Source: Aquificota bacterium (lineage in GTDB: Bacteria; Aquificota; Aquificia; Aquificales; Hydrogenothermaceae). Taken from it: DNA of 64,000 nt. Under the pieces are notes generated by a model. That model was not told the origin of the DNA. It was given only the letters and a program-made list of their open reading frames with translations, and searched no databases. The stretch spans positions 1-64,000 of the forward strand of contig JAADDZ010000012.1 of assembly GCA_013153635.1 (NCBI GenBank). The letters run 5' to 3'. Position 1 is the stretch's first letter. Each line of letters begins with the position of its first letter. Shown here piece by piece: positions 1-64,000 of the stretch. A program made the position numbers and the translations under genes.

Positions 1-708
1 TTAAAACCTGACAATACATTTAAAACAAAAATTAATCATTTCTTATTTTTAGAAGAATTTAGAATATTATCAAAAAATAAAAATAAATCAGAATTAAAAT
101 ATAAAGCAAAAAAAGAAATAAACATTTTTAATTTGTATAACAGAATAAAAAAATATCAAAAAAAATATAGAATTTATTCACAACAAAAGAAAAAAGAAAA
201 TATAAGAATAGATTTAGTTCAAGAATTTTTGAATAAAAATAAAATAATTACAATTACAGATAATCAGCTAAAGCAAGCAATAATAAAATTATCGCAAAAA
301 TATAAAAATAACAGGTTTTTAAATGTAATTCTTCCTTCAATTGGTTGGGGTAAATATTTAGGAAAGGAACTGGAGGCAGAAAGCGTACTTAAAGAGTTGT
401 ATCCAGATAAATATAAAGATATAGAATTAGCTACAAAAATAGCAAATCCATTGGAATTTAAATGGTATAAAAAGGAAAAAATAAGAAAGCAAAAACATGT
501 TCATTATTCTGAAATTGCAATTAAATTACATCAAATTTTAAAGGTTGGGGAAAAGTATTCTCTTAGGAGTTTAGCTAGAGAAATCGGCTCAAACCCAGAA
601 ACGATAAGGACTATATTATATACATTATCTTTAAAAGAGATTACTAAACACACCAAAAGCCTACAAATTTTGCTTAATAAAACCAATCGAACAACTAAAA
701 AATTTTAA
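1..708 (+). CDS. Unknown protein, 5' end outside the window, HTH-like C-terminus
   Basis: The reading frame is open from base 1 with no stop, so the gene is cut by the window edge; a TTG at 133 is only an internal candidate start. The product is Lys/Asn/Ile-rich and contains, near its C-terminus, a segment reading YSLRSLAREIGSNPETIRTI that resembles a helix-turn-helix (an SLAREIGSNPETI core). Base composition is clearly more AT-rich than in the neighbouring genes, which suggests acquired DNA, for example a plasmid or phage-like replication or regulatory gene. I do not recognise the family. The coding frame is well supported; the function is unknown. Confidence 0.6.
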   Translation, partial: LKPDNTFKTKINHFLFLEEFRILSKNKNKSELKYKAKKEINIFNLYNRIKKYQKKYRIYSQQKKKENIRIDLVQEFLNKNKIITITDNQLKQAIIKLSQKYKNNRFLNVILPSIGWGKYLGKELEAESVLKELYPDKYKDIELATKIANPLEFKWYKKEKIRKQKHVHYSEIAIKLHQILKVGEKYSLRSLAREIGSNPETIRTILYTLSLKEITKHTKSLQILLNKTNRTTKKF

Positions 709-815
709 AAATTATGAAAAATCCTGTAACTTGAACCAATTACATGTAAAATATGGATAATTTCAAAATAAAAATTTAAATTTAAATACAATACAAAACT
801 TCGATGGAGGGGTTC

Positions 816-2114
816 ATGAAGAAGATAACACTAGAAGACAACGAAATACCAAAACAGTGGTACAATGTTTTACCAGACCTACCTACACCTTTAGAACCAC
901 CTATAGACCCACAGACCAACCAACCAATGAGTCCAGAAAAACTCCTAGCTCTATTCCCAAAAGCTCTAATAGAACAAGAAATGTCCCAAGAAAGATGGAT
1001 AGATATTCCTCCAGAAATACTAGACATATATACCATCTGGAGACCTACACCGCTAATTAGAGCTATATATTTAGAGGAATTTTTAGATACTCCAGCCAAA
1101 ATATTTTATAAATACGAAGGTATAAGTCCTCCCGGCAGTCATAAACCAAACACAGCAGTTGCACAAGCCTATTACAATGCCAAAGAAGGAACAAAAAGGA
1201 TAACAACAGAAACAGGAGCAGGACAGTGGGGTAGCTCTTTAGCATTTGCGACCCAATACTTTGGGATAGAAACCATAGTATACATGGTAAAAGTGAGTTA
1301 CCACCAAAAGCCTTACAGAAGAGTACTGATGGAAACATGGAAAGCAAAAGTAATCCCAAGTCCAAGTCCTTACACAAAATCTGGAAGAAAAATATTAGAA
1401 CAAGACCCAGACAATCCGGGAAGCTTAGGAATAGCTATCAGCGAGGCTGTAGAGGAGGCTTTGGAAAGAGAAGATACCCATTACTCTCTTGGAAGTGTGT
1501 TAAATCATGTCTTACTTCACCAAACAGTAATCGGTCTTGAAGCAAAAAAACAGTTTGCAAAAATCAAACATTACCCAGACATAGTTATTGGTTCAGCTGG
1601 AGGAGGAAGTAATTTTGGAGGGTTAGCACTTCCATTTTTACTAGATAGATTCTCTGGAGCAAACGATTGTACCAGATTTATAGCTGTAGAACCTGCCTCT
1701 TGTCCTACTCTCACAGAGGGAGAGTATAAATATGATTTTGGAGACACAGTGGGACTAACACCCCTTCTAAAGATGCACACCTTAGGACATGATTTTATAC
1801 CCCCTTCTATACATGCAGGAGGTCTTCGATACCACGGAATGGCACCAATCATATCTAACCTTTACAAAAATGGACTAATCGAGGCAGTAGCGGTACCCCA
1901 AACTTCTGTATTTAAAGCCGCAGTAGATTTTGCTAGAACAGAAGGAATAGTTCCAGCTCCAGAGTCAGCCCACGCTGTCAAAGTAGCTATAGATGAAGCT
2001 ATGAGATGTAGAGAAACAGGAGAAGAGAAAGTTATACTTTTTAACCTAAGTGGTCATGGACTCTTAGATTTGTCAGCTTATCAGCAATTCTTAGAAGGAA
2101 AACTAAAAGATTGA
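816..2114 (+). CDS. trpB2: Tryptophan synthase beta-like protein (TrpB2 type)
   Basis: A PLP-dependent fold-type II enzyme of the TrpB2 class, expected to condense indole with serine. The PLP lysine is Lys110 in the context [10 protein letters not shown], which is the TrpB2 form rather than the HTGAHKINN form of canonical TrpB. The glycine-rich phosphate-binding loop [11 protein letters not shown] follows. The N-terminal extension with many prolines is usual for TrpB2. I chose ATG 816 over ATG 804 because GGAGGGG at 807-813 is well placed for it. A canonical trpB lies at 11430-12677, so the cell has both forms. comF follows with an overlapping TTGA, implying co-translation. The in vivo role of TrpB2 when TrpB1 is present is uncertain (indole salvage or another beta-replacement reaction). 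Confidence 0.93.
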
Positions 2115-2788
2115 TAAAGTTAGTTCTAAACAGCGTATATCCTTCTCCTTGTATAAACTGTGAGAGTTTATTTGAATTTGACTGGCAAAACTGTATATGT
2201 AAAAGATGCATAGAGTTAATAAAAAAGGAAAAAAATTTACCCTACTGTAAATCCTGCGGAGATGGGGTAGAAAACTGTGAAAATTGCAAAACAAAAACAT
2301 ATTATAATGATATAGAAGTATACTGCTCCTTTAAAGGAGCGATAAAAAACCTGATATATGAGTACAAGCTAAGTAACAGAAGAAATTTATCGAAAATAAT
2401 AGCAGAAAAGATAGAAGAAGATATAAAAAGCTACATAAAAGATAAAAGGATAGAAATGATTATTTATGTACCATTACATAAATCTATAGAGAAACAAAGA
2501 GGATTCAACCATCTAAAAGAGATTTTGGTGCATATTTTACCTCCTTATCTCATATCTGACCAAATAGAAAAAACAAGAAACACAAAACTTCAAACCGAGC
2601 TACCTAAAGAAAAAAGATTAAGAAACCTAAAAAACGCTTTTAGGTTAAAAAAACAGCTAAAAGCAAAAAATATACTTATTTTTGATGATGTCCTTACTAC
2701 AGGTTCTACATTGTTAGAGCTTTATTCCACCATCAAGAATAGTGGATATTCGGGAAATATATATGGATATGTAATAACGAAATCATGA
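2111..2788 (+). CDS. comF: ComF-family phosphoribosyltransferase-like protein
   Basis: The 225-residue product has an N-terminal cysteine-rich zinc-ribbon-like region (CINC, CICKRC, CKSC, CENC within the first 60 residues) followed by a type I phosphoribosyltransferase domain. The PRPP-binding motif is [13 protein letters not shown] near residues 188-200, and RGFNHLKEI is the typical ComF segment before it. ComF is needed for DNA uptake in competent bacteria, although its reaction is not established. The start is TTG overlapping the stop of trpB2 by four bases, so translation is probably coupled. Confidence 0.88.
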
Positions 2789-2825
2789 TATAATAATAAC
2801 TAAATTTTTACAAAGGAGCTGAAAA

Positions 2826-4151
2826 ATGAAGATAACAGTAATAGGTGCTGGATATGTAGGGTTAGTAACTGCCGCATGCTTTGCAGAACTAGGAAATGAA
2901 GTGATGTGTGTAGAAAAACTAGAAGACAAACTAGAAAAACTTAGAAAAGGAGAAACTCCTATATACGAACCGGGACTAGAAGGCATACTAAAAAATAATA
3001 TATCAGAGGGAAGACTAAAATTTACTAGTGATATAGAAGAAGGTGTAGATTTTTCCGATGTTATCTTTATATGCGTTGGTACACCACAAAGCGAAACAGG
3101 AAAAGCAGACTTATCTCAAGTAGAAGAAGCATCAAGACAGATAGCTCAAGCTATGGATAGATACAAACTGGTGATAGAAAAATCTACAGTTCCAGTAAAT
3201 ACTCACCAATGGGTTAAAAAAACGATAAAAAGGTACGCCCGTAAAGATTTAGATTTTGATGTCGCATCAAATCCAGAATTTTTGAGAGAGGGTTCAGCTA
3301 TATACGATTTTATGAATCCTGACAGGATAGTAGTCGGAGTAGAAAGTAAAAAAGCAGAAGAGATATTCAAACAGCTTTATAAACCATTTACAGAAAAAGG
3401 TTTCCCCCTTATGATAACAACGCCAGCCACAGCAGAACTCATAAAACATGCGTCTAACTCATTTTTAGCTATGAAAATATCATACATAAACATGATTGCT
3501 GACCTTTGTGAAAAGGTAGGGGCTGATGTAAAAGAAGTAGCTGATGGAATGGGATACGACAAAAGAATAGGAAGAGCTTTTCTTAATGCAGGTATAGGTT
3601 ATGGAGGTAGCTGTTTCCCAAAAGATGTAAAAGCTTTTATAAAAATAGCAGAAGACCACGGCGTAGACTTTGGACTACTGAAAGAAACTGAAAAAATAAA
3701 TCAAGAAAGAAGAGAAAAATTTGTAGAAAAAATAGAAAATATACTTTGGGTTAACAAAGATAAAAATCTTGCAATATGGGGACTTGCTTTTAAACCAAAC
3801 ACAGATGACATAAGAGAATCTCCTGCTATAGATATAGTAAGAGAGTTAGACGAGGCTGGAGCAAATCTTAGACTGTATGACCCAAAAGCTGAAGATAACT
3901 TCAAGCAACTATTCCCAGAAAAAGAAAATATCAGATATGTAAAAGACAAATATGAAGCGGTAAAAGATGCAGATGCCCTTATTATCATTACAGATTGGGA
4001 CGAATTTAAGGAAGCTGACCTAGAAAAAATCAAAAAGTTGATGAGATTACCTATAATTATAGATGGAAGAAATATATATGAACCAAAAGAAGTAAGAGAA
4101 AAAGGATTTGAGTACTACCCTATTGGAAGACCACAGGAGAAAATCAGTTAA
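2826..4151 (+). CDS. ugd: UDP-glucose 6-dehydrogenase
   Basis: Oxidises UDP-glucose to UDP-glucuronate for polysaccharide or LPS synthesis in the cytoplasm. The N-terminus is a Rossmann NAD motif (GAGYVGLVT, residues 7-15). The substrate loop NPEFLREGSA is present. The catalytic cysteine is Cys263 in GGSCFPKD. Length (441) is normal. A strong Shine-Dalgarno AAAGGAG precedes ATG 2826. The gene stands alone and ends in a hairpin terminator whose loop contains the stop codon. Confidence 0.96.
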   Translation: MKITVIGAGYVGLVTAACFAELGNEVMCVEKLEDKLEKLRKGETPIYEPGLEGILKNNISEGRLKFTSDIEEGVDFSDVIFICVGTPQSETGKADLSQVEEASRQIAQAMDRYKLVIEKSTVPVNTHQWVKKTIKRYARKDLDFDVASNPEFLREGSAIYDFMNPDRIVVGVESKKAEEIFKQLYKPFTEKGFPLMITTPATAELIKHASNSFLAMKISYINMIADLCEKVGADVKEVADGMGYDKRIGRAFLNAGIGYGGSCFPKDVKAFIKIAEDHGVDFGLLKETEKINQERREKFVEKIENILWVNKDKNLAIWGLAFKPNTDDIRESPAIDIVRELDEAGANLRLYDPKAEDNFKQLFPEKENIRYVKDKYEAVKDADALIIITDWDEFKEADLEKIKKLMRLPIIIDGRNIYEPKEVREKGFEYYPIGRPQEKIS

Positions 4152-4168
4152 AGATTTTCTCCCTTTTT
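4136..4168 (+). terminator. Rho-independent terminator of ugd
   Basis: A perfect 10-bp stem (GGAGAAAATC at 4136-4145 pairing with GATTTTCTCC at 4153-4162) with a 7-base loop is followed by C and five T. The ugd stop codon (4149-4151) is inside the loop, so the left arm is coding sequence. Confidence 0.85.
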
Positions 4169-4185
4169 GTATAAAAAGATATTCT

Positions 4186-4611
4186 CTAAGTTAGCCTGTT
4201 TCTTTGGGCATTTGTTATATTAGTAGCTAGAGCTATATCTCTAGGGAATTCAGAACCTCTATTAGTTCTTTGAATTTCTAGTTTATCAGTTTGGAAAAAT
4301 TCCTTTATAAACTCTACTGCTTTATCTTGGTCAAAATCTTTGCAAGAAAATATATCTATAGAAAAATACTGCTTCTCTGGAAATGTATGAATACTTATAT
4401 GACTTTCTGCGATAATTACAAATCCAGATACCCCCCAATCTTCAGGTTTATCTCCACCATCGTATTTGAATACATATGGAGGCATTATTCTCGTCATACC
4501 TATCTCTTTTGGTAGTATCTCTAAAAATTCTCCAATCTTTTCTAAACTTGCCAAAGTGGCATAATTTGCTTCATACCCATCTATCATGAGATGAGGACCG
4601 AATCCTAACAA
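4186..4611 (-). CDS. speD: S-adenosylmethionine decarboxylase proenzyme
   Basis: Makes decarboxylated SAM, the aminopropyl donor for spermidine and longer polyamines. The short prokaryotic proenzyme (141 residues) self-cleaves between Glu69 and Ser70 in [15 protein letters not shown], and Ser70 becomes the pyruvoyl group. His75 and Cys90 (IDIFSC) sit at the spacings expected for the processing and catalytic residues. The start is TTG 4611 with GGAGG nine bases upstream; the in-between GTG leads straight to a stop. The gene is convergent with ugd. Confidence 0.95.
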
Positions 4612-4734
4612 TCCACCTATCCTCCAAAATTAATAGCAATCTAATAAAATATTACAATTTATTAGTTTTGTAAATAGGATAAAGGTCATATTCATATTAT
4701 AATATTCTAACAAAGCTAAAAAGAGAGGCTATAA

Positions 4735-5355
4735 TTGGAAAAAGAGTTACTTGACACTGTCTATGGTTATCTAGAGTCTTATGGCTATTTTGCGATATTT
4801 TTGATTACTATACTAGAAACATCTGTATTCTTGGGTATGTTTATACCCGGAGATACAGTTGTAATACTTTCAGGTTTTTTGGCTTCTAAAGATTTACTAA
4901 ACCTTTTAGTCATCATAATCATAGCTTCAACAGGAGCTATCATTGGAGATAATATAGGATATTTTATAGGTAAGAAACTTGGAGAACCTTTTTTACTAAA
5001 ATACGGAAGGATTTTTGGATTTAAAAAAGAGTATCTTAACAAATCCCATGAATTCTTTGATAGATTTGGGGGTATGGCTATCGTTTTAGGAAGGTTTACT
5101 TCCATAGTGAGAACTTTTGTACCTGTAGTGGCTGGAATTTCGGAGATGAACTATAAAAAATTCCTTTTTTATAATGTATTTGGAGCTGTTTTGTGGGCTT
5201 GTGTTTTTTCTGTAGCTGGATATGTTTTTGGTAAGAATCTAGATATGTTAGTTAGATACATAGGTCTTGCTGGAACTGCTGTTATTATTGCGTTTTTAGC
5301 GGTAATAGGCTTTTTTATAGTTCTTTACAAAAATGGAAGATTTAAAAATGGATAA
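4735..5355 (+). CDS. DedA-family membrane protein
   Basis: A 206-residue inner-membrane protein of the DedA/SNARE-associated family, linked in other bacteria to lipid-carrier or phospholipid translocation and envelope integrity. Visible family marks are ETSVFLGMFIPGDT near the N-terminus, the GDNIGYFIGKKLGE stretch, and GRFTSIVRTFVPVVAG in the second half, with about five hydrophobic segments. The start is TTG 4735 behind AGAGAGG. It overlaps the next gene by eight bases. Confidence 0.92.
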   Translation: MEKELLDTVYGYLESYGYFAIFLITILETSVFLGMFIPGDTVVILSGFLASKDLLNLLVIIIIASTGAIIGDNIGYFIGKKLGEPFLLKYGRIFGFKKEYLNKSHEFFDRFGGMAIVLGRFTSIVRTFVPVVAGISEMNYKKFLFYNVFGAVLWACVFSVAGYVFGKNLDMLVRYIGLAGTAVIIAFLAVIGFFIVLYKNGRFKNG

Positions 5356-6097
5356 AACTGTACTAATAACAGGTGTATCGAAAGGTTTGGGGAAAGCTTT
5401 AGCTTTAGAATTCAAGAAAAATGGGTTTAATGTGTGTGGAGTTTCTAGAACAAAACCAGATTTTGAGATAGATTACCACATCACCGCTGATTTAACAGTC
5501 AAAAGGGATATACAAAAAGTGTACGATACCTTTTTTGAAAGGTTTAATAAAATAGATGTACTTATAAATAACGCAGGTATAGGCTTGTACGAAAGCTGGA
5601 AGGACACAAAAGAACAGGATTTAAGGAAGCTTTGTGAGCTGAATTTTTATTCATATGTATTTTTGACCCAAAAATTTTTAAACCATCTTATAAAAACCCA
5701 AGGGACTATCATAAATGTCTCCTCTGTAGCAGGAAAACTATATGTGCCTTACATGGGAGCTTACTGTGCTTCTAAATATGCGTTAAATGCTTTTTCTGAT
5801 TCTTTAAGAGTAGAGTTGAAACCTTTTAAAGTTCATGTATTAAATCTTATAGTAGGAAGGATAAACACAGGGTTTTCTTCTAGAGCTTTAGGTTCTTTAG
5901 AGCCTCCCAAGACACCTTTTAACGCCTCTTCTCAAAAATTTGCCAAAACTGTCTATAAAGCTTACCAAAAGAAAAAGAGGGAAATTACCTACCCTCTTTG
6001 GTATAAGTACTTTATACTATTAGCAAAATTATTCCCAAGTATCTATGACAGAATCTCTCTATCTAGCTGGGAAAAATCAAAAAATCCTAGAAAATAG
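5348..6097 (+). CDS. Short-chain dehydrogenase/reductase
   Basis: A classical SDR oxidoreductase. The cofactor loop is TGVSKGLG (residues 8-15), the structural motif is NNAG (74-77), and the catalytic Ser125-126, Tyr139 and Lys143 (YCASK) are all present. The substrate cannot be predicted. ATG 5348 overlaps the dedA stop; an in-frame ATG at 5333 is an alternative that adds five residues. The 3' end overlaps the convergent lysE gene by 21 bases. Confidence 0.9.
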   Translation: MDKTVLITGVSKGLGKALALEFKKNGFNVCGVSRTKPDFEIDYHITADLTVKRDIQKVYDTFFERFNKIDVLINNAGIGLYESWKDTKEQDLRKLCELNFYSYVFLTQKFLNHLIKTQGTIINVSSVAGKLYVPYMGAYCASKYALNAFSDSLRVELKPFKVHVLNLIVGRINTGFSSRALGSLEPPKTPFNASSQKFAKTVYKAYQKKKREITYPLWYKYFILLAKLFPSIYDRISLSSWEKSKNPRK

Positions 6098-6667
6098 GAT
6101 AAGACCAAAGATTATCAAAACAAATCCAGAGACTCTTACAAGGTATATGTAGTATTTGCTGTGAATAAACATTTTACTTTTTTCTACGGCTAAAGCTATA
6201 GAGATTTTTGAACATACAATCCCTGTAAAAAATCCAATCACAAAGCTAACCATATTTAAAATATCCTCCTCCACGATAAAAGGAACGCCTATCAATCCCC
6301 AGAATATATAAGGGTGGGGATTAAAAATATTTGTGATAAAACCTTTCTTTAGAGAATCTGTAGTTTTCTGGTCTATTTCTAAATCTACTTTTGTAGTTAA
6401 GAGGTCTTTTATTCCATAGTACAAAAGTACTATAAAGCCCAAAAAAGAAAGTACTTTAGTAATAATTTCTATTTGTTCTACCTGTTTTATAAGAAAAACT
6501 AATATCAGTATAAGAGGTATATCAGTAATTATAGGAATGATAGATACAACGATACCATTTTTTATGTTGCCTTTTATTGTCTCTTGGATTAGAACAGCCA
6601 TCAAAGGTCCCGGTGAAATGCCTGAAGAGATACCAAGTAAAAAACCGATAAAGAAAAATTCTAACAT
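6077..6667 (-). CDS. LysE/RhtB-family exporter
   Basis: A 196-residue membrane protein with about six hydrophobic helices. The N-terminal segment GISSGISPGPLMAVLIQETI matches the conserved start of LysE/RhtB amino-acid exporters (the SPGP motif). It starts seven bases after upp, so the two are probably co-transcribed. Its substrate is unknown. Its last 21 bases overlap the SDR gene on the other strand. Confidence 0.85.
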   Translation of the reverse strand: MLEFFFIGFLLGISSGISPGPLMAVLIQETIKGNIKNGIVVSIIPIITDIPLILILVFLIKQVEQIEIITKVLSFLGFIVLLYYGIKDLLTTKVDLEIDQKTTDSLKKGFITNIFNPHPYIFWGLIGVPFIVEEDILNMVSFVIGFFTGIVCSKISIALAVEKSKMFIHSKYYIYLVRVSGFVLIIFGLILFSRIF

Positions 6668-6673
6668 AATCTT

Positions 6674-7300
6674 TTAATCTGTATTAAAAGCCCTATCCCC
6701 TGCATCTCCAATTCCCGGTATGATAAATCCTCTATCATTTAGTCCTTTGTCTATTTGGGCTATATAGATTCTTACGTCTCGATGATTTTGGGATACTTTT
6801 TCTAACCCTTGTGGAGCGCCTATAACATTCAGAGAAATTATTTTTTCTGGGTTCTTTTCTTTTACCACTCTCAATGCATAATCTAAAGAACCTCCAGTTG
6901 CTACCATTGGGTCTAATATGATAGCGGTATGTCCTGTTAAATTTGGAACTCTCTCATAATAAAGATGGCTCTTTAGAGTATTTTCGTCTCTCTTCAGGGC
7001 TAAAAAACCTGCCTTTGCTTTTGGGAATATCTGGGATACACCTTCTAACATAGGAAGACCTGCTCTTAAGATAGGAATAAAGACGTACTTTTCCTCTTCT
7101 AGAACAGGAAATTCACCGGGTCCTATCCATGTATCTATACTAGTTTTAGAAAGAGATTCATCTTTTAACGCTTCCTTTAAGAGAAATATCCCTATATCTC
7201 CTATGTACTTTCTGAAAAAGTATCCTTTTGTGTTTATATCTCTTAACTTGGTTACTAGGTGCTGTAATACTGGGTGTTTTATGTGAAATACATTTTCCAT
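6674..7300 (-). CDS. upp: Uracil phosphoribosyltransferase
   Basis: Salvages uracil to UMP using PRPP. The PRPP loop is DPMVATGGSLDYAL and the C-terminal uracil-binding motif is FIIPGIGDAGDRAFNTD, both diagnostic. I prefer ATG 7300 (MENVFHIKHP) with GGGGA six bases upstream over the TTG at 7312, giving 208 residues, the usual length. The lysE-type exporter follows. Confidence 0.95.
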   Translation of the reverse strand: MENVFHIKHPVLQHLVTKLRDINTKGYFFRKYIGDIGIFLLKEALKDESLSKTSIDTWIGPGEFPVLEEEKYVFIPILRAGLPMLEGVSQIFPKAKAGFLALKRDENTLKSHLYYERVPNLTGHTAIILDPMVATGGSLDYALRVVKEKNPEKIISLNVIGAPQGLEKVSQNHRDVRIYIAQIDKGLNDRGFIIPGIGDAGDRAFNTD

Positions 7301-7398
7301 AATGTTCCCCAAACTTAGAAATGTTTAATAAATTTTAAATCAAATCTTAGTTGCTTTGTTATATAATTTTTTAATTTATTAAAACAGGAGGCAAATCG

Positions 7399-8601
7399 TT
7401 GAAAAAGAGAGTAGTTTTAGCTTACTCTGGAGGTCTGGATACTTCCGTTATCGTCAGATGGCTTACTGACAAAGGGTTTGAAGTTATTACCTACACCGCT
7501 GATGTGGGACAGGGAGAGGAATTAGATGAGATAGAAGAAAAAGCTAAACAAGCAGGAGCAGTAGAAGCAATTATAGAAGATGTAAAAGAAGAATTTGCGA
7601 GAGATTATTGTGTACCCTTACTTCAGTCAGGAGCTTTATATGAGGGTAAATATACTCTTTTGTCTGCATTATCTAGACCCCTAATCTCAAAAAAACTCGT
7701 AGAAATAGCTCACAGATACGATGCTCATTATGTAGCTCATGGTTCTACAGGTAAAGGTAACGACCAAGTGAGATTTGAGGTGTCTGTATGGGCATTAGAC
7801 CCGGATATAGAAGTTTTAGCCCCTGTTAGAGATTGGGAGTTTAAATCTAGAGATGAAGAGATAGAATACGCAAAAAAGCATGGTATACCAGTAAAAGTAA
7901 CCAAAGAAAAACCCTATTCTTATGATAGAAATCTCTGGGGAGTGGCTATCGAGGCAGGTCCTCTAGAAGACCCATGGACAGAACCCCCAGAAGACGCTTT
8001 TGAGATAACAGTATCTCCAGAAAAAGCTCCAAACTCACCAGAGTACATAAAAATAACCTTCCAAAATGGAATCCCTGTAGCTATAAATGATAAACAGTAC
8101 GAACAACTGTGGAAACTTATCTGGGATTTAAATGAGATAGGAGGTAAACATGGAGTAGGCAGAATAGATATGGTAGAAAATAGATTAGTAGGTATAAAAT
8201 CAAGAGAAGTTTATGAATCTCCAGCAGGACTACTTCTTATGAAAGCTTATGATGATTTGGAGAGTTTGGTGCTAGATAGGTTCACTTACCACTACAAGTT
8301 AACTCATATATCCCAACCTTACGCCAATATAGTGTATGAAGGCTTATGGTTTTCTAAACTAAGAGAAGCTCTAGACGCATTTAACAAAGAAATATCCTCT
8401 TTGGTAACAGGGGAAGTAAAAATAAAACTATACAAGGGACATTTCCAGATAGTAGGAAGGAAATCTCCAAACTCTCTGTATATTGAAGACCTTGCCACTT
8501 ACAGTCCGAAAGACACTTTTGACCAAAAGGCTGGAGGTGCATTTACAAAGATATGGGGTCTTCCTTTAAAGGTTTTTGCAAGGGTAAATAGAAAAAAGTA
8601 G
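7399..8601 (+). CDS. argG: Argininosuccinate synthase
   Basis: Condenses citrulline and aspartate with ATP in arginine synthesis. The N-terminal PP-loop is AYSGGLDTS (residues 9-17) and AHGSTGKGNDQVRFE is the citrulline/aspartate-binding stretch. Length is 400 residues, normal for the family. The start is TTG 7399 with a strong AGGAGG Shine-Dalgarno seven bases upstream. Confidence 0.97.
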   Translation: MKKRVVLAYSGGLDTSVIVRWLTDKGFEVITYTADVGQGEELDEIEEKAKQAGAVEAIIEDVKEEFARDYCVPLLQSGALYEGKYTLLSALSRPLISKKLVEIAHRYDAHYVAHGSTGKGNDQVRFEVSVWALDPDIEVLAPVRDWEFKSRDEEIEYAKKHGIPVKVTKEKPYSYDRNLWGVAIEAGPLEDPWTEPPEDAFEITVSPEKAPNSPEYIKITFQNGIPVAINDKQYEQLWKLIWDLNEIGGKHGVGRIDMVENRLVGIKSREVYESPAGLLLMKAYDDLESLVLDRFTYHYKLTHISQPYANIVYEGLWFSKLREALDAFNKEISSLVTGEVKIKLYKGHFQIVGRKSPNSLYIEDLATYSPKDTFDQKAGGAFTKIWGLPLKVFARVNRKK

Positions 8602-8669
8602 TTTAGAGTTAAAATTTTTGTAAATATTTTGATATAATGTTTTATTGTCAAAAAATGTGGAGGAAAAAA

Positions 8670-8864
8670 ATGGCTGTATGTCAAATATGTGGTAAAAAGA
8701 CAGCTTTTGGAAATAGCGTTGCTCATTCTGCTACTACAACAAAAAGAAAATGGAAACCAAACCTTCAAAGAGTAAGAGCGGTTCTTCCAGATGGGTCTGT
8801 AAAAAGAATATATGTATGTGCAAAATGTATAAAAGCTGGTAAAGTTATAAGAGCAGTAAAATAA
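8670..8864 (+). CDS. rpmB: 50S ribosomal protein L28
   Basis: The 64-residue protein starts MAVCQICGKKTAFGNSVAHS, characteristic of L28. Two Cys pairs (CQIC at 4-7 and CAKC near 51-54) make it the zinc-binding form. ATG 8670 has GGAGG seven bases upstream; a longer in-frame ATG at 8637 lacks one. It is monocistronic, about 70 bases after argG. Confidence 0.97.
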   Translation: MAVCQICGKKTAFGNSVAHSATTTKRKWKPNLQRVRAVLPDGSVKRIYVCAKCIKAGKVIRAVK

Positions 8865-8870
8865 AGTCTT

Positions 8871-8890
8871 GAGGGGGAGGAAAATCCCTC
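8871..8890 (+). terminator. Possible weak terminator after rpmB
   Basis: GAGGG at 8871-8875 can pair with CCCTC at 8886-8890 across a ten-base loop, seven bases after the rpmB stop, followed by TTCT. The stem is short and the T-tract is poor. The rest of 8865-9044 is AT-rich with nothing else recognised. Confidence 0.35.
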
Positions 8891-9044
8891 TTCTATTATG
8901 ACCAAGAACTGTAAAATATACACAAAAACCCCAGTAAAAATCCCTTCTAACTCCTACCTAAAACCTAAAACTATAAAACACTTGCACAAACAAAAATCCG
9001 GTAAATATTGATAAAGATTAAAAAGGAGAAAAACAATATAAGGA

Positions 9045-11426
9045 ATGGAGAGAGAACAGGTAAAAGATTTTATCTTAGAACTATTTAAAGCTGGAATATT
9101 GTTTAGCATATTTTTAGCTCTTTTAGGGATTTTGGTCTTTCTTGTAGTCAATTTGAGAAATCTGCCAGATATTAGACAGTTAGAAAATTGGAAACCAAGT
9201 GAAGTAACAAGGGTTTATGCCCATGATGGAACCTTACTTACAGAATTTTTTATCCAAAAGAGAGTCTACATAACAATAGACAAAATACCAGAACACATTA
9301 AACAAGCTTTTATATCTATAGAAGATAGAACTTTTTATAAAAATATAGGAATAGACCCTATTGGAATAGTAAGAGCTACTTTCCAAAATTTAACTTCTGG
9401 TAAAATCGTAGCCGGTGGTAGTACAATCTCTCAACAGCTAATTAAAAATCTATTCTTGACCCCTGAAAGAAGCTTCTCAAGAAAACTAAAAGAGATGATT
9501 CTAGCGATAAAGCTAAACAGGCTATACCCAAAAGACAAAATCCTAGAGATGTATCTAAATTACATATATCTAGGACATGGTAGTTATGGAATAGAATCAG
9601 CTTCCCAAGTTTACTTTGGAAAACATGCATGGGAACTAGATTTATGTGAAGCGGCTGTCCTAGCTGGACTACCAAAAGCACCTAGTAGATATGACCCTTA
9701 TGTAAATCCAGAAGGGGCAACCGAGAGGAGAAACGCAGTAATAAAAGCGATGTTTGAAGAAGGATATATAACCAAACAGCAGGCAGACGAATGTTTAAAC
9801 AAACCTATCCAGCTATCTGAAGAAAATGGAAAAGGAGTCTACCAAGATTACTTTACAGAAATGGTTCGTCAGTGGGCTGTATCAAGGTTCGGGTGGGACG
9901 TGATATACAAAGGAGGCTACGAAATATATACAACTATAGACAAAAATATGCAAAAAAATGCGTCTGCTATCCTAAAAGATAGATTAAATCAGCTTCAAAG
10001 ATATGTTGGCTTTCCCGAGATGAGCGAAGAAGAGATTAACGAGCTAACTCAAAAATACCAAGAACAAAAGATAGGCAAATTCTTAAGGTATGGGCGTATA
10101 TATATAGGACTTATTAAAAAGATAGGAAAACAACATATTCTTATCCAGATAAAGGAGCATCAAGGAGTAGCTACGTTTAAAGGGTCATTGAAAAATGCAG
10201 AAAAACTTCTAAAAGAGTACAGCCAAATCCCTGTATATGTAAAATATCTAGGGGGAGAAAAATTTGAGATTATCCCTTATATAGAAGGGGCTGTAGTTAC
10301 TTTAGATTCAAAAACAGGAGCTATTAGAACATTAATAGGAGGTTACGACTTTCACAAAACCCAGTTCAATAGAGCAATACAAGCAAAAAGACAACCGGGT
10401 TCAGCATTTAAGCCTATCGTTTATACAGCCGCTTTATTAGACGGTTATACCCAAGTATCTATACTCAAAGATAAACCTCTAGCCTTCTGGGACGAGGATT
10501 TAAACCAAGAATGGATACCTACAAATTACTACGACAAATACTTTGGAGATGTAACCCTTCGTTACGCACTTGTTCACAGTCTAAATGCGGCAACTGTATA
10601 CCTCATGTCAAAACTAGGTTTTGAGAAAGTTATACCCCTTGCAAAAAAGTTAGGGATAAAATCTAAGATTCCCCAAGTTTATCCTATAGCTCTTGGGTCT
10701 GTAGATATATCACCATTAGAACTCGCCCAAGTTTACTCTGTTTATTCTAACTCTGGGGTAAAATGTGAGCCTTACTTTGTAGAGCAGGTGATAGACCCCA
10801 CAGGAGAGCTAGTATACAAACACGAACAAAACTGTACAAAAGTACTTCCAGAGGATACAAACGCAATTTTAGTAGACATACTAAAAGGAGTAATAACAGA
10901 GGGAACAGGGAGAAAAGCCAAAGTTCTAAACCTACCTTTAGCAGGAAAAACAGGTACTACTGATGATTTTACAGATGCTTGGTTTGTTGGTTTTTCTCCA
11001 GAAATAACTACAGCTGTATGGGTAGGATACGACATAAAAAAGAAAATAGGAAAACATATAACAGGTGCAAAAGGAGCCCTTCCAATATGGATAGACTACA
11101 TGGCTACATATTATTCAGACAGAGAAATATCTGATTTCCCTCTTCCTGAAAATGTCGTTTACGTACCTATAGACCCTGTTACCCACTTTGTATCTATAGA
11201 TGACTGCCAAAAAGAAGATATACTCTTTATAAAGGGAACAGAACCAGAATTAAACTGCAAAGGTGAGCTTGCGATAACAATCCCAGAGCTTGAAAATCAA
11301 AACTTACTAGAAGATGAATTCTTATTAGACTACGAAACACAAAAACCCCCAAAAAAACAGATGGAAAAACCTACAGATTTACAGGATAATAATGATGAAG
11401 AAGAATTTATGTTTGATTTAAGGTGA
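9045..11426 (+). CDS. mrcA: Penicillin-binding protein 1A (bifunctional transglycosylase/transpeptidase)
   Basis: Polymerises and cross-links peptidoglycan. There is a cytoplasmic start, one membrane segment (about residues 16-36) and a GT51 domain with catalytic Glu93 in EDRTFYKNIGID and GGSTISQQLIKNLFL. The penicillin-binding transpeptidase domain has the SxxK motif in GSAFKPIVY, an SLN motif and KTGTTDD. The 793-residue length is normal. The Shine-Dalgarno for ATG 9045 is poor: AAAGGAG lies about 17 bases upstream. trpB follows after three bases, so the two are co-transcribed. Confidence 0.95.
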   Translation: MEREQVKDFILELFKAGILFSIFLALLGILVFLVVNLRNLPDIRQLENWKPSEVTRVYAHDGTLLTEFFIQKRVYITIDKIPEHIKQAFISIEDRTFYKNIGIDPIGIVRATFQNLTSGKIVAGGSTISQQLIKNLFLTPERSFSRKLKEMILAIKLNRLYPKDKILEMYLNYIYLGHGSYGIESASQVYFGKHAWELDLCEAAVLAGLPKAPSRYDPYVNPEGATERRNAVIKAMFEEGYITKQQADECLNKPIQLSEENGKGVYQDYFTEMVRQWAVSRFGWDVIYKGGYEIYTTIDKNMQKNASAILKDRLNQLQRYVGFPEMSEEEINELTQKYQEQKIGKFLRYGRIYIGLIKKIGKQHILIQIKEHQGVATFKGSLKNAEKLLKEYSQIPVYVKYLGGEKFEIIPYIEGAVVTLDSKTGAIRTLIGGYDFHKTQFNRAIQAKRQPGSAFKPIVYTAALLDGYTQVSILKDKPLAFWDEDLNQEWIPTNYYDKYFGDVTLRYALVHSLNAATVYLMSKLGFEKVIPLAKKLGIKSKIPQVYPIALGSVDISPLELAQVYSVYSNSGVKCEPYFVEQVIDPTGELVYKHEQNCTKVLPEDTNAILVDILKGVITEGTGRKAKVLNLPLAGKTGTTDDFTDAWFVGFSPEITTAVWVGYDIKKKIGKHITGAKGALPIWIDYMATYYSDREISDFPLPENVVYVPIDPVTHFVSIDDCQKEDILFIKGTEPELNCKGELAITIPELENQNLLEDEFLLDYETQKPPKKQMEKPTDLQDNNDEEEFMFDLR

Positions 11427-11429
11427 AAA

Positions 11430-12677
11430 ATGGAATATCTCTATCCAGACCAAAAAGGATACTTTGGAGATTTTGGAGGAAAATTCCTTCCAGAGACATT
11501 AATCCCTGCTTTAGAAGAGTTAGAATACGCATATCAAAAAATAAAACATGATGGAGATTTCCAAAGAGAATTAATATATTACCTAAGAGAGTATGCTGGC
11601 AGACCAACAGTACTATATTTTGCAAAAAGATTAACAGAAGCTACCGGTGGAGCAAAAATCTATCTCAAAAGAGAAGACCTTCTCCACACAGGAGCTCATA
11701 AGATAAACAATACCTTAGGACAAGTATTACTCACAAGAAAACTTGGTAAAAAAAGAATAATCGCAGAGACAGGAGCAGGACAGCACGGAGTATCCACTGC
11801 AACAGCCGCATCACTGTTTGGTTTAGAATGTGTGATATACATGGGAGAGGAAGATGCAGAAAGACAAGCCCTAAATGTTTTTAGAATGAAGCTTTTAGGG
11901 GCAGAAGTCAAAATAGTAAAATCTGGGAGTAGAACATTAAAAGATGCGGTAAATGAGGCTCTTAGGGATTGGGTTACAAATGTTAGAACTACCCATTATG
12001 TAATAGGTTCTGCGTTAGGTCCTCACCCTTTTCCTGTAATAGTAAGAGATTTTCAATCTGTAATAGGGAAAGAGACAAAAGAAGAGATACTCGAAATAGA
12101 AGGCAGACTACCAGATGTAGTTGTAGCTTGCGTTGGAGGGGGAAGCAACGCCATAGGAATGTTTTACCCATTTATAGAGGACGAAAAAGTAAAACTAGTA
12201 GGTGTAGAAGCTGAAGGATACGGCATAGAAACAGGACAACATGCGGCAAGTATAAACGGAGGTTCTGTAGGAGTACTGCATGGAATGAAATCATACTTCC
12301 TTCAAGACGAATGGGGACAGATAGAACCTACCCATTCAATATCAGCTGGATTAGACTATCCGGGAGTAGGACCAGAACACGCCTTTTTGAAAAAAATAGG
12401 TAGGGCGCAGTACCTAACCGCAACAGACGAAGAAGCCCTTGAAGGATTTTTATTACTGTCGCGAACAGAGGGGATAATCCCAGCCTTAGAGAGTTCCCAC
12501 GCGATAATAAAAGGCGTGCAGATAGCAAAAACCTTACCAAAAGATGCGGTTGTGGTTATCAACCTTTCTGGGCGTGGAGACAAAGATGTACAGCAAGTTA
12601 AAAAGATATTAGATACAGATACAGAATTAGCCTATAGACTCGAAGAAAAACTTAGAAAAGATTATTTTCAGATTTAA
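11430..12677 (+). CDS. trpB: Tryptophan synthase beta chain (canonical TrpB1)
   Basis: Converts indole and serine to tryptophan in the TrpA/TrpB complex. The PLP lysine is Lys91 in HTGAHKINN, and the phosphate loop is [10 protein letters not shown]. The N-terminus ([12 protein letters not shown]) is the form that contacts TrpA. Length is 415. AAGGTGA overlapping the end of mrcA serves as its ribosome binding site. trpA is not in the window. Compare trpB2 at 816-2114. Confidence 0.97.
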
Positions 12678-12867
12678 ATCTTTCTCAAGATAGATAAAAC
12701 TCTCAAAATTTTACAAAATTTATCCAAAATATCAAAAATTTATACAAATATATATTTCAATAAAAAATATAAAAAGGAAAGTATTCTAATTACTGAATAA
12801 TCTAAAGATAAATCCAAAACAAGTCGAAACACTAAAGATATAACTTTGGTTCAGGGGGACTATCTAC

Positions 12868-15705
12868 ATGAAACAGAAGGTCTTAATCTTAATTGTGCTG
12901 TCTATATTCGTATGGCATATATCCTATGGATTTTCTATAGGGAACTTTTTCAATCCTTTTTACTGGGCATCTAAAGCCTATAAAGCATCAACAATAATCG
13001 TTGAAGAGATGTGGAAATTTAAACCATCAGATATAGGAAAGGTTATAAACCCTTTTGAACTTGGGAGAGATAGTGTAACAAGAAGTGTAGTTTTAGGAAT
13101 GAAACTAAGAAGAACCATGATGGAAGAAGACTTTGGGATTACAGATACTATGACCTTGTACGGATTCAAGATGTACGAAGCAGGAGCAAACCTAATGCCC
13201 GGAGATTATGAGGACGAAGTAACTGCACAGATGATAAAAGTAATTCTAAGTAACGATGAAATCACAAAAGAATTTATAAAAGAATCTCTCAAATACAAAG
13301 GTCTATCAAAATTGATGCTAAGAGTAGCAGATAGGAATCCAGAAATATTAGACAAGTTAGTACAAATGATGTCTGTAGACGACAGCATATCATATCTACT
13401 GCTTAAGTTAGCACTAGAAGACGACCAAATAGGAAAGCTCCTGTTTAGAAAGATGAATAATACTTCATTCAGAGTTTTAATAGACTCTATGTACAATTCA
13501 AAACAAGTTTCTAAAGCCGCAACGGAACTTTTTGCAAAATTGCCTGATTATGTATTTTCTAACGATTCTACATTCAAAAACTATTTTTTTCTTCCAGAGA
13601 ACAGTATATATGTAGAAAAAATGATGTATGCAGTATTCAAAGAAGAAGAATCTATAGATAACTTTGAGCAGTTCTTCTTACATATCCCCCAAGAATGGCA
13701 GTTTAAGATGATGAACTACATAATAGAGGGAATAGACCCTGATGGAGGGTACTATCCAGATGAGCCTTACTACTTTATGCATGCAGTAATAAAAGGAATT
13801 ATAAAAGGAAAGACCTTAAAACACTTATTATCCAAAGACCTATCTAACTACCAAACATTAGAGCCGGCTATGGAAAAATTCATGAAAACATTAATCACTG
13901 GGGCAGAGCTGTATAACGAAAAAGAACATGAAAAATTACTAAAAGAGTTTGGGAAATTAGGTATAACTTCAGACGAAGACGAGCAAGAAATCCAACCAGA
14001 TGCTAGCATACCTCCTCCAAGGATAGAAAGCTCTCAAGGAGATGAAAAAGAATTATTTAAAATAGAAAAAGACGAATTAGGAATAGAGCTAGAGATTAAA
14101 ACAAAAATCAAATTTTTTGGTTTTGATTACAAAGGAAAAAGTTTATACGCTTCTGGAGACAAAGATAAGTGGCTTTTACTCCCGTATTGGCTATCTACCT
14201 CAACGTGGATTTTGCTAGGTAACAAAAAAGAAGATAGAGAAATACCGAACAATACACAGATAGGGAATATCTACCTAAATACAAATTCAGAATATCTCGT
14301 CTTTATACTGGCTAGTCAATATGCTCCATGTACAGTGTGGGCATTGGAACAAGGATTTAAACCAATATACGGAGAATTTATAGAATCTCAAAAACAGACA
14401 GGGTTTGTCTTGTTAGGAAAGATATTTTCAACTGATGAGAGAGTCTTACCCCTTTATGGAAATGGAGGTGGCTCTTTTAACTATGTGATAGGGATTATGA
14501 AAGAAAACAAACACCCGTTATATCTTTTTGCAAAAAACAAAATATTACAAAGCAGTATAGACTACCAGATAAAAACAAATCAGCTATTTAAGTATGCAAA
14601 ATTTGACCCTCAAGATGTATTCACAATAAAACCAGACGATACAAAGATAAAACACCAAGTTGAAAGGTCAGCTATACCTATGTTTAATGATATTTTCTTA
14701 AAAGAAAAAGAGTCCTTTACTATGGTAGACAAAATAAACGGCTCTGTACTTATTACAGATATAGAAGATTTTAAGCAAAAACATATAACTTACCCTCCAA
14801 CAGAAAAACAGATATTCTCTGTGGAGTATGCACAAGGAACCTTTGTAGCAGTAGGAGAAGACAAGAATATTTACTTCTCAAAAGACGGTATAGACTGGAA
14901 GAGCAAAAAAGCAGGAAAAGTTCTATACGACATTGCCTACGGAGATGGTAAGTTTGTAGCGGTAGGGGAAGATGGATATGTATTCATTTTTGAGCCTATC
15001 ACTGAAAAACTAGAAAAATTAGATAGAAAAGAGACAGGGACAAAAGGTAAAGATTTAGTAGAAGTAGAGTATATCAACGGTAGCTTTTTTATAACGGGAG
15101 AAGACGGAATTATCTCTGTTTCTTCTCTATTAGAAGAAGAGGAACAAATCTGGGACAGTTACAAAGTGGATATGCAAAAAATACTCAACCTAAAAAAAGA
15201 GCCAAACTTCTCTATAACGAAGATAGCCTATATCGATAAGTATTACATTCTTACAAATAATGGAATCGTCTTATCATCTGAAGATTTAGAAAATTGGGAA
15301 GTAGGAATTCAGTTAGACAGTATGACTCCTTTATTGGACATGGCTTATAACTCTGATAGAGAGATTTTCCTTGCTGTAGGCTTAAATGGAGTAGTAACTT
15401 CTTCAAGAGATGGGAAAAATTGGGACGATACAAAGTTACTAGACTGTGAAAGTATAGTAGGAGTAATACCAAAAAACGAAGGCTTTTTGTTACTTGGGAA
15501 AAATGGAAAAGTTATAAAATTTTCTCCATATTATGAAGATTTACAAAAAATATCTCAATCTCAAAAAAACTTACTAAACGCATCAAACAGCTCCTCTTCT
15601 TCAGGTTGTACAATGAATAGAAACTCAAAGGATACTGCTCCTATTATTTTTATACTAGCTTTTGCTCTTATCTACTTTTTTAGGAGGAACAAAGCTGTTA
15701 TATAG
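12868..15705 (+). CDS. Exported beta-propeller-like protein with C-terminal sorting-type tail
   Basis: Unrecognised as a whole. Residues 1-22 form a signal peptide. Residues about 100-360 are helical with repeated acidic/hydrophobic segments. The C-terminal third has about six propeller-like repeats of the form FVAVGEDKNIYFSKDGIDW (Ycf48/Asp-box style, S-x-D-G-x-x-W) from about residue 650 to 900. The last 37 residues are a Ser-rich stretch, Gly-Cys, a short polar spacer with KDTAP, a hydrophobic helix and RRNK, the layout of MYXO/JDVT-CTERM-like protein-sorting tails. GGGGGA precedes ATG 12868 at about eight bases. It is monocistronic; the 190 bases upstream are AT-rich without a clear promoter. 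Surface location is inferred. Confidence 0.8.
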   Translation: MKQKVLILIVLSIFVWHISYGFSIGNFFNPFYWASKAYKASTIIVEEMWKFKPSDIGKVINPFELGRDSVTRSVVLGMKLRRTMMEEDFGITDTMTLYGFKMYEAGANLMPGDYEDEVTAQMIKVILSNDEITKEFIKESLKYKGLSKLMLRVADRNPEILDKLVQMMSVDDSISYLLLKLALEDDQIGKLLFRKMNNTSFRVLIDSMYNSKQVSKAATELFAKLPDYVFSNDSTFKNYFFLPENSIYVEKMMYAVFKEEESIDNFEQFFLHIPQEWQFKMMNYIIEGIDPDGGYYPDEPYYFMHAVIKGIIKGKTLKHLLSKDLSNYQTLEPAMEKFMKTLITGAELYNEKEHEKLLKEFGKLGITSDEDEQEIQPDASIPPPRIESSQGDEKELFKIEKDELGIELEIKTKIKFFGFDYKGKSLYASGDKDKWLLLPYWLSTSTWILLGNKKEDREIPNNTQIGNIYLNTNSEYLVFILASQYAPCTVWALEQGFKPIYGEFIESQKQTGFVLLGKIFSTDERVLPLYGNGGGSFNYVIGIMKENKHPLYLFAKNKILQSSIDYQIKTNQLFKYAKFDPQDVFTIKPDDTKIKHQVERSAIPMFNDIFLKEKESFTMVDKINGSVLITDIEDFKQKHITYPPTEKQIFSVEYAQGTFVAVGEDKNIYFSKDGIDWKSKKAGKVLYDIAYGDGKFVAVGEDGYVFIFEPITEKLEKLDRKETGTKGKDLVEVEYINGSFFITGEDGIISVSSLLEEEEQIWDSYKVDMQKILNLKKEPNFSITKIAYIDKYYILTNNGIVLSSEDLENWEVGIQLDSMTPLLDMAYNSDREIFLAVGLNGVVTSSRDGKNWDDTKLLDCESIVGVIPKNEGFLLLGKNGKVIKFSPYYEDLQKISQSQKNLLNASNSSSSSGCTMNRNSKDTAPIIFILAFALIYFFRRNKAVI

Positions 15706-15774
15706 GAAATTTAGGCTTTAAACTCTCTGATTTTTTTCTTATACTATAGACAAAATCTAAACTAGAGGTAAAAA

Positions 15775-16686
15775 ATGGGTAAGACAGCTTTTGTTTTTCC
15801 GGGGCAAGGTTCCCAATACGCAGGAATGGGAAAAGATATATATGAATCTTCCCCTAAGATAAAAAAGCTTTACAGCAAAGCTGATGAGAGATTAGGTTTT
15901 AGTTTGACAGATATTATTTTTAACGATGCCCAAAAGCTAAATCTTACTATGTACACCCAACCGGCTCTCGTTCTAACCTCCTATGCTGTATATACTATTC
16001 TTCAAGAAAAAAAGCCAATAACTCCAGACCTTGTGGCAGGACATTCTCTAGGGGAATTTACAGCCCTCACAGTGACAGGCAGTATCTCTTTGGAAGATGC
16101 AGTTTTTATCACATACATAAGAGGGAAACTTATGCAAGAAGCAGTACCAGAAGGCACAGGAGCTATGGCGGCAGTTATCGGCTTAAAAGCTGAAGAAATA
16201 GAAGAAGTCTTAAAGCAGATAGATGGGACTGTTGAGATAGCTAACTACAACTCATATGAACAAACCGTAATATCAGGAGAAACAAAAGCTGTAGAAGAAG
16301 CTATGAAGGTTCTAAAAGAAAAAGGAGCTAAAAAAGTAGTAAAACTGGCTGTATCAGTTCCAGCTCATTCATCTATGCTAAAAGAGAAAGCTAAAGAATT
16401 TGGAGAATACATAGACCAGTTAGATATAAAAGATGCAAAATATCCTATCGTATCCAATATCACAGCAGAACCTATCCAAACAAAACAGCAGATAAAACAT
16501 GAGCTAAAAGCTCATTTCTATTCTCCGGTGAAGTGGGTACAAACTATAGAATATATGACAAAAGAAGGGGTTGATACTATCTATGAGATAGGTCCTAAAA
16601 AAGTTTTGACAGGACTGATAAAAAGAATAAACAAAGATATAGACCTACACAATGTAGAAAAACTCCAAGACATTGAAAAATTGTAA
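15775..16686 (+). CDS. fabD: Malonyl-CoA:ACP transacylase
   Basis: Loads malonyl groups onto acyl carrier protein for fatty-acid synthesis. The N-terminal motif is FPGQGSQYAGMG, the nucleophile is Ser91 in AGHSLGEF, and the catalytic His lies in VPAHSSML. Length is 303. AGAGGT precedes ATG 15775. It leads an apparent operon with kdsA, a lipoprotein and leuS beta, although no other fab gene is present. Confidence 0.95.
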   Translation: MGKTAFVFPGQGSQYAGMGKDIYESSPKIKKLYSKADERLGFSLTDIIFNDAQKLNLTMYTQPALVLTSYAVYTILQEKKPITPDLVAGHSLGEFTALTVTGSISLEDAVFITYIRGKLMQEAVPEGTGAMAAVIGLKAEEIEEVLKQIDGTVEIANYNSYEQTVISGETKAVEEAMKVLKEKGAKKVVKLAVSVPAHSSMLKEKAKEFGEYIDQLDIKDAKYPIVSNITAEPIQTKQQIKHELKAHFYSPVKWVQTIEYMTKEGVDTIYEIGPKKVLTGLIKRINKDIDLHNVEKLQDIEKL

Positions 16687-16696
16687 AAACAGGTAA

Positions 16697-18404
<1,708 letters not shown>

Positions 18405-18409
18405 GAAAA

Positions 18410-19276
18410 ATGGCAAAAAGACTAAAAGAGTTTTTAGAAGAACAGCATCTTACTCTAAATGATAATGCAAAGTTACTTTTTGAAAAGTTAGGCTTACCAA
18501 AGGAAATTTTATCAAAGTTAGAAGAGGAATATGGAAAATCTGACAAAATGTCAAAATCAAAGCACAACACTGTAGACCCTGACGAGATGATAGAAAAATA
18601 TGGAGCTGACACTGTTCGCCTATACATTCTTTTTGCGGCACCTCCAGAGAACAACTTTGATTGGACTGATGCAGGTGTAGAAGGGTCTCATAGATTTTTA
18701 AGAAGGGTTTGGAATCTGATAGTCTCCAATCTGAACATAGTAAAGGGGGTATATTACTCAAGAGAAGATTTTAAAAATCTTTCCCAAGAAGATAAAAATA
18801 TAAGAAAAAAGCTCCACCAAACGATAAAAAAAGTAAATGAAGACATAACCAAGAACTACCAGTTTAATACTGCGATAGCTTCTATAATGGAGCTAGTAAA
18901 TCTCCTTTATACATATAAGAACAAAAACCCTAAAGTTTTAAAAGAAGCGTTTGAAAATCTCATCTTGATGCTTTCACCATTTACTCCTTTTATAGCAGAT
19001 AAACTGTGGGAAATGCTTGGGAAAGAAGGGTTCACTATATACTATCCTTTTCCTGAACCTGATGAAGAAGCTCTTGTAGAAGAAACCAAAGAGATTCCTG
19101 TCCAGATAAATGCAAAAGTGAGAGCAAAAATCACTGTCCCTGTAGATGCAGATGAAAAAACAGTAGTAGATACAGCGCTAAACAACGAAAGTGTAAAAAA
19201 ATGGATTGAAGGAAAACAGATAGTAAAAACGATTTTTATAAAAGGAAAAATACTGAATATCGTAGTAAAAGGTTAA
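18410..19276 (+). CDS. leuS: Leucyl-tRNA synthetase, beta subunit
   Basis: This is only the C-terminal part of LeuRS. The KMSKS loop is at residues 46-50 (SDKMSKSKHNTVDP), followed by ADTVRLYILFAAPPENNFDW, the anticodon-binding helical bundle and the C-terminal tRNA-binding domain. The HIGH motif and editing domain are absent. The 288-residue length and the break before KMSKS match the natural split of Aquifex LeuRS into alpha and beta subunits, so this is an intact subunit and not a truncated pseudogene. It has its own ATG, six bases after the lipoprotein gene. The alpha subunit must be elsewhere in the genome. Confidence 0.93.
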   Translation: MAKRLKEFLEEQHLTLNDNAKLLFEKLGLPKEILSKLEEEYGKSDKMSKSKHNTVDPDEMIEKYGADTVRLYILFAAPPENNFDWTDAGVEGSHRFLRRVWNLIVSNLNIVKGVYYSREDFKNLSQEDKNIRKKLHQTIKKVNEDITKNYQFNTAIASIMELVNLLYTYKNKNPKVLKEAFENLILMLSPFTPFIADKLWEMLGKEGFTIYYPFPEPDEEALVEETKEIPVQINAKVRAKITVPVDADEKTVVDTALNNESVKKWIEGKQIVKTIFIKGKILNIVVKG

Positions 19277-19938
19277 AGTAAAGGGTCTTTTAACCCCAGA
19301 GCTTCAAAGGCTTCTTGTCTTTGCTGGCAGGTAGCACACTCTTCACACGGTGGAACTGTTCCTTTGTAACAAGAATATGTTTTTTCGTACGGAACTCCTA
19401 GCTCTAGACCTATCTTAAGAACATCTGTTTTTGTCATTCCAAGAAACGGTGTGTAAACTTGGATTCTGTTTTTCTTCTTTGCTACCATTATAGAGCTAGC
19501 ATTTATTGCTGATTCTACTGAAGATGCAAATTCTGCCCTACAGTCAGGATAAGGAGAGTCAACAGAGTGAATACCTATCCCTATGTTCTGTATCTCATAT
19601 ATATCTGAAAAAGATGCGGCTATTGAAAGGAAGTTTAAATTTCTCATAGGTACTGTGGTGATAGGAGGCTCGTTAGGATAGGACTGGGAAGGGATTTTTA
19701 TATCTTTGTCTGTAAGCGCACTGCCTTTTATTCCTTTTAGATGTGGGATTTCTACGATAAAATGTTCCTTTACATTTGCTATTTTAGCAAGTTCTTTTGC
19801 AAATTTTAACTCTATGCTGTGTTTTTGACCGTAATCAAAGGATATAGCATACACTTCTTCGAATTCCTTTTTCGCAAGCCATAAAAGGGTGGCACTGTCC
19901 ATGCCACCAGAAACTAGTACGATAATACTGTTTTTCAT
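19273..19938 (-). CDS. queC: 7-cyano-7-deazaguanine synthase
   Basis: Converts 7-carboxy-7-deazaguanine to preQ0, a precursor of queuosine in tRNA. The N-terminal PP-loop is SGGMDS (residues 10-15). Four zinc-binding cysteines (190, 198, 201, 204) lie in SCYKGTVPPCEECATCQ. Length is 221, normal. It follows leuB by 57 bases. Its 3' end overlaps leuS beta by four bases. Confidence 0.96.
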   Translation of the reverse strand: MKNSIIVLVSGGMDSATLLWLAKKEFEEVYAISFDYGQKHSIELKFAKELAKIANVKEHFIVEIPHLKGIKGSALTDKDIKIPSQSYPNEPPITTVPMRNLNFLSIAASFSDIYEIQNIGIGIHSVDSPYPDCRAEFASSVESAINASSIMVAKKKNRIQVYTPFLGMTKTDVLKIGLELGVPYEKTYSCYKGTVPPCEECATCQQRQEAFEALGLKDPLL

Positions 19939-19995
19939 CTGATTTACTGCCCTTAATTGGAGTTTGTTAGCAATTTATTTTGGATTTTCTTTTTT

Positions 19996-21078
19996 TCAAG
20001 ACTCTTGTATATATTTTATTATTAAATCGGTCATCTCATCTGTGGAAACTTTTTTCGTCCCCGGAGACCATATATCTGTAGTTCTATACCCTTCTTCTAA
20101 CACTTTATCCACAGCTTTTTCTATATCTTTTGATGCTTGAGGTAGTTTGCAGGTAATATCTAGCATCATAGCCGCTGACAGTATCATTGCTATAGGATTT
20201 GCTATTCCTTTTCCTGCTATGTCTGGAGCAGAGCCGTGAATTGGTTCATAAAAAGCATATCTTTCCCCAATACTTGCTGATGGGAGCATTCCTAGGCTTC
20301 CTGTCAAAGCTCCTGCTTCGTCTGAAATTATGTCTCCAAACATATTTCCAGTAACAATAACATCGAAATCTTTTGGTCTTCTTATTAGTTGCATCGCACA
20401 GTTATCAACATACATATGTTCTAGGTCTACATCTGTATAATCGTTATGCACTTGGGTTACAACTTCTCTCCATAATGCACTAACTTCTAGAACATTTGCT
20501 TTGTCTACACTTGTTACTTTTTTTCTTCTTCCTCTTGCAAGCTCAAACGCAAGTTTTGCTATTCTTTTTATTTCATGTTCGTAATATATCATGGTATTGA
20601 ATCCTACCTTTTCTCCGTTTCTCTCTTCTATGCCTCGAGGTTCTCCAAAATAGATACCTCCTGTTAGTTCTCTAAGGACTATCAGGTCTACCCCTTTTAT
20701 AATATTGTTTTTTAAAGGTGAAGAGTCTAATAATGCGTTGTACGCTTTTGCAGGTCTAATATTTGCGAACAGGTCTAACTCTTTTCTGATTTTTAAAAGT
20801 CCTTTCTCTGGTCTTTTATCTGTAGGAAGGTTATCCCATTTTTCTCCTCCTACAGCTCCAAAAAGAACTGCGTCACTTTCTTTACATAATTTTAGAGTCT
20901 CTTCTGGAAGAGGGTCTCCTGTTTCATCTATTGCCGCTCCTCCTACCAAGGCTTTCCTAAACTCAAACTCTATCCCATATTTTTTGGATATTACATCTAA
21001 AACTTTTAAAGCTGATTCCATTATCTCTAATCCTATTCCATCTCCGGCTAAAACAGCGATTTTACACTTTTTTTTCAT
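19996..21078 (-). CDS. leuB: 3-isopropylmalate dehydrogenase
   Basis: Third step of leucine synthesis: oxidative decarboxylation of 3-isopropylmalate with NAD. Marks are VLAGDGIGLEIM at the N-terminus, LLKIRKELDLFANIRPAK, the divalent-metal segment TGNMFGDIISDEAGALTGS, and EPIHGSAPDIAGKGIANP. Length is 360. The start has GGAGG close upstream. It sits 43 bases after the unknown gene that follows secA; other leu genes are not in the window. Confidence 0.96.
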   Translation of the reverse strand: MKKKCKIAVLAGDGIGLEIMESALKVLDVISKKYGIEFEFRKALVGGAAIDETGDPLPEETLKLCKESDAVLFGAVGGEKWDNLPTDKRPEKGLLKIRKELDLFANIRPAKAYNALLDSSPLKNNIIKGVDLIVLRELTGGIYFGEPRGIEERNGEKVGFNTMIYYEHEIKRIAKLAFELARGRRKKVTSVDKANVLEVSALWREVVTQVHNDYTDVDLEHMYVDNCAMQLIRRPKDFDVIVTGNMFGDIISDEAGALTGSLGMLPSASIGERYAFYEPIHGSAPDIAGKGIANPIAMILSAAMMLDITCKLPQASKDIEKAVDKVLEEGYRTTDIWSPGTKKVSTDEMTDLIIKYIQES

Positions 21079-21121
21079 AAAAAACCTCCAGATGTTTTGT
21101 TTGACTATTATACTTATAATT

Positions 21122-21898
21122 TTATGGATTTTTCATCATGTTTATTAACAGATAATTAATCGTCCAGAAACTCCCTTCTAACTCTCCTAGTTTGTACCTG
21201 CCCGGTATCCATATACCGCATTCATTCATCAGATATTTTATTTCTTTTTCTATAACTTCTGCAGGGTATTTTTCGAAGGTTGCCAAATCCCACTCACAAA
21301 AAACAACTTCTCCATCTTCATCAACGTCTAACTTTAGTGGTAGAGATTCTAATTGGACTCTCCTATATCTGCTCATTCTGTTTATTTCTATAGCAAAATT
21401 TTTTTCTGAAAGGAACAACCAAAGTGCATCGTCTACAGGGATATAGGTGATTAGTTCCTTTGGTTTCCTTTTTATTAAATTGTTTAGGGTTTTAAGAGCT
21501 TTTTGGTAGGTTTTTTTGTCGAAAACAAATTCTGGTAATTGTATATTTTTTTGGGAGTATTTCCAATTTTTCCATATAACAACATCTTTTTTTATCTGTA
21601 TATCTACAGTGATGTTTTTAGGAAGCTCTTTTTCTTTTGCAGGAGTTCTGAAGAATATTGGAACTTCTATGTCTTCTTTTTGAAGGTTCTCTTTATAGAG
21701 TTCTGCAGAAAAGGGTGTAAATGTTCTATACGGATTATTTTTCTCCTTTTTAGGAGGTAACATTTGAGAGAATATGTCTATAAGTCGATGTCCGTTTATC
21801 CATATATCAACAGGGTTTGGAAAAGCACAATTTTGGGTTTTAAAGTTTAGATATTCAAAATAAGATGCTTTAAACCCAAAATCGTCCACTTTTATCAT
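21122..21898 (-). CDS. Unknown protein co-translated with secA
   Basis: A 258-residue soluble protein with no signal peptide and no membrane segment. I do not recognise the family. It is rich in aromatic and charged residues, with Trp and Phe clusters (DVVIWKNWKYSQKN; CEWDLATFEKYP; GSFWTINYLL). The ATG overlaps the secA stop by four bases (ATGA), implying coupled translation. Operon position alone does not show a role in secretion. Confidence 0.75.
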   Translation of the reverse strand: MIKVDDFGFKASYFEYLNFKTQNCAFPNPVDIWINGHRLIDIFSQMLPPKKEKNNPYRTFTPFSAELYKENLQKEDIEVPIFFRTPAKEKELPKNITVDIQIKKDVVIWKNWKYSQKNIQLPEFVFDKKTYQKALKTLNNLIKRKPKELITYIPVDDALWLFLSEKNFAIEINRMSRYRRVQLESLPLKLDVDEDGEVVFCEWDLATFEKYPAEVIEKEIKYLMNECGIWIPGRYKLGELEGSFWTINYLLINMMKNP

Positions 21899-24705
21899 TG
21901 TTTTCTCTTTTTCTTCCTTCTTTCTAGTCTGTTTTTGTATTTTATAACTTTCTTCTTTTTCTTCGCTTTTGGCTCTTCTAGATTGGTGGTGGATTCTTCT
22001 AGGAGCTTCTCTGCTTCTTCTTGCTGTCTTTTTTGTTCTTCTTGGACATCTTCTTCTGACACTATGTTTACTTTATATAAATACTCTAGAGTATTGTACT
22101 TTAGTCTGTACATCATATCTTCAAATAGTTGGAAAGATTCTTTTTTATATTCTACTAATGGGTCTCTTTGAGCGTATCCTCTTAAAGATACACTTTCTCT
22201 AAGTCTATCAAGCATGTGTAAGTGTTCTTTCCAGAGGTTATCAAGTACTTGTAATGTTATGTATCTTTCGAACTCTCTCATAACTGAAGAGCCTACTTTT
22301 TCTTCTTTTTGTTTGTAGTAGTCTTCTATCTGTTTGAATATGTGTTCTTCTAACTCTTTTCTGTCCCACTCCTTGTCTTTTGGAATATCTACATCTATAC
22401 CTAACCATTCTTTGAAACTTAGCTTTAATTCATCTATGTCCCATTTTTCTTGGTATTCTTCTGCTGGAGCGTATTTGTCTATAAAGTTTAGAGCAACCTC
22501 TTCTAACCATTGTTTTATGTCTTGCTCTAGGTTGGCTCCTTCTAATATATCTCTCCTTAGGGAATATACTACTAATCTTTGTTTGTTCATTACGTCGTCA
22601 AACTCTAGGAGTCTTTTTCTTATTTGGAAGTTTTGTCCTTCTACTCTTTTTTGAGCGTTTTCTATCGCTTTAGAAACCATACCACTTTCTATTGGCTCGT
22701 CATCAGGAATGTTCATCTTGTCCATTAGGTTTTTGAGCTTTTCTCCACCAAATAGTCTAAGGAGGTCATCTTCTAAGGACAGATAGAATTTCGAACTTCC
22801 CGGGTCTCCCTGTCTTCCTGCTCTACCTCTAAGCTGGTTGTCTATTCTCCTACTTTCGTGTCTTTCTGTTCCAATAACTGCTAATCCTCCTAGCTCTATA
22901 ACTTTTTCTTTTTCTTGAGCTGTTATCTTTTGGGCTTCTTTTAGGGCATCTTTATATTGTTCTTCTGTTGCTTCCTCTGGGGTAAGTCCTCTTTTCTTTA
23001 GTATCTCTTTTGCTAAAAATTCAGGATTACCTCCGAGTAATATATCAGTCCCTCTTCCTGCCATATTAGTGGCTATGGTAACCGCTCCTACTCTCCCTGC
23101 TTGAGCTATTATCTCTGCTTCTTTTTCGTGATGTTTCGCATTTAGGACGTGATGTTTTATCTCTTTGTTTTTCAACATGCGGGATATGTACTCTGATGTT
23201 TCTATTGATGCTGTACCTACTAGAATAGGTCTACCTTCTTTATTGAGTTCTTCGATTTCTTGGACTACACGCTTGAATTTTTCATTTTTTGTTTTGTATA
23301 TAACGTCTGGGTAGTCTTTTCTTATGATAGGTCTATTGGTTGGAATTACTAGCACATCGAGGTTATATATTTCTTTGAATTCTGTAGCTTCTGTTTCTGC
23401 TGTTCCTGTCATTCCTGCGAGTTTTTCATAGAGTCTAAAGTAGTTTTGAAAGGTTATAGATGCTAAGGTTTGATTTTCTGCTTCTATTTTTACTCCTTCT
23501 TTTGCTTCTATTGCTTGGTGAAGACCATCTGACCATCTTCTTCCGGGCATAAGTCTTCCTGTAAACTCGTCAACGATTATCACTTGCCCATCTTTTACGA
23601 CATAGTCAACGTCTCTATGAAATAGATAATTTGCTCTTAGAGATTGATTTATCGCATGGAGCATCTCTATGTTTCTTGGGTCAAAAAGGTTTTCTATTTC
23701 AAAGTATTTTTCTGCTTTTTCTATCCCTTTTTCTGTAAGAACAGCGGTCTTGTTTTTTTCGTCTATGATAAAGTCTTCATCTTTTATCAATGTTTTAACA
23801 AATGCATCTGTGGAGTAATATATAGATACGTCTTCTCCTGAAGGTCCTGATATAATCAAAGGGGTTCTTGCTTCATCTATAAGTATAGAGTCTACTTCGT
23901 CTACTATTGCGTAATGGTGTCCTTTTACTTGTACTATCTGGTCTTTTGAAAAGACCATGTTATCCCTTAGATAATCGAAACCAAACTCGTTATTCGTTCC
24001 GTATGTAACGTCTGCTTCATAGGCTTGTCTTCTTTGGGCTTCTACTGCGTGAGTAAAGTAATTTTTTCTAGCATCTACATCAAATTTTTCAGTAGGTAGG
24101 AGTTCTCCGTGGTAGCCTTTAGGCCAAACTCTCATATCCTTTTCTATAGCCTCGTTAAATTTGTCTTCGTTTACCCACTGTATAAGGAAAGATTTACTAT
24201 TGGTATTGATTGCTCCTACTGTTAGTCCAAGAAATTTGTAGATAGTACCCATCTGAACTGCATCTCTTTTTGCAAGGTAGTCGTTTACTGTAACTAGGTG
24301 TACTCCTTTTCCTGTTAGTGCGTTTAGATATATGGCTATTGATGCTACTAGGGTTTTTCCTTCTCCTGTTTTCATTTCGGCTATCATTCCTTTATGAAGA
24401 GCGACCGCTCCTATTAACTGAACATCAAAAGGTCTAAGTCCCAAAGTTCTTTTTGAAGCTTCTCTTACTAGTGCAAAAGCTTCTGGAAGAATGTCTACTA
24501 TATCTCCAGAGGTTATAGCTTCTTGGAGATGCTTGTCATTTCGTACTTTTTGTATGAGTTCTAGACTTTTTTCTCTAAGTTCTTTGTTTGATAGGGCATC
24601 AAACTGGGGTTCTAATGCGTTGATTTTTTCTACAATTGGCTTTATCTTTTTTATCTCTCTTTCGTTTTTTGTTCCAAAGATTTTTTTGGCTATTATACCT
24701 AACAT
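21895..24705 (-). CDS. secA: Preprotein translocase ATPase SecA
   Basis: The motor of the Sec pathway. It has a Walker A segment MKTGEGKTLVA, DEVDSILIDEARTP (Walker B), the TNMAGRGTDI motif, and the preprotein-crosslinking and helical scaffold domains in standard order. Length is 936. The C-terminus is Glu-rich and then very Lys/Arg-rich, and it lacks the usual zinc-binding cysteine tail, as in some thermophile SecAs. GGAGG lies about 12 bases before ATG 24705. Confidence 0.97.
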   Translation of the reverse strand: MLGIIAKKIFGTKNEREIKKIKPIVEKINALEPQFDALSNKELREKSLELIQKVRNDKHLQEAITSGDIVDILPEAFALVREASKRTLGLRPFDVQLIGAVALHKGMIAEMKTGEGKTLVASIAIYLNALTGKGVHLVTVNDYLAKRDAVQMGTIYKFLGLTVGAINTNSKSFLIQWVNEDKFNEAIEKDMRVWPKGYHGELLPTEKFDVDARKNYFTHAVEAQRRQAYEADVTYGTNNEFGFDYLRDNMVFSKDQIVQVKGHHYAIVDEVDSILIDEARTPLIISGPSGEDVSIYYSTDAFVKTLIKDEDFIIDEKNKTAVLTEKGIEKAEKYFEIENLFDPRNIEMLHAINQSLRANYLFHRDVDYVVKDGQVIIVDEFTGRLMPGRRWSDGLHQAIEAKEGVKIEAENQTLASITFQNYFRLYEKLAGMTGTAETEATEFKEIYNLDVLVIPTNRPIIRKDYPDVIYKTKNEKFKRVVQEIEELNKEGRPILVGTASIETSEYISRMLKNKEIKHHVLNAKHHEKEAEIIAQAGRVGAVTIATNMAGRGTDILLGGNPEFLAKEILKKRGLTPEEATEEQYKDALKEAQKITAQEKEKVIELGGLAVIGTERHESRRIDNQLRGRAGRQGDPGSSKFYLSLEDDLLRLFGGEKLKNLMDKMNIPDDEPIESGMVSKAIENAQKRVEGQNFQIRKRLLEFDDVMNKQRLVVYSLRRDILEGANLEQDIKQWLEEVALNFIDKYAPAEEYQEKWDIDELKLSFKEWLGIDVDIPKDKEWDRKELEEHIFKQIEDYYKQKEEKVGSSVMREFERYITLQVLDNLWKEHLHMLDRLRESVSLRGYAQRDPLVEYKKESFQLFEDMMYRLKYNTLEYLYKVNIVSEEDVQEEQKRQQEEAEKLLEESTTNLEEPKAKKKKKVIKYKNRLERRKKKRKQ

Positions 24706-24804
24706 TTTTGGATTTAACCTCCAAATTTTGAAGAATTTTTGTATAATTTCTATTCGTTTATTTTATAACGATATTGTATTATTTCAAATAAAAGGGGGAA
24801 GGTC

Positions 24805-25764
24805 ATGAAGATAGTATTTTTAGACGCTAAGACTATAGGTAATGATATAAATTTGGAGATATTAGGTGGCTTTGGAGATTTGGTTCTGTATCCAAATACG
24901 AAACCAGCTCAATTAGGGGAGAGAATATACGATGCAGATATTATTATCACCAATAAAGTTGTAATAGATAAAAAGGCTATGGATAATGCTCCTAATCTAA
25001 AATTGATATGTATAGCCGCAACTGGTACAAATAATGTTGATGTTAGATATGCGAGGGAAAAAGGTATCGCTGTTACTAATGTATCTGGTTATTCCACTGA
25101 AAGTGTAGTTCAGCATACTTTTGGAATGTTGTTTTATCTTTTGGAACATCTTAGATATTATGATGAGTACGTAAAAAGTGGAGAATACGCAAGGAGTGAT
25201 ATTTTTACTCATTTAGGTAGACCTTTTTGGGAGGTGTATGGAAAAAGGTGGGGCATAATAGGATTAGGAACTATAGGAAGGAGAGTAGGACAGGTTGCAA
25301 AGGGCTTTGGATTAGATGTGGTCTATTATTCTACTTCTGGAATAGAAAGGGAAGAAGATTTTCAGAGTGTATCTCTTGAGGAGCTGTTGAGTACTAGTGA
25401 TATTGTTTCTATACATGCTCCTTTGAACGAAAACACAAAAAATCTCATTAGTTATGAGCAGTTCAAGGTAATGAAATCTTCTGCGATATTACTTAACTTA
25501 GGAAGAGGTGGTATTGTTAACGAGTACGACCTAGCAAGAGCTTTAGATGAAAACCTTATTGCTGGCGTAGGGCTTGATGTTCTTGAGAGAGAACCGATAA
25601 CATCGGATAATCCTCTATTAAAAGTAAAAAATCCAGAAAAAATTTTGATAACTCCTCATATAGCTTGGACTTCTATAGAAGCAAGGAAAAGACTTATAAA
25701 TGAGATATATAAAAATATAGAAGCTTTTTTAAATGGTGCTGTCAGAAATAGAGTTGACTTGTGA
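24805..25764 (+). CDS. D-2-hydroxyacid dehydrogenase family protein
   Basis: An NAD-dependent dehydrogenase of the D-isomer-specific family. The Rossmann motif is IIGLGTIGRRV, catalytic Arg lies in NLGRGGIVNE, Glu in LEREP and His in ITPHIAW. About 319 residues is normal for glycerate/hydroxypyruvate-reductase-like members. The substrate is not predictable. AAGGGGGAAGG precedes ATG 24805. The last 36 bases overlap the histidine kinase gene on the other strand. Confidence 0.92.
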   Translation: MKIVFLDAKTIGNDINLEILGGFGDLVLYPNTKPAQLGERIYDADIIITNKVVIDKKAMDNAPNLKLICIAATGTNNVDVRYAREKGIAVTNVSGYSTESVVQHTFGMLFYLLEHLRYYDEYVKSGEYARSDIFTHLGRPFWEVYGKRWGIIGLGTIGRRVGQVAKGFGLDVVYYSTSGIEREEDFQSVSLEELLSTSDIVSIHAPLNENTKNLISYEQFKVMKSSAILLNLGRGGIVNEYDLARALDENLIAGVGLDVLEREPITSDNPLLKVKNPEKILITPHIAWTSIEARKRLINEIYKNIEAFLNGAVRNRVDL

Positions 25765-27822
25765 TTTTGGCAATATCACTACAAACTCACTTCCTTTACC
25801 TATACCTTCGCTATGAACTTCTATTTCTCCATTTAGAAGCTTTACTAATCTTTTGACTAAAGCCAAACCTAGACCTGTACCTTTATGTTTTTTCTGTAAA
25901 GGACTTTCTATCTGTTCAAAATCTTTAAAAATTCTTTCTAAATCTTTTGGTGCTATTCCTATACCTGTATCTTTTACTGTTATCTGTACTTTTTCCTTAT
26001 CTTCTGTTGCAGATATAGATATATATCCTTCATTTGTAAATTTAACTGCGTTTGATAGTAGGTTAAGTAGTATCTGTTTTAATAGTTTTTTATCTGTAGG
26101 GAGTTCTATTTTTAAATCTTTAGGAAATATCACATTTAGATTCTTCTGCTTTGCTATAGGCTCTATTATGCGGTAGATTTCATCGAAGACCTCTTGGAGG
26201 TCTACATTTTCTATTCTAGGTTTTATTTTGTTTGCTTCAGCTTTTGCAAAATCTAATATGTCGTTTATTAAGGATAATAGATGTTCACTGGAGACTCTGA
26301 TGCTTTTTGCCATATCTTTGTATTCTTCAGATAAATCTTCAGCCATCTCTAAAAGAGAAGAGAATCCTATAATAGAGTTTAGAGGGGTTCTAAGTTCGTG
26401 AGACATATTAGCTATAAAGATAGATTTTGCTTTTGAAGAGGCTTGGGCTTTTTGTAGTAGCTCTTTTAATGTTTCTAACATACTTATATGCTCAAACCAC
26501 AGAGACAACATCTTTGATATAGATTCTAAGAAAGCTTTTTCCTCTTGGGATATTTTTTTTCCAGTTTTAAAACACAAAAACCCTTCAGAAATGGTTTTAT
26601 TTTTCCTATAGTCTTTATAAGAAATATCAATACAATAGCTATCACTCTCTTCTTTATTTGCAAAGTTTACTTCGTAACCAAATATAGATTTTATATTTTG
26701 TTTTAAAAGATTTATGGCTTCTTCTTTTGTTTGGGTTTCTGTTAAATTGTAGAAAAACTCTATTAGTTTGGTAAATAAAAGTAACCTCTCTTTACTTTCT
26801 ATCTCTAACTCTTTTATGACTTTTTCAATCTCGTCTAGTAGATTATTAAAGGCATTTGCTAGTAGTTGAATCTCGTCTTCAGAGGGAATCTCTATTCTTT
26901 TTGAATAGTCTTTTGTTTTCGCTATACTGTTTGCAAATTTTGTAAGCTGTTCTAGGGGGTTTATGATAAGTTTTGAAACAATTATGGAAAATATTATAAT
27001 CCCAGCTGTACCCAAAGCTCCAAAAAATATTATGCTGTGCAAGATAGTGTTTATAGGAGAAAAAGCAAACTCTTTGTCTACAACAGAGATAGAAAAAATA
27101 TCAGCATTAAAGATTTTTTTTGATAGTTTTTTGTAAAATATAAAAAATTCTTCTGTTTCTAGAAAATGTCCCTTTTTATTTTTTAAAAGTTTCTCTAACT
27201 CTAAATCTACATCTATAGGTTCGTATGTAGGAAGCTGAAAACTATATACAAAAAATTTGTATCCTTTTGTAGTTCGTGAAAACATCTCAAGGCTTTTAGG
27301 ATACACCAAAACTACTAAGTTTCCTATATAAAGGTTTCTAAAAGATGTATATATAGGAGCAAAGATAAATAGATACTTCTGTCCATAGAACTCTATAGGG
27401 TTAAATTTGTAATCTGTTAAAAGTCCAATAGGAAATTTTTTAAATAGATACTCTTTTTTTGTAGAAGAGATGATTTTACCGCTTTTATTAAGGACTAATA
27501 TTTCTATAAATAGGTTGCTGTTTATTTTTACTTTTTTGATGAATTTGGCTATTCTTTTGTCTATGTCTCCCACTAATATATCGTCCATTATTTGATAGCT
27601 AGACCATAAAAAAGACTGTTTCCTAAGATGTTCAAACTCTTTTTCTATTAAGTTGGCGGTTTGTAGATTTCTAAGCCTAAGGTCTTCTTGTATATTTATT
27701 GAGATAGCTTTTTTTGCTTCTGTGAGGGATATAAACAAAAATATAACGAAGGGGAGTAACCCGATAATCAAAAACCAAAATAAAAGTTTGTATCTGATAC
27801 TTCTTAATCTAAATATTCTCAT
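25729..27822 (-). CDS. Membrane sensor histidine kinase
   Basis: Order of parts: first membrane helix (about 13-33), extracytoplasmic sensor (about 35-255), second membrane helix (about 265-290), HAMP (about 292-345), a GAF-like region (about 355-450), HisKA with phospho-acceptor His475 (MSHELRTPLN), then HATPase with N box NLLSNAVKF, G1 DTGIGIA and G2 GTGLGLA. All catalytic motifs are intact. It overlaps the receiver gene by 14 bases and is the last gene of porin-PstS-like-receiver-kinase. The signal may therefore be the solute handled by the first two proteins (inference). Confidence 0.93.
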   Translation of the reverse strand: MRIFRLRSIRYKLLFWFLIIGLLPFVIFLFISLTEAKKAISINIQEDLRLRNLQTANLIEKEFEHLRKQSFLWSSYQIMDDILVGDIDKRIAKFIKKVKINSNLFIEILVLNKSGKIISSTKKEYLFKKFPIGLLTDYKFNPIEFYGQKYLFIFAPIYTSFRNLYIGNLVVLVYPKSLEMFSRTTKGYKFFVYSFQLPTYEPIDVDLELEKLLKNKKGHFLETEEFFIFYKKLSKKIFNADIFSISVVDKEFAFSPINTILHSIIFFGALGTAGIIIFSIIVSKLIINPLEQLTKFANSIAKTKDYSKRIEIPSEDEIQLLANAFNNLLDEIEKVIKELEIESKERLLLFTKLIEFFYNLTETQTKEEAINLLKQNIKSIFGYEVNFANKEESDSYCIDISYKDYRKNKTISEGFLCFKTGKKISQEEKAFLESISKMLSLWFEHISMLETLKELLQKAQASSKAKSIFIANMSHELRTPLNSIIGFSSLLEMAEDLSEEYKDMAKSIRVSSEHLLSLINDILDFAKAEANKIKPRIENVDLQEVFDEIYRIIEPIAKQKNLNVIFPKDLKIELPTDKKLLKQILLNLLSNAVKFTNEGYISISATEDKEKVQITVKDTGIGIAPKDLERIFKDFEQIESPLQKKHKGTGLGLALVKRLVKLLNGEIEVHSEGIGKGSEFVVILPKSQVNSISDSTI

Positions 27823-28171
27823 CTTTGGACAAAGTTTCTTTTAAGATTTTAATTAGATTTTGGACATTTATAGGTTTTTGTACGAAGATGTATCTACCTT
27901 CTAATTCTAGTTCATCTTTTTCTAAAGCTGTAACGATAATCACAGTAACATCTTTTTTTATACTTTTTAGTATCTGAACTCCGTTCATATCTGGAAGTAG
28001 AATATCTAAAAGTACTAAGCTTACAGGTATCGTTTTTAGTATGTCTAATGCTTGTGATGCGTTTTCTGCTTCTAGGATATTTAAGTTAATATCTAATTTT
28101 TTTAAGATAATCTTTAGAAGTTTCCTATTTTCTATTTCATCATCGATGATGAGTACTGTTTTAGTTTTCAT
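27809..28171 (-). CDS. Single-domain response regulator
   Basis: A 120-residue receiver with no output domain. The acidic pocket is Asp10, Asp11 and Glu12, the phospho-acceptor is Asp56 (LLDILLPDMNG), the switch Thr is 81 and Lys99-Pro100 closes the site. Such stand-alone receivers act in phosphorelays or by protein binding. The kinase downstream overlaps it by 14 bases and is the obvious partner. Its own ATG overlaps the preceding gene by 11 bases. Confidence 0.93.
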   Translation of the reverse strand: MKTKTVLIIDDEIENRKLLKIILKKLDINLNILEAENASQALDILKTIPVSLVLLDILLPDMNGVQILKSIKKDVTVIIVTALEKDELELEGRYIFVQKPINVQNLIKILKETLSKDENI

Positions 28172-28595
28172 CTATCTTAATCCTCAAAATAACCTTTACT
28201 GTATTGTTCAGATATTTTGGAGTTATGTATCCTATAGCTCCTTCTACCTTTGATACAAATCTAACTACCGCCTTTTGAGATTTTAGAACTATAGGAGGGT
28301 CTATACCTCTTAGATACATTTCGTTCCAATATAAAGCTAACTGTTCTTCGTCCATTCCTAATACATATTTATTAAATATATCCCGTAATGGATTAAACGG
28401 GTGGAGATTTACAGGAATTACCCTTACGTACTTGATAAAAAGTTTTTTCTTTAGATAGATTAATTTTATGTCTCTTTTTGATACATAATCTACTGGTAAG
28501 GATTTATTGGCTATAATTAAAAGTTCTTGGGAAAGAGAGGGTTTTAAAGCTAAAAAGCATATTAAAAAGACTAATATTATATTTATTTTTTTCAT
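28161..28595 (-). CDS. Small periplasmic binding (PstS-like) protein
   Basis: I place the start at ATG 28595 (MKKINIILVFLICFLALKPS), which gives a clean signal peptide; a TTG at 28628 would overlap the porin gene. The mature part of about 120 residues matches the short phosphate-ABC-transporter substrate-binding-like family: ELLIIANKSLP, LPVDYVSKRDIKLIYL, then FNKYVLGMDEEQLALYWNEMYLRG and the closing VEGAIGYITPKYL. No ABC transporter genes are adjacent, so it may act as a sensor accessory. It begins four bases after the porin stop. Confidence 0.8.
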   Translation of the reverse strand: MKKINIILVFLICFLALKPSLSQELLIIANKSLPVDYVSKRDIKLIYLKKKLFIKYVRVIPVNLHPFNPLRDIFNKYVLGMDEEQLALYWNEMYLRGIDPPIVLKSQKAVVRFVSKVEGAIGYITPKYLNNTVKVILRIKIDEN

Positions 28596-28599
28596 TCTT

Positions 28600-29703
28600 C
28601 TAAAAAAGCAAAGAAAATGAAGCCGCAAACTCCAAAATATCCCCTGCTATACTATCCCTCCTAAACTGCCCCTCTATTTTTAGTGAAATAGGATATAAGG
28701 GTCTGTAGTTCCACCCAATCAATAGGGCTTTTATATTTTTATCTTTTTTCTCACTGTTAAAATAATCATTTCTAAGAATGAGATAATTTTTTGAAAACAC
28801 TCTTAAAATACCTTGAATGTAATAAGCTAACCTTTGATAGGTTTGTGTTGTTCCTTTTTCTGTTCCATAAATGATTTCAGACATGAAGCGAAATCTTCTA
28901 AAAGGTATATCTATACTCGTACTAAAAAATTTCACATAACTGTCTATAGATAAGTCTTTAAAGGAGCCTAAAGCAAAACCTAAAGATGAATCTGAAAAAT
29001 ATTTTCTTATCTCTGTTCCATAAAAATCATCAGTCCGTACATTATTGTTTCTGTCATCTATACCTTTTGTCTTTTGTGCAAAAATAGAATATTCCCAGCT
29101 GTTTTGTTGGAAAGGTAATAAACCAAATAGCCGTACTCCTGTTGTAAAAATAGGGAAAAATTCTGTTGCGGCAGGAGGGTCTATAGAAGTCCATTTAAGA
29201 GGAGGTATATGGATAGGATTCCACAATCCTATAGGTGTGATAAATTTTCCAATTCTAAAGCGTAAGGCGTCAGAGAATAGATAATCAAAAAATATCCTCT
29301 CTATTTCCGGGTTTATGTTGAAATCTCTTTCTACTTCTACTTCCCAATGTTCATGTTCTTCATCATACTCGTATTCATCATCATCTTCTTCATAATCCTC
29401 ATAGTCATATTTAATCTCTCTTTTTTTTACATACAAGTTTCTAGCTTCAACTTCCAAGAAAAAATTACTTCTTTTTGTTATGTTTCCGTATAATAGGAGT
29501 GCAAGGTTTTCTATGTTAAATTCAAATTCTTCATCATTTGTCCAGCGGTATTTTAAAGCAAAGTAACCTCCAATCCTAAAAGGAATCCCTTTTATTTTTA
29601 GACCCCTACCAAATTGGTAATCTATGAGTTTATCTTGAGAATAAGAAGGAATACTTATCAGTATAAAAATTAAAATAAATGTGTATATGAGTTTTGCCTT
29701 CAA
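28600..29703 (-). CDS. Outer-membrane porin (OprP-like beta-barrel)
   Basis: A signal peptide (residues 1-22, ending SYS-Q) is followed by alternating beta-strand sequence and a C-terminal Phe (AASFSLLF), the mark of an outer-membrane barrel. The segments IGGYFALKYRW, FFLEVEARNLY, FRIGKFITPIGLWNP and FPIFTTGVRLFG resemble phosphate-selective porin-type proteins. Residues 100-126 are an extremely acidic loop with several His and Tyr, perhaps a cation-binding loop. It is first in the operon with the PstS-like, receiver and kinase genes. Confidence 0.82.
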   Translation of the reverse strand: MKAKLIYTFILIFILISIPSYSQDKLIDYQFGRGLKIKGIPFRIGGYFALKYRWTNDEEFEFNIENLALLLYGNITKRSNFFLEVEARNLYVKKREIKYDYEDYEEDDDEYEYDEEHEHWEVEVERDFNINPEIERIFFDYLFSDALRFRIGKFITPIGLWNPIHIPPLKWTSIDPPAATEFFPIFTTGVRLFGLLPFQQNSWEYSIFAQKTKGIDDRNNNVRTDDFYGTEIRKYFSDSSLGFALGSFKDLSIDSYVKFFSTSIDIPFRRFRFMSEIIYGTEKGTTQTYQRLAYYIQGILRVFSKNYLILRNDYFNSEKKDKNIKALLIGWNYRPLYPISLKIEGQFRRDSIAGDILEFAASFSLLF

Positions 29704-29751
29704 TATTTTCCTTATAGATGAATAAAAAATTAAACTAATAAATTTTAGTAT

Positions 29752-29775
29752 AAAAAAAGGGGGGCGGAAAGCCCC
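29752..29775 (-). terminator. Terminator of the repeat-lipoprotein/cytochrome operon
   Basis: Read on the minus strand, GGGGC TTTCC GCCCC is followed by CC and seven T. It lies 20 bases after the stop of the nine-haem cytochrome gene. Confidence 0.8.
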
Positions 29776-29795
29776 AGAGAGATTTTGGAGGTATC

Positions 29796-32165
29796 TTAGT
29801 CATCATAATCAGGTCCATTGTGACAGTCATAACAACTAATTTTATGTCCTGCTTGGAACGTTTTGGTACCCCATTCTGTTCTAAATGTTTTGGTTGTTTT
29901 TACTTCAGATAGATATGTTCCTCTGTAATCATTACCATGACATTTTGCACAGCTTTTGTATCTACCGTCTTCTGCGTATTCTTCATGTTCGTCAACCCAC
30001 TTTTGACCTATAGTATGCATTCCATGAGGTCCACCGTCAGCAGTTAGAGGGACATTGTTTCCGTGACATACGAAACACTCTGTTATAGTTCCTTTGTATC
30101 CTTGGAGCTGGATACTTTGTAGATTGTCTCCTTCATGAGAACTTGGATATATAGCGTGTGTAGAACCGTGGCAAGCTTCACATTTTATACCGCCGTGTCC
30201 TTTGCTAAATCTGTATAAGCTGTAACCGGGCATAGGAGTATCTGGATTTGTTGCAAATGTTTTATCAGAAGGCTCTACAAACTGACCGTTCACTATAGCT
30301 TTTAGCTCTCTTTTTCCATCGTAGTGACATGCTTGACATGTAGGCATATCAAGCCAACCTTCTCTTCCTGCTTTACCAACGATGCTCATACTTCCATGGC
30401 AATCTTGACACTGAATTCCTGCACTTCCCATAGCTCCTCTTAAACATTGGGTCTCTTCACCCGGGTGACATTTATAACAAGAGCCTCTATTGTTAATGTC
30501 ATTAAGTCTTAAGCCTGTTTTAGGGTCTATAGCATACGCGTGTCTTGAATGTATAGACTGTGTTAGAGGAGGAATTCCTGCGACTCCTGTCCCCGGAAGA
30601 GCGTTAGATTTGTGACAAGCGGCACAAAGCACAGGTGTTCCACTTTTTGCAGTGTCATATAAGGTGCTTTGGTATGTGTAACCTTTTGCCTGTAAGTCAG
30701 GAAGATAAGGAGTTATATCATGTTTATCGTCATGTAGTTTTAGGATATTCCATCTATAGTCTTTTTCTTTGTTTGGGTCATTCTCCCAACCAGAGGAAGG
30801 CATAGCATCAGTATAACCAGAGTTAGAGCCGTGGCATTCTATACATGTCATTTCATCACTTACAGGTAATACTGTTCTTGTAGTAGCAAGAACGTTTCCA
30901 GATTTGTCTGTTGCTACTACTTTCATAAGTGGGTAGAAGTTTTTCTTCATGTTGTCGTCATAAGGAGTTATTGGTATACCTTCTGCTGTGAACCAATTCC
31001 AATGATGGTCATACTCTAAAGGCTCTGGGTCTGGAGACATTTTTTTGCCCTTTAGTCCCACATCTGGTTGAAGAGATACTTGGAATAATGCATAAACATA
31101 TTCCCAGAAGTTTGTTTTTCCTGCGCTGTATGTATTAATAGAACCTGTAAATGGGTCTGGAGTAGGCTCATAATATACATCTACCTGTGTTTCATCTAAT
31201 TTATCTGGCTCATGTCCTTTTCTTACAACTTGAGCGATAAGTGTGTTGTATGGAGGAAGTATCGAAAATACAGAATAATCAGAGTCCATACAGTGCATTC
31301 CTAAATCATTCCAAGCAAGTACAGTATAGTCTGTTTGAGAACCCATACCGCTATTGTAGTTGTAGTTATCATTGTAGTTTCCATTGTAGTTGTCATTTGA
31401 ATTGGAGTTAGAGTTGCTATTATAGTTGGAGTTGTAGTTACTGTTGTAGTTTGAGTTGCCGTTGTAATTGTCATTGGAATTACTGTTAGAGTTACTATTA
31501 CTATTTGAGTTGCCGTTGTAGTTATCATTAGAGTTAGAATTGCTATTTGAATTACCATTGTAGTTATCATTTGAATTACTGTTGTAATTATCGTTGGAGT
31601 TAGAATTGCTATTAGAGTTACCATTGTAGTTAGAATTACTGTTAGAGTTATCATTTGAATTAAAGTTCATGTTTTCTAAATAATCAGGGATTCCATTGCC
31701 ATTATCATCTGTTATTGAATCACTAGACGGTTCTATAGAATCATCATAAGTTACATCAACTAAGTCAGGTTTACCATCATAATCTACATCTGATAATTTT
31801 ATTATAAGCACACCATCATCTAGAACTGTAAAGGCATTGTAGTTACCTTTTTTTACAGCTAATAAAGGGTTACCGTCTTTATCATATAGAACAAATGAGT
31901 ACTTTAGTCTCTTTTTAAGTTTTAGATAAAATTTTCCATCACTTTGTATATCATCTGTAACCGCATGAGGTTTTCCATTCTTTCTAACAGCCATTGCAGA
32001 TATGTATCCTATTTCTACGCCACCTACATCTATAGATTGAGAAGAGAGTTGAGCGGTATCTATCGTTCCTTCTATAGTAGCAACCCCACCATCACTAGAA
32101 GAACTCCCGCAGGAGTAGAGAAAAGCTCCCCCTGCGAGTAAAGATGCATATAGAAATTTTTTCAT
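29796..32165 (-). CDS. Nine-haem c-type cytochrome lipoprotein with alternating-Asn linker
   Basis: A 789-residue surface or periplasmic electron-transfer protein. Residues 1-19 are a lipoprotein signal (LYSCG). Residues 20-166 form a small domain shared with the upstream gene, with two Asp-rich DxDxDG-type calcium-like loops (DVDYDGKPD, DDNGNGIPD). Residues 167-271 are a linker with Asn at every odd position. Then comes a region containing LAWNDLGMHCMD and LPPYNTLIAQV. Nine CxxCH haem sites start at 441, 514, 563, 586, 610, 662, 697, 739 and 778. It starts 26 bases after the upstream paralogue, with AGGAGG, and shares its sigma-54 promoter. Electron partner unknown; surface location is inferred. 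Confidence 0.9.
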   Translation of the reverse strand: MKKFLYASLLAGGAFLYSCGSSSSDGGVATIEGTIDTAQLSSQSIDVGGVEIGYISAMAVRKNGKPHAVTDDIQSDGKFYLKLKKRLKYSFVLYDKDGNPLLAVKKGNYNAFTVLDDGVLIIKLSDVDYDGKPDLVDVTYDDSIEPSSDSITDDNGNGIPDYLENMNFNSNDNSNSNSNYNGNSNSNSNSNDNYNSNSNDNYNGNSNSNSNSNDNYNGNSNSNSNSNSNSNDNYNGNSNYNSNYNSNYNSNSNSNSNDNYNGNYNDNYNYNSGMGSQTDYTVLAWNDLGMHCMDSDYSVFSILPPYNTLIAQVVRKGHEPDKLDETQVDVYYEPTPDPFTGSINTYSAGKTNFWEYVYALFQVSLQPDVGLKGKKMSPDPEPLEYDHHWNWFTAEGIPITPYDDNMKKNFYPLMKVVATDKSGNVLATTRTVLPVSDEMTCIECHGSNSGYTDAMPSSGWENDPNKEKDYRWNILKLHDDKHDITPYLPDLQAKGYTYQSTLYDTAKSGTPVLCAACHKSNALPGTGVAGIPPLTQSIHSRHAYAIDPKTGLRLNDINNRGSCYKCHPGEETQCLRGAMGSAGIQCQDCHGSMSIVGKAGREGWLDMPTCQACHYDGKRELKAIVNGQFVEPSDKTFATNPDTPMPGYSLYRFSKGHGGIKCEACHGSTHAIYPSSHEGDNLQSIQLQGYKGTITECFVCHGNNVPLTADGGPHGMHTIGQKWVDEHEEYAEDGRYKSCAKCHGNDYRGTYLSEVKTTKTFRTEWGTKTFQAGHKISCYDCHNGPDYDD
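31353..31667 (-). repeat. Alternating-Asn coding repeat (short copy)
   Basis: A six-base period encodes Asn followed by Ser, Tyr, Asp or Gly (with single Met and Phe exceptions at the N-terminal edge), residues 167-271 of the nine-haem lipoprotein. Asn codons vary between AAC and AAT and partner codons also vary, so the array is conserved as protein rather than as identical DNA. Confidence 0.9.
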
Positions 32166-32191
32166 TTTATACCTCCTTATATAATGCTGGT

Positions 32192-33802
32192 TTATCCGTT
32201 ATAATTCCAATTCCAATTATAGTTTTCATTTTCGTTTTCGTTTTCATTATCGTTGTGATTCCAGTTGTAGTTGTAGTTGTCGTTATCATTGTCATTGTCA
32301 TTGTGGTTGTAGTTGTAATTCCAGTTATCGTTTGAATTGTAATTGTAGTTATAGTTGTCGTTGGAGTTAGAGTTGTAATTAGAGTTGTAGTTGCTGTTAT
32401 CGTTTGAATTATAGTTGTAGTTATAGTTGTCATTGCTATTACTATTGTAGTTATAGTTGCTGTTGTAGTTGGAATTATAGTTACTGTTATAATTGGAGTT
32501 GCTATTAGAGTTGTAATTGGAATTACTGTTATAGTTGGAGTTGTAGTTACTGTTTGAGTTGGAGTTAGAGTTATAGTTTGAGTTGCTGTTGCCATTGTAA
32601 TTGTAGTTACTGTTTGAATTATAGTTACTGTTGTAGTTTGAGTTGCTATTACTATTGTAGTTTGAGTTCATATTAGAGTTATAGTTGTAATTGTAATTAC
32701 TGTTTGAGTTGCTGTTGTAGTTAGAATTGCTGTTGTAGTTACTGTTGTAGTTTGAGTTGCTGTTTGAGTTGTAATTAGAATTAGAGTTGCTGTTGCTATT
32801 ACTGTTATAGTTTGAGTTCATGTTGGAGTTGCTGTTGTAATTACTGTTACTGTTGGAATTGTAATTGCTATTAGAGTTGCTGTTATAGTTAGAATTGCTA
32901 TTGCTATTGGAGTTATAGTTGGAATTGCTGTTACTATTAGAATTATAGTTTGAGTTCATATTACTATTTGAATTACTGTTGTAGTTGCCATTGGAGTTAG
33001 AATTGCTATTAGAGTTGCTATTGCTGTTTGAATTGCTGTTATAGTTGTCGTTAGAGTTAGAATTGCTATTAGAGTTGCTATTGCTGTTTGAATTGCCGTT
33101 GTAATTGTCATTGGAGTTGGAATTGCTGTTTGAGTTGTTATTGCTGTTTGAATTGCTGTTATAGTTGTCGTTAGAGTTAGAATTGCTGTTAGAGTTGCTG
33201 TTACTGTTTGAATTGCCGTTGTAATTGTCATTGGAGTTGGAATTGCTGTTTGAGTTGCTATTGCTATTTGAATTGCTGTTGTAGTTGTCATTGGAGTTGA
33301 CGTTTATGTTTTCGGCTCTATCAGGTATACCATCGTTATTACTATCATCGTAGTCTCCGTTAGATGGCTCTATAGAATCATCATAGCTTACATTTACTAA
33401 GTCAGGTTTACCATCATTATTTGTGTCAGCTAGAGAAACAGTAAGTACACCATCATCTAGAACTGTAAAAGCATTGTAGTTACCTTTTTTGATAGCAAGT
33501 ATAGGTATTGCATCTTTATCATATAGGATAAATGAGTACTTTAGTCTTTTTGCTAACTTGAGTCTGAAGCTTCCATCGTCATTAATCCTACTCACAGTTA
33601 TTCTAGGTGTACCGTCTTTCCTTAGAGCTAAAGCAGATATATATCCGATTTCCACGCTACCTACATCTATAGATTGAGAAGAGAGTTGGGCAGTATTTAT
33701 ACTTCCTTCTATAGTGGCTACATCGCTACCGCCTGAACCTCCGCCGCACGAGTAGAGAAAAGCTCCCCCTGCGAGCAAAGACATTGATAAAAGTTTCTTC
33801 AT
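32192..33802 (-). CDS. Lipoprotein with long alternating-Asn repeat, paralogue of the cytochrome N-terminus
   Basis: Residues 1-19 are a lipoprotein signal (LYSCG). Residues 20-166 align without gaps with the same part of the downstream nine-haem protein, including two calcium-like loops (DTNNDGKPD, DSNNDGIPD). From residue 165 to the end (536) every second residue is Asn, with Ser, Tyr, Asp and Gly as partners, changing to Asp, Glu, Trp and His near the C-terminus. There is no haem motif. The gene ends cleanly with TAA, 26 bases before the next gene, so it is not an obvious truncation. It is the first gene behind the sigma-54 promoter. I infer an extended, hydrophilic surface stalk or adhesive fibre; the function is unknown. 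Confidence 0.88.
   Translation of the reverse strand: MKKLLSMSLLAGGAFLYSCGGGSGGSDVATIEGSINTAQLSSQSIDVGSVEIGYISALALRKDGTPRITVSRINDDGSFRLKLAKRLKYSFILYDKDAIPILAIKKGNYNAFTVLDDGVLTVSLADTNNDGKPDLVNVSYDDSIEPSNGDYDDSNNDGIPDRAENINVNSNDNYNSNSNSNSNSNSNSNSNDNYNGNSNSNSNSNSNSNSNDNYNSNSNSNNNSNSNSNSNDNYNGNSNSNSNSNSNSNSNDNYNSNSNSNSNSNSNSNSNGNYNSNSNSNMNSNYNSNSNSNSNYNSNSNSNSNYNSNSNSNYNSNSNSNYNSNSNMNSNYNSNSNSNSNSNYNSNSNSNYNSNYNSNSNYNSNSNSNYNYNYNSNMNSNYNSNSNSNYNSNYNSNSNYNYNGNSNSNYNSNSNSNSNYNSNYNSNSNYNSNSNSNYNSNYNSNYNSNYNYNSNSNDNYNYNYNSNDNSNYNSNYNSNSNDNYNYNYNSNDNWNYNYNHNDNDNDNDNYNYNWNHNDNENENENENYNWNWNYNG
32195..33304 (-). repeat. Alternating-Asn coding repeat (long copy)
   Basis: About 370 codons with Asn in every odd position and no break in phase. 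Sub-units such as NSNSNSNDNYNG recur near the N-terminal end, NSNSNYNSN in the middle, and NDNENENYNW at the end. Open frames on both strands through this region are low-complexity by-products. Confidence 0.92.
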
Positions 33803-33850
33803 CTTTAAAACCTCCTATGGTGTTTATTTATCCTTCCAGAGAATTAGTTG

Positions 33851-33866
33851 TGCAAATTTTGTGCCA
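33851..33866 (-). promoter_or_regulatory. Sigma-54 promoter for the repeat-lipoprotein/cytochrome operon
   Basis: On the minus strand TGGCACAAAATTTGCA matches the -24/-12 consensus (TGGCAC, five bases, TTGCA). It lies about 50 bases before the ATG at 33802, with room for a short leader and the GGAGG site. The next gene upstream on this strand encodes a sigma-54 activator. Confidence 0.9.
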
Positions 33867-33986
33867 GCCTATAGAAGGTAAATAACAGGAGTTAAAAATA
33901 CTCTCATGAATCAAAATAGTACATATATTTAAGGGTTTATTTGTTTTTTATGAATCATTTCAAATACTTAAGAATATATAGCTTGT

Positions 33987-34003
33987 TGTATCAAGTTGAT
34001 ACA
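33987..34003. promoter_or_regulatory. 17-bp perfect palindrome, candidate activator site
   Basis: TGTATCAAGTTGATACA is a perfect inverted repeat around one base, about 130 bp upstream of the sigma-54 promoter, the usual distance for an enhancer site. It overlaps the last codons of the activator gene. A similar site occurs at 35359-35376. Confidence 0.55.
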
Positions 34004-35310
34004 TCTTTAGTAAGATTATATTTTTTTATCTTTCTGTATATTTCTGCTCTAGTTTTTCCAGATAGCTTTGAGGCTTTAGAGATATTCCAATTTGTAAAGT
34101 CTAAAAGTTTCTTTATATAGTTTTTTTCGAATCTCTCTTTTTCCTCTTTATAGGGTCTTATAAGGTTAGAACTTTGGGAGATGTTAAACTGATTTATCGT
34201 TTCGTTTTCATTGAGGATTAATGTTTTTTCAATTAAGTGCTGTAATTCTCTCACATTTCCTTCCCAACCATACTCTAAAAGTTGATTTTGTGCTTTTTTA
34301 GATAATTTTTTCTCTGGTATTCCATATTTTAATGAGTATTTTTTTATAAAAAATCTAGCTAATGGAAGTATATCTTCTTTTCTTTCTCTAAGAGGAGGTA
34401 TATGTAACCTAACTACATTTAATCGGTAGTACAAATCTTCTCTAAATCTTCCTTCTTTTACCATTTTATCCAAGTCTCTGTTTGTTGCGGCTATAAATCT
34501 TACATCTATTTTTTTTGATTTTGTGCTTCCTAAGGGTCTTATTTCTCCTTCTTCTAAAACTCTAAGTAACTTTACCTGCAAATCTAGAGGAAGTTCTCCT
34601 ATTTCGTCTAAAAATAATGTACCTCCATTTGCTTCCTCTATTAATCCTTTTTTGGCATGTGTAGCTCCGGTAAAAGCTCCTTTTTCATAGCCAAACAGTT
34701 CAGATTCTAGTAAGTCTCTCGGTATAGCTCCACAGTTTACTGCTATAAAAGGTTTGTTTTTTCTTTTACTTTTTTTGTGTATGTATTTTGCTAGCATTTC
34801 TTTTCCTGTTCCGCTTTCTCCAGTTATTAGCACGGTTATGTCAAAGGGAGCTATTTTTTCAGCATTCTTTAGAATAGTTTTCATTATTGGACTTTCTGCA
34901 ATAAAGTCTGTTTCTATTATCTCTTTCAGTGTAGATATTTCTTTTTTTAGATTTGTTATATGGTGAATTTTATCTATTATTAATCTCAATTCTTCTATAT
35001 CTATAGGTTTTAATATGTAATAAAAAGCTCCTTTTTTAATCGCTTCTACTGCATCTTGGACATTTCCGTAAGCTGTCATTATGACGATGGGTATCTCTTT
35101 TTTTATCTCTTTTATCTCATTTATGGCGTCTATACCTTCTCTATCTGGCATGTATTGGTCTAATAATATGAGTTCATAAGAGTTTTTTTGAAGTAGACTT
35201 TTTGCTTCTTCTAGGTTTTCTGCTTTGTCTACATTGAAACCTTCTTTGTTTAATTTTATTGCTGTGAGCTGTAAAAAATCCTTATCGTCATCAATAAGTA
35301 GTATTTTCAT
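33991..35310 (-). CDS. Sigma-54-dependent response regulator (NtrC family)
   Basis: Receiver domain with phospho-acceptor Asp51 (residues 1-120), AAA+ domain with Walker A GESGTGKE at 164-171, the sigma-54 contact loop GAFTGA at 211-216, Walker B TLFLDE at 231-236 and AATNRDLD following, then a Fis-type HTH at about 405-433 (NISKASKLSGKTRAEIYRKI). All signature residues are intact. It lies directly upstream of the sigma-54 promoter at 33851-33866, on the same strand, and is its probable activator (inference). Length is 439, normal. Confidence 0.96.
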   Translation of the reverse strand: MKILLIDDDKDFLQLTAIKLNKEGFNVDKAENLEEAKSLLQKNSYELILLDQYMPDREGIDAINEIKEIKKEIPIVIMTAYGNVQDAVEAIKKGAFYYILKPIDIEELRLIIDKIHHITNLKKEISTLKEIIETDFIAESPIMKTILKNAEKIAPFDITVLITGESGTGKEMLAKYIHKKSKRKNKPFIAVNCGAIPRDLLESELFGYEKGAFTGATHAKKGLIEEANGGTLFLDEIGELPLDLQVKLLRVLEEGEIRPLGSTKSKKIDVRFIAATNRDLDKMVKEGRFREDLYYRLNVVRLHIPPLRERKEDILPLARFFIKKYSLKYGIPEKKLSKKAQNQLLEYGWEGNVRELQHLIEKTLILNENETINQFNISQSSNLIRPYKEEKERFEKNYIKKLLDFTNWNISKASKLSGKTRAEIYRKIKKYNLTKDVST

Positions 35311-35328
35311 CTGCCCTTCTCAATCGAA

Positions 35329-35347
35329 ATGTAGTTTTTTGCTACAT
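35329..35347. promoter_or_regulatory. Inverted repeat upstream of the NtrC-type gene
   Basis: ATGTAG at 35329-35334 and CTACAT at 35342-35347 form a perfect 6-bp dyad around seven bases, about 20 bp before the activator ATG. It could be an operator or a leader hairpin. Confidence 0.35.
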
Positions 35348-35358
35348 CTATTTTAACA

Positions 35359-35376
35359 TGTATTAATTTTGATACA
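35359..35376. promoter_or_regulatory. Second TGTAT..ATACA palindrome
   Basis: TGTATTAATTTTGATACA shares its right half exactly (TTGATACA), and its left half but for one base, with the palindrome at 33987-34003; the spacing is one base longer. It lies about 50 bp upstream of the activator start and overlaps the stop of the preceding gene, which suggests autoregulation. Confidence 0.45.
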
Positions 35377-35785
35377 TTTTTATAAATTCCAATAGAAACT
35401 TTTCGAGATTATCATTAGGATAGAAGTTTCCTTCTATTTTTAGTTTATTGTTGATTATTTTAATTTTTAAATCTGGTGATTTGTTCAAATTTTTGATTGT
35501 ATTTATCAATATTTCTACGATTTTAGGGTCTGCTATTATTAAAAATTTGTCATTTACTCCAAAGTATTTTGCTAAATTTATCTCCTTTTTTTGAGGGTCT
35601 ATATCAAAAAAACTGGTTAGTAATGCATTACAAAAGGTTTTTAATCTTTTGGCTGAATTATCCATTATTTTTAGAACGGCTTCTTTTTCTTGGTCTGATA
35701 ACTCTGTTTTTAGTAACTGGATAGATGTTTCCAATTTGGAAAAAACCGCGTCTATATCATGTCTTGTTTTCCTATCAAACTTCAT
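35363..35785 (-). CDS. Small degenerate histidine-kinase-like protein
   Basis: A 140-residue soluble protein. Residues 5-24 (RKTRHDIDAVFSKLETSIQL) look like a dimerisation helix with a possible acceptor His9 followed by Asp, and residues 85-102 (ADPKIVEILINTIKNLNK) resemble the N-box helix of a HATPase domain. The ATP-binding G1 and G2 glycine motifs are missing. This layout recalls ChpT/Spo0B-type phosphotransferases rather than active kinases. The ATG overlaps the deacetylase gene by four bases, and the NtrC-type regulator follows. Assignment is by pattern only. Confidence 0.6.
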   Translation of the reverse strand: MKFDRKTRHDIDAVFSKLETSIQLLKTELSDQEKEAVLKIMDNSAKRLKTFCNALLTSFFDIDPQKKEINLAKYFGVNDKFLIIADPKIVEILINTIKNLNKSPDLKIKIINNKLKIEGNFYPNDNLEKFLLEFIKMYQN

Positions 35786-36849
35786 TGCAAAATTCCAAAT
35801 CTTGCTATTTTATCTATAAAGCTAAAAAAATCTTTTGCTATTGCAATCCTTGGGAGTCTCAAAATATCTATCTCTTTTGTTGGATTTATGATTCCTTTTT
35901 CTGTAGTATATGCAGTCTCAAAGTAGTCTTTTGTTATATCTTTTAAAGTTTTATCATAATGCCCAAAAGGATAAGAAAAATGTTTTATCTTTTCTCCCGT
36001 ATATTCTTCTAACTCTTTTTTTGATGTTTCTAGTTCCCATCTTATCCTTTTTTCTCTTTCTTCCTCTGTTTCAAACTCAAGTAAAGAATGAAAATTTTTT
36101 TCTAACTCTTTTTTTAGGGCTTCTTTCCAATTTTTATGTTTGAAAAAATCTTGTGTAAAAGATTTTATAAAATCTTTCACTTCCTTTTTAAGGAATCCTC
36201 TTTTTACTGCAAGATTATTTTTGTCTGGAAAAATAGGAAATCCTACAGTTGGCTCTTCTAAGGAGGAAAAATCGTAAGAGTTACCGTATGAATACGGTAA
36301 GCTCCAGTGTCCGTTATTACCATCGTAAAAATCTTTTATTTCTTCTTTATAGAATACTTTTGCATGAATTTTTGCATGTCCACCTATTTCAAATATATCT
36401 TTCATTTTGTTTAGTTCTCCGATAGTTAAGAAATCGTTAGACCACCCTTTTGTCAAAAACTCGTAATTTGCCTGTGCCATAGTTTTGGGCTTGTGTAATT
36501 CATTGATAGATATAGAGCCTTTCCAGTAGTCTTCTAAAGTTGGTCTGATTCTGTCCTCTTTTAGTATTCTTGAAGATACAGGAAAAATTGTAGCTTTTAG
36601 TCTGTGTTTTTTTAGAATTGGATAAGCATAGACAAAGTTGTCTGCATACCCATCGTCAAAAGTTATAACTACAGATGTTTTTTCTGGCTGTTTTTTTTCT
36701 TTTATGTACCAATAAGCTTCCTCTAGAGAAATAACTTTAAACAATCGTTTTATTGTTTTTATTTCTAGTTCAAATGTTTTGTAATATACATCAAAACCAA
36801 ACTTTGGTAAGATTTTGTGATAAAAAATCACAAAAATTTTTTCACTCAA
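35782..36849 (-). CDS. Polysaccharide deacetylase family protein
   Basis: Carbohydrate esterase family 4 (NodB homology). The catalytic/metal motif FDDGYADN is at residues 64-71 and HSPLWS-like surroundings are replaced by GGHAKIHAKV for the His motif. The C-terminal part holds FSYPFGHYDKTL and YTTEKGIINP, both typical. There is no signal peptide. The 355-residue protein has an insert of about 100 residues between motifs. It overlaps the glycosyltransferase by four bases, so the pair probably builds or modifies a surface glycan. Confidence 0.88.
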   Translation of the reverse strand: MSEKIFVIFYHKILPKFGFDVYYKTFELEIKTIKRLFKVISLEEAYWYIKEKKQPEKTSVVITFDDGYADNFVYAYPILKKHRLKATIFPVSSRILKEDRIRPTLEDYWKGSISINELHKPKTMAQANYEFLTKGWSNDFLTIGELNKMKDIFEIGGHAKIHAKVFYKEEIKDFYDGNNGHWSLPYSYGNSYDFSSLEEPTVGFPIFPDKNNLAVKRGFLKKEVKDFIKSFTQDFFKHKNWKEALKKELEKNFHSLLEFETEEEREKRIRWELETSKKELEEYTGEKIKHFSYPFGHYDKTLKDITKDYFETAYTTEKGIINPTKEIDILRLPRIAIAKDFFSFIDKIARFGILQ

Positions 36850-37955
36850 TTTTTGGTTGTTTCTCCTAAAAGCTCTTTAAATAATTTTATATATTTTTCT
36901 GTTGTTCTTTCTATCGAATATTCTCTAGCAGTTTTTATAGCATTTTGGGAGATTCTTTGATACTCTTCTTTAGATAGATTTAACATCTGTTTCATTTTTT
37001 GGGTAAGACCCTTTACGTCGCCTACAGGAACGGCAAAACCATTTATACCATCTTTTAGATATTCTCCTATACCTCCAGCCAAAGTAGACAAAACAACTTT
37101 TCCTGTTGCCATCGCTTGGAGTAAAGCTCCAGCTATTCCCTCTAAGTTTGAAGAAAGTACAAAAAAATCTGAAGCATTTAAAATATCTGGTACATCTTCT
37201 CTAAATCCTAGTCCTATGACTCTATCTTCTATATTGAACTTTTTTGCATACTCTTTTGCATGTATATCTGTTCCTCTTCCAACGAATACCAAAAGGCAAT
37301 CTTTACATCTTAGGTCAAAAAAAGCCTTTATTAACTTGTCCTGTGCTTTTACTTTTATATTCCAGTTTGCTACATTCAAAAATATTTTTTTGTCCAGCGG
37401 TAAACCTAACTTTTTTCTCAAAACTTCTTTTTTTTCAGGTAAGGGCTTAAATCTCTCTAAATCTATCCCACTTTCTATAACTACAAGTTTTTCTGGGAAA
37501 AAATTTATCTTTTTAAAATTTTCATATACATCTTTTGATACTACCACTATTTTATCAGCTATTGAATATTTGAACCATTTAGAGATTAAGCTAGGAACTC
37601 TTGCTGACCTTTTAACTGCTATGATTTTTGGCTTTGTTTTTAAAAAAGGTTTGACGATTCTGATGTAGTCAAAAGAATGGGGAGAGTTACCTATCACTAT
37701 GTCAAATCTGTTTTGGTCTATTATGTTTTTTAATCTTATGTAGTTTCTTAGATTTTTTCTGTTTGTTTTTTCATCGTGTTCAAAAAAGTGTAAAGGGACT
37801 TTATAAGGTTTTAACTTTTCTATCATTTGAGTATATTTAGAGGAAAGTGCCATATGAACATCTATCCCCTTTTTCTTTAGCTCTCTTGTCAATAGAAAGG
37901 TCTGTTCTTTTGTACCACCCCAACCTGTTCCATCAACAACCTGTAAAATCTTCAG
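36846..37955 (-). CDS. Glycosyltransferase family 4
   Basis: A GT-B-fold glycosyltransferase. The C-terminal donor-binding part has SSNLEGIAGALLQAMATGKVV (the E-x7-E motif) and the N-terminal acceptor part should begin KILQVVDGTGWGGTKEQTFLL. Those N-terminal residues are in frame upstream of the first TTG (37892), but no ATG, GTG or TTG precedes them. A CTG at 37955 has GGAGG nine bases upstream and gives MKILQVVDGTGWGG, a textbook GT4 start, so I place the start there (369 residues). The deacetylase overlaps its end. Confidence 0.88.
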   Translation of the reverse strand: MKILQVVDGTGWGGTKEQTFLLTRELKKKGIDVHMALSSKYTQMIEKLKPYKVPLHFFEHDEKTNRKNLRNYIRLKNIIDQNRFDIVIGNSPHSFDYIRIVKPFLKTKPKIIAVKRSARVPSLISKWFKYSIADKIVVVSKDVYENFKKINFFPEKLVVIESGIDLERFKPLPEKKEVLRKKLGLPLDKKIFLNVANWNIKVKAQDKLIKAFFDLRCKDCLLVFVGRGTDIHAKEYAKKFNIEDRVIGLGFREDVPDILNASDFFVLSSNLEGIAGALLQAMATGKVVLSTLAGGIGEYLKDGINGFAVPVGDVKGLTQKMKQMLNLSKEEYQRISQNAIKTAREYSIERTTEKYIKLFKELLGETTKN

Positions 37956-38155
37956 TTTTAGATACCTCCAAAATCTATAATTTTATGTTTTGTTTAATAA
38001 AATCAAATATTAAGCTGTTTAACCTCTACTATAAATGTAGGAATATTCTAATTTTGGTTCAAAATTTTAACGAATTTGATGACAAGAAAATAAATCTATC
38101 AAAGATAGACCACTCTTAATCTATACAGGACTTTTACAAATTTTCTAAAAAAAGA

Positions 38156-38184
38156 TTGACTATTTAAATAGTAATCATTATTAT
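38156..38184 (+). promoter_or_regulatory. Sigma-70 promoter of the cupredoxin-peroxidase operon
   Basis: TTGACT (38156-38161), 17 bases, TATTAT (38179-38184), ahead of AAGGAGG and ATG 38226. This is one of the best housekeeping promoters in the window. The gap 37956-38225 holds nothing else I can identify apart from the dyads overlapping the -10 element. Confidence 0.75.
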
Positions 38185-38205
38185 TAAGTAATAATAACTA
38201 TTATC
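38164..38205. promoter_or_regulatory. Two Fur-box-like sequences
   Basis: Against the 19-base Fur consensus, 38187-38205 matches 14 positions and 38164-38182 matches 13, by my hand alignment. They flank or cover the -10 element and the expected start of transcription, as a repressor site should. The AT-rich background makes chance matches more likely. Confidence 0.45.
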
Positions 38206-38225
38206 AATATTAAGGAGGTGCAAAA

Positions 38226-38996
38226 ATGATACCTAAAACATTAACTTTGCCATTACTATTCCTACTATTTGGAGTTTCCACTGTACTATCCCAAGAAAAA
38301 ATCCAGATAGGACATCATTATGAAATTGAGTATGTTAAGTACCTTGCACAGGCAAACAGCTCTCAATCCATAGCTGACAAAGGCACAGGAACGATAGAAG
38401 GGATTGTTCTTTTTGTGGGAGACAAGGTTCCTAAAAACAGAAGAAAGCTGATAACAAAAGACAAACACGTGTGCGGAAAGGGTTTTAAGATTGACAAGGT
38501 ATATATAATTGGTAAAAACAACGGGGTCAAAAACGCAGTTGTTTATATTGATGGTATCACAGTAAGAAAAAAAGAAGAAAAAACTCTTATTCAAAAAAAT
38601 TGTGAGTTTCACCCAAGGGTTTTCGCTATGAACTTTGGTTCAACCTTAAAGGTGATAAATCAAGACCCAGTAAAACACGAAGCAACAGGAGTTCAAGATT
38701 TTGAAACTATCTTCAAGCTATCCCAGCACAAACAAGGAATGGTAGACGAAGTAGTCCTTGACAAACCGGGAATAGTAAAAATCACTTGTAGTATTCACGG
38801 CTGGATGATTTCTTGGGGAGTAATTCCTTCTAATCCTTACTACGCAATAACTGACGAGAATGGTAGCTTCACAATAAAAAATGTACCAGCAGGAACATAC
38901 ACGCTAAAACTATGGCATGAAGGTTTTGGAGAAGACGAGATAACTGTGAGTGTAAAACCAGATAAAACAGTGAAAGTCAAATTTGAGATTGAATAA
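38226..38996 (+). CDS. Exported cupredoxin-like protein with carboxypeptidase-regulatory-like domain
   Basis: Signal peptide 1-22. A middle domain carries type-1 copper ligands: His151 (PVKHEATG) and Cys188, His191, Met194 in ITCSIHGWM. A C-terminal beta domain (GSFTIKNVPAGTYTLKLWHEG) is of the carboxypeptidase-regulatory/DUF2012 kind. Such proteins are often annotated as methylamine-utilisation-like plastocyanins. It heads a four-gene operon with a dihaem peroxidase, and could donate electrons to it (inference). Confidence 0.82.
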   Translation: MIPKTLTLPLLFLLFGVSTVLSQEKIQIGHHYEIEYVKYLAQANSSQSIADKGTGTIEGIVLFVGDKVPKNRRKLITKDKHVCGKGFKIDKVYIIGKNNGVKNAVVYIDGITVRKKEEKTLIQKNCEFHPRVFAMNFGSTLKVINQDPVKHEATGVQDFETIFKLSQHKQGMVDEVVLDKPGIVKITCSIHGWMISWGVIPSNPYYAITDENGSFTIKNVPAGTYTLKLWHEGFGEDEITVSVKPDKTVKVKFEIE

Positions 38997-39011
38997 AAGG
39001 AGGTAAAAAAG

Positions 39012-40106
39012 ATGAAGAAGGTAATATCTACTTTGATAGGAATGGGAATATTTTCCCTTGCTTTGGCTGATGGGCATCTAAAATTAGAACCTTTACCAGA
39101 TAAACCACCACAGCCAAAAGACAATCCTACTACACCAGCAAAAGTTGAGCTTGGCAAGTTTTTATACTTTGACCCAAGACTTTCAGGAGACGGCAGTACT
39201 TCCTGTGCCACTTGTCATACGCCACAGGACGCGTGGGGTAAAAATCAAGTTTTATCTCCTGCATATCCGGGGAATGAACATTTTAGGCATTCTCCAACTA
39301 TCTTAAACTCTGCATATAACACATTGCAATTTTGGGACGGTAGGGCAAAAAGTTTAGAAGAGCAAGCAGAAAAACCAATTTTATCCCCTTTTGAGATGAA
39401 CCTACATTACGATTTAATGATAGAAAGACTTAAAGCCATATCAAAATACCGCCAGATGTTCAAAAAGGCTTTCCCAGATGAACCAAACCCGATAAACCTA
39501 AAAAATACTGTAAAAGCGATAGCCTCTTTTGAAAGAACAATAGTATGTAATGATACTCCCCTTGATAAATATCTAAAAGGTGATAAAAATGCCCTAACAG
39601 AAAAACAAAAGCTGGGCTTGAAACTGTTTACAGGAAAAGCAGGCTGTATCCAGTGCCACAATGGAGCAAATTTAACTGATAACCAGTTTCACATAACAGG
39701 TGTTCCTAAAAGTAAGGCAGAAGACAAAGTTTTAACAAAAATAACAAGGAACTTTGTTTTAATTCAAGCTGGATTTGAAAACCCAGAAAAGATTGATAGA
39801 GACTTTGGTAGATACTTCCTAACAAAAAACCCAAAAGATAAGGGAAGTTTTAAAACCCCAACTCTAAGAAATGTGGCTCTGACACCTCCGTATATGCATA
39901 ATGGTGCGTTTAAAACGCTACAAGAAGTGGTGGAGTTTTATAACAAAGGAGGTGGAGATGTTCCTAATAAAGACCCAAGGCTAAAACCTCTAAATTTAAC
40001 CAAAGCTGAAAAAAAGGCACTTATTGCATTTTTAAAGGCTCTAACCTGTGAAAATGTGCCTTTTGTAGAAGAACCAGAACTACCTGATTACGACAAAAAT
40101 TATTAA
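39012..40106 (+). CDS. Dihaem cytochrome c peroxidase (CcpA/MauG family)
   Basis: Periplasmic dihaem enzyme that reduces peroxide with electrons from small cytochromes or cupredoxins, or a MauG-like oxidase. Signal peptide about 1-20. Haem sites are CATCH (65-69) and CIQCH (212-216), with family segments LGKFLYFDPRLSGDGS, FWDGRAKSLEEQA, PILSPFEM and the C-terminal FKTPTLRNVALTPPYMHNGAF. The AGGAGG site is eight bases before ATG 39012. The MauG-or-CcpA choice depends on axial ligands I cannot settle by eye. Confidence 0.93.
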   Translation: MKKVISTLIGMGIFSLALADGHLKLEPLPDKPPQPKDNPTTPAKVELGKFLYFDPRLSGDGSTSCATCHTPQDAWGKNQVLSPAYPGNEHFRHSPTILNSAYNTLQFWDGRAKSLEEQAEKPILSPFEMNLHYDLMIERLKAISKYRQMFKKAFPDEPNPINLKNTVKAIASFERTIVCNDTPLDKYLKGDKNALTEKQKLGLKLFTGKAGCIQCHNGANLTDNQFHITGVPKSKAEDKVLTKITRNFVLIQAGFENPEKIDRDFGRYFLTKNPKDKGSFKTPTLRNVALTPPYMHNGAFKTLQEVVEFYNKGGGDVPNKDPRLKPLNLTKAEKKALIAFLKALTCENVPFVEEPELPDYDKNY

Positions 40107-40121
40107 AGGAGGTATATTAAA

Positions 40122-41141
40122 ATGAAAATCTCAAGAAGAAATCTATTTAAGTTATCTGCTACTGCTGGACTTACAGCTTTCACAGCTTCAGCTTTCTCAC
40201 CCTTGGTTGGTCTTGTTAATGTTGCACAGGCAAATCCCCTAAAAAGTTCAAAGGTAAAACCGTTTAATTTTGCTGTTATAGGAGATGCCCATCTGTATGA
40301 AGCTCCTAACCACAGGTTTGATAAAACCCTTGAAAGAGCTGTTTCTGATGTTGTTAAAATGAGACCAAAACCAGATTTTGTAGTGTTTATAGGGGACCTT
40401 GCAAATTTCGGTAAAAAAGAGGAGTTGTTAAAAGGCAAAAAAATCCTTGACAGGCTAAAAAAGGCAGGAATTCCTTATAAAATTATTCCCGGAGAACACG
40501 ACTGGTATTTAGATTTAGGTAAATTCTGGAAAGAGCTTTTTGGCTCACCATATTGGAGCTTTAATCACAATGGAGTTCACTTTATAGGACTAAACTCAAT
40601 TCTTGTAGAAGATTACTGGACAGCTAAGGGTATGACGCCGTGGGAGAGAATGCTTGCTATTGCAGAGCTTGAATGCCATGTTTGTGGACTTTGGGGAGTT
40701 GGAGAAAAACAGATTAGATGGCTTGAAAAAGATGTAAAGAATTTATCCCCAGATACTCCAATTGTTATATTTACCCATTCTCCTTTATGGAACTACTATC
40801 CACGCTGGAACTTTCAGACAAAAGATGCAGATGCTATAAGACAGATTTTATCAAAATTTGAAAAAGTCATAGCTATTCACGGACACGTACACCAAGTAGT
40901 GTATAACAGAACAGATAATATGGTTCACATAGGAAACCTTGCTACATCTTGGCCTTGGCCGTATCCACCTGTTGAACTTCCATATCCGCAGATAGTTATG
41001 AACAGAGCAGACCCGGGAGATATATATGATGGAGTAGGTTTTGCTACAACTTATATAGATGATACATTCCTTGGGCTACTTAAATATAAGGAATGGGCTG
41101 ATTTAATTCCAAAAGATTTAAAAAATGGAATATCACTATAA
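40122..41141 (+). CDS. Tat-exported metallophosphoesterase
   Basis: Calcineurin-like phosphoesterase. The N-terminus SRRNLFK (4-10) with a hydrophobic stretch is a Tat signal. Metal motifs are GDAHLY (Asp55, His57), GDLANFG (Asp92), GEHDW (124-128), FTHSPLW and IHGHVH. The third motif is normally GNH(D/E); here Asn is replaced by Glu125. The substrate is unknown. It sits between the peroxidase and a cytochrome c, spaced 15 bases from each, with AAAGGAGG before its ATG. Confidence 0.88.
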   Translation: MKISRRNLFKLSATAGLTAFTASAFSPLVGLVNVAQANPLKSSKVKPFNFAVIGDAHLYEAPNHRFDKTLERAVSDVVKMRPKPDFVVFIGDLANFGKKEELLKGKKILDRLKKAGIPYKIIPGEHDWYLDLGKFWKELFGSPYWSFNHNGVHFIGLNSILVEDYWTAKGMTPWERMLAIAELECHVCGLWGVGEKQIRWLEKDVKNLSPDTPIVIFTHSPLWNYYPRWNFQTKDADAIRQILSKFEKVIAIHGHVHQVVYNRTDNMVHIGNLATSWPWPYPPVELPYPQIVMNRADPGDIYDGVGFATTYIDDTFLGLLKYKEWADLIPKDLKNGISL

Positions 41142-41155
41142 GGAGGTAAATAGCA

Positions 41156-41623
41156 ATGAAAAATAAAAGATACATATTAACAGGTGTTTTTGCCTTGGCT
41201 ATTTCAAGTTTAATATTTGTAAACAGCTCATTAGGTAAACCTCCCCTTTCAGAAGAAGATTTAAAACTTATGAATGAAGAATTAATTAATCTTGTAAAAA
41301 AAGGAGATGAGCTTTGGCATAGTGAGAAACTTGGAACAAACGGTCTATCCTGTGCAAACTGTCACCCTGATGCGGCAAATTCTAATCCTCACACATTCCC
41401 TAAATTTCAAGAGAATGTAGGAAAAGTTGCAACCCTTAGAGAGATGATAAACTGGTGTATCCAAATACCCCTTGAGGGTAAAACTCTTCCAGAAGACAGT
41501 GAAGAGATGAAAGCGTTAGAAGCATACTCTATCTATATGTATAGAGGATTTAAACTAAAGCCCGGTGATAACCAAAAAGCTTACCCTCCTGTGGAGGTAA
41601 AGGAAGGTGCTGGTTACCCATAG
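41156..41623 (+). CDS. Single-haem cytochrome c
   Basis: Signal peptide about 1-27, then a small cytochrome c domain with haem site CANCH (66-70) in GTNGLSCANCHPDAA. A Met in YSIYMYRG near residue 130 is a possible axial ligand. Last gene of the operon starting at 38226 and a plausible redox partner of the dihaem enzyme. A terminator follows. Confidence 0.9.
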   Translation: MKNKRYILTGVFALAISSLIFVNSSLGKPPLSEEDLKLMNEELINLVKKGDELWHSEKLGTNGLSCANCHPDAANSNPHTFPKFQENVGKVATLREMINWCIQIPLEGKTLPEDSEEMKALEAYSIYMYRGFKLKPGDNQKAYPPVEVKEGAGYP

Positions 41624-41633
41624 CCTTCCTTCT

Positions 41634-41663
41634 GCCCTGTGCTTCCAAAGGCAGGGCTTTTTT
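41634..41663 (+). terminator. Terminator of the cupredoxin-peroxidase operon
   Basis: GCCCTG (41634-41639) pairs with CAGGGC (41652-41657), followed directly by six T. Confidence 0.88.
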
Positions 41664-41865
41664 ATCCTTGTTCGTATCTAGCTGTATATTCAGGTGTTTT
41701 TAGATAAAGTTCTATCACAGAATCACTTTTTTGTATTAACTCTAAAGAATTTTCTTTTGCAAAAGTTTTAATATCTTCTAATGTTTTAAATTCTTTTGGT
41801 ACTTTTAAAGGTGCTTTTTCCCCAAAAAAGAAATCATCATAATCTTCATAAACTAAATACCACAT
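41662..41865 (-). CDS. Small hypothetical protein
   Basis: A 67-residue acidic protein (starts MWYLVYEDYDDFFFGEKAPL) with no signal peptide and no recognised domain. AGAGGTG is about seven bases before the ATG, supporting translation. It lies downstream of ruvB but is separated by 61 bases, and its 3' end touches the T-tract of the convergent terminator. Confidence 0.6.
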   Translation of the reverse strand: MWYLVYEDYDDFFFGEKAPLKVPKEFKTLEDIKTFAKENSLELIQKSDSVIELYLKTPEYTARYEQG

Positions 41866-41926
41866 AAATATTCACCTCTTTCATCTATACTCTAACTTAA
41901 GATATTCTACACTGAAAAACTCTTGT

Positions 41927-42880
41927 TTATATTGATTTTATATGATTTACCGCCTTTTTTGTAGGAACTCTTCCTTTTGGTGTTTTATCTATCATTCCTA
42001 TTCTTAACAGGTATGGTTCTATCATTTCTTCTATTGTTTCTTTGTTTTCGTTTAATGCCATAGATATTGTATTTATACCCACTGGTTTGCAGTTAAATAG
42101 CTCTATCAAGATATGGAGGTATTTCCTATCTAAGGGATTTAATCCGTACTTGTCAATCCCTAAAAATTCAAAAGCTTCTATCGTGTTTTGGAGGTTTAGT
42201 TTACTATTATGTTTTATAGTAACAAAATCAATTACTCTTTTAACTAATTTGTTTGCTATCCTTGGAGTTCCTCTAGAGCGTTTTGCTATCTCTTCTGCTG
42301 ATTTTTCATCTATAGGGGTGTTTAATATTTTCGCTGTTCTCTTGACTATCTCTTTTAAAGATTCTACTGAATAGTAATCGAAATTTAAAATTATTCCAAA
42401 TCTAGATAGCAAAGGTGCTGTAAGCAGTCCTGTTCTTGTAGTTGCTCCTATAAGAGTAAATGGTTTGATTTCTATTCTTATAGAGCGTGCTGTTTTTCCT
42501 TTTCCTATAATGATGTCTACTTTAAAATCTTCCATAGCAGAATAGAGAGTCTCTTCTATAGACGGGTTTAATCTGTGAATTTCGTCAATAAATAGAATAT
42601 CTCCTTCATCAAGAGATGTAAGTATACCAGCTAGGTCTCCTTTTTTATCTAGAATGTTTCCTGATGTTATTTTTAACTGAACTTGGAGTTCGTTAGCTAC
42701 TATCTGGGCTAGGGTAGTTTTTCCTAAACCAGCAGGACCCGCAAGTAATATGTGGTCTAGATAGCTATTTCTTTTTTGGGTGGCTTTTATAAAAACTTTT
42801 AAATTCTCTTTAATATGTTCTTGTCCTATGTATTCATCTAAAGTGGTGGGTCTTATGTTTAGTTTATAAGCTTCAGCCAT
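41927..42880 (-). CDS. ruvB: Holliday junction branch-migration helicase RuvB
   Basis: AAA+ motor that works with RuvA and RuvC in recombination repair. Walker A GPAGLGKTT at 48-56, Walker B DEIHRLN, sensor TTRTGLLTAPLLSRFGI and the C-terminal winged helix are all present. Length is 317, at the short end. It overlaps holA by 22 bases. Confidence 0.96.
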   Translation of the reverse strand: MAEAYKLNIRPTTLDEYIGQEHIKENLKVFIKATQKRNSYLDHILLAGPAGLGKTTLAQIVANELQVQLKITSGNILDKKGDLAGILTSLDEGDILFIDEIHRLNPSIEETLYSAMEDFKVDIIIGKGKTARSIRIEIKPFTLIGATTRTGLLTAPLLSRFGIILNFDYYSVESLKEIVKRTAKILNTPIDEKSAEEIAKRSRGTPRIANKLVKRVIDFVTIKHNSKLNLQNTIEAFEFLGIDKYGLNPLDRKYLHILIELFNCKPVGINTISMALNENKETIEEMIEPYLLRIGMIDKTPKGRVPTKKAVNHIKSI

Positions 42881-43869
42881 TTTATCAAAAACTCCTCAAA
42901 AGATGTAGAAGGCTCTTCAAATCTTACTTTTTGCTTTATCTCTAGTTCGTATAGTTCTCTTATTAAGTCTATGAGCTGATTTTCTTCTAAGTTTTGGGCT
43001 AGTTTTTTTAGGTTGGTTTTCATAAAAGGGTGATTTATGCCTAATTTTTGAAAAATATTTTCATGTGGTATGTTCTGTTTTTGCATTGTTTTTATCATTA
43101 AAAGTCTGTTTGCATAGGTAAGTATCATCGATTGTATCTCAAAGGGGTGATGGGAAGTTTGAATCAAAGCTTGAAAAATCTCTAGAACTTCTTCTTCCTT
43201 TTTAAAGAACTTATCTATAAAACTAAAAACATTTTCTTCTATCTTTGGATATACAATCTGGTCTATATCTGTTTTTTCTATTGATTTTTTTTCTTTAGTG
43301 TAAATGATAAGCTTTTCTATTTCTTGTTTTGCATGGTAGAGGTCTTTCTTTAGCTTTGACAAAAGGTACAAAAGGGTATCGTCATCTATCTTTAGTCCTT
43401 CTTTTTCTATCTTTTTTTTAACTGATACCATAAAGGCTTTTGAGGACAGCGAAGGTGCTGTATATATGTTTGCTTTTTCTAGTATAGTTTTATATGGCTC
43501 TTTTTTGGGTATCTTCTCTTGGAGAGAGACCAAGACTAGTTTGTCTGGAGGGGTTACTGTGTTGAGAAGTTCTAAAAATTCTTCTAACTGTTTTTTAGAA
43601 AGTTTTTGAATAAACTGATTTATATCCCATATAATCACTATATCTCCTGAAGAGAACAGGCTAGAATTAGAAAATACATCTTTTAGTTGGGGTATCTGTA
43701 AATCATCTCCCCAAAAGAAATGAAAGCCTGAATTTTTTTGAGTTTTTATCTTTTCTACTAATTGTTTTTTTAAAAAATTTTCTTTCCCGTATACAAGGTT
43801 TATAGTGTCCAAATCTTCTATGTTGAAATTTTTTATTAATTTTATAAGGTTTTGTTCTTTGGTCTTCAT
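42859..43869 (-). CDS. holA: DNA polymerase III, delta subunit
   Basis: Clamp-loader subunit that opens the sliding clamp. The diverged AAA+ N-terminus starts with NLVYGKENFLKKQLV and has DIVIIWDINQF, followed by the helical lid and C-terminal collar. Length is 336. A partial GGAGT site precedes the ATG. Its place after an LptE-like gene is conserved in many Gram-negative bacteria. Confidence 0.88.
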   Translation of the reverse strand: MKTKEQNLIKLIKNFNIEDLDTINLVYGKENFLKKQLVEKIKTQKNSGFHFFWGDDLQIPQLKDVFSNSSLFSSGDIVIIWDINQFIQKLSKKQLEEFLELLNTVTPPDKLVLVSLQEKIPKKEPYKTILEKANIYTAPSLSSKAFMVSVKKKIEKEGLKIDDDTLLYLLSKLKKDLYHAKQEIEKLIIYTKEKKSIEKTDIDQIVYPKIEENVFSFIDKFFKKEEEVLEIFQALIQTSHHPFEIQSMILTYANRLLMIKTMQKQNIPHENIFQKLGINHPFMKTNLKKLAQNLEENQLIDLIRELYELEIKQKVRFEEPSTSFEEFLIKWLKLIN

Positions 43870-43870
43870 G

Positions 43871-44350
43871 TTACTCCTTTAGTAGAGAATATATTCTTAT
43901 CTCTAATAGTCTAGCAAGGTCTTCTAGAGCATATCTTTTCTCAAAATCTGCTCTTAGACCTGTTCCTACGTATTGAGTTGTTTCTCTAATCATTTTGCTT
44001 AATATAGTATCTCCGTTTATATTTTCAACTTTTAGGTGTAGTCTTATATTCATTTTGTATATAGTCGCTCTTTGGGCGCTAGAGTACCCTATCTCGTGAA
44101 AAGATATTTTTTTTATATCTATAGCGATAAATCTCGTAGTTCTATCTGAACACTCTATCCTATTACCTGCCATCAAGATAGCATCAGAGATGAATTTATT
44201 AAAGACATCTAACGCAGTAGCTTCTGCTGTAGGGATTTTTAACTCTTTTACACAGTATATATGTCCTGTTGTTTCTGTAGCTTCTTTTTTTAGAGTACAC
44301 CCAAAGACCAAAGCTATAAAGATAAGAAAAATCTTATACATTTTCTTCAT
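43871..44350 (-). CDS. lptE: Probable LPS-assembly lipoprotein LptE
   Basis: 159 residues with a lipoprotein signal (VFGCT, Cys18). The mature part, with ATALDVFNKFISDAI and MNIRLHLKVENINGDTILSK followed by ETTQYVG, resembles the plug protein LptE of the LptD/LptE outer-membrane LPS translocon. Sequence similarity alone is weak, but lptE immediately upstream of holA is a classic gene order. Overlaps coaD by 17 bases. Confidence 0.65.
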   Translation of the reverse strand: MKKMYKIFLIFIALVFGCTLKKEATETTGHIYCVKELKIPTAEATALDVFNKFISDAILMAGNRIECSDRTTRFIAIDIKKISFHEIGYSSAQRATIYKMNIRLHLKVENINGDTILSKMIRETTQYVGTGLRADFEKRYALEDLARLLEIRIYSLLKE

Positions 44351-44828
44351 AGAATTTCTCTCTAAGTTTTTTTGCTACATATGGGGTAACCATCTGGGAA
44401 ACGTCTCCATGATGGTAAGCTATATCTTTTACTATTGTAGAGCTTATATGTATAAGTTCTTGAGACGGCATCATAAAAAAGGTTTCAACTTCATCTAGTT
44501 TGTAATTGGTCATAGCTATCTGTAACTCGTACTCAAAATCTGTAAAAAGTCTAACTCCTCTTATTATTATTTTTGTATCGTACTTTTTGGCAAAATCTAC
44601 AAGTAATCCGCAAAAGGATTCTACTATTACCCTATCTTTATACTCTTCTACAGAGCGTTTAAACATCTGTACTCTCTCTTGTATCGTAAACAGCGGTTCT
44701 TTTTTGGGGTTCTCTGCTATAGCTACTACCACTGTTTCAAAGATATTCAAAGCCCTTTTCACTATGTCCAAGTGACCAAGATGTACTGGGTCAAATGTTC
44801 CCGGGTATATACATAGTTTTGTGGTCAT
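44334..44828 (-). CDS. coaD: Phosphopantetheine adenylyltransferase
   Basis: Penultimate step of CoA synthesis. The nucleotidyltransferase motif YPGTFDPVHLGHLD has His16 and His19 of HxGH, and MMPSQELIHISSTIVK is the C-terminal ISST motif. ATG 44828 overlaps the rsmD stop (ATGA) and has GGAG six bases upstream, giving the usual 164 residues; a TTG at 44840 is less likely. Confidence 0.96.
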   Translation of the reverse strand: MTTKLCIYPGTFDPVHLGHLDIVKRALNIFETVVVAIAENPKKEPLFTIQERVQMFKRSVEEYKDRVIVESFCGLLVDFAKKYDTKIIIRGVRLFTDFEYELQIAMTNYKLDEVETFFMMPSQELIHISSTIVKDIAYHHGDVSQMVTPYVAKKLREKFYEENV

Positions 44829-45280
44829 TCTTTTCTCCAAAAAGAAATTGCTGTATCTCCGTAAACTCTCTTATCATCAGCTTCAAAATTTTTGTCTTTT
44901 CTATGTTCTAAAATAAAAACTCCGTCTTGTTTTAAGTTGGCTATAGCCAGATTTATTAGTCTATCATAAGCCTTATAATCATAAGGAGGGTCTGCAAAAA
45001 TAATATCAAATTTTCCTTTATTTCTTTTCAAAAAGGAAAGGGCATCAGAGCATATAACTTTGAGTTTTTCATCTTTTGGTATTGTATCTCTTATAGATTT
45101 ACATATATGTCTGTCTCTTTCTACAAGAATCACACTTTTAGCCCCTTTTTTAAATGCTTCTGTTCCTATTTTACCTGTTCCAGCAAAAAGGTCTAAAAAC
45201 TCCTTTCCTTCTATCTGACCTAAGATGTTAAACAAAGCTTGTCTAACCATACTAGAAGTAGGTCTTACCTTTTTTTTCAC
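44825..45280 (-). CDS. rsmD: 16S rRNA (guanine966-N2)-methyltransferase
   Basis: SAM-dependent methyltransferase with RPTSSMVRQALFNIL at the N-terminus, SAM motif LDLFAGTGKIGTEA and catalytic FADPPYDY. I place the start at GTG 45280 (MKKKVRPTSS) with GAGGGA eight bases upstream. An ATA-rich longer frame to 45343 is possible; the chosen form lacks about 20 residues usually present before RPTS, so the start is uncertain. Adjacent coaD overlaps by four bases, a widespread pairing. Confidence 0.9.
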   Translation of the reverse strand: MKKKVRPTSSMVRQALFNILGQIEGKEFLDLFAGTGKIGTEAFKKGAKSVILVERDRHICKSIRDTIPKDEKLKVICSDALSFLKRNKGKFDIIFADPPYDYKAYDRLINLAIANLKQDGVFILEHRKDKNFEADDKRVYGDTAISFWRKE

Positions 45281-45355
45281 TATATATATTCCCTCACAAA
45301 ATCTAAACAGATTATAATTTATAATAATTTTATTAACATACAAAATGAGGATAAC

Positions 45356-47785
45356 ATGAGGTCTATAATAATCGCATTTTTAATTGTTTTTATTTCTTCT
45401 TGCGGTACAATCCAGAAGAAAGCCAAAGAATTTAAAAAAGAGTATTTTGAGTTAGAAGAAGAAGAAAAAAAACCAAAAAAAGAAGAAACATTAAAAATCC
45501 CAAAAGAAGAGATAACAAAGACTTTTATAAAAGACAGGTCTGCAAAACTCCCAGATGTAAAAAAGTTAGAGTTATCTTCTGAACTAAAAGAAATCAAAAC
45601 CCTAAAAGGTCACACAGATGCGGTAAATGACCTTGTTTTTAGCAAAACTGGAAAATATCTAATCTCTACCAGTGCTGATAAAACTGTAAAAATATGGGAT
45701 TTAAAGAGAATGAAATTAGTAAAAACTCTAGAAGGACATGCAGATACAGTTACTAGTGTTGATATATCGAAAGATGGTAAATATATAGCTACTGGGAGTT
45801 GGGACGGTTCTATAAATATATGGGACTTTAAAACTGGTGAACTTTTGACTACGATAGAAGGCATTTTTTCGTATATTAATGACGTTGCTTTCTCTCCTAC
45901 AGATAGATTGCTAGCCGCCGCTGGGATAGATAAAAAAATATTCATCTTCGATTACGAATTAGCAGAACTAGTAAATGAGATAAAAGGTCATACAGATGCA
46001 ATAAATTCATTAGCTTTCTCTCCAAATGGAAAATATCTAGTTTCAGCTAGTAGTGATAGAACAGTAAAAGTATGGAGTGTTCATAAAGGAGAGTTGCTAA
46101 AAACACTAGCCGCCCATAATGATATTGCAAAAAGTGTAGCCTACTCTAGGAATGGAAAATATGTAGCTTCTGGAGGTTGGGACAATACCATAAATGTGTG
46201 GGATACAAAAAAATGGCTTATATATAAAAAATTTCAAAGTCCAGCCCTTTTCGTAAACTCTGTGGACTTTTCTAAAGATAGTCGTTTTCTAGCGACGGCA
46301 CACTGGGACAATAGTATTCATATATGGAATATACAAACAGGTGAAGATATAAAATCAAAACAGGCATTTCGTTCTTATGTAACAGTTGTAAAATTCTCTC
46401 CTACCCAAAGGATAATAGCCGCTGGAAGTAACGATTCAGACATAAAAATATTCAGTCTAGGAGATGGATATTTTTCAGCGATTATTGTAGCTCCTGCCCA
46501 AATAGTAACTTACTCTGGAACGAAAGTGAAACTACCAGTAGGAACATATGTAGAAGTAGATGTCCTGTTTAACGAAATTTTCGTTCCAGATAAAAACATA
46601 AAAGGAAAATTGATAAAAGGAAAATATGACACCCTGTACAAAGTCCTAAACCCAGTAGTCGTTTTTGAGGAAACATCTATATACAAATCTCCAAAGTTTG
46701 TTAAAAAGATAGGAAACATATCAGCAGGAACTATCTTGGATACCAAAAGTATACTGTTATCTCCAGACTTAAAAGCCGCACTGATAAAAGTTGGGAAAAA
46801 ACATGGCTGGATAAAAAGTGGTAATATCGCAAAACTCGAAAAGAACACAGACTTTTATATAGTTACAGCTAAAGAAGCTGTTCTTTTAGACTCTCCAAAA
46901 GGAAAAAAACTGGCAAAACTGATAAGAGGTATGGCATTAGAAGGTATATATTATGCCCCTTACCTAAAAACCTACTATGTAAAAACCCCTGTGGGAAAAG
47001 GTTGGGTAAAAGAAGAATACATAACAAAAGTTGATTATGAAACAGTAAGACAGACTTACATAGTATTAAAAGGAGCAAAAATCCTTATATCTCCGTTTAT
47101 GATAGAAAGCTCTGGAAAATTACCAGAAGGGATAGAGATAAAACCAGAAGCACGAGTAAAGATAGATAACAAATACTACTACTATGTTGATTTAACAAAA
47201 TACGGTAAAGAACTGTGCAAAGGTTACTGTATGGGATATATAGAGCAAAAGTATCTAAAACCAGTAAACATCGTTTCAAAACATACAGTATGGACTAAAG
47301 AGAAAACAGCTCTTAGACTTTCTCCAAAAGGCACAAAAATCATAGACATTGAAAAATCTACCGAACTAAATCCATTAGCCCATACCGAGAACTACTACAA
47401 AGTCGAGATAAACCCACCGGGAATAACAGGTTGGGTAGAGAAGAAATCCTTAACCTCTATCAAACCTAAAAAGGTAGCAAAAACTCCAATAATAGAAGAA
47501 GAAATCCCTCCAAAGCCAAAACCAAAACCAAAGCCAAAGAAAAAACCTGTTACCAAAAAAGTCAAGAAAAAAGAAAGAATCGCCTACATAAATGTCCCAG
47601 CCCTAAACCTAAGAGAAAAACCTGTACCCGGTGCAAAAATCCTTGCAGTCATACCAAGAGGTTATGAAGTTATAGTCTTAGAAAAAGGGAAAAACGGCTG
47701 GGTAAAAGTCAAATACTACAGTAGAACAAAAAACAAGTTCCTAATAGGTTGGCTAAAAGAAAAATATCTAAAATACAAAAATTAA
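45356..47785 (+). CDS. Lipoprotein with seven WD40 repeats and several SH3-like domains
   Basis: ATG 45356 has GAGG five bases upstream and gives a clean lipoprotein signal (FISSCG, Cys16). After a Lys/Glu-rich linker there are seven WD40 repeats (about 80-370) ending in VKIWDL, INIWDF, IFIFDY, VKVWSV, INVWDT, IHIWNI and IKIFSL, enough for one propeller. The rest holds four or so SH3b-like units (HGWIKSG, KGWVKEEY, TGWVEKKS, NGWVKVKY) and a Lys-Pro linker before the last one (ALNLREKPVPGAKI). It is probably a periplasmic or outer-membrane scaffold near peptidoglycan. The partner is unknown. Divergent from rsmD. Confidence 0.85.
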   Translation: MRSIIIAFLIVFISSCGTIQKKAKEFKKEYFELEEEEKKPKKEETLKIPKEEITKTFIKDRSAKLPDVKKLELSSELKEIKTLKGHTDAVNDLVFSKTGKYLISTSADKTVKIWDLKRMKLVKTLEGHADTVTSVDISKDGKYIATGSWDGSINIWDFKTGELLTTIEGIFSYINDVAFSPTDRLLAAAGIDKKIFIFDYELAELVNEIKGHTDAINSLAFSPNGKYLVSASSDRTVKVWSVHKGELLKTLAAHNDIAKSVAYSRNGKYVASGGWDNTINVWDTKKWLIYKKFQSPALFVNSVDFSKDSRFLATAHWDNSIHIWNIQTGEDIKSKQAFRSYVTVVKFSPTQRIIAAGSNDSDIKIFSLGDGYFSAIIVAPAQIVTYSGTKVKLPVGTYVEVDVLFNEIFVPDKNIKGKLIKGKYDTLYKVLNPVVVFEETSIYKSPKFVKKIGNISAGTILDTKSILLSPDLKAALIKVGKKHGWIKSGNIAKLEKNTDFYIVTAKEAVLLDSPKGKKLAKLIRGMALEGIYYAPYLKTYYVKTPVGKGWVKEEYITKVDYETVRQTYIVLKGAKILISPFMIESSGKLPEGIEIKPEARVKIDNKYYYYVDLTKYGKELCKGYCMGYIEQKYLKPVNIVSKHTVWTKEKTALRLSPKGTKIIDIEKSTELNPLAHTENYYKVEINPPGITGWVEKKSLTSIKPKKVAKTPIIEEEIPPKPKPKPKPKKKPVTKKVKKKERIAYINVPALNLREKPVPGAKILAVIPRGYEVIVLEKGKNGWVKVKYYSRTKNKFLIGWLKEKYLKYKN

Positions 47786-47858
47786 ACTACCCAAATTGCC
47801 ATAAAATTTTAATTGTTTATGTTTAATATTGAAAAGTTTTTCATCAAGGAGGGATAAA

Positions 47859-49760
47859 ATGGCAGACCCAAGAGATGAAGTTTTACTAAAAATAGAAAAA
47901 GTGTACTATCCACCAAAAAGAGTGTTGGATAAAGCTTTAATAACAAAAGAACAATTTGACCAGATGTATCAGCAGTCCATAGAAAACCCTGAAGAATTCT
48001 GGGCTAAAATGGCACAATCAGAACTAAAATGGTTCAAGAAATGGGACAAAGTCTTTGAGTGGAACTTCCCTTACTACAAGTGGTTTATTGGTGGAAAATT
48101 AAACATAACATACAACTGTTTAGACAGACATGTAGAGGAAGGAAGAAGAAACAAAGTAGCTTACATATACACAAACGAAGACAACCAAGAAAAAAAGATT
48201 ACATACGGAGAACTTTTAGAGCTAGTTAACAAAATAGCAAATGGTCTTAAATCTCTTGGAGTTAAAAAAGGAGATAGAGTTGTTATATATATGCCGTTAG
48301 TTATAGAACAGCTAGCTGTGATGTTAGCATGCGCACGGATAGGAGCTATTCATTCCGTTGTTTATGCAGGATTTAGTGCAAATGCCCTAAAAATGCGTAT
48401 AGAAGATGCAAAAGCAAAAATTGTATTTACTTCTACATGGACAAAAAGAAGAGGAAAAAAAATAGACCTAAAATCAGTAGTAGACGAAGCTGTAGAGCAG
48501 ATAGATTTTGTAGAAAAAGTAGTTGTTTTACATAGAGAAGGAGACCAGATAGAGCTTCAAGATAGAGAGATAGACTTTTATAACCTCATAGAAGATAGTT
48601 CCCCAGACTGTAAGCCAGAAGAGATGGACGCAGAAGACCCGCTTTTTATCCTTTATACTTCGGGGTCTACTGGAAAACCAAAAGGTGTACTCCACACAAT
48701 AGGTGGTTACAATCTCTACACCCACGTAACTACAAAGTACGTTTTCGATATACACGAAGATGATATTTTCTGGTGTACCGCCGACCCCGGTTGGATAACT
48801 GGGCATAGTTATATGGTTTATGGACCTTTGTCTGTAGGAACGACCTCTGTTATAGCAGAAGGCGCTCCAGACTACCCAGACCCGGGAAGATGGTGGTCTA
48901 TAGTAGAAAAATACCGAGTAAACATCTTTTATACAGCTCCTACAGCCATAAGATTGTTTATGAAATATGGGGAAGAATGGCCGGCTAAATATGACCTCTC
49001 TTCACTAAGGATACTAGGGTCTGTAGGAGAGCCTATAAATCCAGAAGCTTGGATTTGGTACTATGAGAATATAGGAAGAAAGCAATGTTCCATAGTAGAT
49101 ACTTGGTGGCAGACCGAAACAGGGGGACACATGATAACAACTGTTCCAGCCTACCCCCAAAAACCCGGAAAAGCTGGAAAACCATTCTTTGGTATAGAAG
49201 CCCAAATCGTGGACAAAGATGGAAAACCAGTAGAAGTCAACACTGTAGGGTATCTAGTTATAAAAAAACCTTGGCCTTCTGCCCTTCGAACATGCTGGGG
49301 AGAACCAGAGAGATTCGAAAAGTACTGGACAGAAATAGACCATATGTATTTCTCTGGAGACCTTGCAACAAAAGATGAAGACGGATACATAATGATACTA
49401 GGAAGAGCTGATGATGTTATAAATGTATCAGGACACAGAATTGGAACAGCAGAAGTAGAAAGCGCCCTAGTATCCCATAAAGCTGTAGCAGAAGCCGCAG
49501 TCATAGGAAAACCTCACAACATAAAAGGAGAATCTATAAAAGCTTTCGTAATACTTAAACAAGGATATGAATCTTCAGAGAATCTGCTCACCGAGTTAAA
49601 GCTACATGTCAAAAATGAACTTGGCTCTTTAGCTGTTCCTGACGAAATAGAGTTTGTAGACAAACTCCCAAAAACAAGGAGCGGTAAGATAATGAGAAGA
49701 ATACTAAGGGCAAAAGAGCTAGGAATGCCGTTAGGAGATATTTCTACCTTAGAAGACTAA
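47859..49760 (+). CDS. acsA: Acetyl-CoA synthetase
   Basis: Activates acetate to acetyl-CoA through acetyl-AMP. The AMP-binding P-loop is YTSGSTGKPKGVLHT, with DTWWQTETGGH and the C-terminal acetylatable lysine in RSGKIMRRILR. 633 residues from ATG 47859, which has AAGGAGG seven bases upstream; the in-frame codons before it lack a site. A membrane-protein pair follows after 44 bases. Confidence 0.97.
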   Translation: MADPRDEVLLKIEKVYYPPKRVLDKALITKEQFDQMYQQSIENPEEFWAKMAQSELKWFKKWDKVFEWNFPYYKWFIGGKLNITYNCLDRHVEEGRRNKVAYIYTNEDNQEKKITYGELLELVNKIANGLKSLGVKKGDRVVIYMPLVIEQLAVMLACARIGAIHSVVYAGFSANALKMRIEDAKAKIVFTSTWTKRRGKKIDLKSVVDEAVEQIDFVEKVVVLHREGDQIELQDREIDFYNLIEDSSPDCKPEEMDAEDPLFILYTSGSTGKPKGVLHTIGGYNLYTHVTTKYVFDIHEDDIFWCTADPGWITGHSYMVYGPLSVGTTSVIAEGAPDYPDPGRWWSIVEKYRVNIFYTAPTAIRLFMKYGEEWPAKYDLSSLRILGSVGEPINPEAWIWYYENIGRKQCSIVDTWWQTETGGHMITTVPAYPQKPGKAGKPFFGIEAQIVDKDGKPVEVNTVGYLVIKKPWPSALRTCWGEPERFEKYWTEIDHMYFSGDLATKDEDGYIMILGRADDVINVSGHRIGTAEVESALVSHKAVAEAAVIGKPHNIKGESIKAFVILKQGYESSENLLTELKLHVKNELGSLAVPDEIEFVDKLPKTRSGKIMRRILRAKELGMPLGDISTLED

Positions 49761-49804
49761 CTGTTTCCTATGATATACTAAAAGAAAAACAAAGAAAACA
49801 AGAG

Positions 49805-50305
49805 ATGAACTACATTTTTAAACTTTTAAAAGCTTTAAATTCAAATCAAGCCCCATGGCAGATAAGTCTCGCTTTTGTTTTAGGTATGATTTTAGGGTTT
49901 TTACCTTTTTTTAACTTTTTTAGCTTTTTTGTAATAGTTTTGGCTTTTGTAATTAACATAAATATAAGTATGTTTATACTATCTTCTGGGGTCTTCGCAA
50001 CTATAGGATTACTGTTAGACCCTGTTTTTGACAAAGTAGGGTATGCTATCTTAACATTTGAGCCTTTAATCCCTCTATGGACTTTTTTATACAACATACC
50101 TTATGTACAGTGGACAGGTTACAATAATACAGTTGTAATGGGAAGCCTTGCTATTTCATTACTATTGGCTGTTCCTATCTTTTTTATCACAAACAGACTG
50201 ATAATAAAGTACAGAGAAAAATTGGCATGGATTTTTGATAGGATACCTATCCTTAGAGGATTTAAAATATTCAAGTTCTTAGAAACTTTTAAAGGGCAAG
50301 AGTAA
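49805..50305 (+). CDS. TIGR03546-like inner-membrane protein
   Basis: 166 residues with about four hydrophobic helices. The N-terminus ALNSNQAPWQISLAFVLGMILGFLP is the recognisable segment of the TIGR03546 family (DUF2062-like), which normally occurs as a pair with the next gene. Function unknown. The stop overlaps the next ATG by one base (TAATG). Confidence 0.75.
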   Translation: MNYIFKLLKALNSNQAPWQISLAFVLGMILGFLPFFNFFSFFVIVLAFVININISMFILSSGVFATIGLLLDPVFDKVGYAILTFEPLIPLWTFLYNIPYVQWTGYNNTVVMGSLAISLLLAVPIFFITNRLIIKYREKLAWIFDRIPILRGFKIFKFLETFKGQE

Positions 50306-52077
50306 TGAAAATATTCAGATGGCAAGGTATTATCATTCTTCTTGTTCTTATTGCTCTTGTTAGTGTGTTTTTTATATTTTTCTTTGACACACTAGTCAAA
50401 AAAACTTTAGAAAAAACTCTATCCACAGCTTTACGAAGACCTGTAGAGATACAGTCCTTTAAATCAAACATACTCTCTCTAAAGTTTACAATACAAAACA
50501 TACAGGTGGCAGATAAAAAGAACCCTTACAAAAATCTCGTTCAGATAAAAAAAGTTGCATTTGATTTGTCGTCTGAAAAGTTAGCTTTCAAAAAATACCA
50601 CATAGAGAACCTGTCTGTAGAAGATATAGCACTAAATACCCAGCGGAAAACACCTGCCTTTACAAAAGAAGAGCAGGAAGAAAGAGAAAAAAAGGACTCA
50701 AAAAAGATTCCAAACATCTTTGAAAAACTCAAATTTCCTTCCGTTGAAGAAATATTGAAAAAAGAAAAGTTAAAAACTGTAGAAGTTGGAAAACATTACG
50801 AAAAAGAGCTTTCTTACTCTATACAAGAGTGGAAAACATACTACAAAGATATACAAAAAGAAAGAGAACATATAGAAAAATTAAAACAGCAGATAAAAAC
50901 TTTAGAAAATCAAGTAAAACATATAAAAAGCTTAGATGACATTAAAAAGATAAAAGAAAATGTAAAAAGCCTAAAGGCACAGATTGACGATAGATTAAAA
51001 AAGATAAAAAACCTAAAACAGAAACTAAAAGAAGATACTCAAAAAATCCAAAATGCATATAAAGATATAAATCAAGCTTATAAGTACGACCTAAACTATC
51101 TTAAAAATAAATATTCCTTAGATTTAGAGGGAGGTATAAATCTAGCTGGTCTTTTATTTGGAGATACTATTAAAAATTATCTAAAAAAGGGTATATCTAT
51201 TTATAAGACGATTTCTCCATATCTAAAAAGAGGAGAAGAAAAACAAAAAGAGCTACAAGAAAAGAGATACAGACTAGAAGGTAGATATGTAAAATATGTA
51301 GAATATAATCCTTCTCCTGATTTTGTTATAAAAGAGGGAAAATTATCTTTATTTATGTTTGACTCAAAGATAACAGGTAGATTGAAGAACTTTAGCGACA
51401 ACCAAAAGATATACAAGAAACCTTTTGAGATATTTTTAAACTCAAAAGAAACAAAACTGTTCAAAGATTTTAGATTCTATTCTAAGTTTGACAGAACAAC
51501 CAAACAAGAAAAAGATAACTTTAATTTAGAGATAGATAATCTAAAAACAAAAGAGATAGTACTCAAAAACTTTATAAAGTTCACAGAAAACTCTGTTAAT
51601 CTCCGTGCCGATGTATCTGTGTTAGAAGAAAAGATACTAAACGGGGAGGTAAAGTTTATCTTTGAAAAAACCAAACCTATAATACTTAGGACAGATAGTT
51701 CTGCCGAGATTTTTAAACAGCTTTTTGAAGATATAAATAGATTTTTCGTTTTAGTCAAACTAGGAGGTACTCTTGAGTCACCATCATTCAAAATAAAATC
51801 AGACCTTGATGATATGTTATCAGCTAGATTCAAAAATTTGGTAAATCAAAAGATAGCTAAATTCAATACAGAGCTTCAGGCAAAATTAGACCAAAATAGA
51901 CAAAAGTATGAAAAACAGATTCAGCAGTACAAAAAAGAGTTTGAAAAATATTCAAAACTGATTTCCCAATATGAATCAGAATATAAACAGCTTTTAGAAG
52001 AGATAAAAAGAAAATTCGATACAAAAGAGCTTCAAAAGAAAATCAAAAAAAGTATACTTAAAAAATTTAAGTTCTAA
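50305..52077 (+). CDS. TIGR03545-like membrane-anchored coiled-coil protein
   Basis: 590 residues: one N-terminal membrane helix (about 8-29), an AsmA-like beginning (LSTALRRPVEIQSFKSNILSLKFTIQNI), a long charged coiled coil at about 120-260 and again at 530-590. Paired with the previous gene as in other outer-membrane-bearing bacteria. The AsmA-like start suggests an envelope-spanning or lipid-related role, which is inference. The 3' end overlaps the convergent gene by four bases. Confidence 0.78.
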   Translation: MKIFRWQGIIILLVLIALVSVFFIFFFDTLVKKTLEKTLSTALRRPVEIQSFKSNILSLKFTIQNIQVADKKNPYKNLVQIKKVAFDLSSEKLAFKKYHIENLSVEDIALNTQRKTPAFTKEEQEEREKKDSKKIPNIFEKLKFPSVEEILKKEKLKTVEVGKHYEKELSYSIQEWKTYYKDIQKEREHIEKLKQQIKTLENQVKHIKSLDDIKKIKENVKSLKAQIDDRLKKIKNLKQKLKEDTQKIQNAYKDINQAYKYDLNYLKNKYSLDLEGGINLAGLLFGDTIKNYLKKGISIYKTISPYLKRGEEKQKELQEKRYRLEGRYVKYVEYNPSPDFVIKEGKLSLFMFDSKITGRLKNFSDNQKIYKKPFEIFLNSKETKLFKDFRFYSKFDRTTKQEKDNFNLEIDNLKTKEIVLKNFIKFTENSVNLRADVSVLEEKILNGEVKFIFEKTKPIILRTDSSAEIFKQLFEDINRFFVLVKLGGTLESPSFKIKSDLDDMLSARFKNLVNQKIAKFNTELQAKLDQNRQKYEKQIQQYKKEFEKYSKLISQYESEYKQLLEEIKRKFDTKELQKKIKKSILKKFKF

Positions 52078-52472
52078 GAGAATATTTTTATAAGTAGTAT
52101 CGATACGGCTACTCCAGTGATAAAAGCTATTATTGATAAAATGATATTTGAGCTTCTTTGAAGTTCCTTGTCGTAGTTCTCTATTAAAAATCTGTTCTCT
52201 TTGAGCAGAAGATTTCGAAGTAGATTTTTATCTATCTGGGAAATTATCTTTTTGTCTAAAAGGTTTACTTTTGCTATATCGTACCAGCTGTCCTCTGACT
52301 CAAAATACATCGATATTTTTAGTATATCTCCCTCTAAGACACCTCTTATTTTATAAAAGTCATAAAAATCCAAAAAATCTTTTTCTAAATCTTCTCCTAG
52401 AATAGAGATAAAAGTCTTTTGTATCTCTTTATCTAAACCATCTCCTAAGAGGACATGTTTTAAGTATTTCAT
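52074..52472 (-). CDS. Unknown protein with C-terminal membrane anchor
   Basis: 132 residues; the first 105 are soluble and charged, and residues about 109-130 form one membrane helix at the very end (tail-anchored). No family recognised. It starts six bases after polX, so is probably co-transcribed with it. Confidence 0.7.
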   Translation of the reverse strand: MKYLKHVLLGDGLDKEIQKTFISILGEDLEKDFLDFYDFYKIRGVLEGDILKISMYFESEDSWYDIAKVNLLDKKIISQIDKNLLRNLLLKENRFLIENYDKELQRSSNIILSIIAFITGVAVSILLIKIFS

Positions 52473-52478
52473 TAGAGT

Positions 52479-54242
52479 TCATCTCTTTAGTCTTGCCCCT
52501 AACTTTTTTCTTTTGGCGTTGACAAATTTTTGCACCTCTTCCCAGCTCTTTGTGTTTAATATATTTTCTTTGGTAGCCCAACCTCTACGAGCTTGGGAAA
52601 CTCCTATCTCCATATATGCAAACTGTCTTAGATTGTGACTGTCTGAATTTATAACAAGCATAACATTTTCATCTACCGCCCTTTTTATCCAAATGTCGTT
52701 TAAATCCATTCTAAATGGTTGGGCATTAACTTCCAACGCTGTACCTGTTTCCCTTGCCACTTTCATTATAATGTCCATATCTAAAGGATACGGTTCTCTT
52801 TGTCCTATTATTCTACCTGTAGGGTGTCCAATCACCGTTACATATGGATTTTCCATCGCTTTTACGATTCTTTCTGTATTGTCCTGATTTAGATAAGAAT
52901 GAATAGATGCTATTACCCAGTCTAGCTTAGATAGTACTTCATCAGATAGGTCTAACGAGCCATCATATAGAATGTCTACTTCTATTCCTTTTTTTACAAA
53001 ATCAAAACCTAACATCTTGTTTAGCTTTTCTATCTGTTCTATCTCTTGTAAGAGTTTTTCTTCATCTAAACCGTGAGCCACTCTTACTGCTTTTGAGTGG
53101 TCTGTTATAGCTATGTATTCATATTTGTAATGCTTTTTAACATGATTAACGATTTCTTCTATAGAATAAGCTCCATCAGTCCATACAGAGTGTATGTGGA
53201 GGTCTCCTTTTATATCTTTCAGTTCTACTAATTTTGGGAGTCTATGCTCCAACGCTAACTCTATCTCCCCTCTGTCTTCTCTCATCTCTGGAGGAATCCA
53301 ATCCATTCCTATAGTATTGTAAACCTCTTCTTCTGTTCTTCCAGCTATCTTCTTCCCAGTTTTAATATCAAAAACTCCGTATTCGTTTATCTTAAGACCT
53401 TTATCTTTTGCTATCTCTCTTATGTGGACATTATGCTGTTTTGAACCTGTGAAGTATTGGAGAGCGGCTCCCCATTCTTCTTCTTTGAATACTCTTAGGT
53501 CTACCTGTCTTTCTTTTCCTTCTAAGTTCATGATTACACTTGTCTTTTTTTCTCCCTTACCTAAGATTTCTTTGACCTCTTCAAGATTAGCGAAATAGTC
53601 CATGATTTTGGTTCTGTCTTTGTCATCAGAGGCTATGAGTAAGTCTATATCTCCTATTGTTTCTTTCCTACGTCGTAGGCTACCTGCTACCTCTATTTTT
53701 TTTACTTCTTTTAATTTTTTTAATTTATTAACGATATATTTAGCTAGTTGTAAAGCTTCCCAAAGTACAATTCTTCTTTTGGATATTTCATACATCTGTA
53801 GAGCTTTTAGCATATTTTCTACTTTTTTTGCCCCAAAACCTGAAAGACTTTGGATTCTTCCATCTTTTAGTGCTTTTATCAGCTCTTCCTTTGTGGATAT
53901 ACCTAATTCATCATGTACTTTTTTTAGAGTTTTGGGACCTATCCCGGGTAAATCTACTAGCTCTATAAAATCTTCAGGGATTATTTTTTTTAGCTCTTCG
54001 TATCTCGATATTTTCCCTGTTTTTAGATATTCTTCTATCTTTGAGGCGGTGCTTTTTCCTATTCCTCTGATTTTACTAAGCTGTCCACTTTCTAGGTAAT
54101 GTCTTATATCGTCTGGGAGGTCTTCTATGATATTAGCGGCTCTTTGGTATGCTACAGCTCTAAATTTTTCATCTAAAAATTCGTATATAGAAGCCATTTT
54201 TCTAAAGGTATCTGCGATTTCTTTGTTTATATTTTTGTACAT
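52479..54242 (-). CDS. polX: Family X DNA polymerase with PHP domain (PolX)
   Basis: Base-excision-repair-type polymerase. An N-terminal 8-kDa-like helix-hairpin-helix part (IRGIGKSTASKIEEY; LPGIGPKTLKKV) and the nucleotidyltransferase palm with catalytic acids in GSLRRRKETIGDIDLLIAS are followed by a C-terminal PHP phosphoesterase (GDLHIHSVWTDGAY, AITDHS, NSDSH). 587 residues matches bacterial PolX with its 3'-5' exonuclease. Confidence 0.95.
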   Translation of the reverse strand: MYKNINKEIADTFRKMASIYEFLDEKFRAVAYQRAANIIEDLPDDIRHYLESGQLSKIRGIGKSTASKIEEYLKTGKISRYEELKKIIPEDFIELVDLPGIGPKTLKKVHDELGISTKEELIKALKDGRIQSLSGFGAKKVENMLKALQMYEISKRRIVLWEALQLAKYIVNKLKKLKEVKKIEVAGSLRRRKETIGDIDLLIASDDKDRTKIMDYFANLEEVKEILGKGEKKTSVIMNLEGKERQVDLRVFKEEEWGAALQYFTGSKQHNVHIREIAKDKGLKINEYGVFDIKTGKKIAGRTEEEVYNTIGMDWIPPEMREDRGEIELALEHRLPKLVELKDIKGDLHIHSVWTDGAYSIEEIVNHVKKHYKYEYIAITDHSKAVRVAHGLDEEKLLQEIEQIEKLNKMLGFDFVKKGIEVDILYDGSLDLSDEVLSKLDWVIASIHSYLNQDNTERIVKAMENPYVTVIGHPTGRIIGQREPYPLDMDIIMKVARETGTALEVNAQPFRMDLNDIWIKRAVDENVMLVINSDSHNLRQFAYMEIGVSQARRGWATKENILNTKSWEEVQKFVNAKRKKLGARLKR

Positions 54243-54280
54243 ATCCCTCTCCTAAACTAGGACATAAAATTTAATATAAG

Positions 54281-55144
54281 TTAGTTTTCTGTTTTGTCTG
54301 TAGTAAGATAATCCTCAAGATAGTAAATCATTCTAGAACCAATCAAAACTAAACCAAATCCTACATGAAGCCATACGAGAAAAGCAAATATCCCGGATAA
54401 AGAACCATATATTGGATTTACCTTCGCTACAAATATGATGAGCTGGTTGAATATATATTTTATGAAAAATAAAAGTACAGCTACTAGTAGAGAGACAAAT
54501 ACGGTATTTCTGTGTTTTGGATTTTTTCTAGGAGCTAAATAAAAGTATATAACAAATAAAATCAGCCAAAAGAGTAAAAAGGTGAGGATAGAAGTCACAT
54601 TAAATATCAATGTAAGTACAAATTCTAAATTTAGCTGTTTAAACAAACTGTACACATAATCCCATATTACACTACCAGTTATCAAATCCCACATAACAGT
54701 GAGGAATATACTTATCGTATATATAGTAATCAAAATCAGCTTAAAAATAGGTATCCCTAAGATGTATATAAGGGCAAACTTTCTAATTTCAAAGCCTTTT
54801 CCCTCAAAAGTGTAAACGATTGCAGAGTATAAGGTAGTAAACAGGTTAGATGCAAAATAAAAAGCAACAATAAAACTAAATATACCAAACACTGCCCTTT
54901 TGGAAGATAGAGAAACTATAACGTCTAAAAATGTTTTTGATGTTTCAGGAAAAAATTGGTCAAAAATCTTAATTAGTTCTTCATAGTTAAGGTGAATTAT
55001 ATAGGTAGATATGATAATAACAAGTATAAAAAGGGGGAAAAGAGACATAATGGCGTAATAGGATACTGCCGCTGAATGGTAACCGTAACCTTTAAAGAAG
55101 TAATCTAGTGTAGATTGGTAGAATGATGCTAAAAAATTGTATAT
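54281..55144 (-). CDS. YihY/BrkB-family membrane protein, start uncertain
   Basis: Several hydrophobic helices and a C-terminal VWLHVGFGLVLIGSRMIYYLED, as in the BrkB/YihY family. The first ATG in frame is 55048, but the conserved family N-terminus (FKGYGYHSAAVSYYAIMSLF) lies upstream of it in the same open frame, and no ATG, GTG or TTG precedes it. An ATA at 55144 sits five bases after AAAAGGG and is a possible start. Last gene of a run with three small membrane proteins. Confidence 0.75.
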   Translation of the reverse strand: MYNFLASFYQSTLDYFFKGYGYHSAAVSYYAIMSLFPLFILVIIISTYIIHLNYEELIKIFDQFFPETSKTFLDVIVSLSSKRAVFGIFSFIVAFYFASNLFTTLYSAIVYTFEGKGFEIRKFALIYILGIPIFKLILITIYTISIFLTVMWDLITGSVIWDYVYSLFKQLNLEFVLTLIFNVTSILTFLLFWLILFVIYFYLAPRKNPKHRNTVFVSLLVAVLLFFIKYIFNQLIIFVAKVNPIYGSLSGIFAFLVWLHVGFGLVLIGSRMIYYLEDYLTTDKTEN

Positions 55145-55205
55145 ATATCCCTTTTCCTTTTTTACTTGAAAATATCTGTATAGATTAAGATATGCAAGTA
55201 AACTA

Positions 55206-55502
55206 TTAAGCTTCCTTTTCAGCTTTCACCACTTCTTCTAATTTTTTTATTTTTTCTTCTACTTCCTTTAGAATCTGAACTTTTTCTTCTTCGGTCATTT
55301 CGTCTTCTCTTTTTATCAGACCTGTTATTTTATCTATAACCTCTCCTATTGTGGTTTTTGCCTTATCTGTAAGCTCTGCTTCTTTTAAAGCCTCTTGAAG
55401 CTCGTTTAGTTTTTGGAGTATCTCATCTTTCCTTTTGTAGGCAAAATAAGCCCCTACTGCACCTAGAACAGAAGTAACTAAAAGTAAAGCTCCTTTCTTC
55501 AT
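55206..55502 (-). CDS. Small membrane-anchored coiled-coil protein (copy A)
   Basis: 98 residues: one N-terminal hydrophobic helix (about 5-22, then YKRKDE), followed by an acidic/basic coiled coil (KLNELQEALKEAEL; EKIKKLEEVVK). Similar in length and plan to the next gene, so probably a tandem duplicate. YtxH-like architecture. GGAGGG precedes the ATG. Confidence 0.8.
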   Translation of the reverse strand: MKKGALLLVTSVLGAVGAYFAYKRKDEILQKLNELQEALKEAELTDKAKTTIGEVIDKITGLIKREDEMTEEEKVQILKEVEEKIKKLEEVVKAEKEA

Positions 55503-55513
55503 TATACCCTCCT

Positions 55514-55801
55514 TTATCTTTTCAAGAGTTTTTCTAATTTTGATACTTTTTCATCAATAGTTTTTAATATGACTTTTCTTTCCTTTTCTGTCATATCTTG
55601 TACTTTCTCTACTATCTGTGAAATCTGGTCTGTAAGGTCTTTTAGCAGATTTTTAACTTTTTCATCTACTTCTAGTTGGTCTAACTTTTCCTCTAACTTG
55701 TTTATCTTTTTCATAATCTCTTTTTTATTTTCTACTGTGTAGTATGCTACACCTGCACCAAACAGCGTACCAAATATAAACAATAAAACTTCCTTTTTCA
55801 T
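55514..55801 (-). CDS. Small membrane-anchored coiled-coil protein (copy B)
   Basis: 95 residues with the same plan as copy A: N-terminal helix (LLFIFGTLFGAGVAYYTV), then a charged coiled coil with MTEKERKVILKTIDEKVSKLE matching the MTEEEKVQILKEVEEKIKKLE of copy A. Function unknown. Confidence 0.8.
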   Translation of the reverse strand: MKKEVLLFIFGTLFGAGVAYYTVENKKEIMKKINKLEEKLDQLEVDEKVKNLLKDLTDQISQIVEKVQDMTEKERKVILKTIDEKVSKLEKLLKR

Positions 55802-55811
55802 AGTTATCTCC

Positions 55812-56063
55812 TTATTTTTTTAGGTTCTTCTTTTTTCTAAAGAAAAAACTAAATATATTAAACATAGATGCAGTATGCTCTACATCTTCTATTATTCTGG
55901 CTATTTTTGGGGAGAGTGCTTTGTAGTCTAATTTTATCTCTATTAGTAAATCTCTTATAACTTTTAGGATAAGTATCATAAGTATCCCCATAACTATCAT
56001 TCCAAGTGTAATAATTATCATGCATATAGCGATAATGCCTAGAAAAAATGTGTTCCAGTCCAT
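55812..56063 (-). CDS. Small membrane protein, DUF948-like
   Basis: 83 residues: a long N-terminal hydrophobic helix (about 5-37) and a short amphipathic tail (SPKIARIIEDVEHTASMF) ending in basic residues. Resembles DUF948-type envelope proteins that neighbour YtxH-like genes. First gene of the run to 54281. Confidence 0.7.
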   Translation of the reverse strand: MDWNTFFLGIIAICMIIITLGMIVMGILMILILKVIRDLLIEIKLDYKALSPKIARIIEDVEHTASMFNIFSFFFRKKKNLKK

Positions 56064-56104
56064 ATTAACCCCTTATATAACAATAGTATTATATCTATAG
56101 TTTA

Positions 56105-56476
56105 TCAAATATATTTAACTTCTATTTGTGGGGATTTTAACATCGTATTACTTACAGTACAGCCTCTTTTTCCTATTATTATAATTCTCTCTATCTGTTC
56201 AGGGGTAAGGTCAGAATCAAATGACACCTCTATTGTTATTCTGTCATATCTATTTTCTTTTTCATGTTTGTGTCCTTTTACTTTAATCTGGAGGTTTTCT
56301 ATTTTGTAACCTTTGTGGTTTACATAGGCTTCTACTGTAAGACCAAAGCAGTAACCCACAGAAATAAGCATAAGGTCTACCGCTCTCATTCCTGTGTCTG
56401 TGAGATTTAATGTTTTTCCTTCTACTTCTCCTATAAATTTTCCATTTTCTAAAGAAACGGTAGCGATTTTTTCCAT
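56105..56476 (-). CDS. OsmC-family protein
   Basis: 123 residues. The two redox cysteines of OsmC/Ohr proteins are Cys43 (SVGYCFGL) and Cys106 (KRGCTVSN), suggesting organic-hydroperoxide reductase or thiol chemistry. ATG has GGAGG close upstream. Separated by 41 bases from the small membrane-protein run. Confidence 0.9.
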   Translation of the reverse strand: MEKIATVSLENGKFIGEVEGKTLNLTDTGMRAVDLMLISVGYCFGLTVEAYVNHKGYKIENLQIKVKGHKHEKENRYDRITIEVSFDSDLTPEQIERIIIIGKRGCTVSNTMLKSPQIEVKYI

Positions 56477-56500
56477 ATGTTTCCTCCTATTTGAGATTTG

Positions 56501-56529
56501 TAATTAATAATAACCCAAAACAGTGTCAA
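56501..56529 (-). promoter_or_regulatory. Sigma-70-type promoter for osmC
   Basis: On the minus strand TTGACA (56529-56524), 17 bases, TAATTA (56506-56501), about 25 bases before the osmC ATG. The -35 is perfect; the -10 is fair. Confidence 0.6.
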
Positions 56530-56585
56530 CTTTTATAACTTTGTTCCGTTTGTATATAAAAATATTAAATTTAGGAGGTTTTTTG

Positions 56586-57116
56586 ATGAAAAAATTTGGT
56601 GCTGTCATACTTGGAACTTTTTTGTTTTTTGCAGGTAGTTTTGCTAAGGAGTACAACTATAACTTTTCAGTCAGCCCTCTTAGTTTTCTTTTAGGAAATA
56701 TCAATGCAAAGATGGAGTTTTATAACATCAAAGGAAGAAAGATAATCCCTGCTGTAGAAGGTTCTTATTGGTATTTTACTTCTGAAGGTGCTGATTACTC
56801 TGCATGGACTATAGGTGTATCTGGGAGAATATATAAGGACAAAAAATTGCTAAAAGGTTGGTTTTCTCAAGTTGGTACTGAATTGGGTAAAGTTTCTGTA
56901 GATACTGACACATTAGGTAGCGGCTCTGCTTTGGCTTTTGGGTTGTATGCTTTAGGAGGTTACAGATGGACTTTTGGTTCTGAAGGTAAGTATACTGTAG
57001 ATGTTGGTTTAGGTGCTGGTTATTATACTGGTAGTGTAGAGATAAATAGTGAAACTTACGATGCTTTTAAGGGATTTTTGGCAAAAGGTATATTCGCTCT
57101 TGGTGCAAATTTCTAA
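56586..57116 (+). CDS. Small outer-membrane beta-barrel protein
   Basis: 176 residues with a signal peptide (cleaved after about FAGSFA), alternating beta-strand sequence and a terminal Phe (FALGANF), as in eight-stranded barrels. No named family recognised. ATG 56586 has AGGAGG seven bases upstream; a longer frame to 56523 lacks one. Monocistronic, between divergent osmC and convergent dnaE. Confidence 0.8.
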   Translation: MKKFGAVILGTFLFFAGSFAKEYNYNFSVSPLSFLLGNINAKMEFYNIKGRKIIPAVEGSYWYFTSEGADYSAWTIGVSGRIYKDKKLLKGWFSQVGTELGKVSVDTDTLGSGSALAFGLYALGGYRWTFGSEGKYTVDVGLGAGYYTGSVEINSETYDAFKGFLAKGIFALGANF

Positions 57117-57121
57117 AAATA

Positions 57122-57143
57122 GGGGGAGTAACTACCCCCTTTT
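57122..57143. terminator. Bidirectional terminator
   Basis: GGGGG (57122-57126) pairs with CCCCC (57135-57139). Four T follow on the plus strand and TATTTTT follows on the minus strand, so it can end both the barrel gene and dnaE. Its right flank overlaps the dnaE stop. Confidence 0.8.
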
Positions 57144-60100
57144 ACTCAAATAGAAACTCATTTTCTTCAAGTATTGTAGTTAATTCTTGTTTAAATTCGT
57201 CATTTATATCCACATAAAAATCTGAATGCACCGCGATTTCTGCCCTAAACTTTCCTTTTTCATACAGTTCAAGAAGTACTTCTGTGTCTCCTTTGTATTT
57301 TTGGCAGAGATTTCTTAGTTTTTCTATAACTCCTTGCTGGGCTTTTTCTTTGGATATTATGAATTTTACAGATTTTACTTCTGTATTTATATTTTCTATA
57401 GGGACTATTTTTGATGCATTCATCGATACTTTCTCCTGTTCTTCATCTATTTCTATTGTTCCTTCTATCATTACTATTTTGTCCTCTTCTAAAACTGCAT
57501 AATCTTCTGATTTTTCTGGAAAATATCTAACATCTATTATTCCTGTTTCATCTTGTATTGAGAGAATTGCCATAGTATTCCCATTTCTCGTTTTTTTCAT
57601 ATTGATTTTTGTTACTACTCCAGCTACTTTGGATTTTTCTCCGTTTCTTCTCTCTTTTAGTTTAGCTAACTTTAAGACTCTATTTGCTAACTCTTTTTGG
57701 TAAGCTTTTAGAGGGTGTCCTGTGAGATAAAATCCTAGGACTTCTTTTTCAAAATGGAGTTTTTCTTTTTCTGTTAATGGTGGTGACTGTTCATAGGTAT
57801 GCTCTACTCTGTCTAAAACAGCAGTAGACATACTAAATAGGGAGTTTTGTCCTATTTGTCTGCTTTCTCTTTCTCTTTGTCCTATGTTTAGGGCTTTGTC
57901 AAGGCTACAAAGCATAACTCCTCTGTTTATGCCTGTAAAGTCAAAAGCACCTGATTTTATTAACGCTTCTAGAACCCTTTTGTTTAAAACTTTTGCGTCT
58001 AGCCTTTGGGCTATATCGAAGATGTCTGTATACTCTCCTGTTTTTTCTCTTTCTTCTACAATAGTTTTGGCTGAATTTTCTCCAACGTTTTTGATTCGAG
58101 AAAGTCCAAATCTGATTTTCCCTTTTCCTTCAATGCTGAAGCTTGCTCTACTTTTGTTTATGTGAGGGGGAAGTAACTTTATACCAAAATCTTCCATGTC
58201 GTTTAGAAGGTTTAGGAATTTGTCATCGTTTCCTTCTGTGGATAGCTTTACTGCAAAAAATTCTTCTGGGTAGTATGTTTTGATATATGCAGTCCAGTAT
58301 GTAAGATATGCATACGCGGTTGAATGGGATTTGTTAAATGAATAAGATGCGAATTTTTCTATATCTTCCCATAGTTTGATTATTTTTTCCTTGCTAAAAC
58401 CTTTTTCAACTGCACCGTTAATAAATCTGTCTTTTACCTGTGCCATAACATCGGCTTTTTTCTTACCAATAGCTTTACGAAGTGTATCTGCTTCTGCCAT
58501 TGTAAATCCAGATAGTATATTGGCTATAAACATTATTTGCTCTTGATAAACAACAATTCCGTAAGTTTCTTCTAAAACCTCTTTTACTTCTTTAAATGGG
58601 TACTCAACTGGTTTTCTACCGTGTTTCCTGTCTATAAAATCATCAACCATTCCAGACATCAAAGGACCCGGTCTAAAAAGGGCGAGGATAGCTATTATTT
58701 CGTCAAACTTGTCTGGTTTTAGTCTTGTTAGTAGATTTTGCATTCCTTTACTTTCAAGCTGAAAAACCCCAGTTGTTTTTCCTGACTGCAAGAGTTTATA
58801 AACATTTGGGTCGTCAAATCCTAGCTCCAAAAAGTCAAGGTCTATACCGTGCCTTTCTTTTACGAGCTTTCTCATATAGTCAAGCTCTGTAAGGGTCTTT
58901 AGCCCCAAAAAGTCCATCTTAACAAGACCTAGCATCTCAAGGGTTCCCATATCAAACTGGGTAGCTTTTGTGCCGTCTTTATCCACATATACAGGTACAT
59001 ACTCGTCTAAAGGTCCCGGAGCTATAACTACTCCTGCGGCGTGTATACCTGTATGTCTTGCAGAACCTTCTAATTTTTTTGCTAGGTCTATTAACTCTTT
59101 TATCCGTTGGTCTGTTTCGTATAGTTTCCTAAATTCTGGATTTGCTTCTAGATTTTCTTCAATGGTAAGAGTTGACCCTTGTATAGGTCCAGGAAGTATC
59201 ATTTTTGCTATTTTATCTGCCTCTGAATAGGAAAAACCTAATACTCTCGCCACATCTCTTATAACCATCTTGGATTTCATGTAGTTAAAGGTTATGATTT
59301 GGGCTACGTTTTCTTCGCCGTATTTTTCTTTTACGTAATCTATAATTTTTTCTCTTCTTTCCATACAAAAGTCTACATCTATATCTGGCATGGATATTCT
59401 ATCTGGATTCAAAAATCTCTCAAAAATTAGACCATGTTTTAGTGGGTCTATGTCCGTTATCCCCAAAGCATAAGCAACAAGTGAACCAGCCGCAGACCCT
59501 CTTCCGGGACCAACAGGAATACCGTTCTTTTTGGCGTGGTTTATAAAATCTTGGACGATTAAAAAATATTCAGGAAAGCCCATCTGTTTGATTACATTTA
59601 TCTCATACTCTAGCCTTTTTTTATAGTTTTCATATTTTTCAGGAGTTAGCTTTTTTTCATTTTCTAGCCTTTTTTGTAGTCCTTCCCAAGATAGCCTTTC
59701 AAAATATTGAGCTTTTTCTTCTTCTGTAGCATCTCGGTTTAATCCGGGTATCTGGTATTTTGGAAATAAATATCCTCTAGTATCTGCTGTTTCTATTTCT
59801 AGGTTACATTTGTCTGCTATTTCCATTGTAGTTTTTAAGAGATACTCATGACCTTGAAATTTTTTGTACATCTCTTGGGCAGATGCAAAATGAAGACCTC
59901 TAACTCTGAATCTAAACCCTTTTTTATCTTTTAGTACTGTTCTTGTCTGTAGAGCCATCAAAACATCATGAGCTTCTGCATCTTCATAGTTTAGATAGTG
60001 AGCATCATTTGTACCTACAGGCTTAACTCCTAGCTTTCTTGCCAGCTCTAATAGACCTTTGTTTGCTGTGTTCTGCTGTTCTAATTCATTTATCTGAATT

Positions 60101-60633
60101 TCAAAATATAAGTCTTCCCCAAATATATCTTTCAGTCTTTTTGCATATTCATAGGCTTCTTTTTCCTTTCCTTGTGCTAATAAGTTTGGAACGAACCCTT
60201 TTAAACAAGCGGTAAGACATATAAGCCCTTTGCCATATTTTTCTAAAAGCTCCCAGTCTATTCTAGGTTTGTAATAAAACCCTTCTGTGTACCCTAAAGA
60301 CGATAACTTCATCAAGTTTTTAAACCCTTCTTTATCCTTGGCAAGGAGAATAAGGTGGTAGTTTTTATCGTTTAACTCATCGTCAGAGCCTTTACCTCTT
60401 TTTTCAAAACGGTTTCCAGCAAAATAAGCTTCCATACCGACTATTGGCTTTATACCTACAGATTTCATCTCTTGGTAAAACTCAACAGCCCCAAAGATAT
60501 TTCCGTGGTCTGTAACAGCTACCGCTTTGTAACCTAACTCGGAAGCTTTTTTAGCGAGGTCTTTTATCTTTATTGCTCCGTCAAGAAGAGAGTAATGTGT
60601 GTGCAAATGAAGGTGTACAAAGTCTTTCCCCAT
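57142..60633 (-). CDS. dnaE: DNA polymerase III, alpha subunit
   Basis: Main replicative polymerase. N-terminal PHP domain with HLHLHTHYSLLDGA, palm with PDIDVDFCMERR and GRGSAAGSLVAYALG, fingers, tandem HhH, OB fold (VAGVVTKINMKKTRNG) and C-terminal domain. 1163 residues, normal for DnaE1. Monocistronic with a weak ribosome-binding site. Confidence 0.97.
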   Translation of the reverse strand: MGKDFVHLHLHTHYSLLDGAIKIKDLAKKASELGYKAVAVTDHGNIFGAVEFYQEMKSVGIKPIVGMEAYFAGNRFEKRGKGSDDELNDKNYHLILLAKDKEGFKNLMKLSSLGYTEGFYYKPRIDWELLEKYGKGLICLTACLKGFVPNLLAQGKEKEAYEYAKRLKDIFGEDLYFEIQINELEQQNTANKGLLELARKLGVKPVGTNDAHYLNYEDAEAHDVLMALQTRTVLKDKKGFRFRVRGLHFASAQEMYKKFQGHEYLLKTTMEIADKCNLEIETADTRGYLFPKYQIPGLNRDATEEEKAQYFERLSWEGLQKRLENEKKLTPEKYENYKKRLEYEINVIKQMGFPEYFLIVQDFINHAKKNGIPVGPGRGSAAGSLVAYALGITDIDPLKHGLIFERFLNPDRISMPDIDVDFCMERREKIIDYVKEKYGEENVAQIITFNYMKSKMVIRDVARVLGFSYSEADKIAKMILPGPIQGSTLTIEENLEANPEFRKLYETDQRIKELIDLAKKLEGSARHTGIHAAGVVIAPGPLDEYVPVYVDKDGTKATQFDMGTLEMLGLVKMDFLGLKTLTELDYMRKLVKERHGIDLDFLELGFDDPNVYKLLQSGKTTGVFQLESKGMQNLLTRLKPDKFDEIIAILALFRPGPLMSGMVDDFIDRKHGRKPVEYPFKEVKEVLEETYGIVVYQEQIMFIANILSGFTMAEADTLRKAIGKKKADVMAQVKDRFINGAVEKGFSKEKIIKLWEDIEKFASYSFNKSHSTAYAYLTYWTAYIKTYYPEEFFAVKLSTEGNDDKFLNLLNDMEDFGIKLLPPHINKSRASFSIEGKGKIRFGLSRIKNVGENSAKTIVEEREKTGEYTDIFDIAQRLDAKVLNKRVLEALIKSGAFDFTGINRGVMLCSLDKALNIGQRERESRQIGQNSLFSMSTAVLDRVEHTYEQSPPLTEKEKLHFEKEVLGFYLTGHPLKAYQKELANRVLKLAKLKERRNGEKSKVAGVVTKINMKKTRNGNTMAILSIQDETGIIDVRYFPEKSEDYAVLEEDKIVMIEGTIEIDEEQEKVSMNASKIVPIENINTEVKSVKFIISKEKAQQGVIEKLRNLCQKYKGDTEVLLELYEKGKFRAEIAVHSDFYVDINDEFKQELTTILEENEFLFE

Positions 60634-60768
60634 ATCTTGACCTCGGCGTAATTATATTTTTATTGTGCTTTTTGTAAGAATAAAATTTAAAAAATCCCAG
60701 ATGTTAATTCAAGTTAAAAATTTAACAGAAAACGCTCACAGAAAGGTACAGCAAAGATTACAAAAATT

Positions 60769-60797
60769 TTGCTATAAACTGTTTGTCAATTTATAAT
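60769..60797 (+). promoter_or_regulatory. Sigma-70 promoter for proS-hldA
   Basis: TTGCTA (60769-60774), exactly 17 bases, TATAAT (60792-60797), 32 bases before the proS ATG. The rest of the 196-base gap 60634-60829 shows no other feature. Confidence 0.7.
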
Positions 60798-60829
60798 TTC
60801 TTACAGAAAAAAGAAATATTGAGGTTAAG

Positions 60830-62527
60830 ATGAGAGCGTCTAAGTTTTTTATGCCTACGTTAAAAGAAACACCTTCAGAGGCAGAAGTCCCTAGCCACAT
60901 ATATTTGCTTAGAGCAGGCTTTATTAGAAAAGTTGCATCTGGGATTTATGACTTTTTACCTTTAGGGTTTAGAGTACTAAAAAAAATAGAAAACATAGTG
61001 AGAAAACATATGGACGAAGCAGGAGCTTTGGAGCTTTTGTTACCTATCCTCACTCCAGCAGAACTTTGGAAAGAAACAGGTAGATGGGACGTTTATGGAA
61101 AAGAGCTTTTTAGACTAAAAGATAGGCACGATAGAGATTTTGCATTAGGACCTACTCACGAGGAGACAATAACAGATTTGGTTAGAAAAAATATCCGTTC
61201 TTACAAAGATTTACCTTTTAATTTTTATCAGATACAGACAAAATTTAGAGATGAAGCGAGACCTAGATATGGTCTTATTAGAGGAAGAGAGTTTATTATG
61301 AAAGATGCTTACTCTTTTGATACTTCTGAACAGATGGCTATAAAATCATACGAACTTATGAAAGAAACCTACCATAGAATTTTTAAAGAGTTAGGATTAA
61401 ATTACCTTATGGTTGAAGCTGATGTAGGAGCTATTGGTGGTAAATTTTCTCATGAGTTTGTTGTTTTGGCCGCCAATGGAGAAGCTCATATCGTTTACTG
61501 TGAAAACTGTGGCTATGCGGCTAATGTTGAGACCGCAAGTTATGAATTTGAGCTAGATAGATTACCCCCAGAGGAAGAAAAACCTCTAGAAAAAGTGTAT
61601 ACTCCAAATGTAAAATCTGTAGAAGAAGTAGCTAAATTCCTAGGAGTAGACATTAAAAAAGTAGTAAAAACATTAATATATATACTAGATGATGGAACTG
61701 CTGTTGCTGTGGCAATCAGAGGAGACAGAGAGGTAAATGAAACAAAACTTCTAAATTACTTTAAAGCTTTAGATGCTCATCTTGCCTCTCCACAGGAGTT
61801 GGAAGAGTTAGGATTAGTCGAAGGATTCGTAGGACCAATAGGATTAGACATACCTGTTTATGTAGACCGCTCTGTGGAAGACCTACATAACTTTGTAGTA
61901 GGGGCTAACGAAAAAGATTATCACTACATAAATGTTAACATTCCACGGGATTTTAAACCTGTGGAATTTGTAGATTTTTCAACGGCAAGAAAAGGAGACC
62001 CCTGTCCAATATGCAAATCTCCTTTAGAGGAGACTACAGGTCTTGAGGTAGGTCATATTTTTCTACTTGGAACAAAATATTCTCAAGCTATGAGAGCCTA
62101 CTTTGTAGATAAAGATGGAAAAGAAAAACCTATTGTGATGGGCTGTTATGGAATTGGAATTAGTAGACTTATCGCCGCATCTGTAGAACAAAACCATGAT
62201 AAAAATGGAATTATATGGCCTGAAAGTATAGCTCCTTTTAGACTACATATCTTGGCTTTGAATACAAAGGATAAAAATATAATGCAGACCTGCGAAAAAA
62301 TATACGAAAAAGCTAAACAAAAAGGAATCGATGTTCTACTAGACGATAGAGATATATCTGCTGGTGCAAAATTTAAAGATGCTGACCTTATAGGTATCCC
62401 TTATAGAATAGTTGTAGGAAAAGCTCTAAAAGAAGGAAAAATAGAGCTACAAAGGAGAGATGGTACTCTGAAAGAATTAGTAGATGTAAGTCTTACTGAT
62501 AATATCTTAGAAAAGATAAAGGGGTGA
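60830..62527 (+). CDS. proS: Prolyl-tRNA synthetase, bacterial type
   Basis: Charges tRNA-Pro. Class II motifs: motif 2 around TKFRDEARPRYGLIRGREF and motif 3 in GCYGIGISRLIAA. The editing (INS) domain of bacterial ProRS is present between them (NGEAHIVYC through DPCPICKSPLEE). 565 residues, normal. GAGG lies six bases before ATG 60830. hldA follows after three bases. Confidence 0.97.
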   Translation: MRASKFFMPTLKETPSEAEVPSHIYLLRAGFIRKVASGIYDFLPLGFRVLKKIENIVRKHMDEAGALELLLPILTPAELWKETGRWDVYGKELFRLKDRHDRDFALGPTHEETITDLVRKNIRSYKDLPFNFYQIQTKFRDEARPRYGLIRGREFIMKDAYSFDTSEQMAIKSYELMKETYHRIFKELGLNYLMVEADVGAIGGKFSHEFVVLAANGEAHIVYCENCGYAANVETASYEFELDRLPPEEEKPLEKVYTPNVKSVEEVAKFLGVDIKKVVKTLIYILDDGTAVAVAIRGDREVNETKLLNYFKALDAHLASPQELEELGLVEGFVGPIGLDIPVYVDRSVEDLHNFVVGANEKDYHYINVNIPRDFKPVEFVDFSTARKGDPCPICKSPLEETTGLEVGHIFLLGTKYSQAMRAYFVDKDGKEKPIVMGCYGIGISRLIAASVEQNHDKNGIIWPESIAPFRLHILALNTKDKNIMQTCEKIYEKAKQKGIDVLLDDRDISAGAKFKDADLIGIPYRIVVGKALKEGKIELQRRDGTLKELVDVSLTDNILEKIKG

Positions 62528-62530
62528 AAC

Positions 62531-63493
62531 ATGCATTTTGTAGATAAAAAAAGAGCAAAACAGATAATAGACGATTTTCCAAAGAGGAAAATTTTGGTTA
62601 TTGGAGATGTTATGTTAGACAAATATTTATGGGGAAATGTTGAAAGAATATCTCCAGAAGCTCCTGTTCCGGTGTTCGAAGTACAAAGAGAGACTGTAAA
62701 TCTGGGAGGAGCTTGTAATGTGGCAAACAATATATCAGCCCTAGATGCAAAAGCTTATATAATAGGGGTTATAGGAAAAGATATAAATGGAAAGATACTA
62801 AAACAGTTGTTAAGAGAAAAAGGGATAGAGAGTATCTTAGTAGAAGATAGTGAAAGACCCACAACGATTAAAACTAGAGTTATCGCAGTAAGCCAGCAGT
62901 TAATAAGGATAGATAGAGAAAGTAAAGTAAAACTTTCTGTAGAAATAGAAAAAGAAATACTACACAAGATAGATTCAGTAATAGATAAAGTAGATGCAGT
63001 TATTGTTTCAGATTATGGAAAAGGGGTAATAACTCAAAAAGTGATGGATAAACTTCTATCTTCTGGAAAGATGATTTTTGTAGACCCTAAACCTTCTAAC
63101 TGTCATCTTTACAAGAATGTAACCATTATGACTCCTAACAAAAAAGAAGCATACCAATGTGCAAAAACAGACCAAGACTCCAACGTAGAAGTAGTAGGCA
63201 AAAAAATAATGGAATATCTAAACATAAATCAATTGCTGATTACTCTTGGTGCAGAAGGAATGGCTCTATTTGAAGGGGAAAATACATATTTTATAAAAGC
63301 GAGAGCCAAAAAGGTTTTTGATGTTACTGGAGCTGGAGATACGGTTATCGCAGTTTTAACTTTGTCAAAAACAAGTGGAGCAGATTGGAAAGAAAGTGCC
63401 TGTATTGCTAATTTTGCGGCTGGTTATGTAGTTGGAGAAATAGGAACAGCTACAGTTGATAGAAATACATTATTATCTTTGATACCTGATTAG
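62531..63493 (+). CDS. hldA: D-glycero-beta-D-manno-heptose-7-phosphate kinase
   Basis: PfkB-family kinase equal to the N-terminal half of HldE: VIGDVMLDKYLWGNVERISPEAPVPV, NLGGACNVANN and catalytic Asp269 in GAGDTV. The adenylyltransferase half of HldE is absent, so the two activities are on separate genes here. Makes ADP-heptose precursor for the LPS inner core. AGGGGTG overlapping the proS stop serves it. Confidence 0.92.
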   Translation: MHFVDKKRAKQIIDDFPKRKILVIGDVMLDKYLWGNVERISPEAPVPVFEVQRETVNLGGACNVANNISALDAKAYIIGVIGKDINGKILKQLLREKGIESILVEDSERPTTIKTRVIAVSQQLIRIDRESKVKLSVEIEKEILHKIDSVIDKVDAVIVSDYGKGVITQKVMDKLLSSGKMIFVDPKPSNCHLYKNVTIMTPNKKEAYQCAKTDQDSNVEVVGKKIMEYLNINQLLITLGAEGMALFEGENTYFIKARAKKVFDVTGAGDTVIAVLTLSKTSGADWKESACIANFAAGYVVGEIGTATVDRNTLLSLIPD

Positions 63494-63497
63494 ATAA

Positions 63498-63519
63498 AAA
63501 GCGGCTAAAAAGCCGCTTT
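63498..63519. terminator. Bidirectional terminator
   Basis: AAAGCGGCT (63498-63506), AAAA, AGCCGCTTT (63511-63519): a perfect 9-bp stem with T runs on both strands, between the convergent hldA and erpA-like genes. Confidence 0.92.
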
Positions 63520-63523
63520 GTGT

Positions 63524-63868
63524 TTAGCAAGAAAAAGAGCTACCGCACCCACAAGAACCTGAAGCGTTAGGATTTTTTATAGTAAATCCACCGCCCATAA
63601 AATCAGTTACGTAATCTAGTGTAGCTCCTCTTATATAAGGTGCGCTAAACTCGTCTATAGCTATTTTTACGCCATTTTCTAGTTCTATAACCTTATCGTT
63701 GTCAGTTACTTCCTCATCAAAACCCATAGCGTACTGAAATCCAGAGCAACCTCCGGGAACTACTCTTACTCTTAAAACAGGATTTTCTATTCCCTGTTCT
63801 TCCGCTATCTTCTTGATTTCTTTTGCGGCTGTTTCTGTAACAAAGAATAAATCTTTCTCTACTTGCAT
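63524..63868 (-). CDS. erpA: A-type iron-sulfur carrier (ErpA/IscA family)
   Basis: 114 residues. Conserved cysteines Cys41 (GGCSGFQY) and Cys106 and Cys108 (CGCGSSF) bind or deliver Fe-S clusters. YVTDFMGGGFTIKNPNA is the family signature. An extra Cys ends the protein. GGAGG precedes the ATG. Confidence 0.92.
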   Translation of the reverse strand: MQVEKDLFFVTETAAKEIKKIAEEQGIENPVLRVRVVPGGCSGFQYAMGFDEEVTDNDKVIELENGVKIAIDEFSAPYIRGATLDYVTDFMGGGFTIKNPNASGSCGCGSSFSC

Positions 63869-63955
63869 TTTTATACCTCCAAGATATTTAATTTGAGTTT
63901 CTCTAAATATTACATCTAACTATATCTTTTTTTATGAGTAATATCAGAGATTAAT

Positions 63956-64000
63956 TTACTCAAAACTCATCAGATAGTATATACCTGTTGGTGTTAAAAT
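63956..64000 (-). CDS. Possible 3' end of a gene leaving the window
   Basis: On the minus strand the last bases read ILTPTGIYYLMSFE then TAA. This could be the C-terminus of a gene upstream of erpA, about 90 bases away, but 14 codons cannot prove it. Confidence 0.3.
   Translation of the reverse strand: MLTPTGIYYLMSFE

Follow-up and report, generated by a model that had tools for sequence, protein, structure and literature searches.

Two adjoining lipoprotein genes, one of them encoding a nine-haem cytochrome, form a predicted sigma-54-controlled operon in which both products share an N-terminal domain and continue into a tail with asparagine at every second residue (Asn-X). We propose that this tail is the acceptor of a divergent STT3-like transferase, which would give the cytochrome a modified stalk at the cell surface, a proposal that we hold to be evenly poised between right and wrong.

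The source organism is a hydrothermal-vent bacterium, and all features placed below within the window (the whole stretch of 64,000 nucleotides that was analysed) lie on the minus strand. The first gene (32192-33802) encodes a stalk lipoprotein of 536 residues and the second (29796-32165), separated from it by 26 bp, a cytochrome lipoprotein of 789 residues with nine CxxCH sites; both reading frames carry a lipobox with its cysteine at residue 19 (C19). An earlier note on this DNA had claimed that the two proteins share a gap-free N-terminus and enter the repeat in the same phase, and this is borne out: residues 1-166 align without gaps and are identical at 114 of 166 positions, compared with about 10-35 matches in shifted registers, and both repeats begin at N165. 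It had also described one protein as stalk only and the other as a short stalk leading to nine CxxCH sites, which agrees with an Asn-X repeat at residues 165-536 of the former (32195-33310; Asn at 186 of 186 alternate positions) and residues 165-272 of the latter (31350-31673; 54 of 54). The N-terminal beta-sandwich domain occupies residues 20-164 of each protein (33311-33745 in the stalk protein and 31674-32108 in the cytochrome), the copies being 69% identical by sequence comparison; it matched no Pfam family, its AF2 model is all-beta (pLDDT 88.6), and its structural matches are weak and transthyretin-, CnaB- or DUF3823-like.

The operon is bounded by a perfect sigma-54 promoter of -24/-12 type, TGGCACAAAATTTGCA (33851-33866), 64 nt upstream of the stalk gene, and by an intrinsic terminator 3' of the cytochrome gene (29761-29775; GGGGC-TTTCC-GCCCC followed by a T run). 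The promoter, also recognized in the earlier note, is the sole match without mismatch to TGGCAC-N5-TTGCA in the window; a similar site recurs 41-57 nt upstream of homologues in G001-G005, G012, G013 and G018, and sigma-54 control is conserved across nine related loci. A sigma-54 response regulator of NtrC type (33991-35310; Pfam Sigma54_activat, 6e-77) is likewise conserved beside homologues, as is, next to the regulator in G001-G004, G008 and G013, a small protein with an H-box-like (R/K)HDI motif (35363-35785) that is probably its phosphotransfer partner. A search for conserved neighbours of the cytochrome, which the earlier note had suggested, returned a small outer-membrane porin (28600-29703; its relative in L027 matches Porin_O_P at 1.5e-5) adjoining the cytochrome-family gene in 23 of 80 loci and a small PstS-like periplasmic protein (28161-28628; weak pstS_2 match) in 19 of 80, together with a response regulator receiver (27809-28171) and a membrane sensor histidine kinase (25729-27822), both conserved. 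A porin, PstS-like and histidine kinase cluster of this kind accompanies the cytochromes of Sulfurimonas-type bacteria, Hydrogenothermaceae and Campylobacterota having these neighbours in common; neither the N-terminal beta domain nor the sigma-54 lipoprotein operon was seen outside Hydrogenothermaceae.

The cytochrome head (residues 279-789; 29799-31331) comprises a beta domain of about 160 residues, which contains the motif WNDLGMHC, and a nine-haem domain, with CxxCH at residues 441, 514, 563, 586, 610, 662, 697, 739 and 778; its AF2 model (pLDDT 82.5, pTM 0.84) has one beta domain. An alignment of 44 relatives shows all nine CxxCH to be invariant, along with another nine His and another two Cys. 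The haem-domain family has 550 relatives, many from sulfur-oxidiser lineages, and its members are probably surface cytochromes; in relatives from several phyla the multihaem domain is preceded by a lipobox, or else a secretion signal, and then by a linker of low complexity, variable in length and of Ser/Asp, Gly or Asp/Asn composition. PF22113, the family of the decahaem cytochromes MtrC, MtrF and OmcA, which similarly join beta and multihaem domains on a lipoprotein, matched the cytochrome at E 1.3e-13 (51.3 bits against a curated cut-off of 30); matches to DmsE and other multihaem profiles were set aside as weak. MtrC and OmcA, however, have ten haems in two pentahaem domains and two beta domains, whereas here there are nine haems, one beta domain and WNDLGMHC. 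Foldseek gave no match of the cytochrome model to the PDB at E <= 0.001, perhaps because haem domains are poor in secondary structure and the model is haem-free, and no match to the MtrB/PioB porin (PF11854) was found in G000-G002 (G000 being the window's genome), which leaves an MtrCAB-type conduit unsupported. The cytochrome may transfer electrons to or from sulfur or minerals.

The earlier note had read the pair, Asn-X included, as a dedicated, regulated surface system for electron transfer or attachment. Of this reading, the lipoprotein architecture, the sigma-54 control and the multihaem domain, with its placing in relatives, are supported; a place for Asn-X in the electron-transfer system as such is not supported, because the linkers of sister genera differ, the partner is optional, the repeat occurs on heads other than cytochromes and it tracks the STT3-like enzyme. 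Cytochromes with an Asn-X linker are confined to the window's genus; in sister genera, with haem domains 61-72% identical, the linkers are Asp-rich or irregular, and the stalk-only partner is in most cases missing or has a different tail.

Across eight proteins with several types of head, Asn occupies 454 of 455 alternate positions, while X is very varied (Asp, Gly, Ser, His, Met or Asn in different relatives) and K, R and P are nearly absent from it. The repeat is a module found on several unrelated secreted heads, including those of proteins unconnected with cytochromes. In the DNA the stalk repeat is partly a tandem array of period 60 bp, whose six units differ mostly synonymously (pN/pS about 0.09) and in which AAC and AAT codons are randomly interspersed; an origin as a slippage artefact was rejected on these grounds, and the ratio indicates purifying selection on the repeat. 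The stalk has one N-X-S/T sequon in 370 residues, compared with 52 in shuffles, and is enriched in Tyr and Trp toward its C-terminus. The Ser-Asp repeats of MSCRAMM adhesins and the circumsporozoite repeats are similar as repetitive extended stalks, but they have no homology beyond the repeat and are not strictly Asn-X; profile matches to these proteins were rejected as composition-driven. A literature search with thin coverage of subscription journals returned nothing on an Asn-X repeat or N-X-N repeat system, and no paper describing the nine-haem cytochrome family.

The candidate transferase is a membrane protein of about 480 residues encoded in the same genome outside the window (G000:C19:77671-79056). 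Judged from its sequence, it is a distant homologue of the oligosaccharyltransferases STT3, PglB and AglB (PF02516, TIGR04154): hhalign aligned it to canonical STT3 over 358 columns (probability 93.7%, E 2e-7) that cover the EL1 DGYF, the TIxE-type Glu and the WWD/DWDD region, while an unrelated transporter used as a control gave a probability of 0.2%. The NCBIfam model archaeo_STT3 matched five of six members of the enzyme family (best 3.7e-5) at scores far under its curated cut-off, and searches of Pfam and of PDB sequences returned no matches. The catalytic Asp of EL1 is D56 in PglB (PMC7226087); D40 of the enzyme is invariant and aligns with the DGYF of canonical Aquificales STT3, and an RF..Y motif is also shared. 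At the position of WWD, the motif that in STT3 binds the +2 Ser/Thr, the enzyme carries WD(D): close members have DWDDF in place of WWDxG, the first W missing, and L166 has WWDDF. The enzyme differs from its relatives in being shorter and in lacking the DxD/DxE metal-binding motif, RIQSLSLA being aligned with STT3 RFDTDSLN; since the DxD ligands are replaced, its chemistry may differ from that of known oligosaccharyltransferases. Unlike the substrates of those enzymes, the putative acceptor repeats here are without N-X-S/T.

The repeat and the enzyme are linked by their distribution. (Asn-X)12 occurs in six of 112 genomes of the order and the enzyme in exactly the same six, none having one alone; the probability of this by chance is 4e-10 if genomes are treated as independent and 6e-4 if counted by genus. 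Because the tail is thus restricted within the order to genomes with the enzyme, it may be a sugar-coated stalk of a new kind. Asn-X runs in the cytochrome linker measure 54, 69 and 12 where the genome encodes the enzyme, and none is longer than 3 in six genomes that lack it. The enzyme gene is directly preceded on its own strand by the Asn-X gene in G066, G106 and G107, and by a gene for a secreted (SNSNS)n protein in G122, of another phylum; all four are outside the window's genus, in which enzyme and repeat genes do not adjoin. G122 has no strict Asn-X run and is the only genome in which GT2 and LAB_N genes adjoin the enzyme gene; more distant enzyme homologues in its phylum are without an Asn-repeat neighbour. 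Ten genomes of that phylum matched the DNA pattern but were discarded, since on inspection the matches were either simple DNA repeats of a hexamer or stretches in which Asn and Asp alternate irregularly, and not strict secreted Asn-X. The enzyme was not found in 347 Campylobacterota genomes, in a search without a positive control, and plasmids and viral contigs gave no matches.

Counting against a role for the enzyme are that no donor pathway was identified in the window's genome and that co-occurrence in the order rests on three genera only. The latter, with the low-complexity linkers of varied composition and length at the same place in nearly all relatives, would suit a tail that is a mere flexible, uncharged, disordered linker or brush like the Asp-, Ser- and Gly-rich ones, its link to the enzyme being due to shared ancestry or chance. 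We consider this unlikely, though it deserves real weight: a plain spacer does not need near-perfect alternate Asn while X drifts freely, and chance would hardly place an Asn-repeat gene right beside the enzyme gene in four genomes from two phyla. It is improbable that the alternation marks an extended beta-strand polymer with an Asn face, which as a ladder or an amyloid-like fibre would serve in attachment or would line up adjacent cytochromes, the enzyme having some other task; a period of two is what a beta-strand requires, and the enrichment of Tyr and Trp toward the C-terminus of the stalk would fit, but the variety at X argues against a designed second face and the association with the enzyme is left unexplained. 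Asn-Ser and Asn-Gly are deamidation hot spots and some relatives have Asp-rich linkers at the same place, but conversion at growth temperature to an Asp-X polyanion like those sister-genus tails, for metal or mineral binding, is very improbable, as Asp is directly encodable and selection has retained Asn codons instead, at 240 of 240 positions across both proteins.

On our proposal, the operon would make two lipoproteins anchored in the outer membrane and exposed at the surface, as the lipobox suggests by analogy, each with a small beta-sandwich preceding the polymer. In the cytochrome a stalk of roughly 108 residues would hold the nine-haem redox head off the membrane, and the other protein would be stalk alone. 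The stalk asparagines would be acceptors of the dedicated membrane transferase, most likely for a sugar from a polyprenyl-linked donor, and the overlapping N-X-N signal would make each Asn both an acceptor and the +2 recognition residue for the Asn preceding it; N-glycosylation at Asn-X-Asn is reported as a rare departure from the consensus motif (PMC12818257). The outcome would be a densely coated, extended and protease-resistant stalk. More tentatively, we suggest an undescribed bacterial modification system, in which a DxD-less STT3-related transferase acts on overlapping N-X-N in dedicated tails grafted onto unrelated surface proteins, here as coated cytochrome stalks.

The nine-haem cytochrome family is itself widely distributed, with many members in sulfur-oxidiser lineages and a conserved regulatory neighbourhood, and is apparently undescribed. 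If the proposal is true, the enzyme, a single membrane protein, and its substrate, a short repeat, would form a natural pair that is directly testable and might serve for making heavily glycosylated polymers. Furthermore, Asn modification in bacteria would then not be limited to N-X-S/T signals, and a single protein could hold hundreds of acceptor sites next to one another.

Two adjoining lipoprotein genes lie on the minus strand of the window, one encoding a 536-aa stalk lipoprotein (32192-33802) and the other, 26 bp after it, a 789-aa lipoprotein with nine CxxCH motifs (29796-32165). As the earlier note had described, the two proteins share a gap-free N-terminus and continue into an Asn-X repeat. 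The alignment of residues 1-166 has 114 identities, the repeat starts at Asn165 in both, and Asn occupies 186/186 alternate positions in the stalk and 54/54 in the cytochrome. A perfect sigma-54 site stands 64 nt upstream of the stalk gene and an intrinsic terminator follows the cytochrome gene; the pair thus appears to be transcribed as a unit of its own, apart from the downstream porin gene. Upstream of the pair are the genes of a sigma-54 activator and of a small H-box-like protein; downstream, the porin gene is accompanied by genes for a small PstS-like protein, a response regulator and a sensor kinase. Elsewhere in the window, candidates picked out by eye are a short ORF resembling the C-terminal (beta) part of a split leucyl-tRNA synthetase (18410-19276) and two tryptophan-synthase-beta-like genes (804-2114 and 11430-12677).

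The window's genome (G000) has only two copies of the N-terminal domain; of 61 relatives, 12 carry it, most of them Hydrogenothermaceae. The gene order activator, cytochrome, porin, PstS-like protein, regulator and kinase is kept wholly or partly in the compared genomes G001, G002, G003, G005, G008, G012 and G018, while G004 retains N-terminal-domain proteins and the gene cluster, the cytochrome being absent. This G004 locus (stretch L028, 7308-9355), comprising two such lipoproteins, a sigma-54 site and the porin/PstS-like/kinase cluster, suggests that the lipoprotein module does not depend on the haem head. Nine loci have a sigma-54-like site 41-64 nt upstream, perfect in two and with 1-2 mismatches in the others. 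The partner lipoprotein is optional among relatives. Its tail varies, being Asn-X in the window, Lys/Asp/Glu in G012 and an acidic-aromatic YEYRNGYDDDR-type repeat in place of Asn-X in G005 (L029, 4675-6021). Homologues without the repeat and without a linked partner do exist, which goes part of the way to the finding that the earlier note named as counting against its reading. The suggestion that the pair forms a dedicated surface electron-transfer or attachment system is partly borne out; the underlying observation stands.

Relatives of the nine-haem head number at least 550 in a scan of 84,980 species; the best 80 of these come from Campylobacterota, Thiobacillus, Rhodocyclaceae, Hydrogenophilales, Acidobacteria and others, with identities mostly of 53-60% outside Hydrogenothermaceae. 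Many lineages carrying such relatives are known for sulfur oxidation. Across 44 aligned members every one of the nine CxxCH is invariant, as are nine further His and two further Cys, a pattern expected of nine bis-His haems. In relatives a lipobox or signal precedes the head, in most cases with Ig-like domains or a low-complexity linker in between; the predicted head structure is a beta domain, then the haem part. The cytochrome resembles MtrC/MtrF in matching PF22113 (1.3e-13), and a search for MtrB in the window's genome found none. We infer that the protein exchanges electrons with sulfur, minerals or partners.

The proximal part of the Asn-X repeat is, at the DNA level, a 60-bp tandem array, and the remainder is degenerate. 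The six 60-bp units differ far more often by synonymous changes than by replacements (pN/pS about 0.09, with pS at 0.66, near saturation), AAC and AAT codons are randomly mixed and serine is encoded from both codon families, which together argue that the alternation is maintained at the protein level. Strict alternation also removes N-X-S/T, so that sequons are scarce (1 observed against 52 expected from shuffles). Within the repeat (32195-33310), serine codons switch between AGY and TCN above chance, with 69 runs where 53 would be expected (z 3.2); this may make the DNA less repetitive.

When genomes of the order Aquificales were scanned with a DNA pattern encoding (Asn-X)12, 6/112 matched (G000, G001, G002, G066, G106 and G107), and all 218 matches in the window's genome are explained by the two lipoproteins (175 + 43, from run lengths). 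Tails elsewhere belong to a secreted GYWKNH protein (G002), DUF4382/DUF5666 lipoproteins (G106, G107) and a partial protein (G066). Across eight Asn-X proteins Asn is kept at 454/455 positions and X is highly varied, Lys, Arg and Pro almost never occurring, which makes Asn the invariant residue of the tail. The G002 protein (L138, 335-1843; 502 aa, no Pfam match) ends in a 140-residue strict Asn-X tail.

Directly downstream of the Asn-X gene in G066, G106 and G107 is a gene for a multi-pass protein of 480-500 aa, and a search with this enzyme across the 112 genomes matched exactly the six (Asn-X)12 genomes and no other; the window's genome encodes it outside the window (G000:C19:77671-79056). 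Where the enzyme is present (three genomes), the longest Asn-X run in the cytochrome linker is 54, 69 and 12; in six family members without it, the longest run in the same linker of the same cytochrome is 3, 2, 2, 2, 2 and 1. The DUF4382/DUF5666 loci (L140, 6085-7371; L141, 5686-7029), each with the enzyme gene directly downstream, have an SNF-type transporter gene nearby, as does the enzyme in the window's genus. NCBIfam archaeo_STT3 matches 5/6 members (best 3.7e-5), and hhalign against canonical Aquificales STT3 gave a probability of 93.7% (E 2e-7, 358 columns, motifs in register), compared with 0.2% for an unrelated transporter. The enzyme differs from STT3 in lacking the DxD metal motif and in having DWDD in place of WWD, and is therefore called STT3-like and not classed as an STT3 oligosaccharyltransferase. 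Canonical STT3 occurs in 33/112 genomes of the order, the window's genus being without it.

Among 19 genomes from other loci, the STT3-like enzyme occurs in one, G122 (Desulfobulbaceae), preceded by a 114-aa secreted (SNSNS)n protein and flanked on its other side by a GT2 glycosyltransferase and a LAB_N protein. This compact cassette (L155, 1389-3332 and 390-1411) may represent the system in minimal form; G122 itself contains no strict (Asn-X)12 run. Distant homologues in the same phylum (L163, L165, L166, L167) are 21-33% identical where aligned, one being fused to TPRs and one a tandem pair, and none has Asn repeats beside it.

In known oligosaccharyltransferases WWD recognises the +2 Ser/Thr and the acceptor Asn is bound between two acidic residues (PMC7226087), and Asn-X-Asn is reported as a rare non-consensus site (PMC12818257). 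By inference from the shared occurrence and adjacency of repeat and enzyme genes, the fidelity of the Asn positions and the distant STT3 homology, we propose that the STT3-like enzyme reads N-X-N, so that every Asn would be both acceptor and recognition residue. The main doubts concern the lost DxD and the distant homologues without repeat neighbours, together with the small number of independent lineages (three genera within the order, one genome beyond it) and no known donor in the window's genome. The Asn-X tail and its STT3-like partner, which lie partly beyond the region treated in the earlier note, are the most interesting part of the system.
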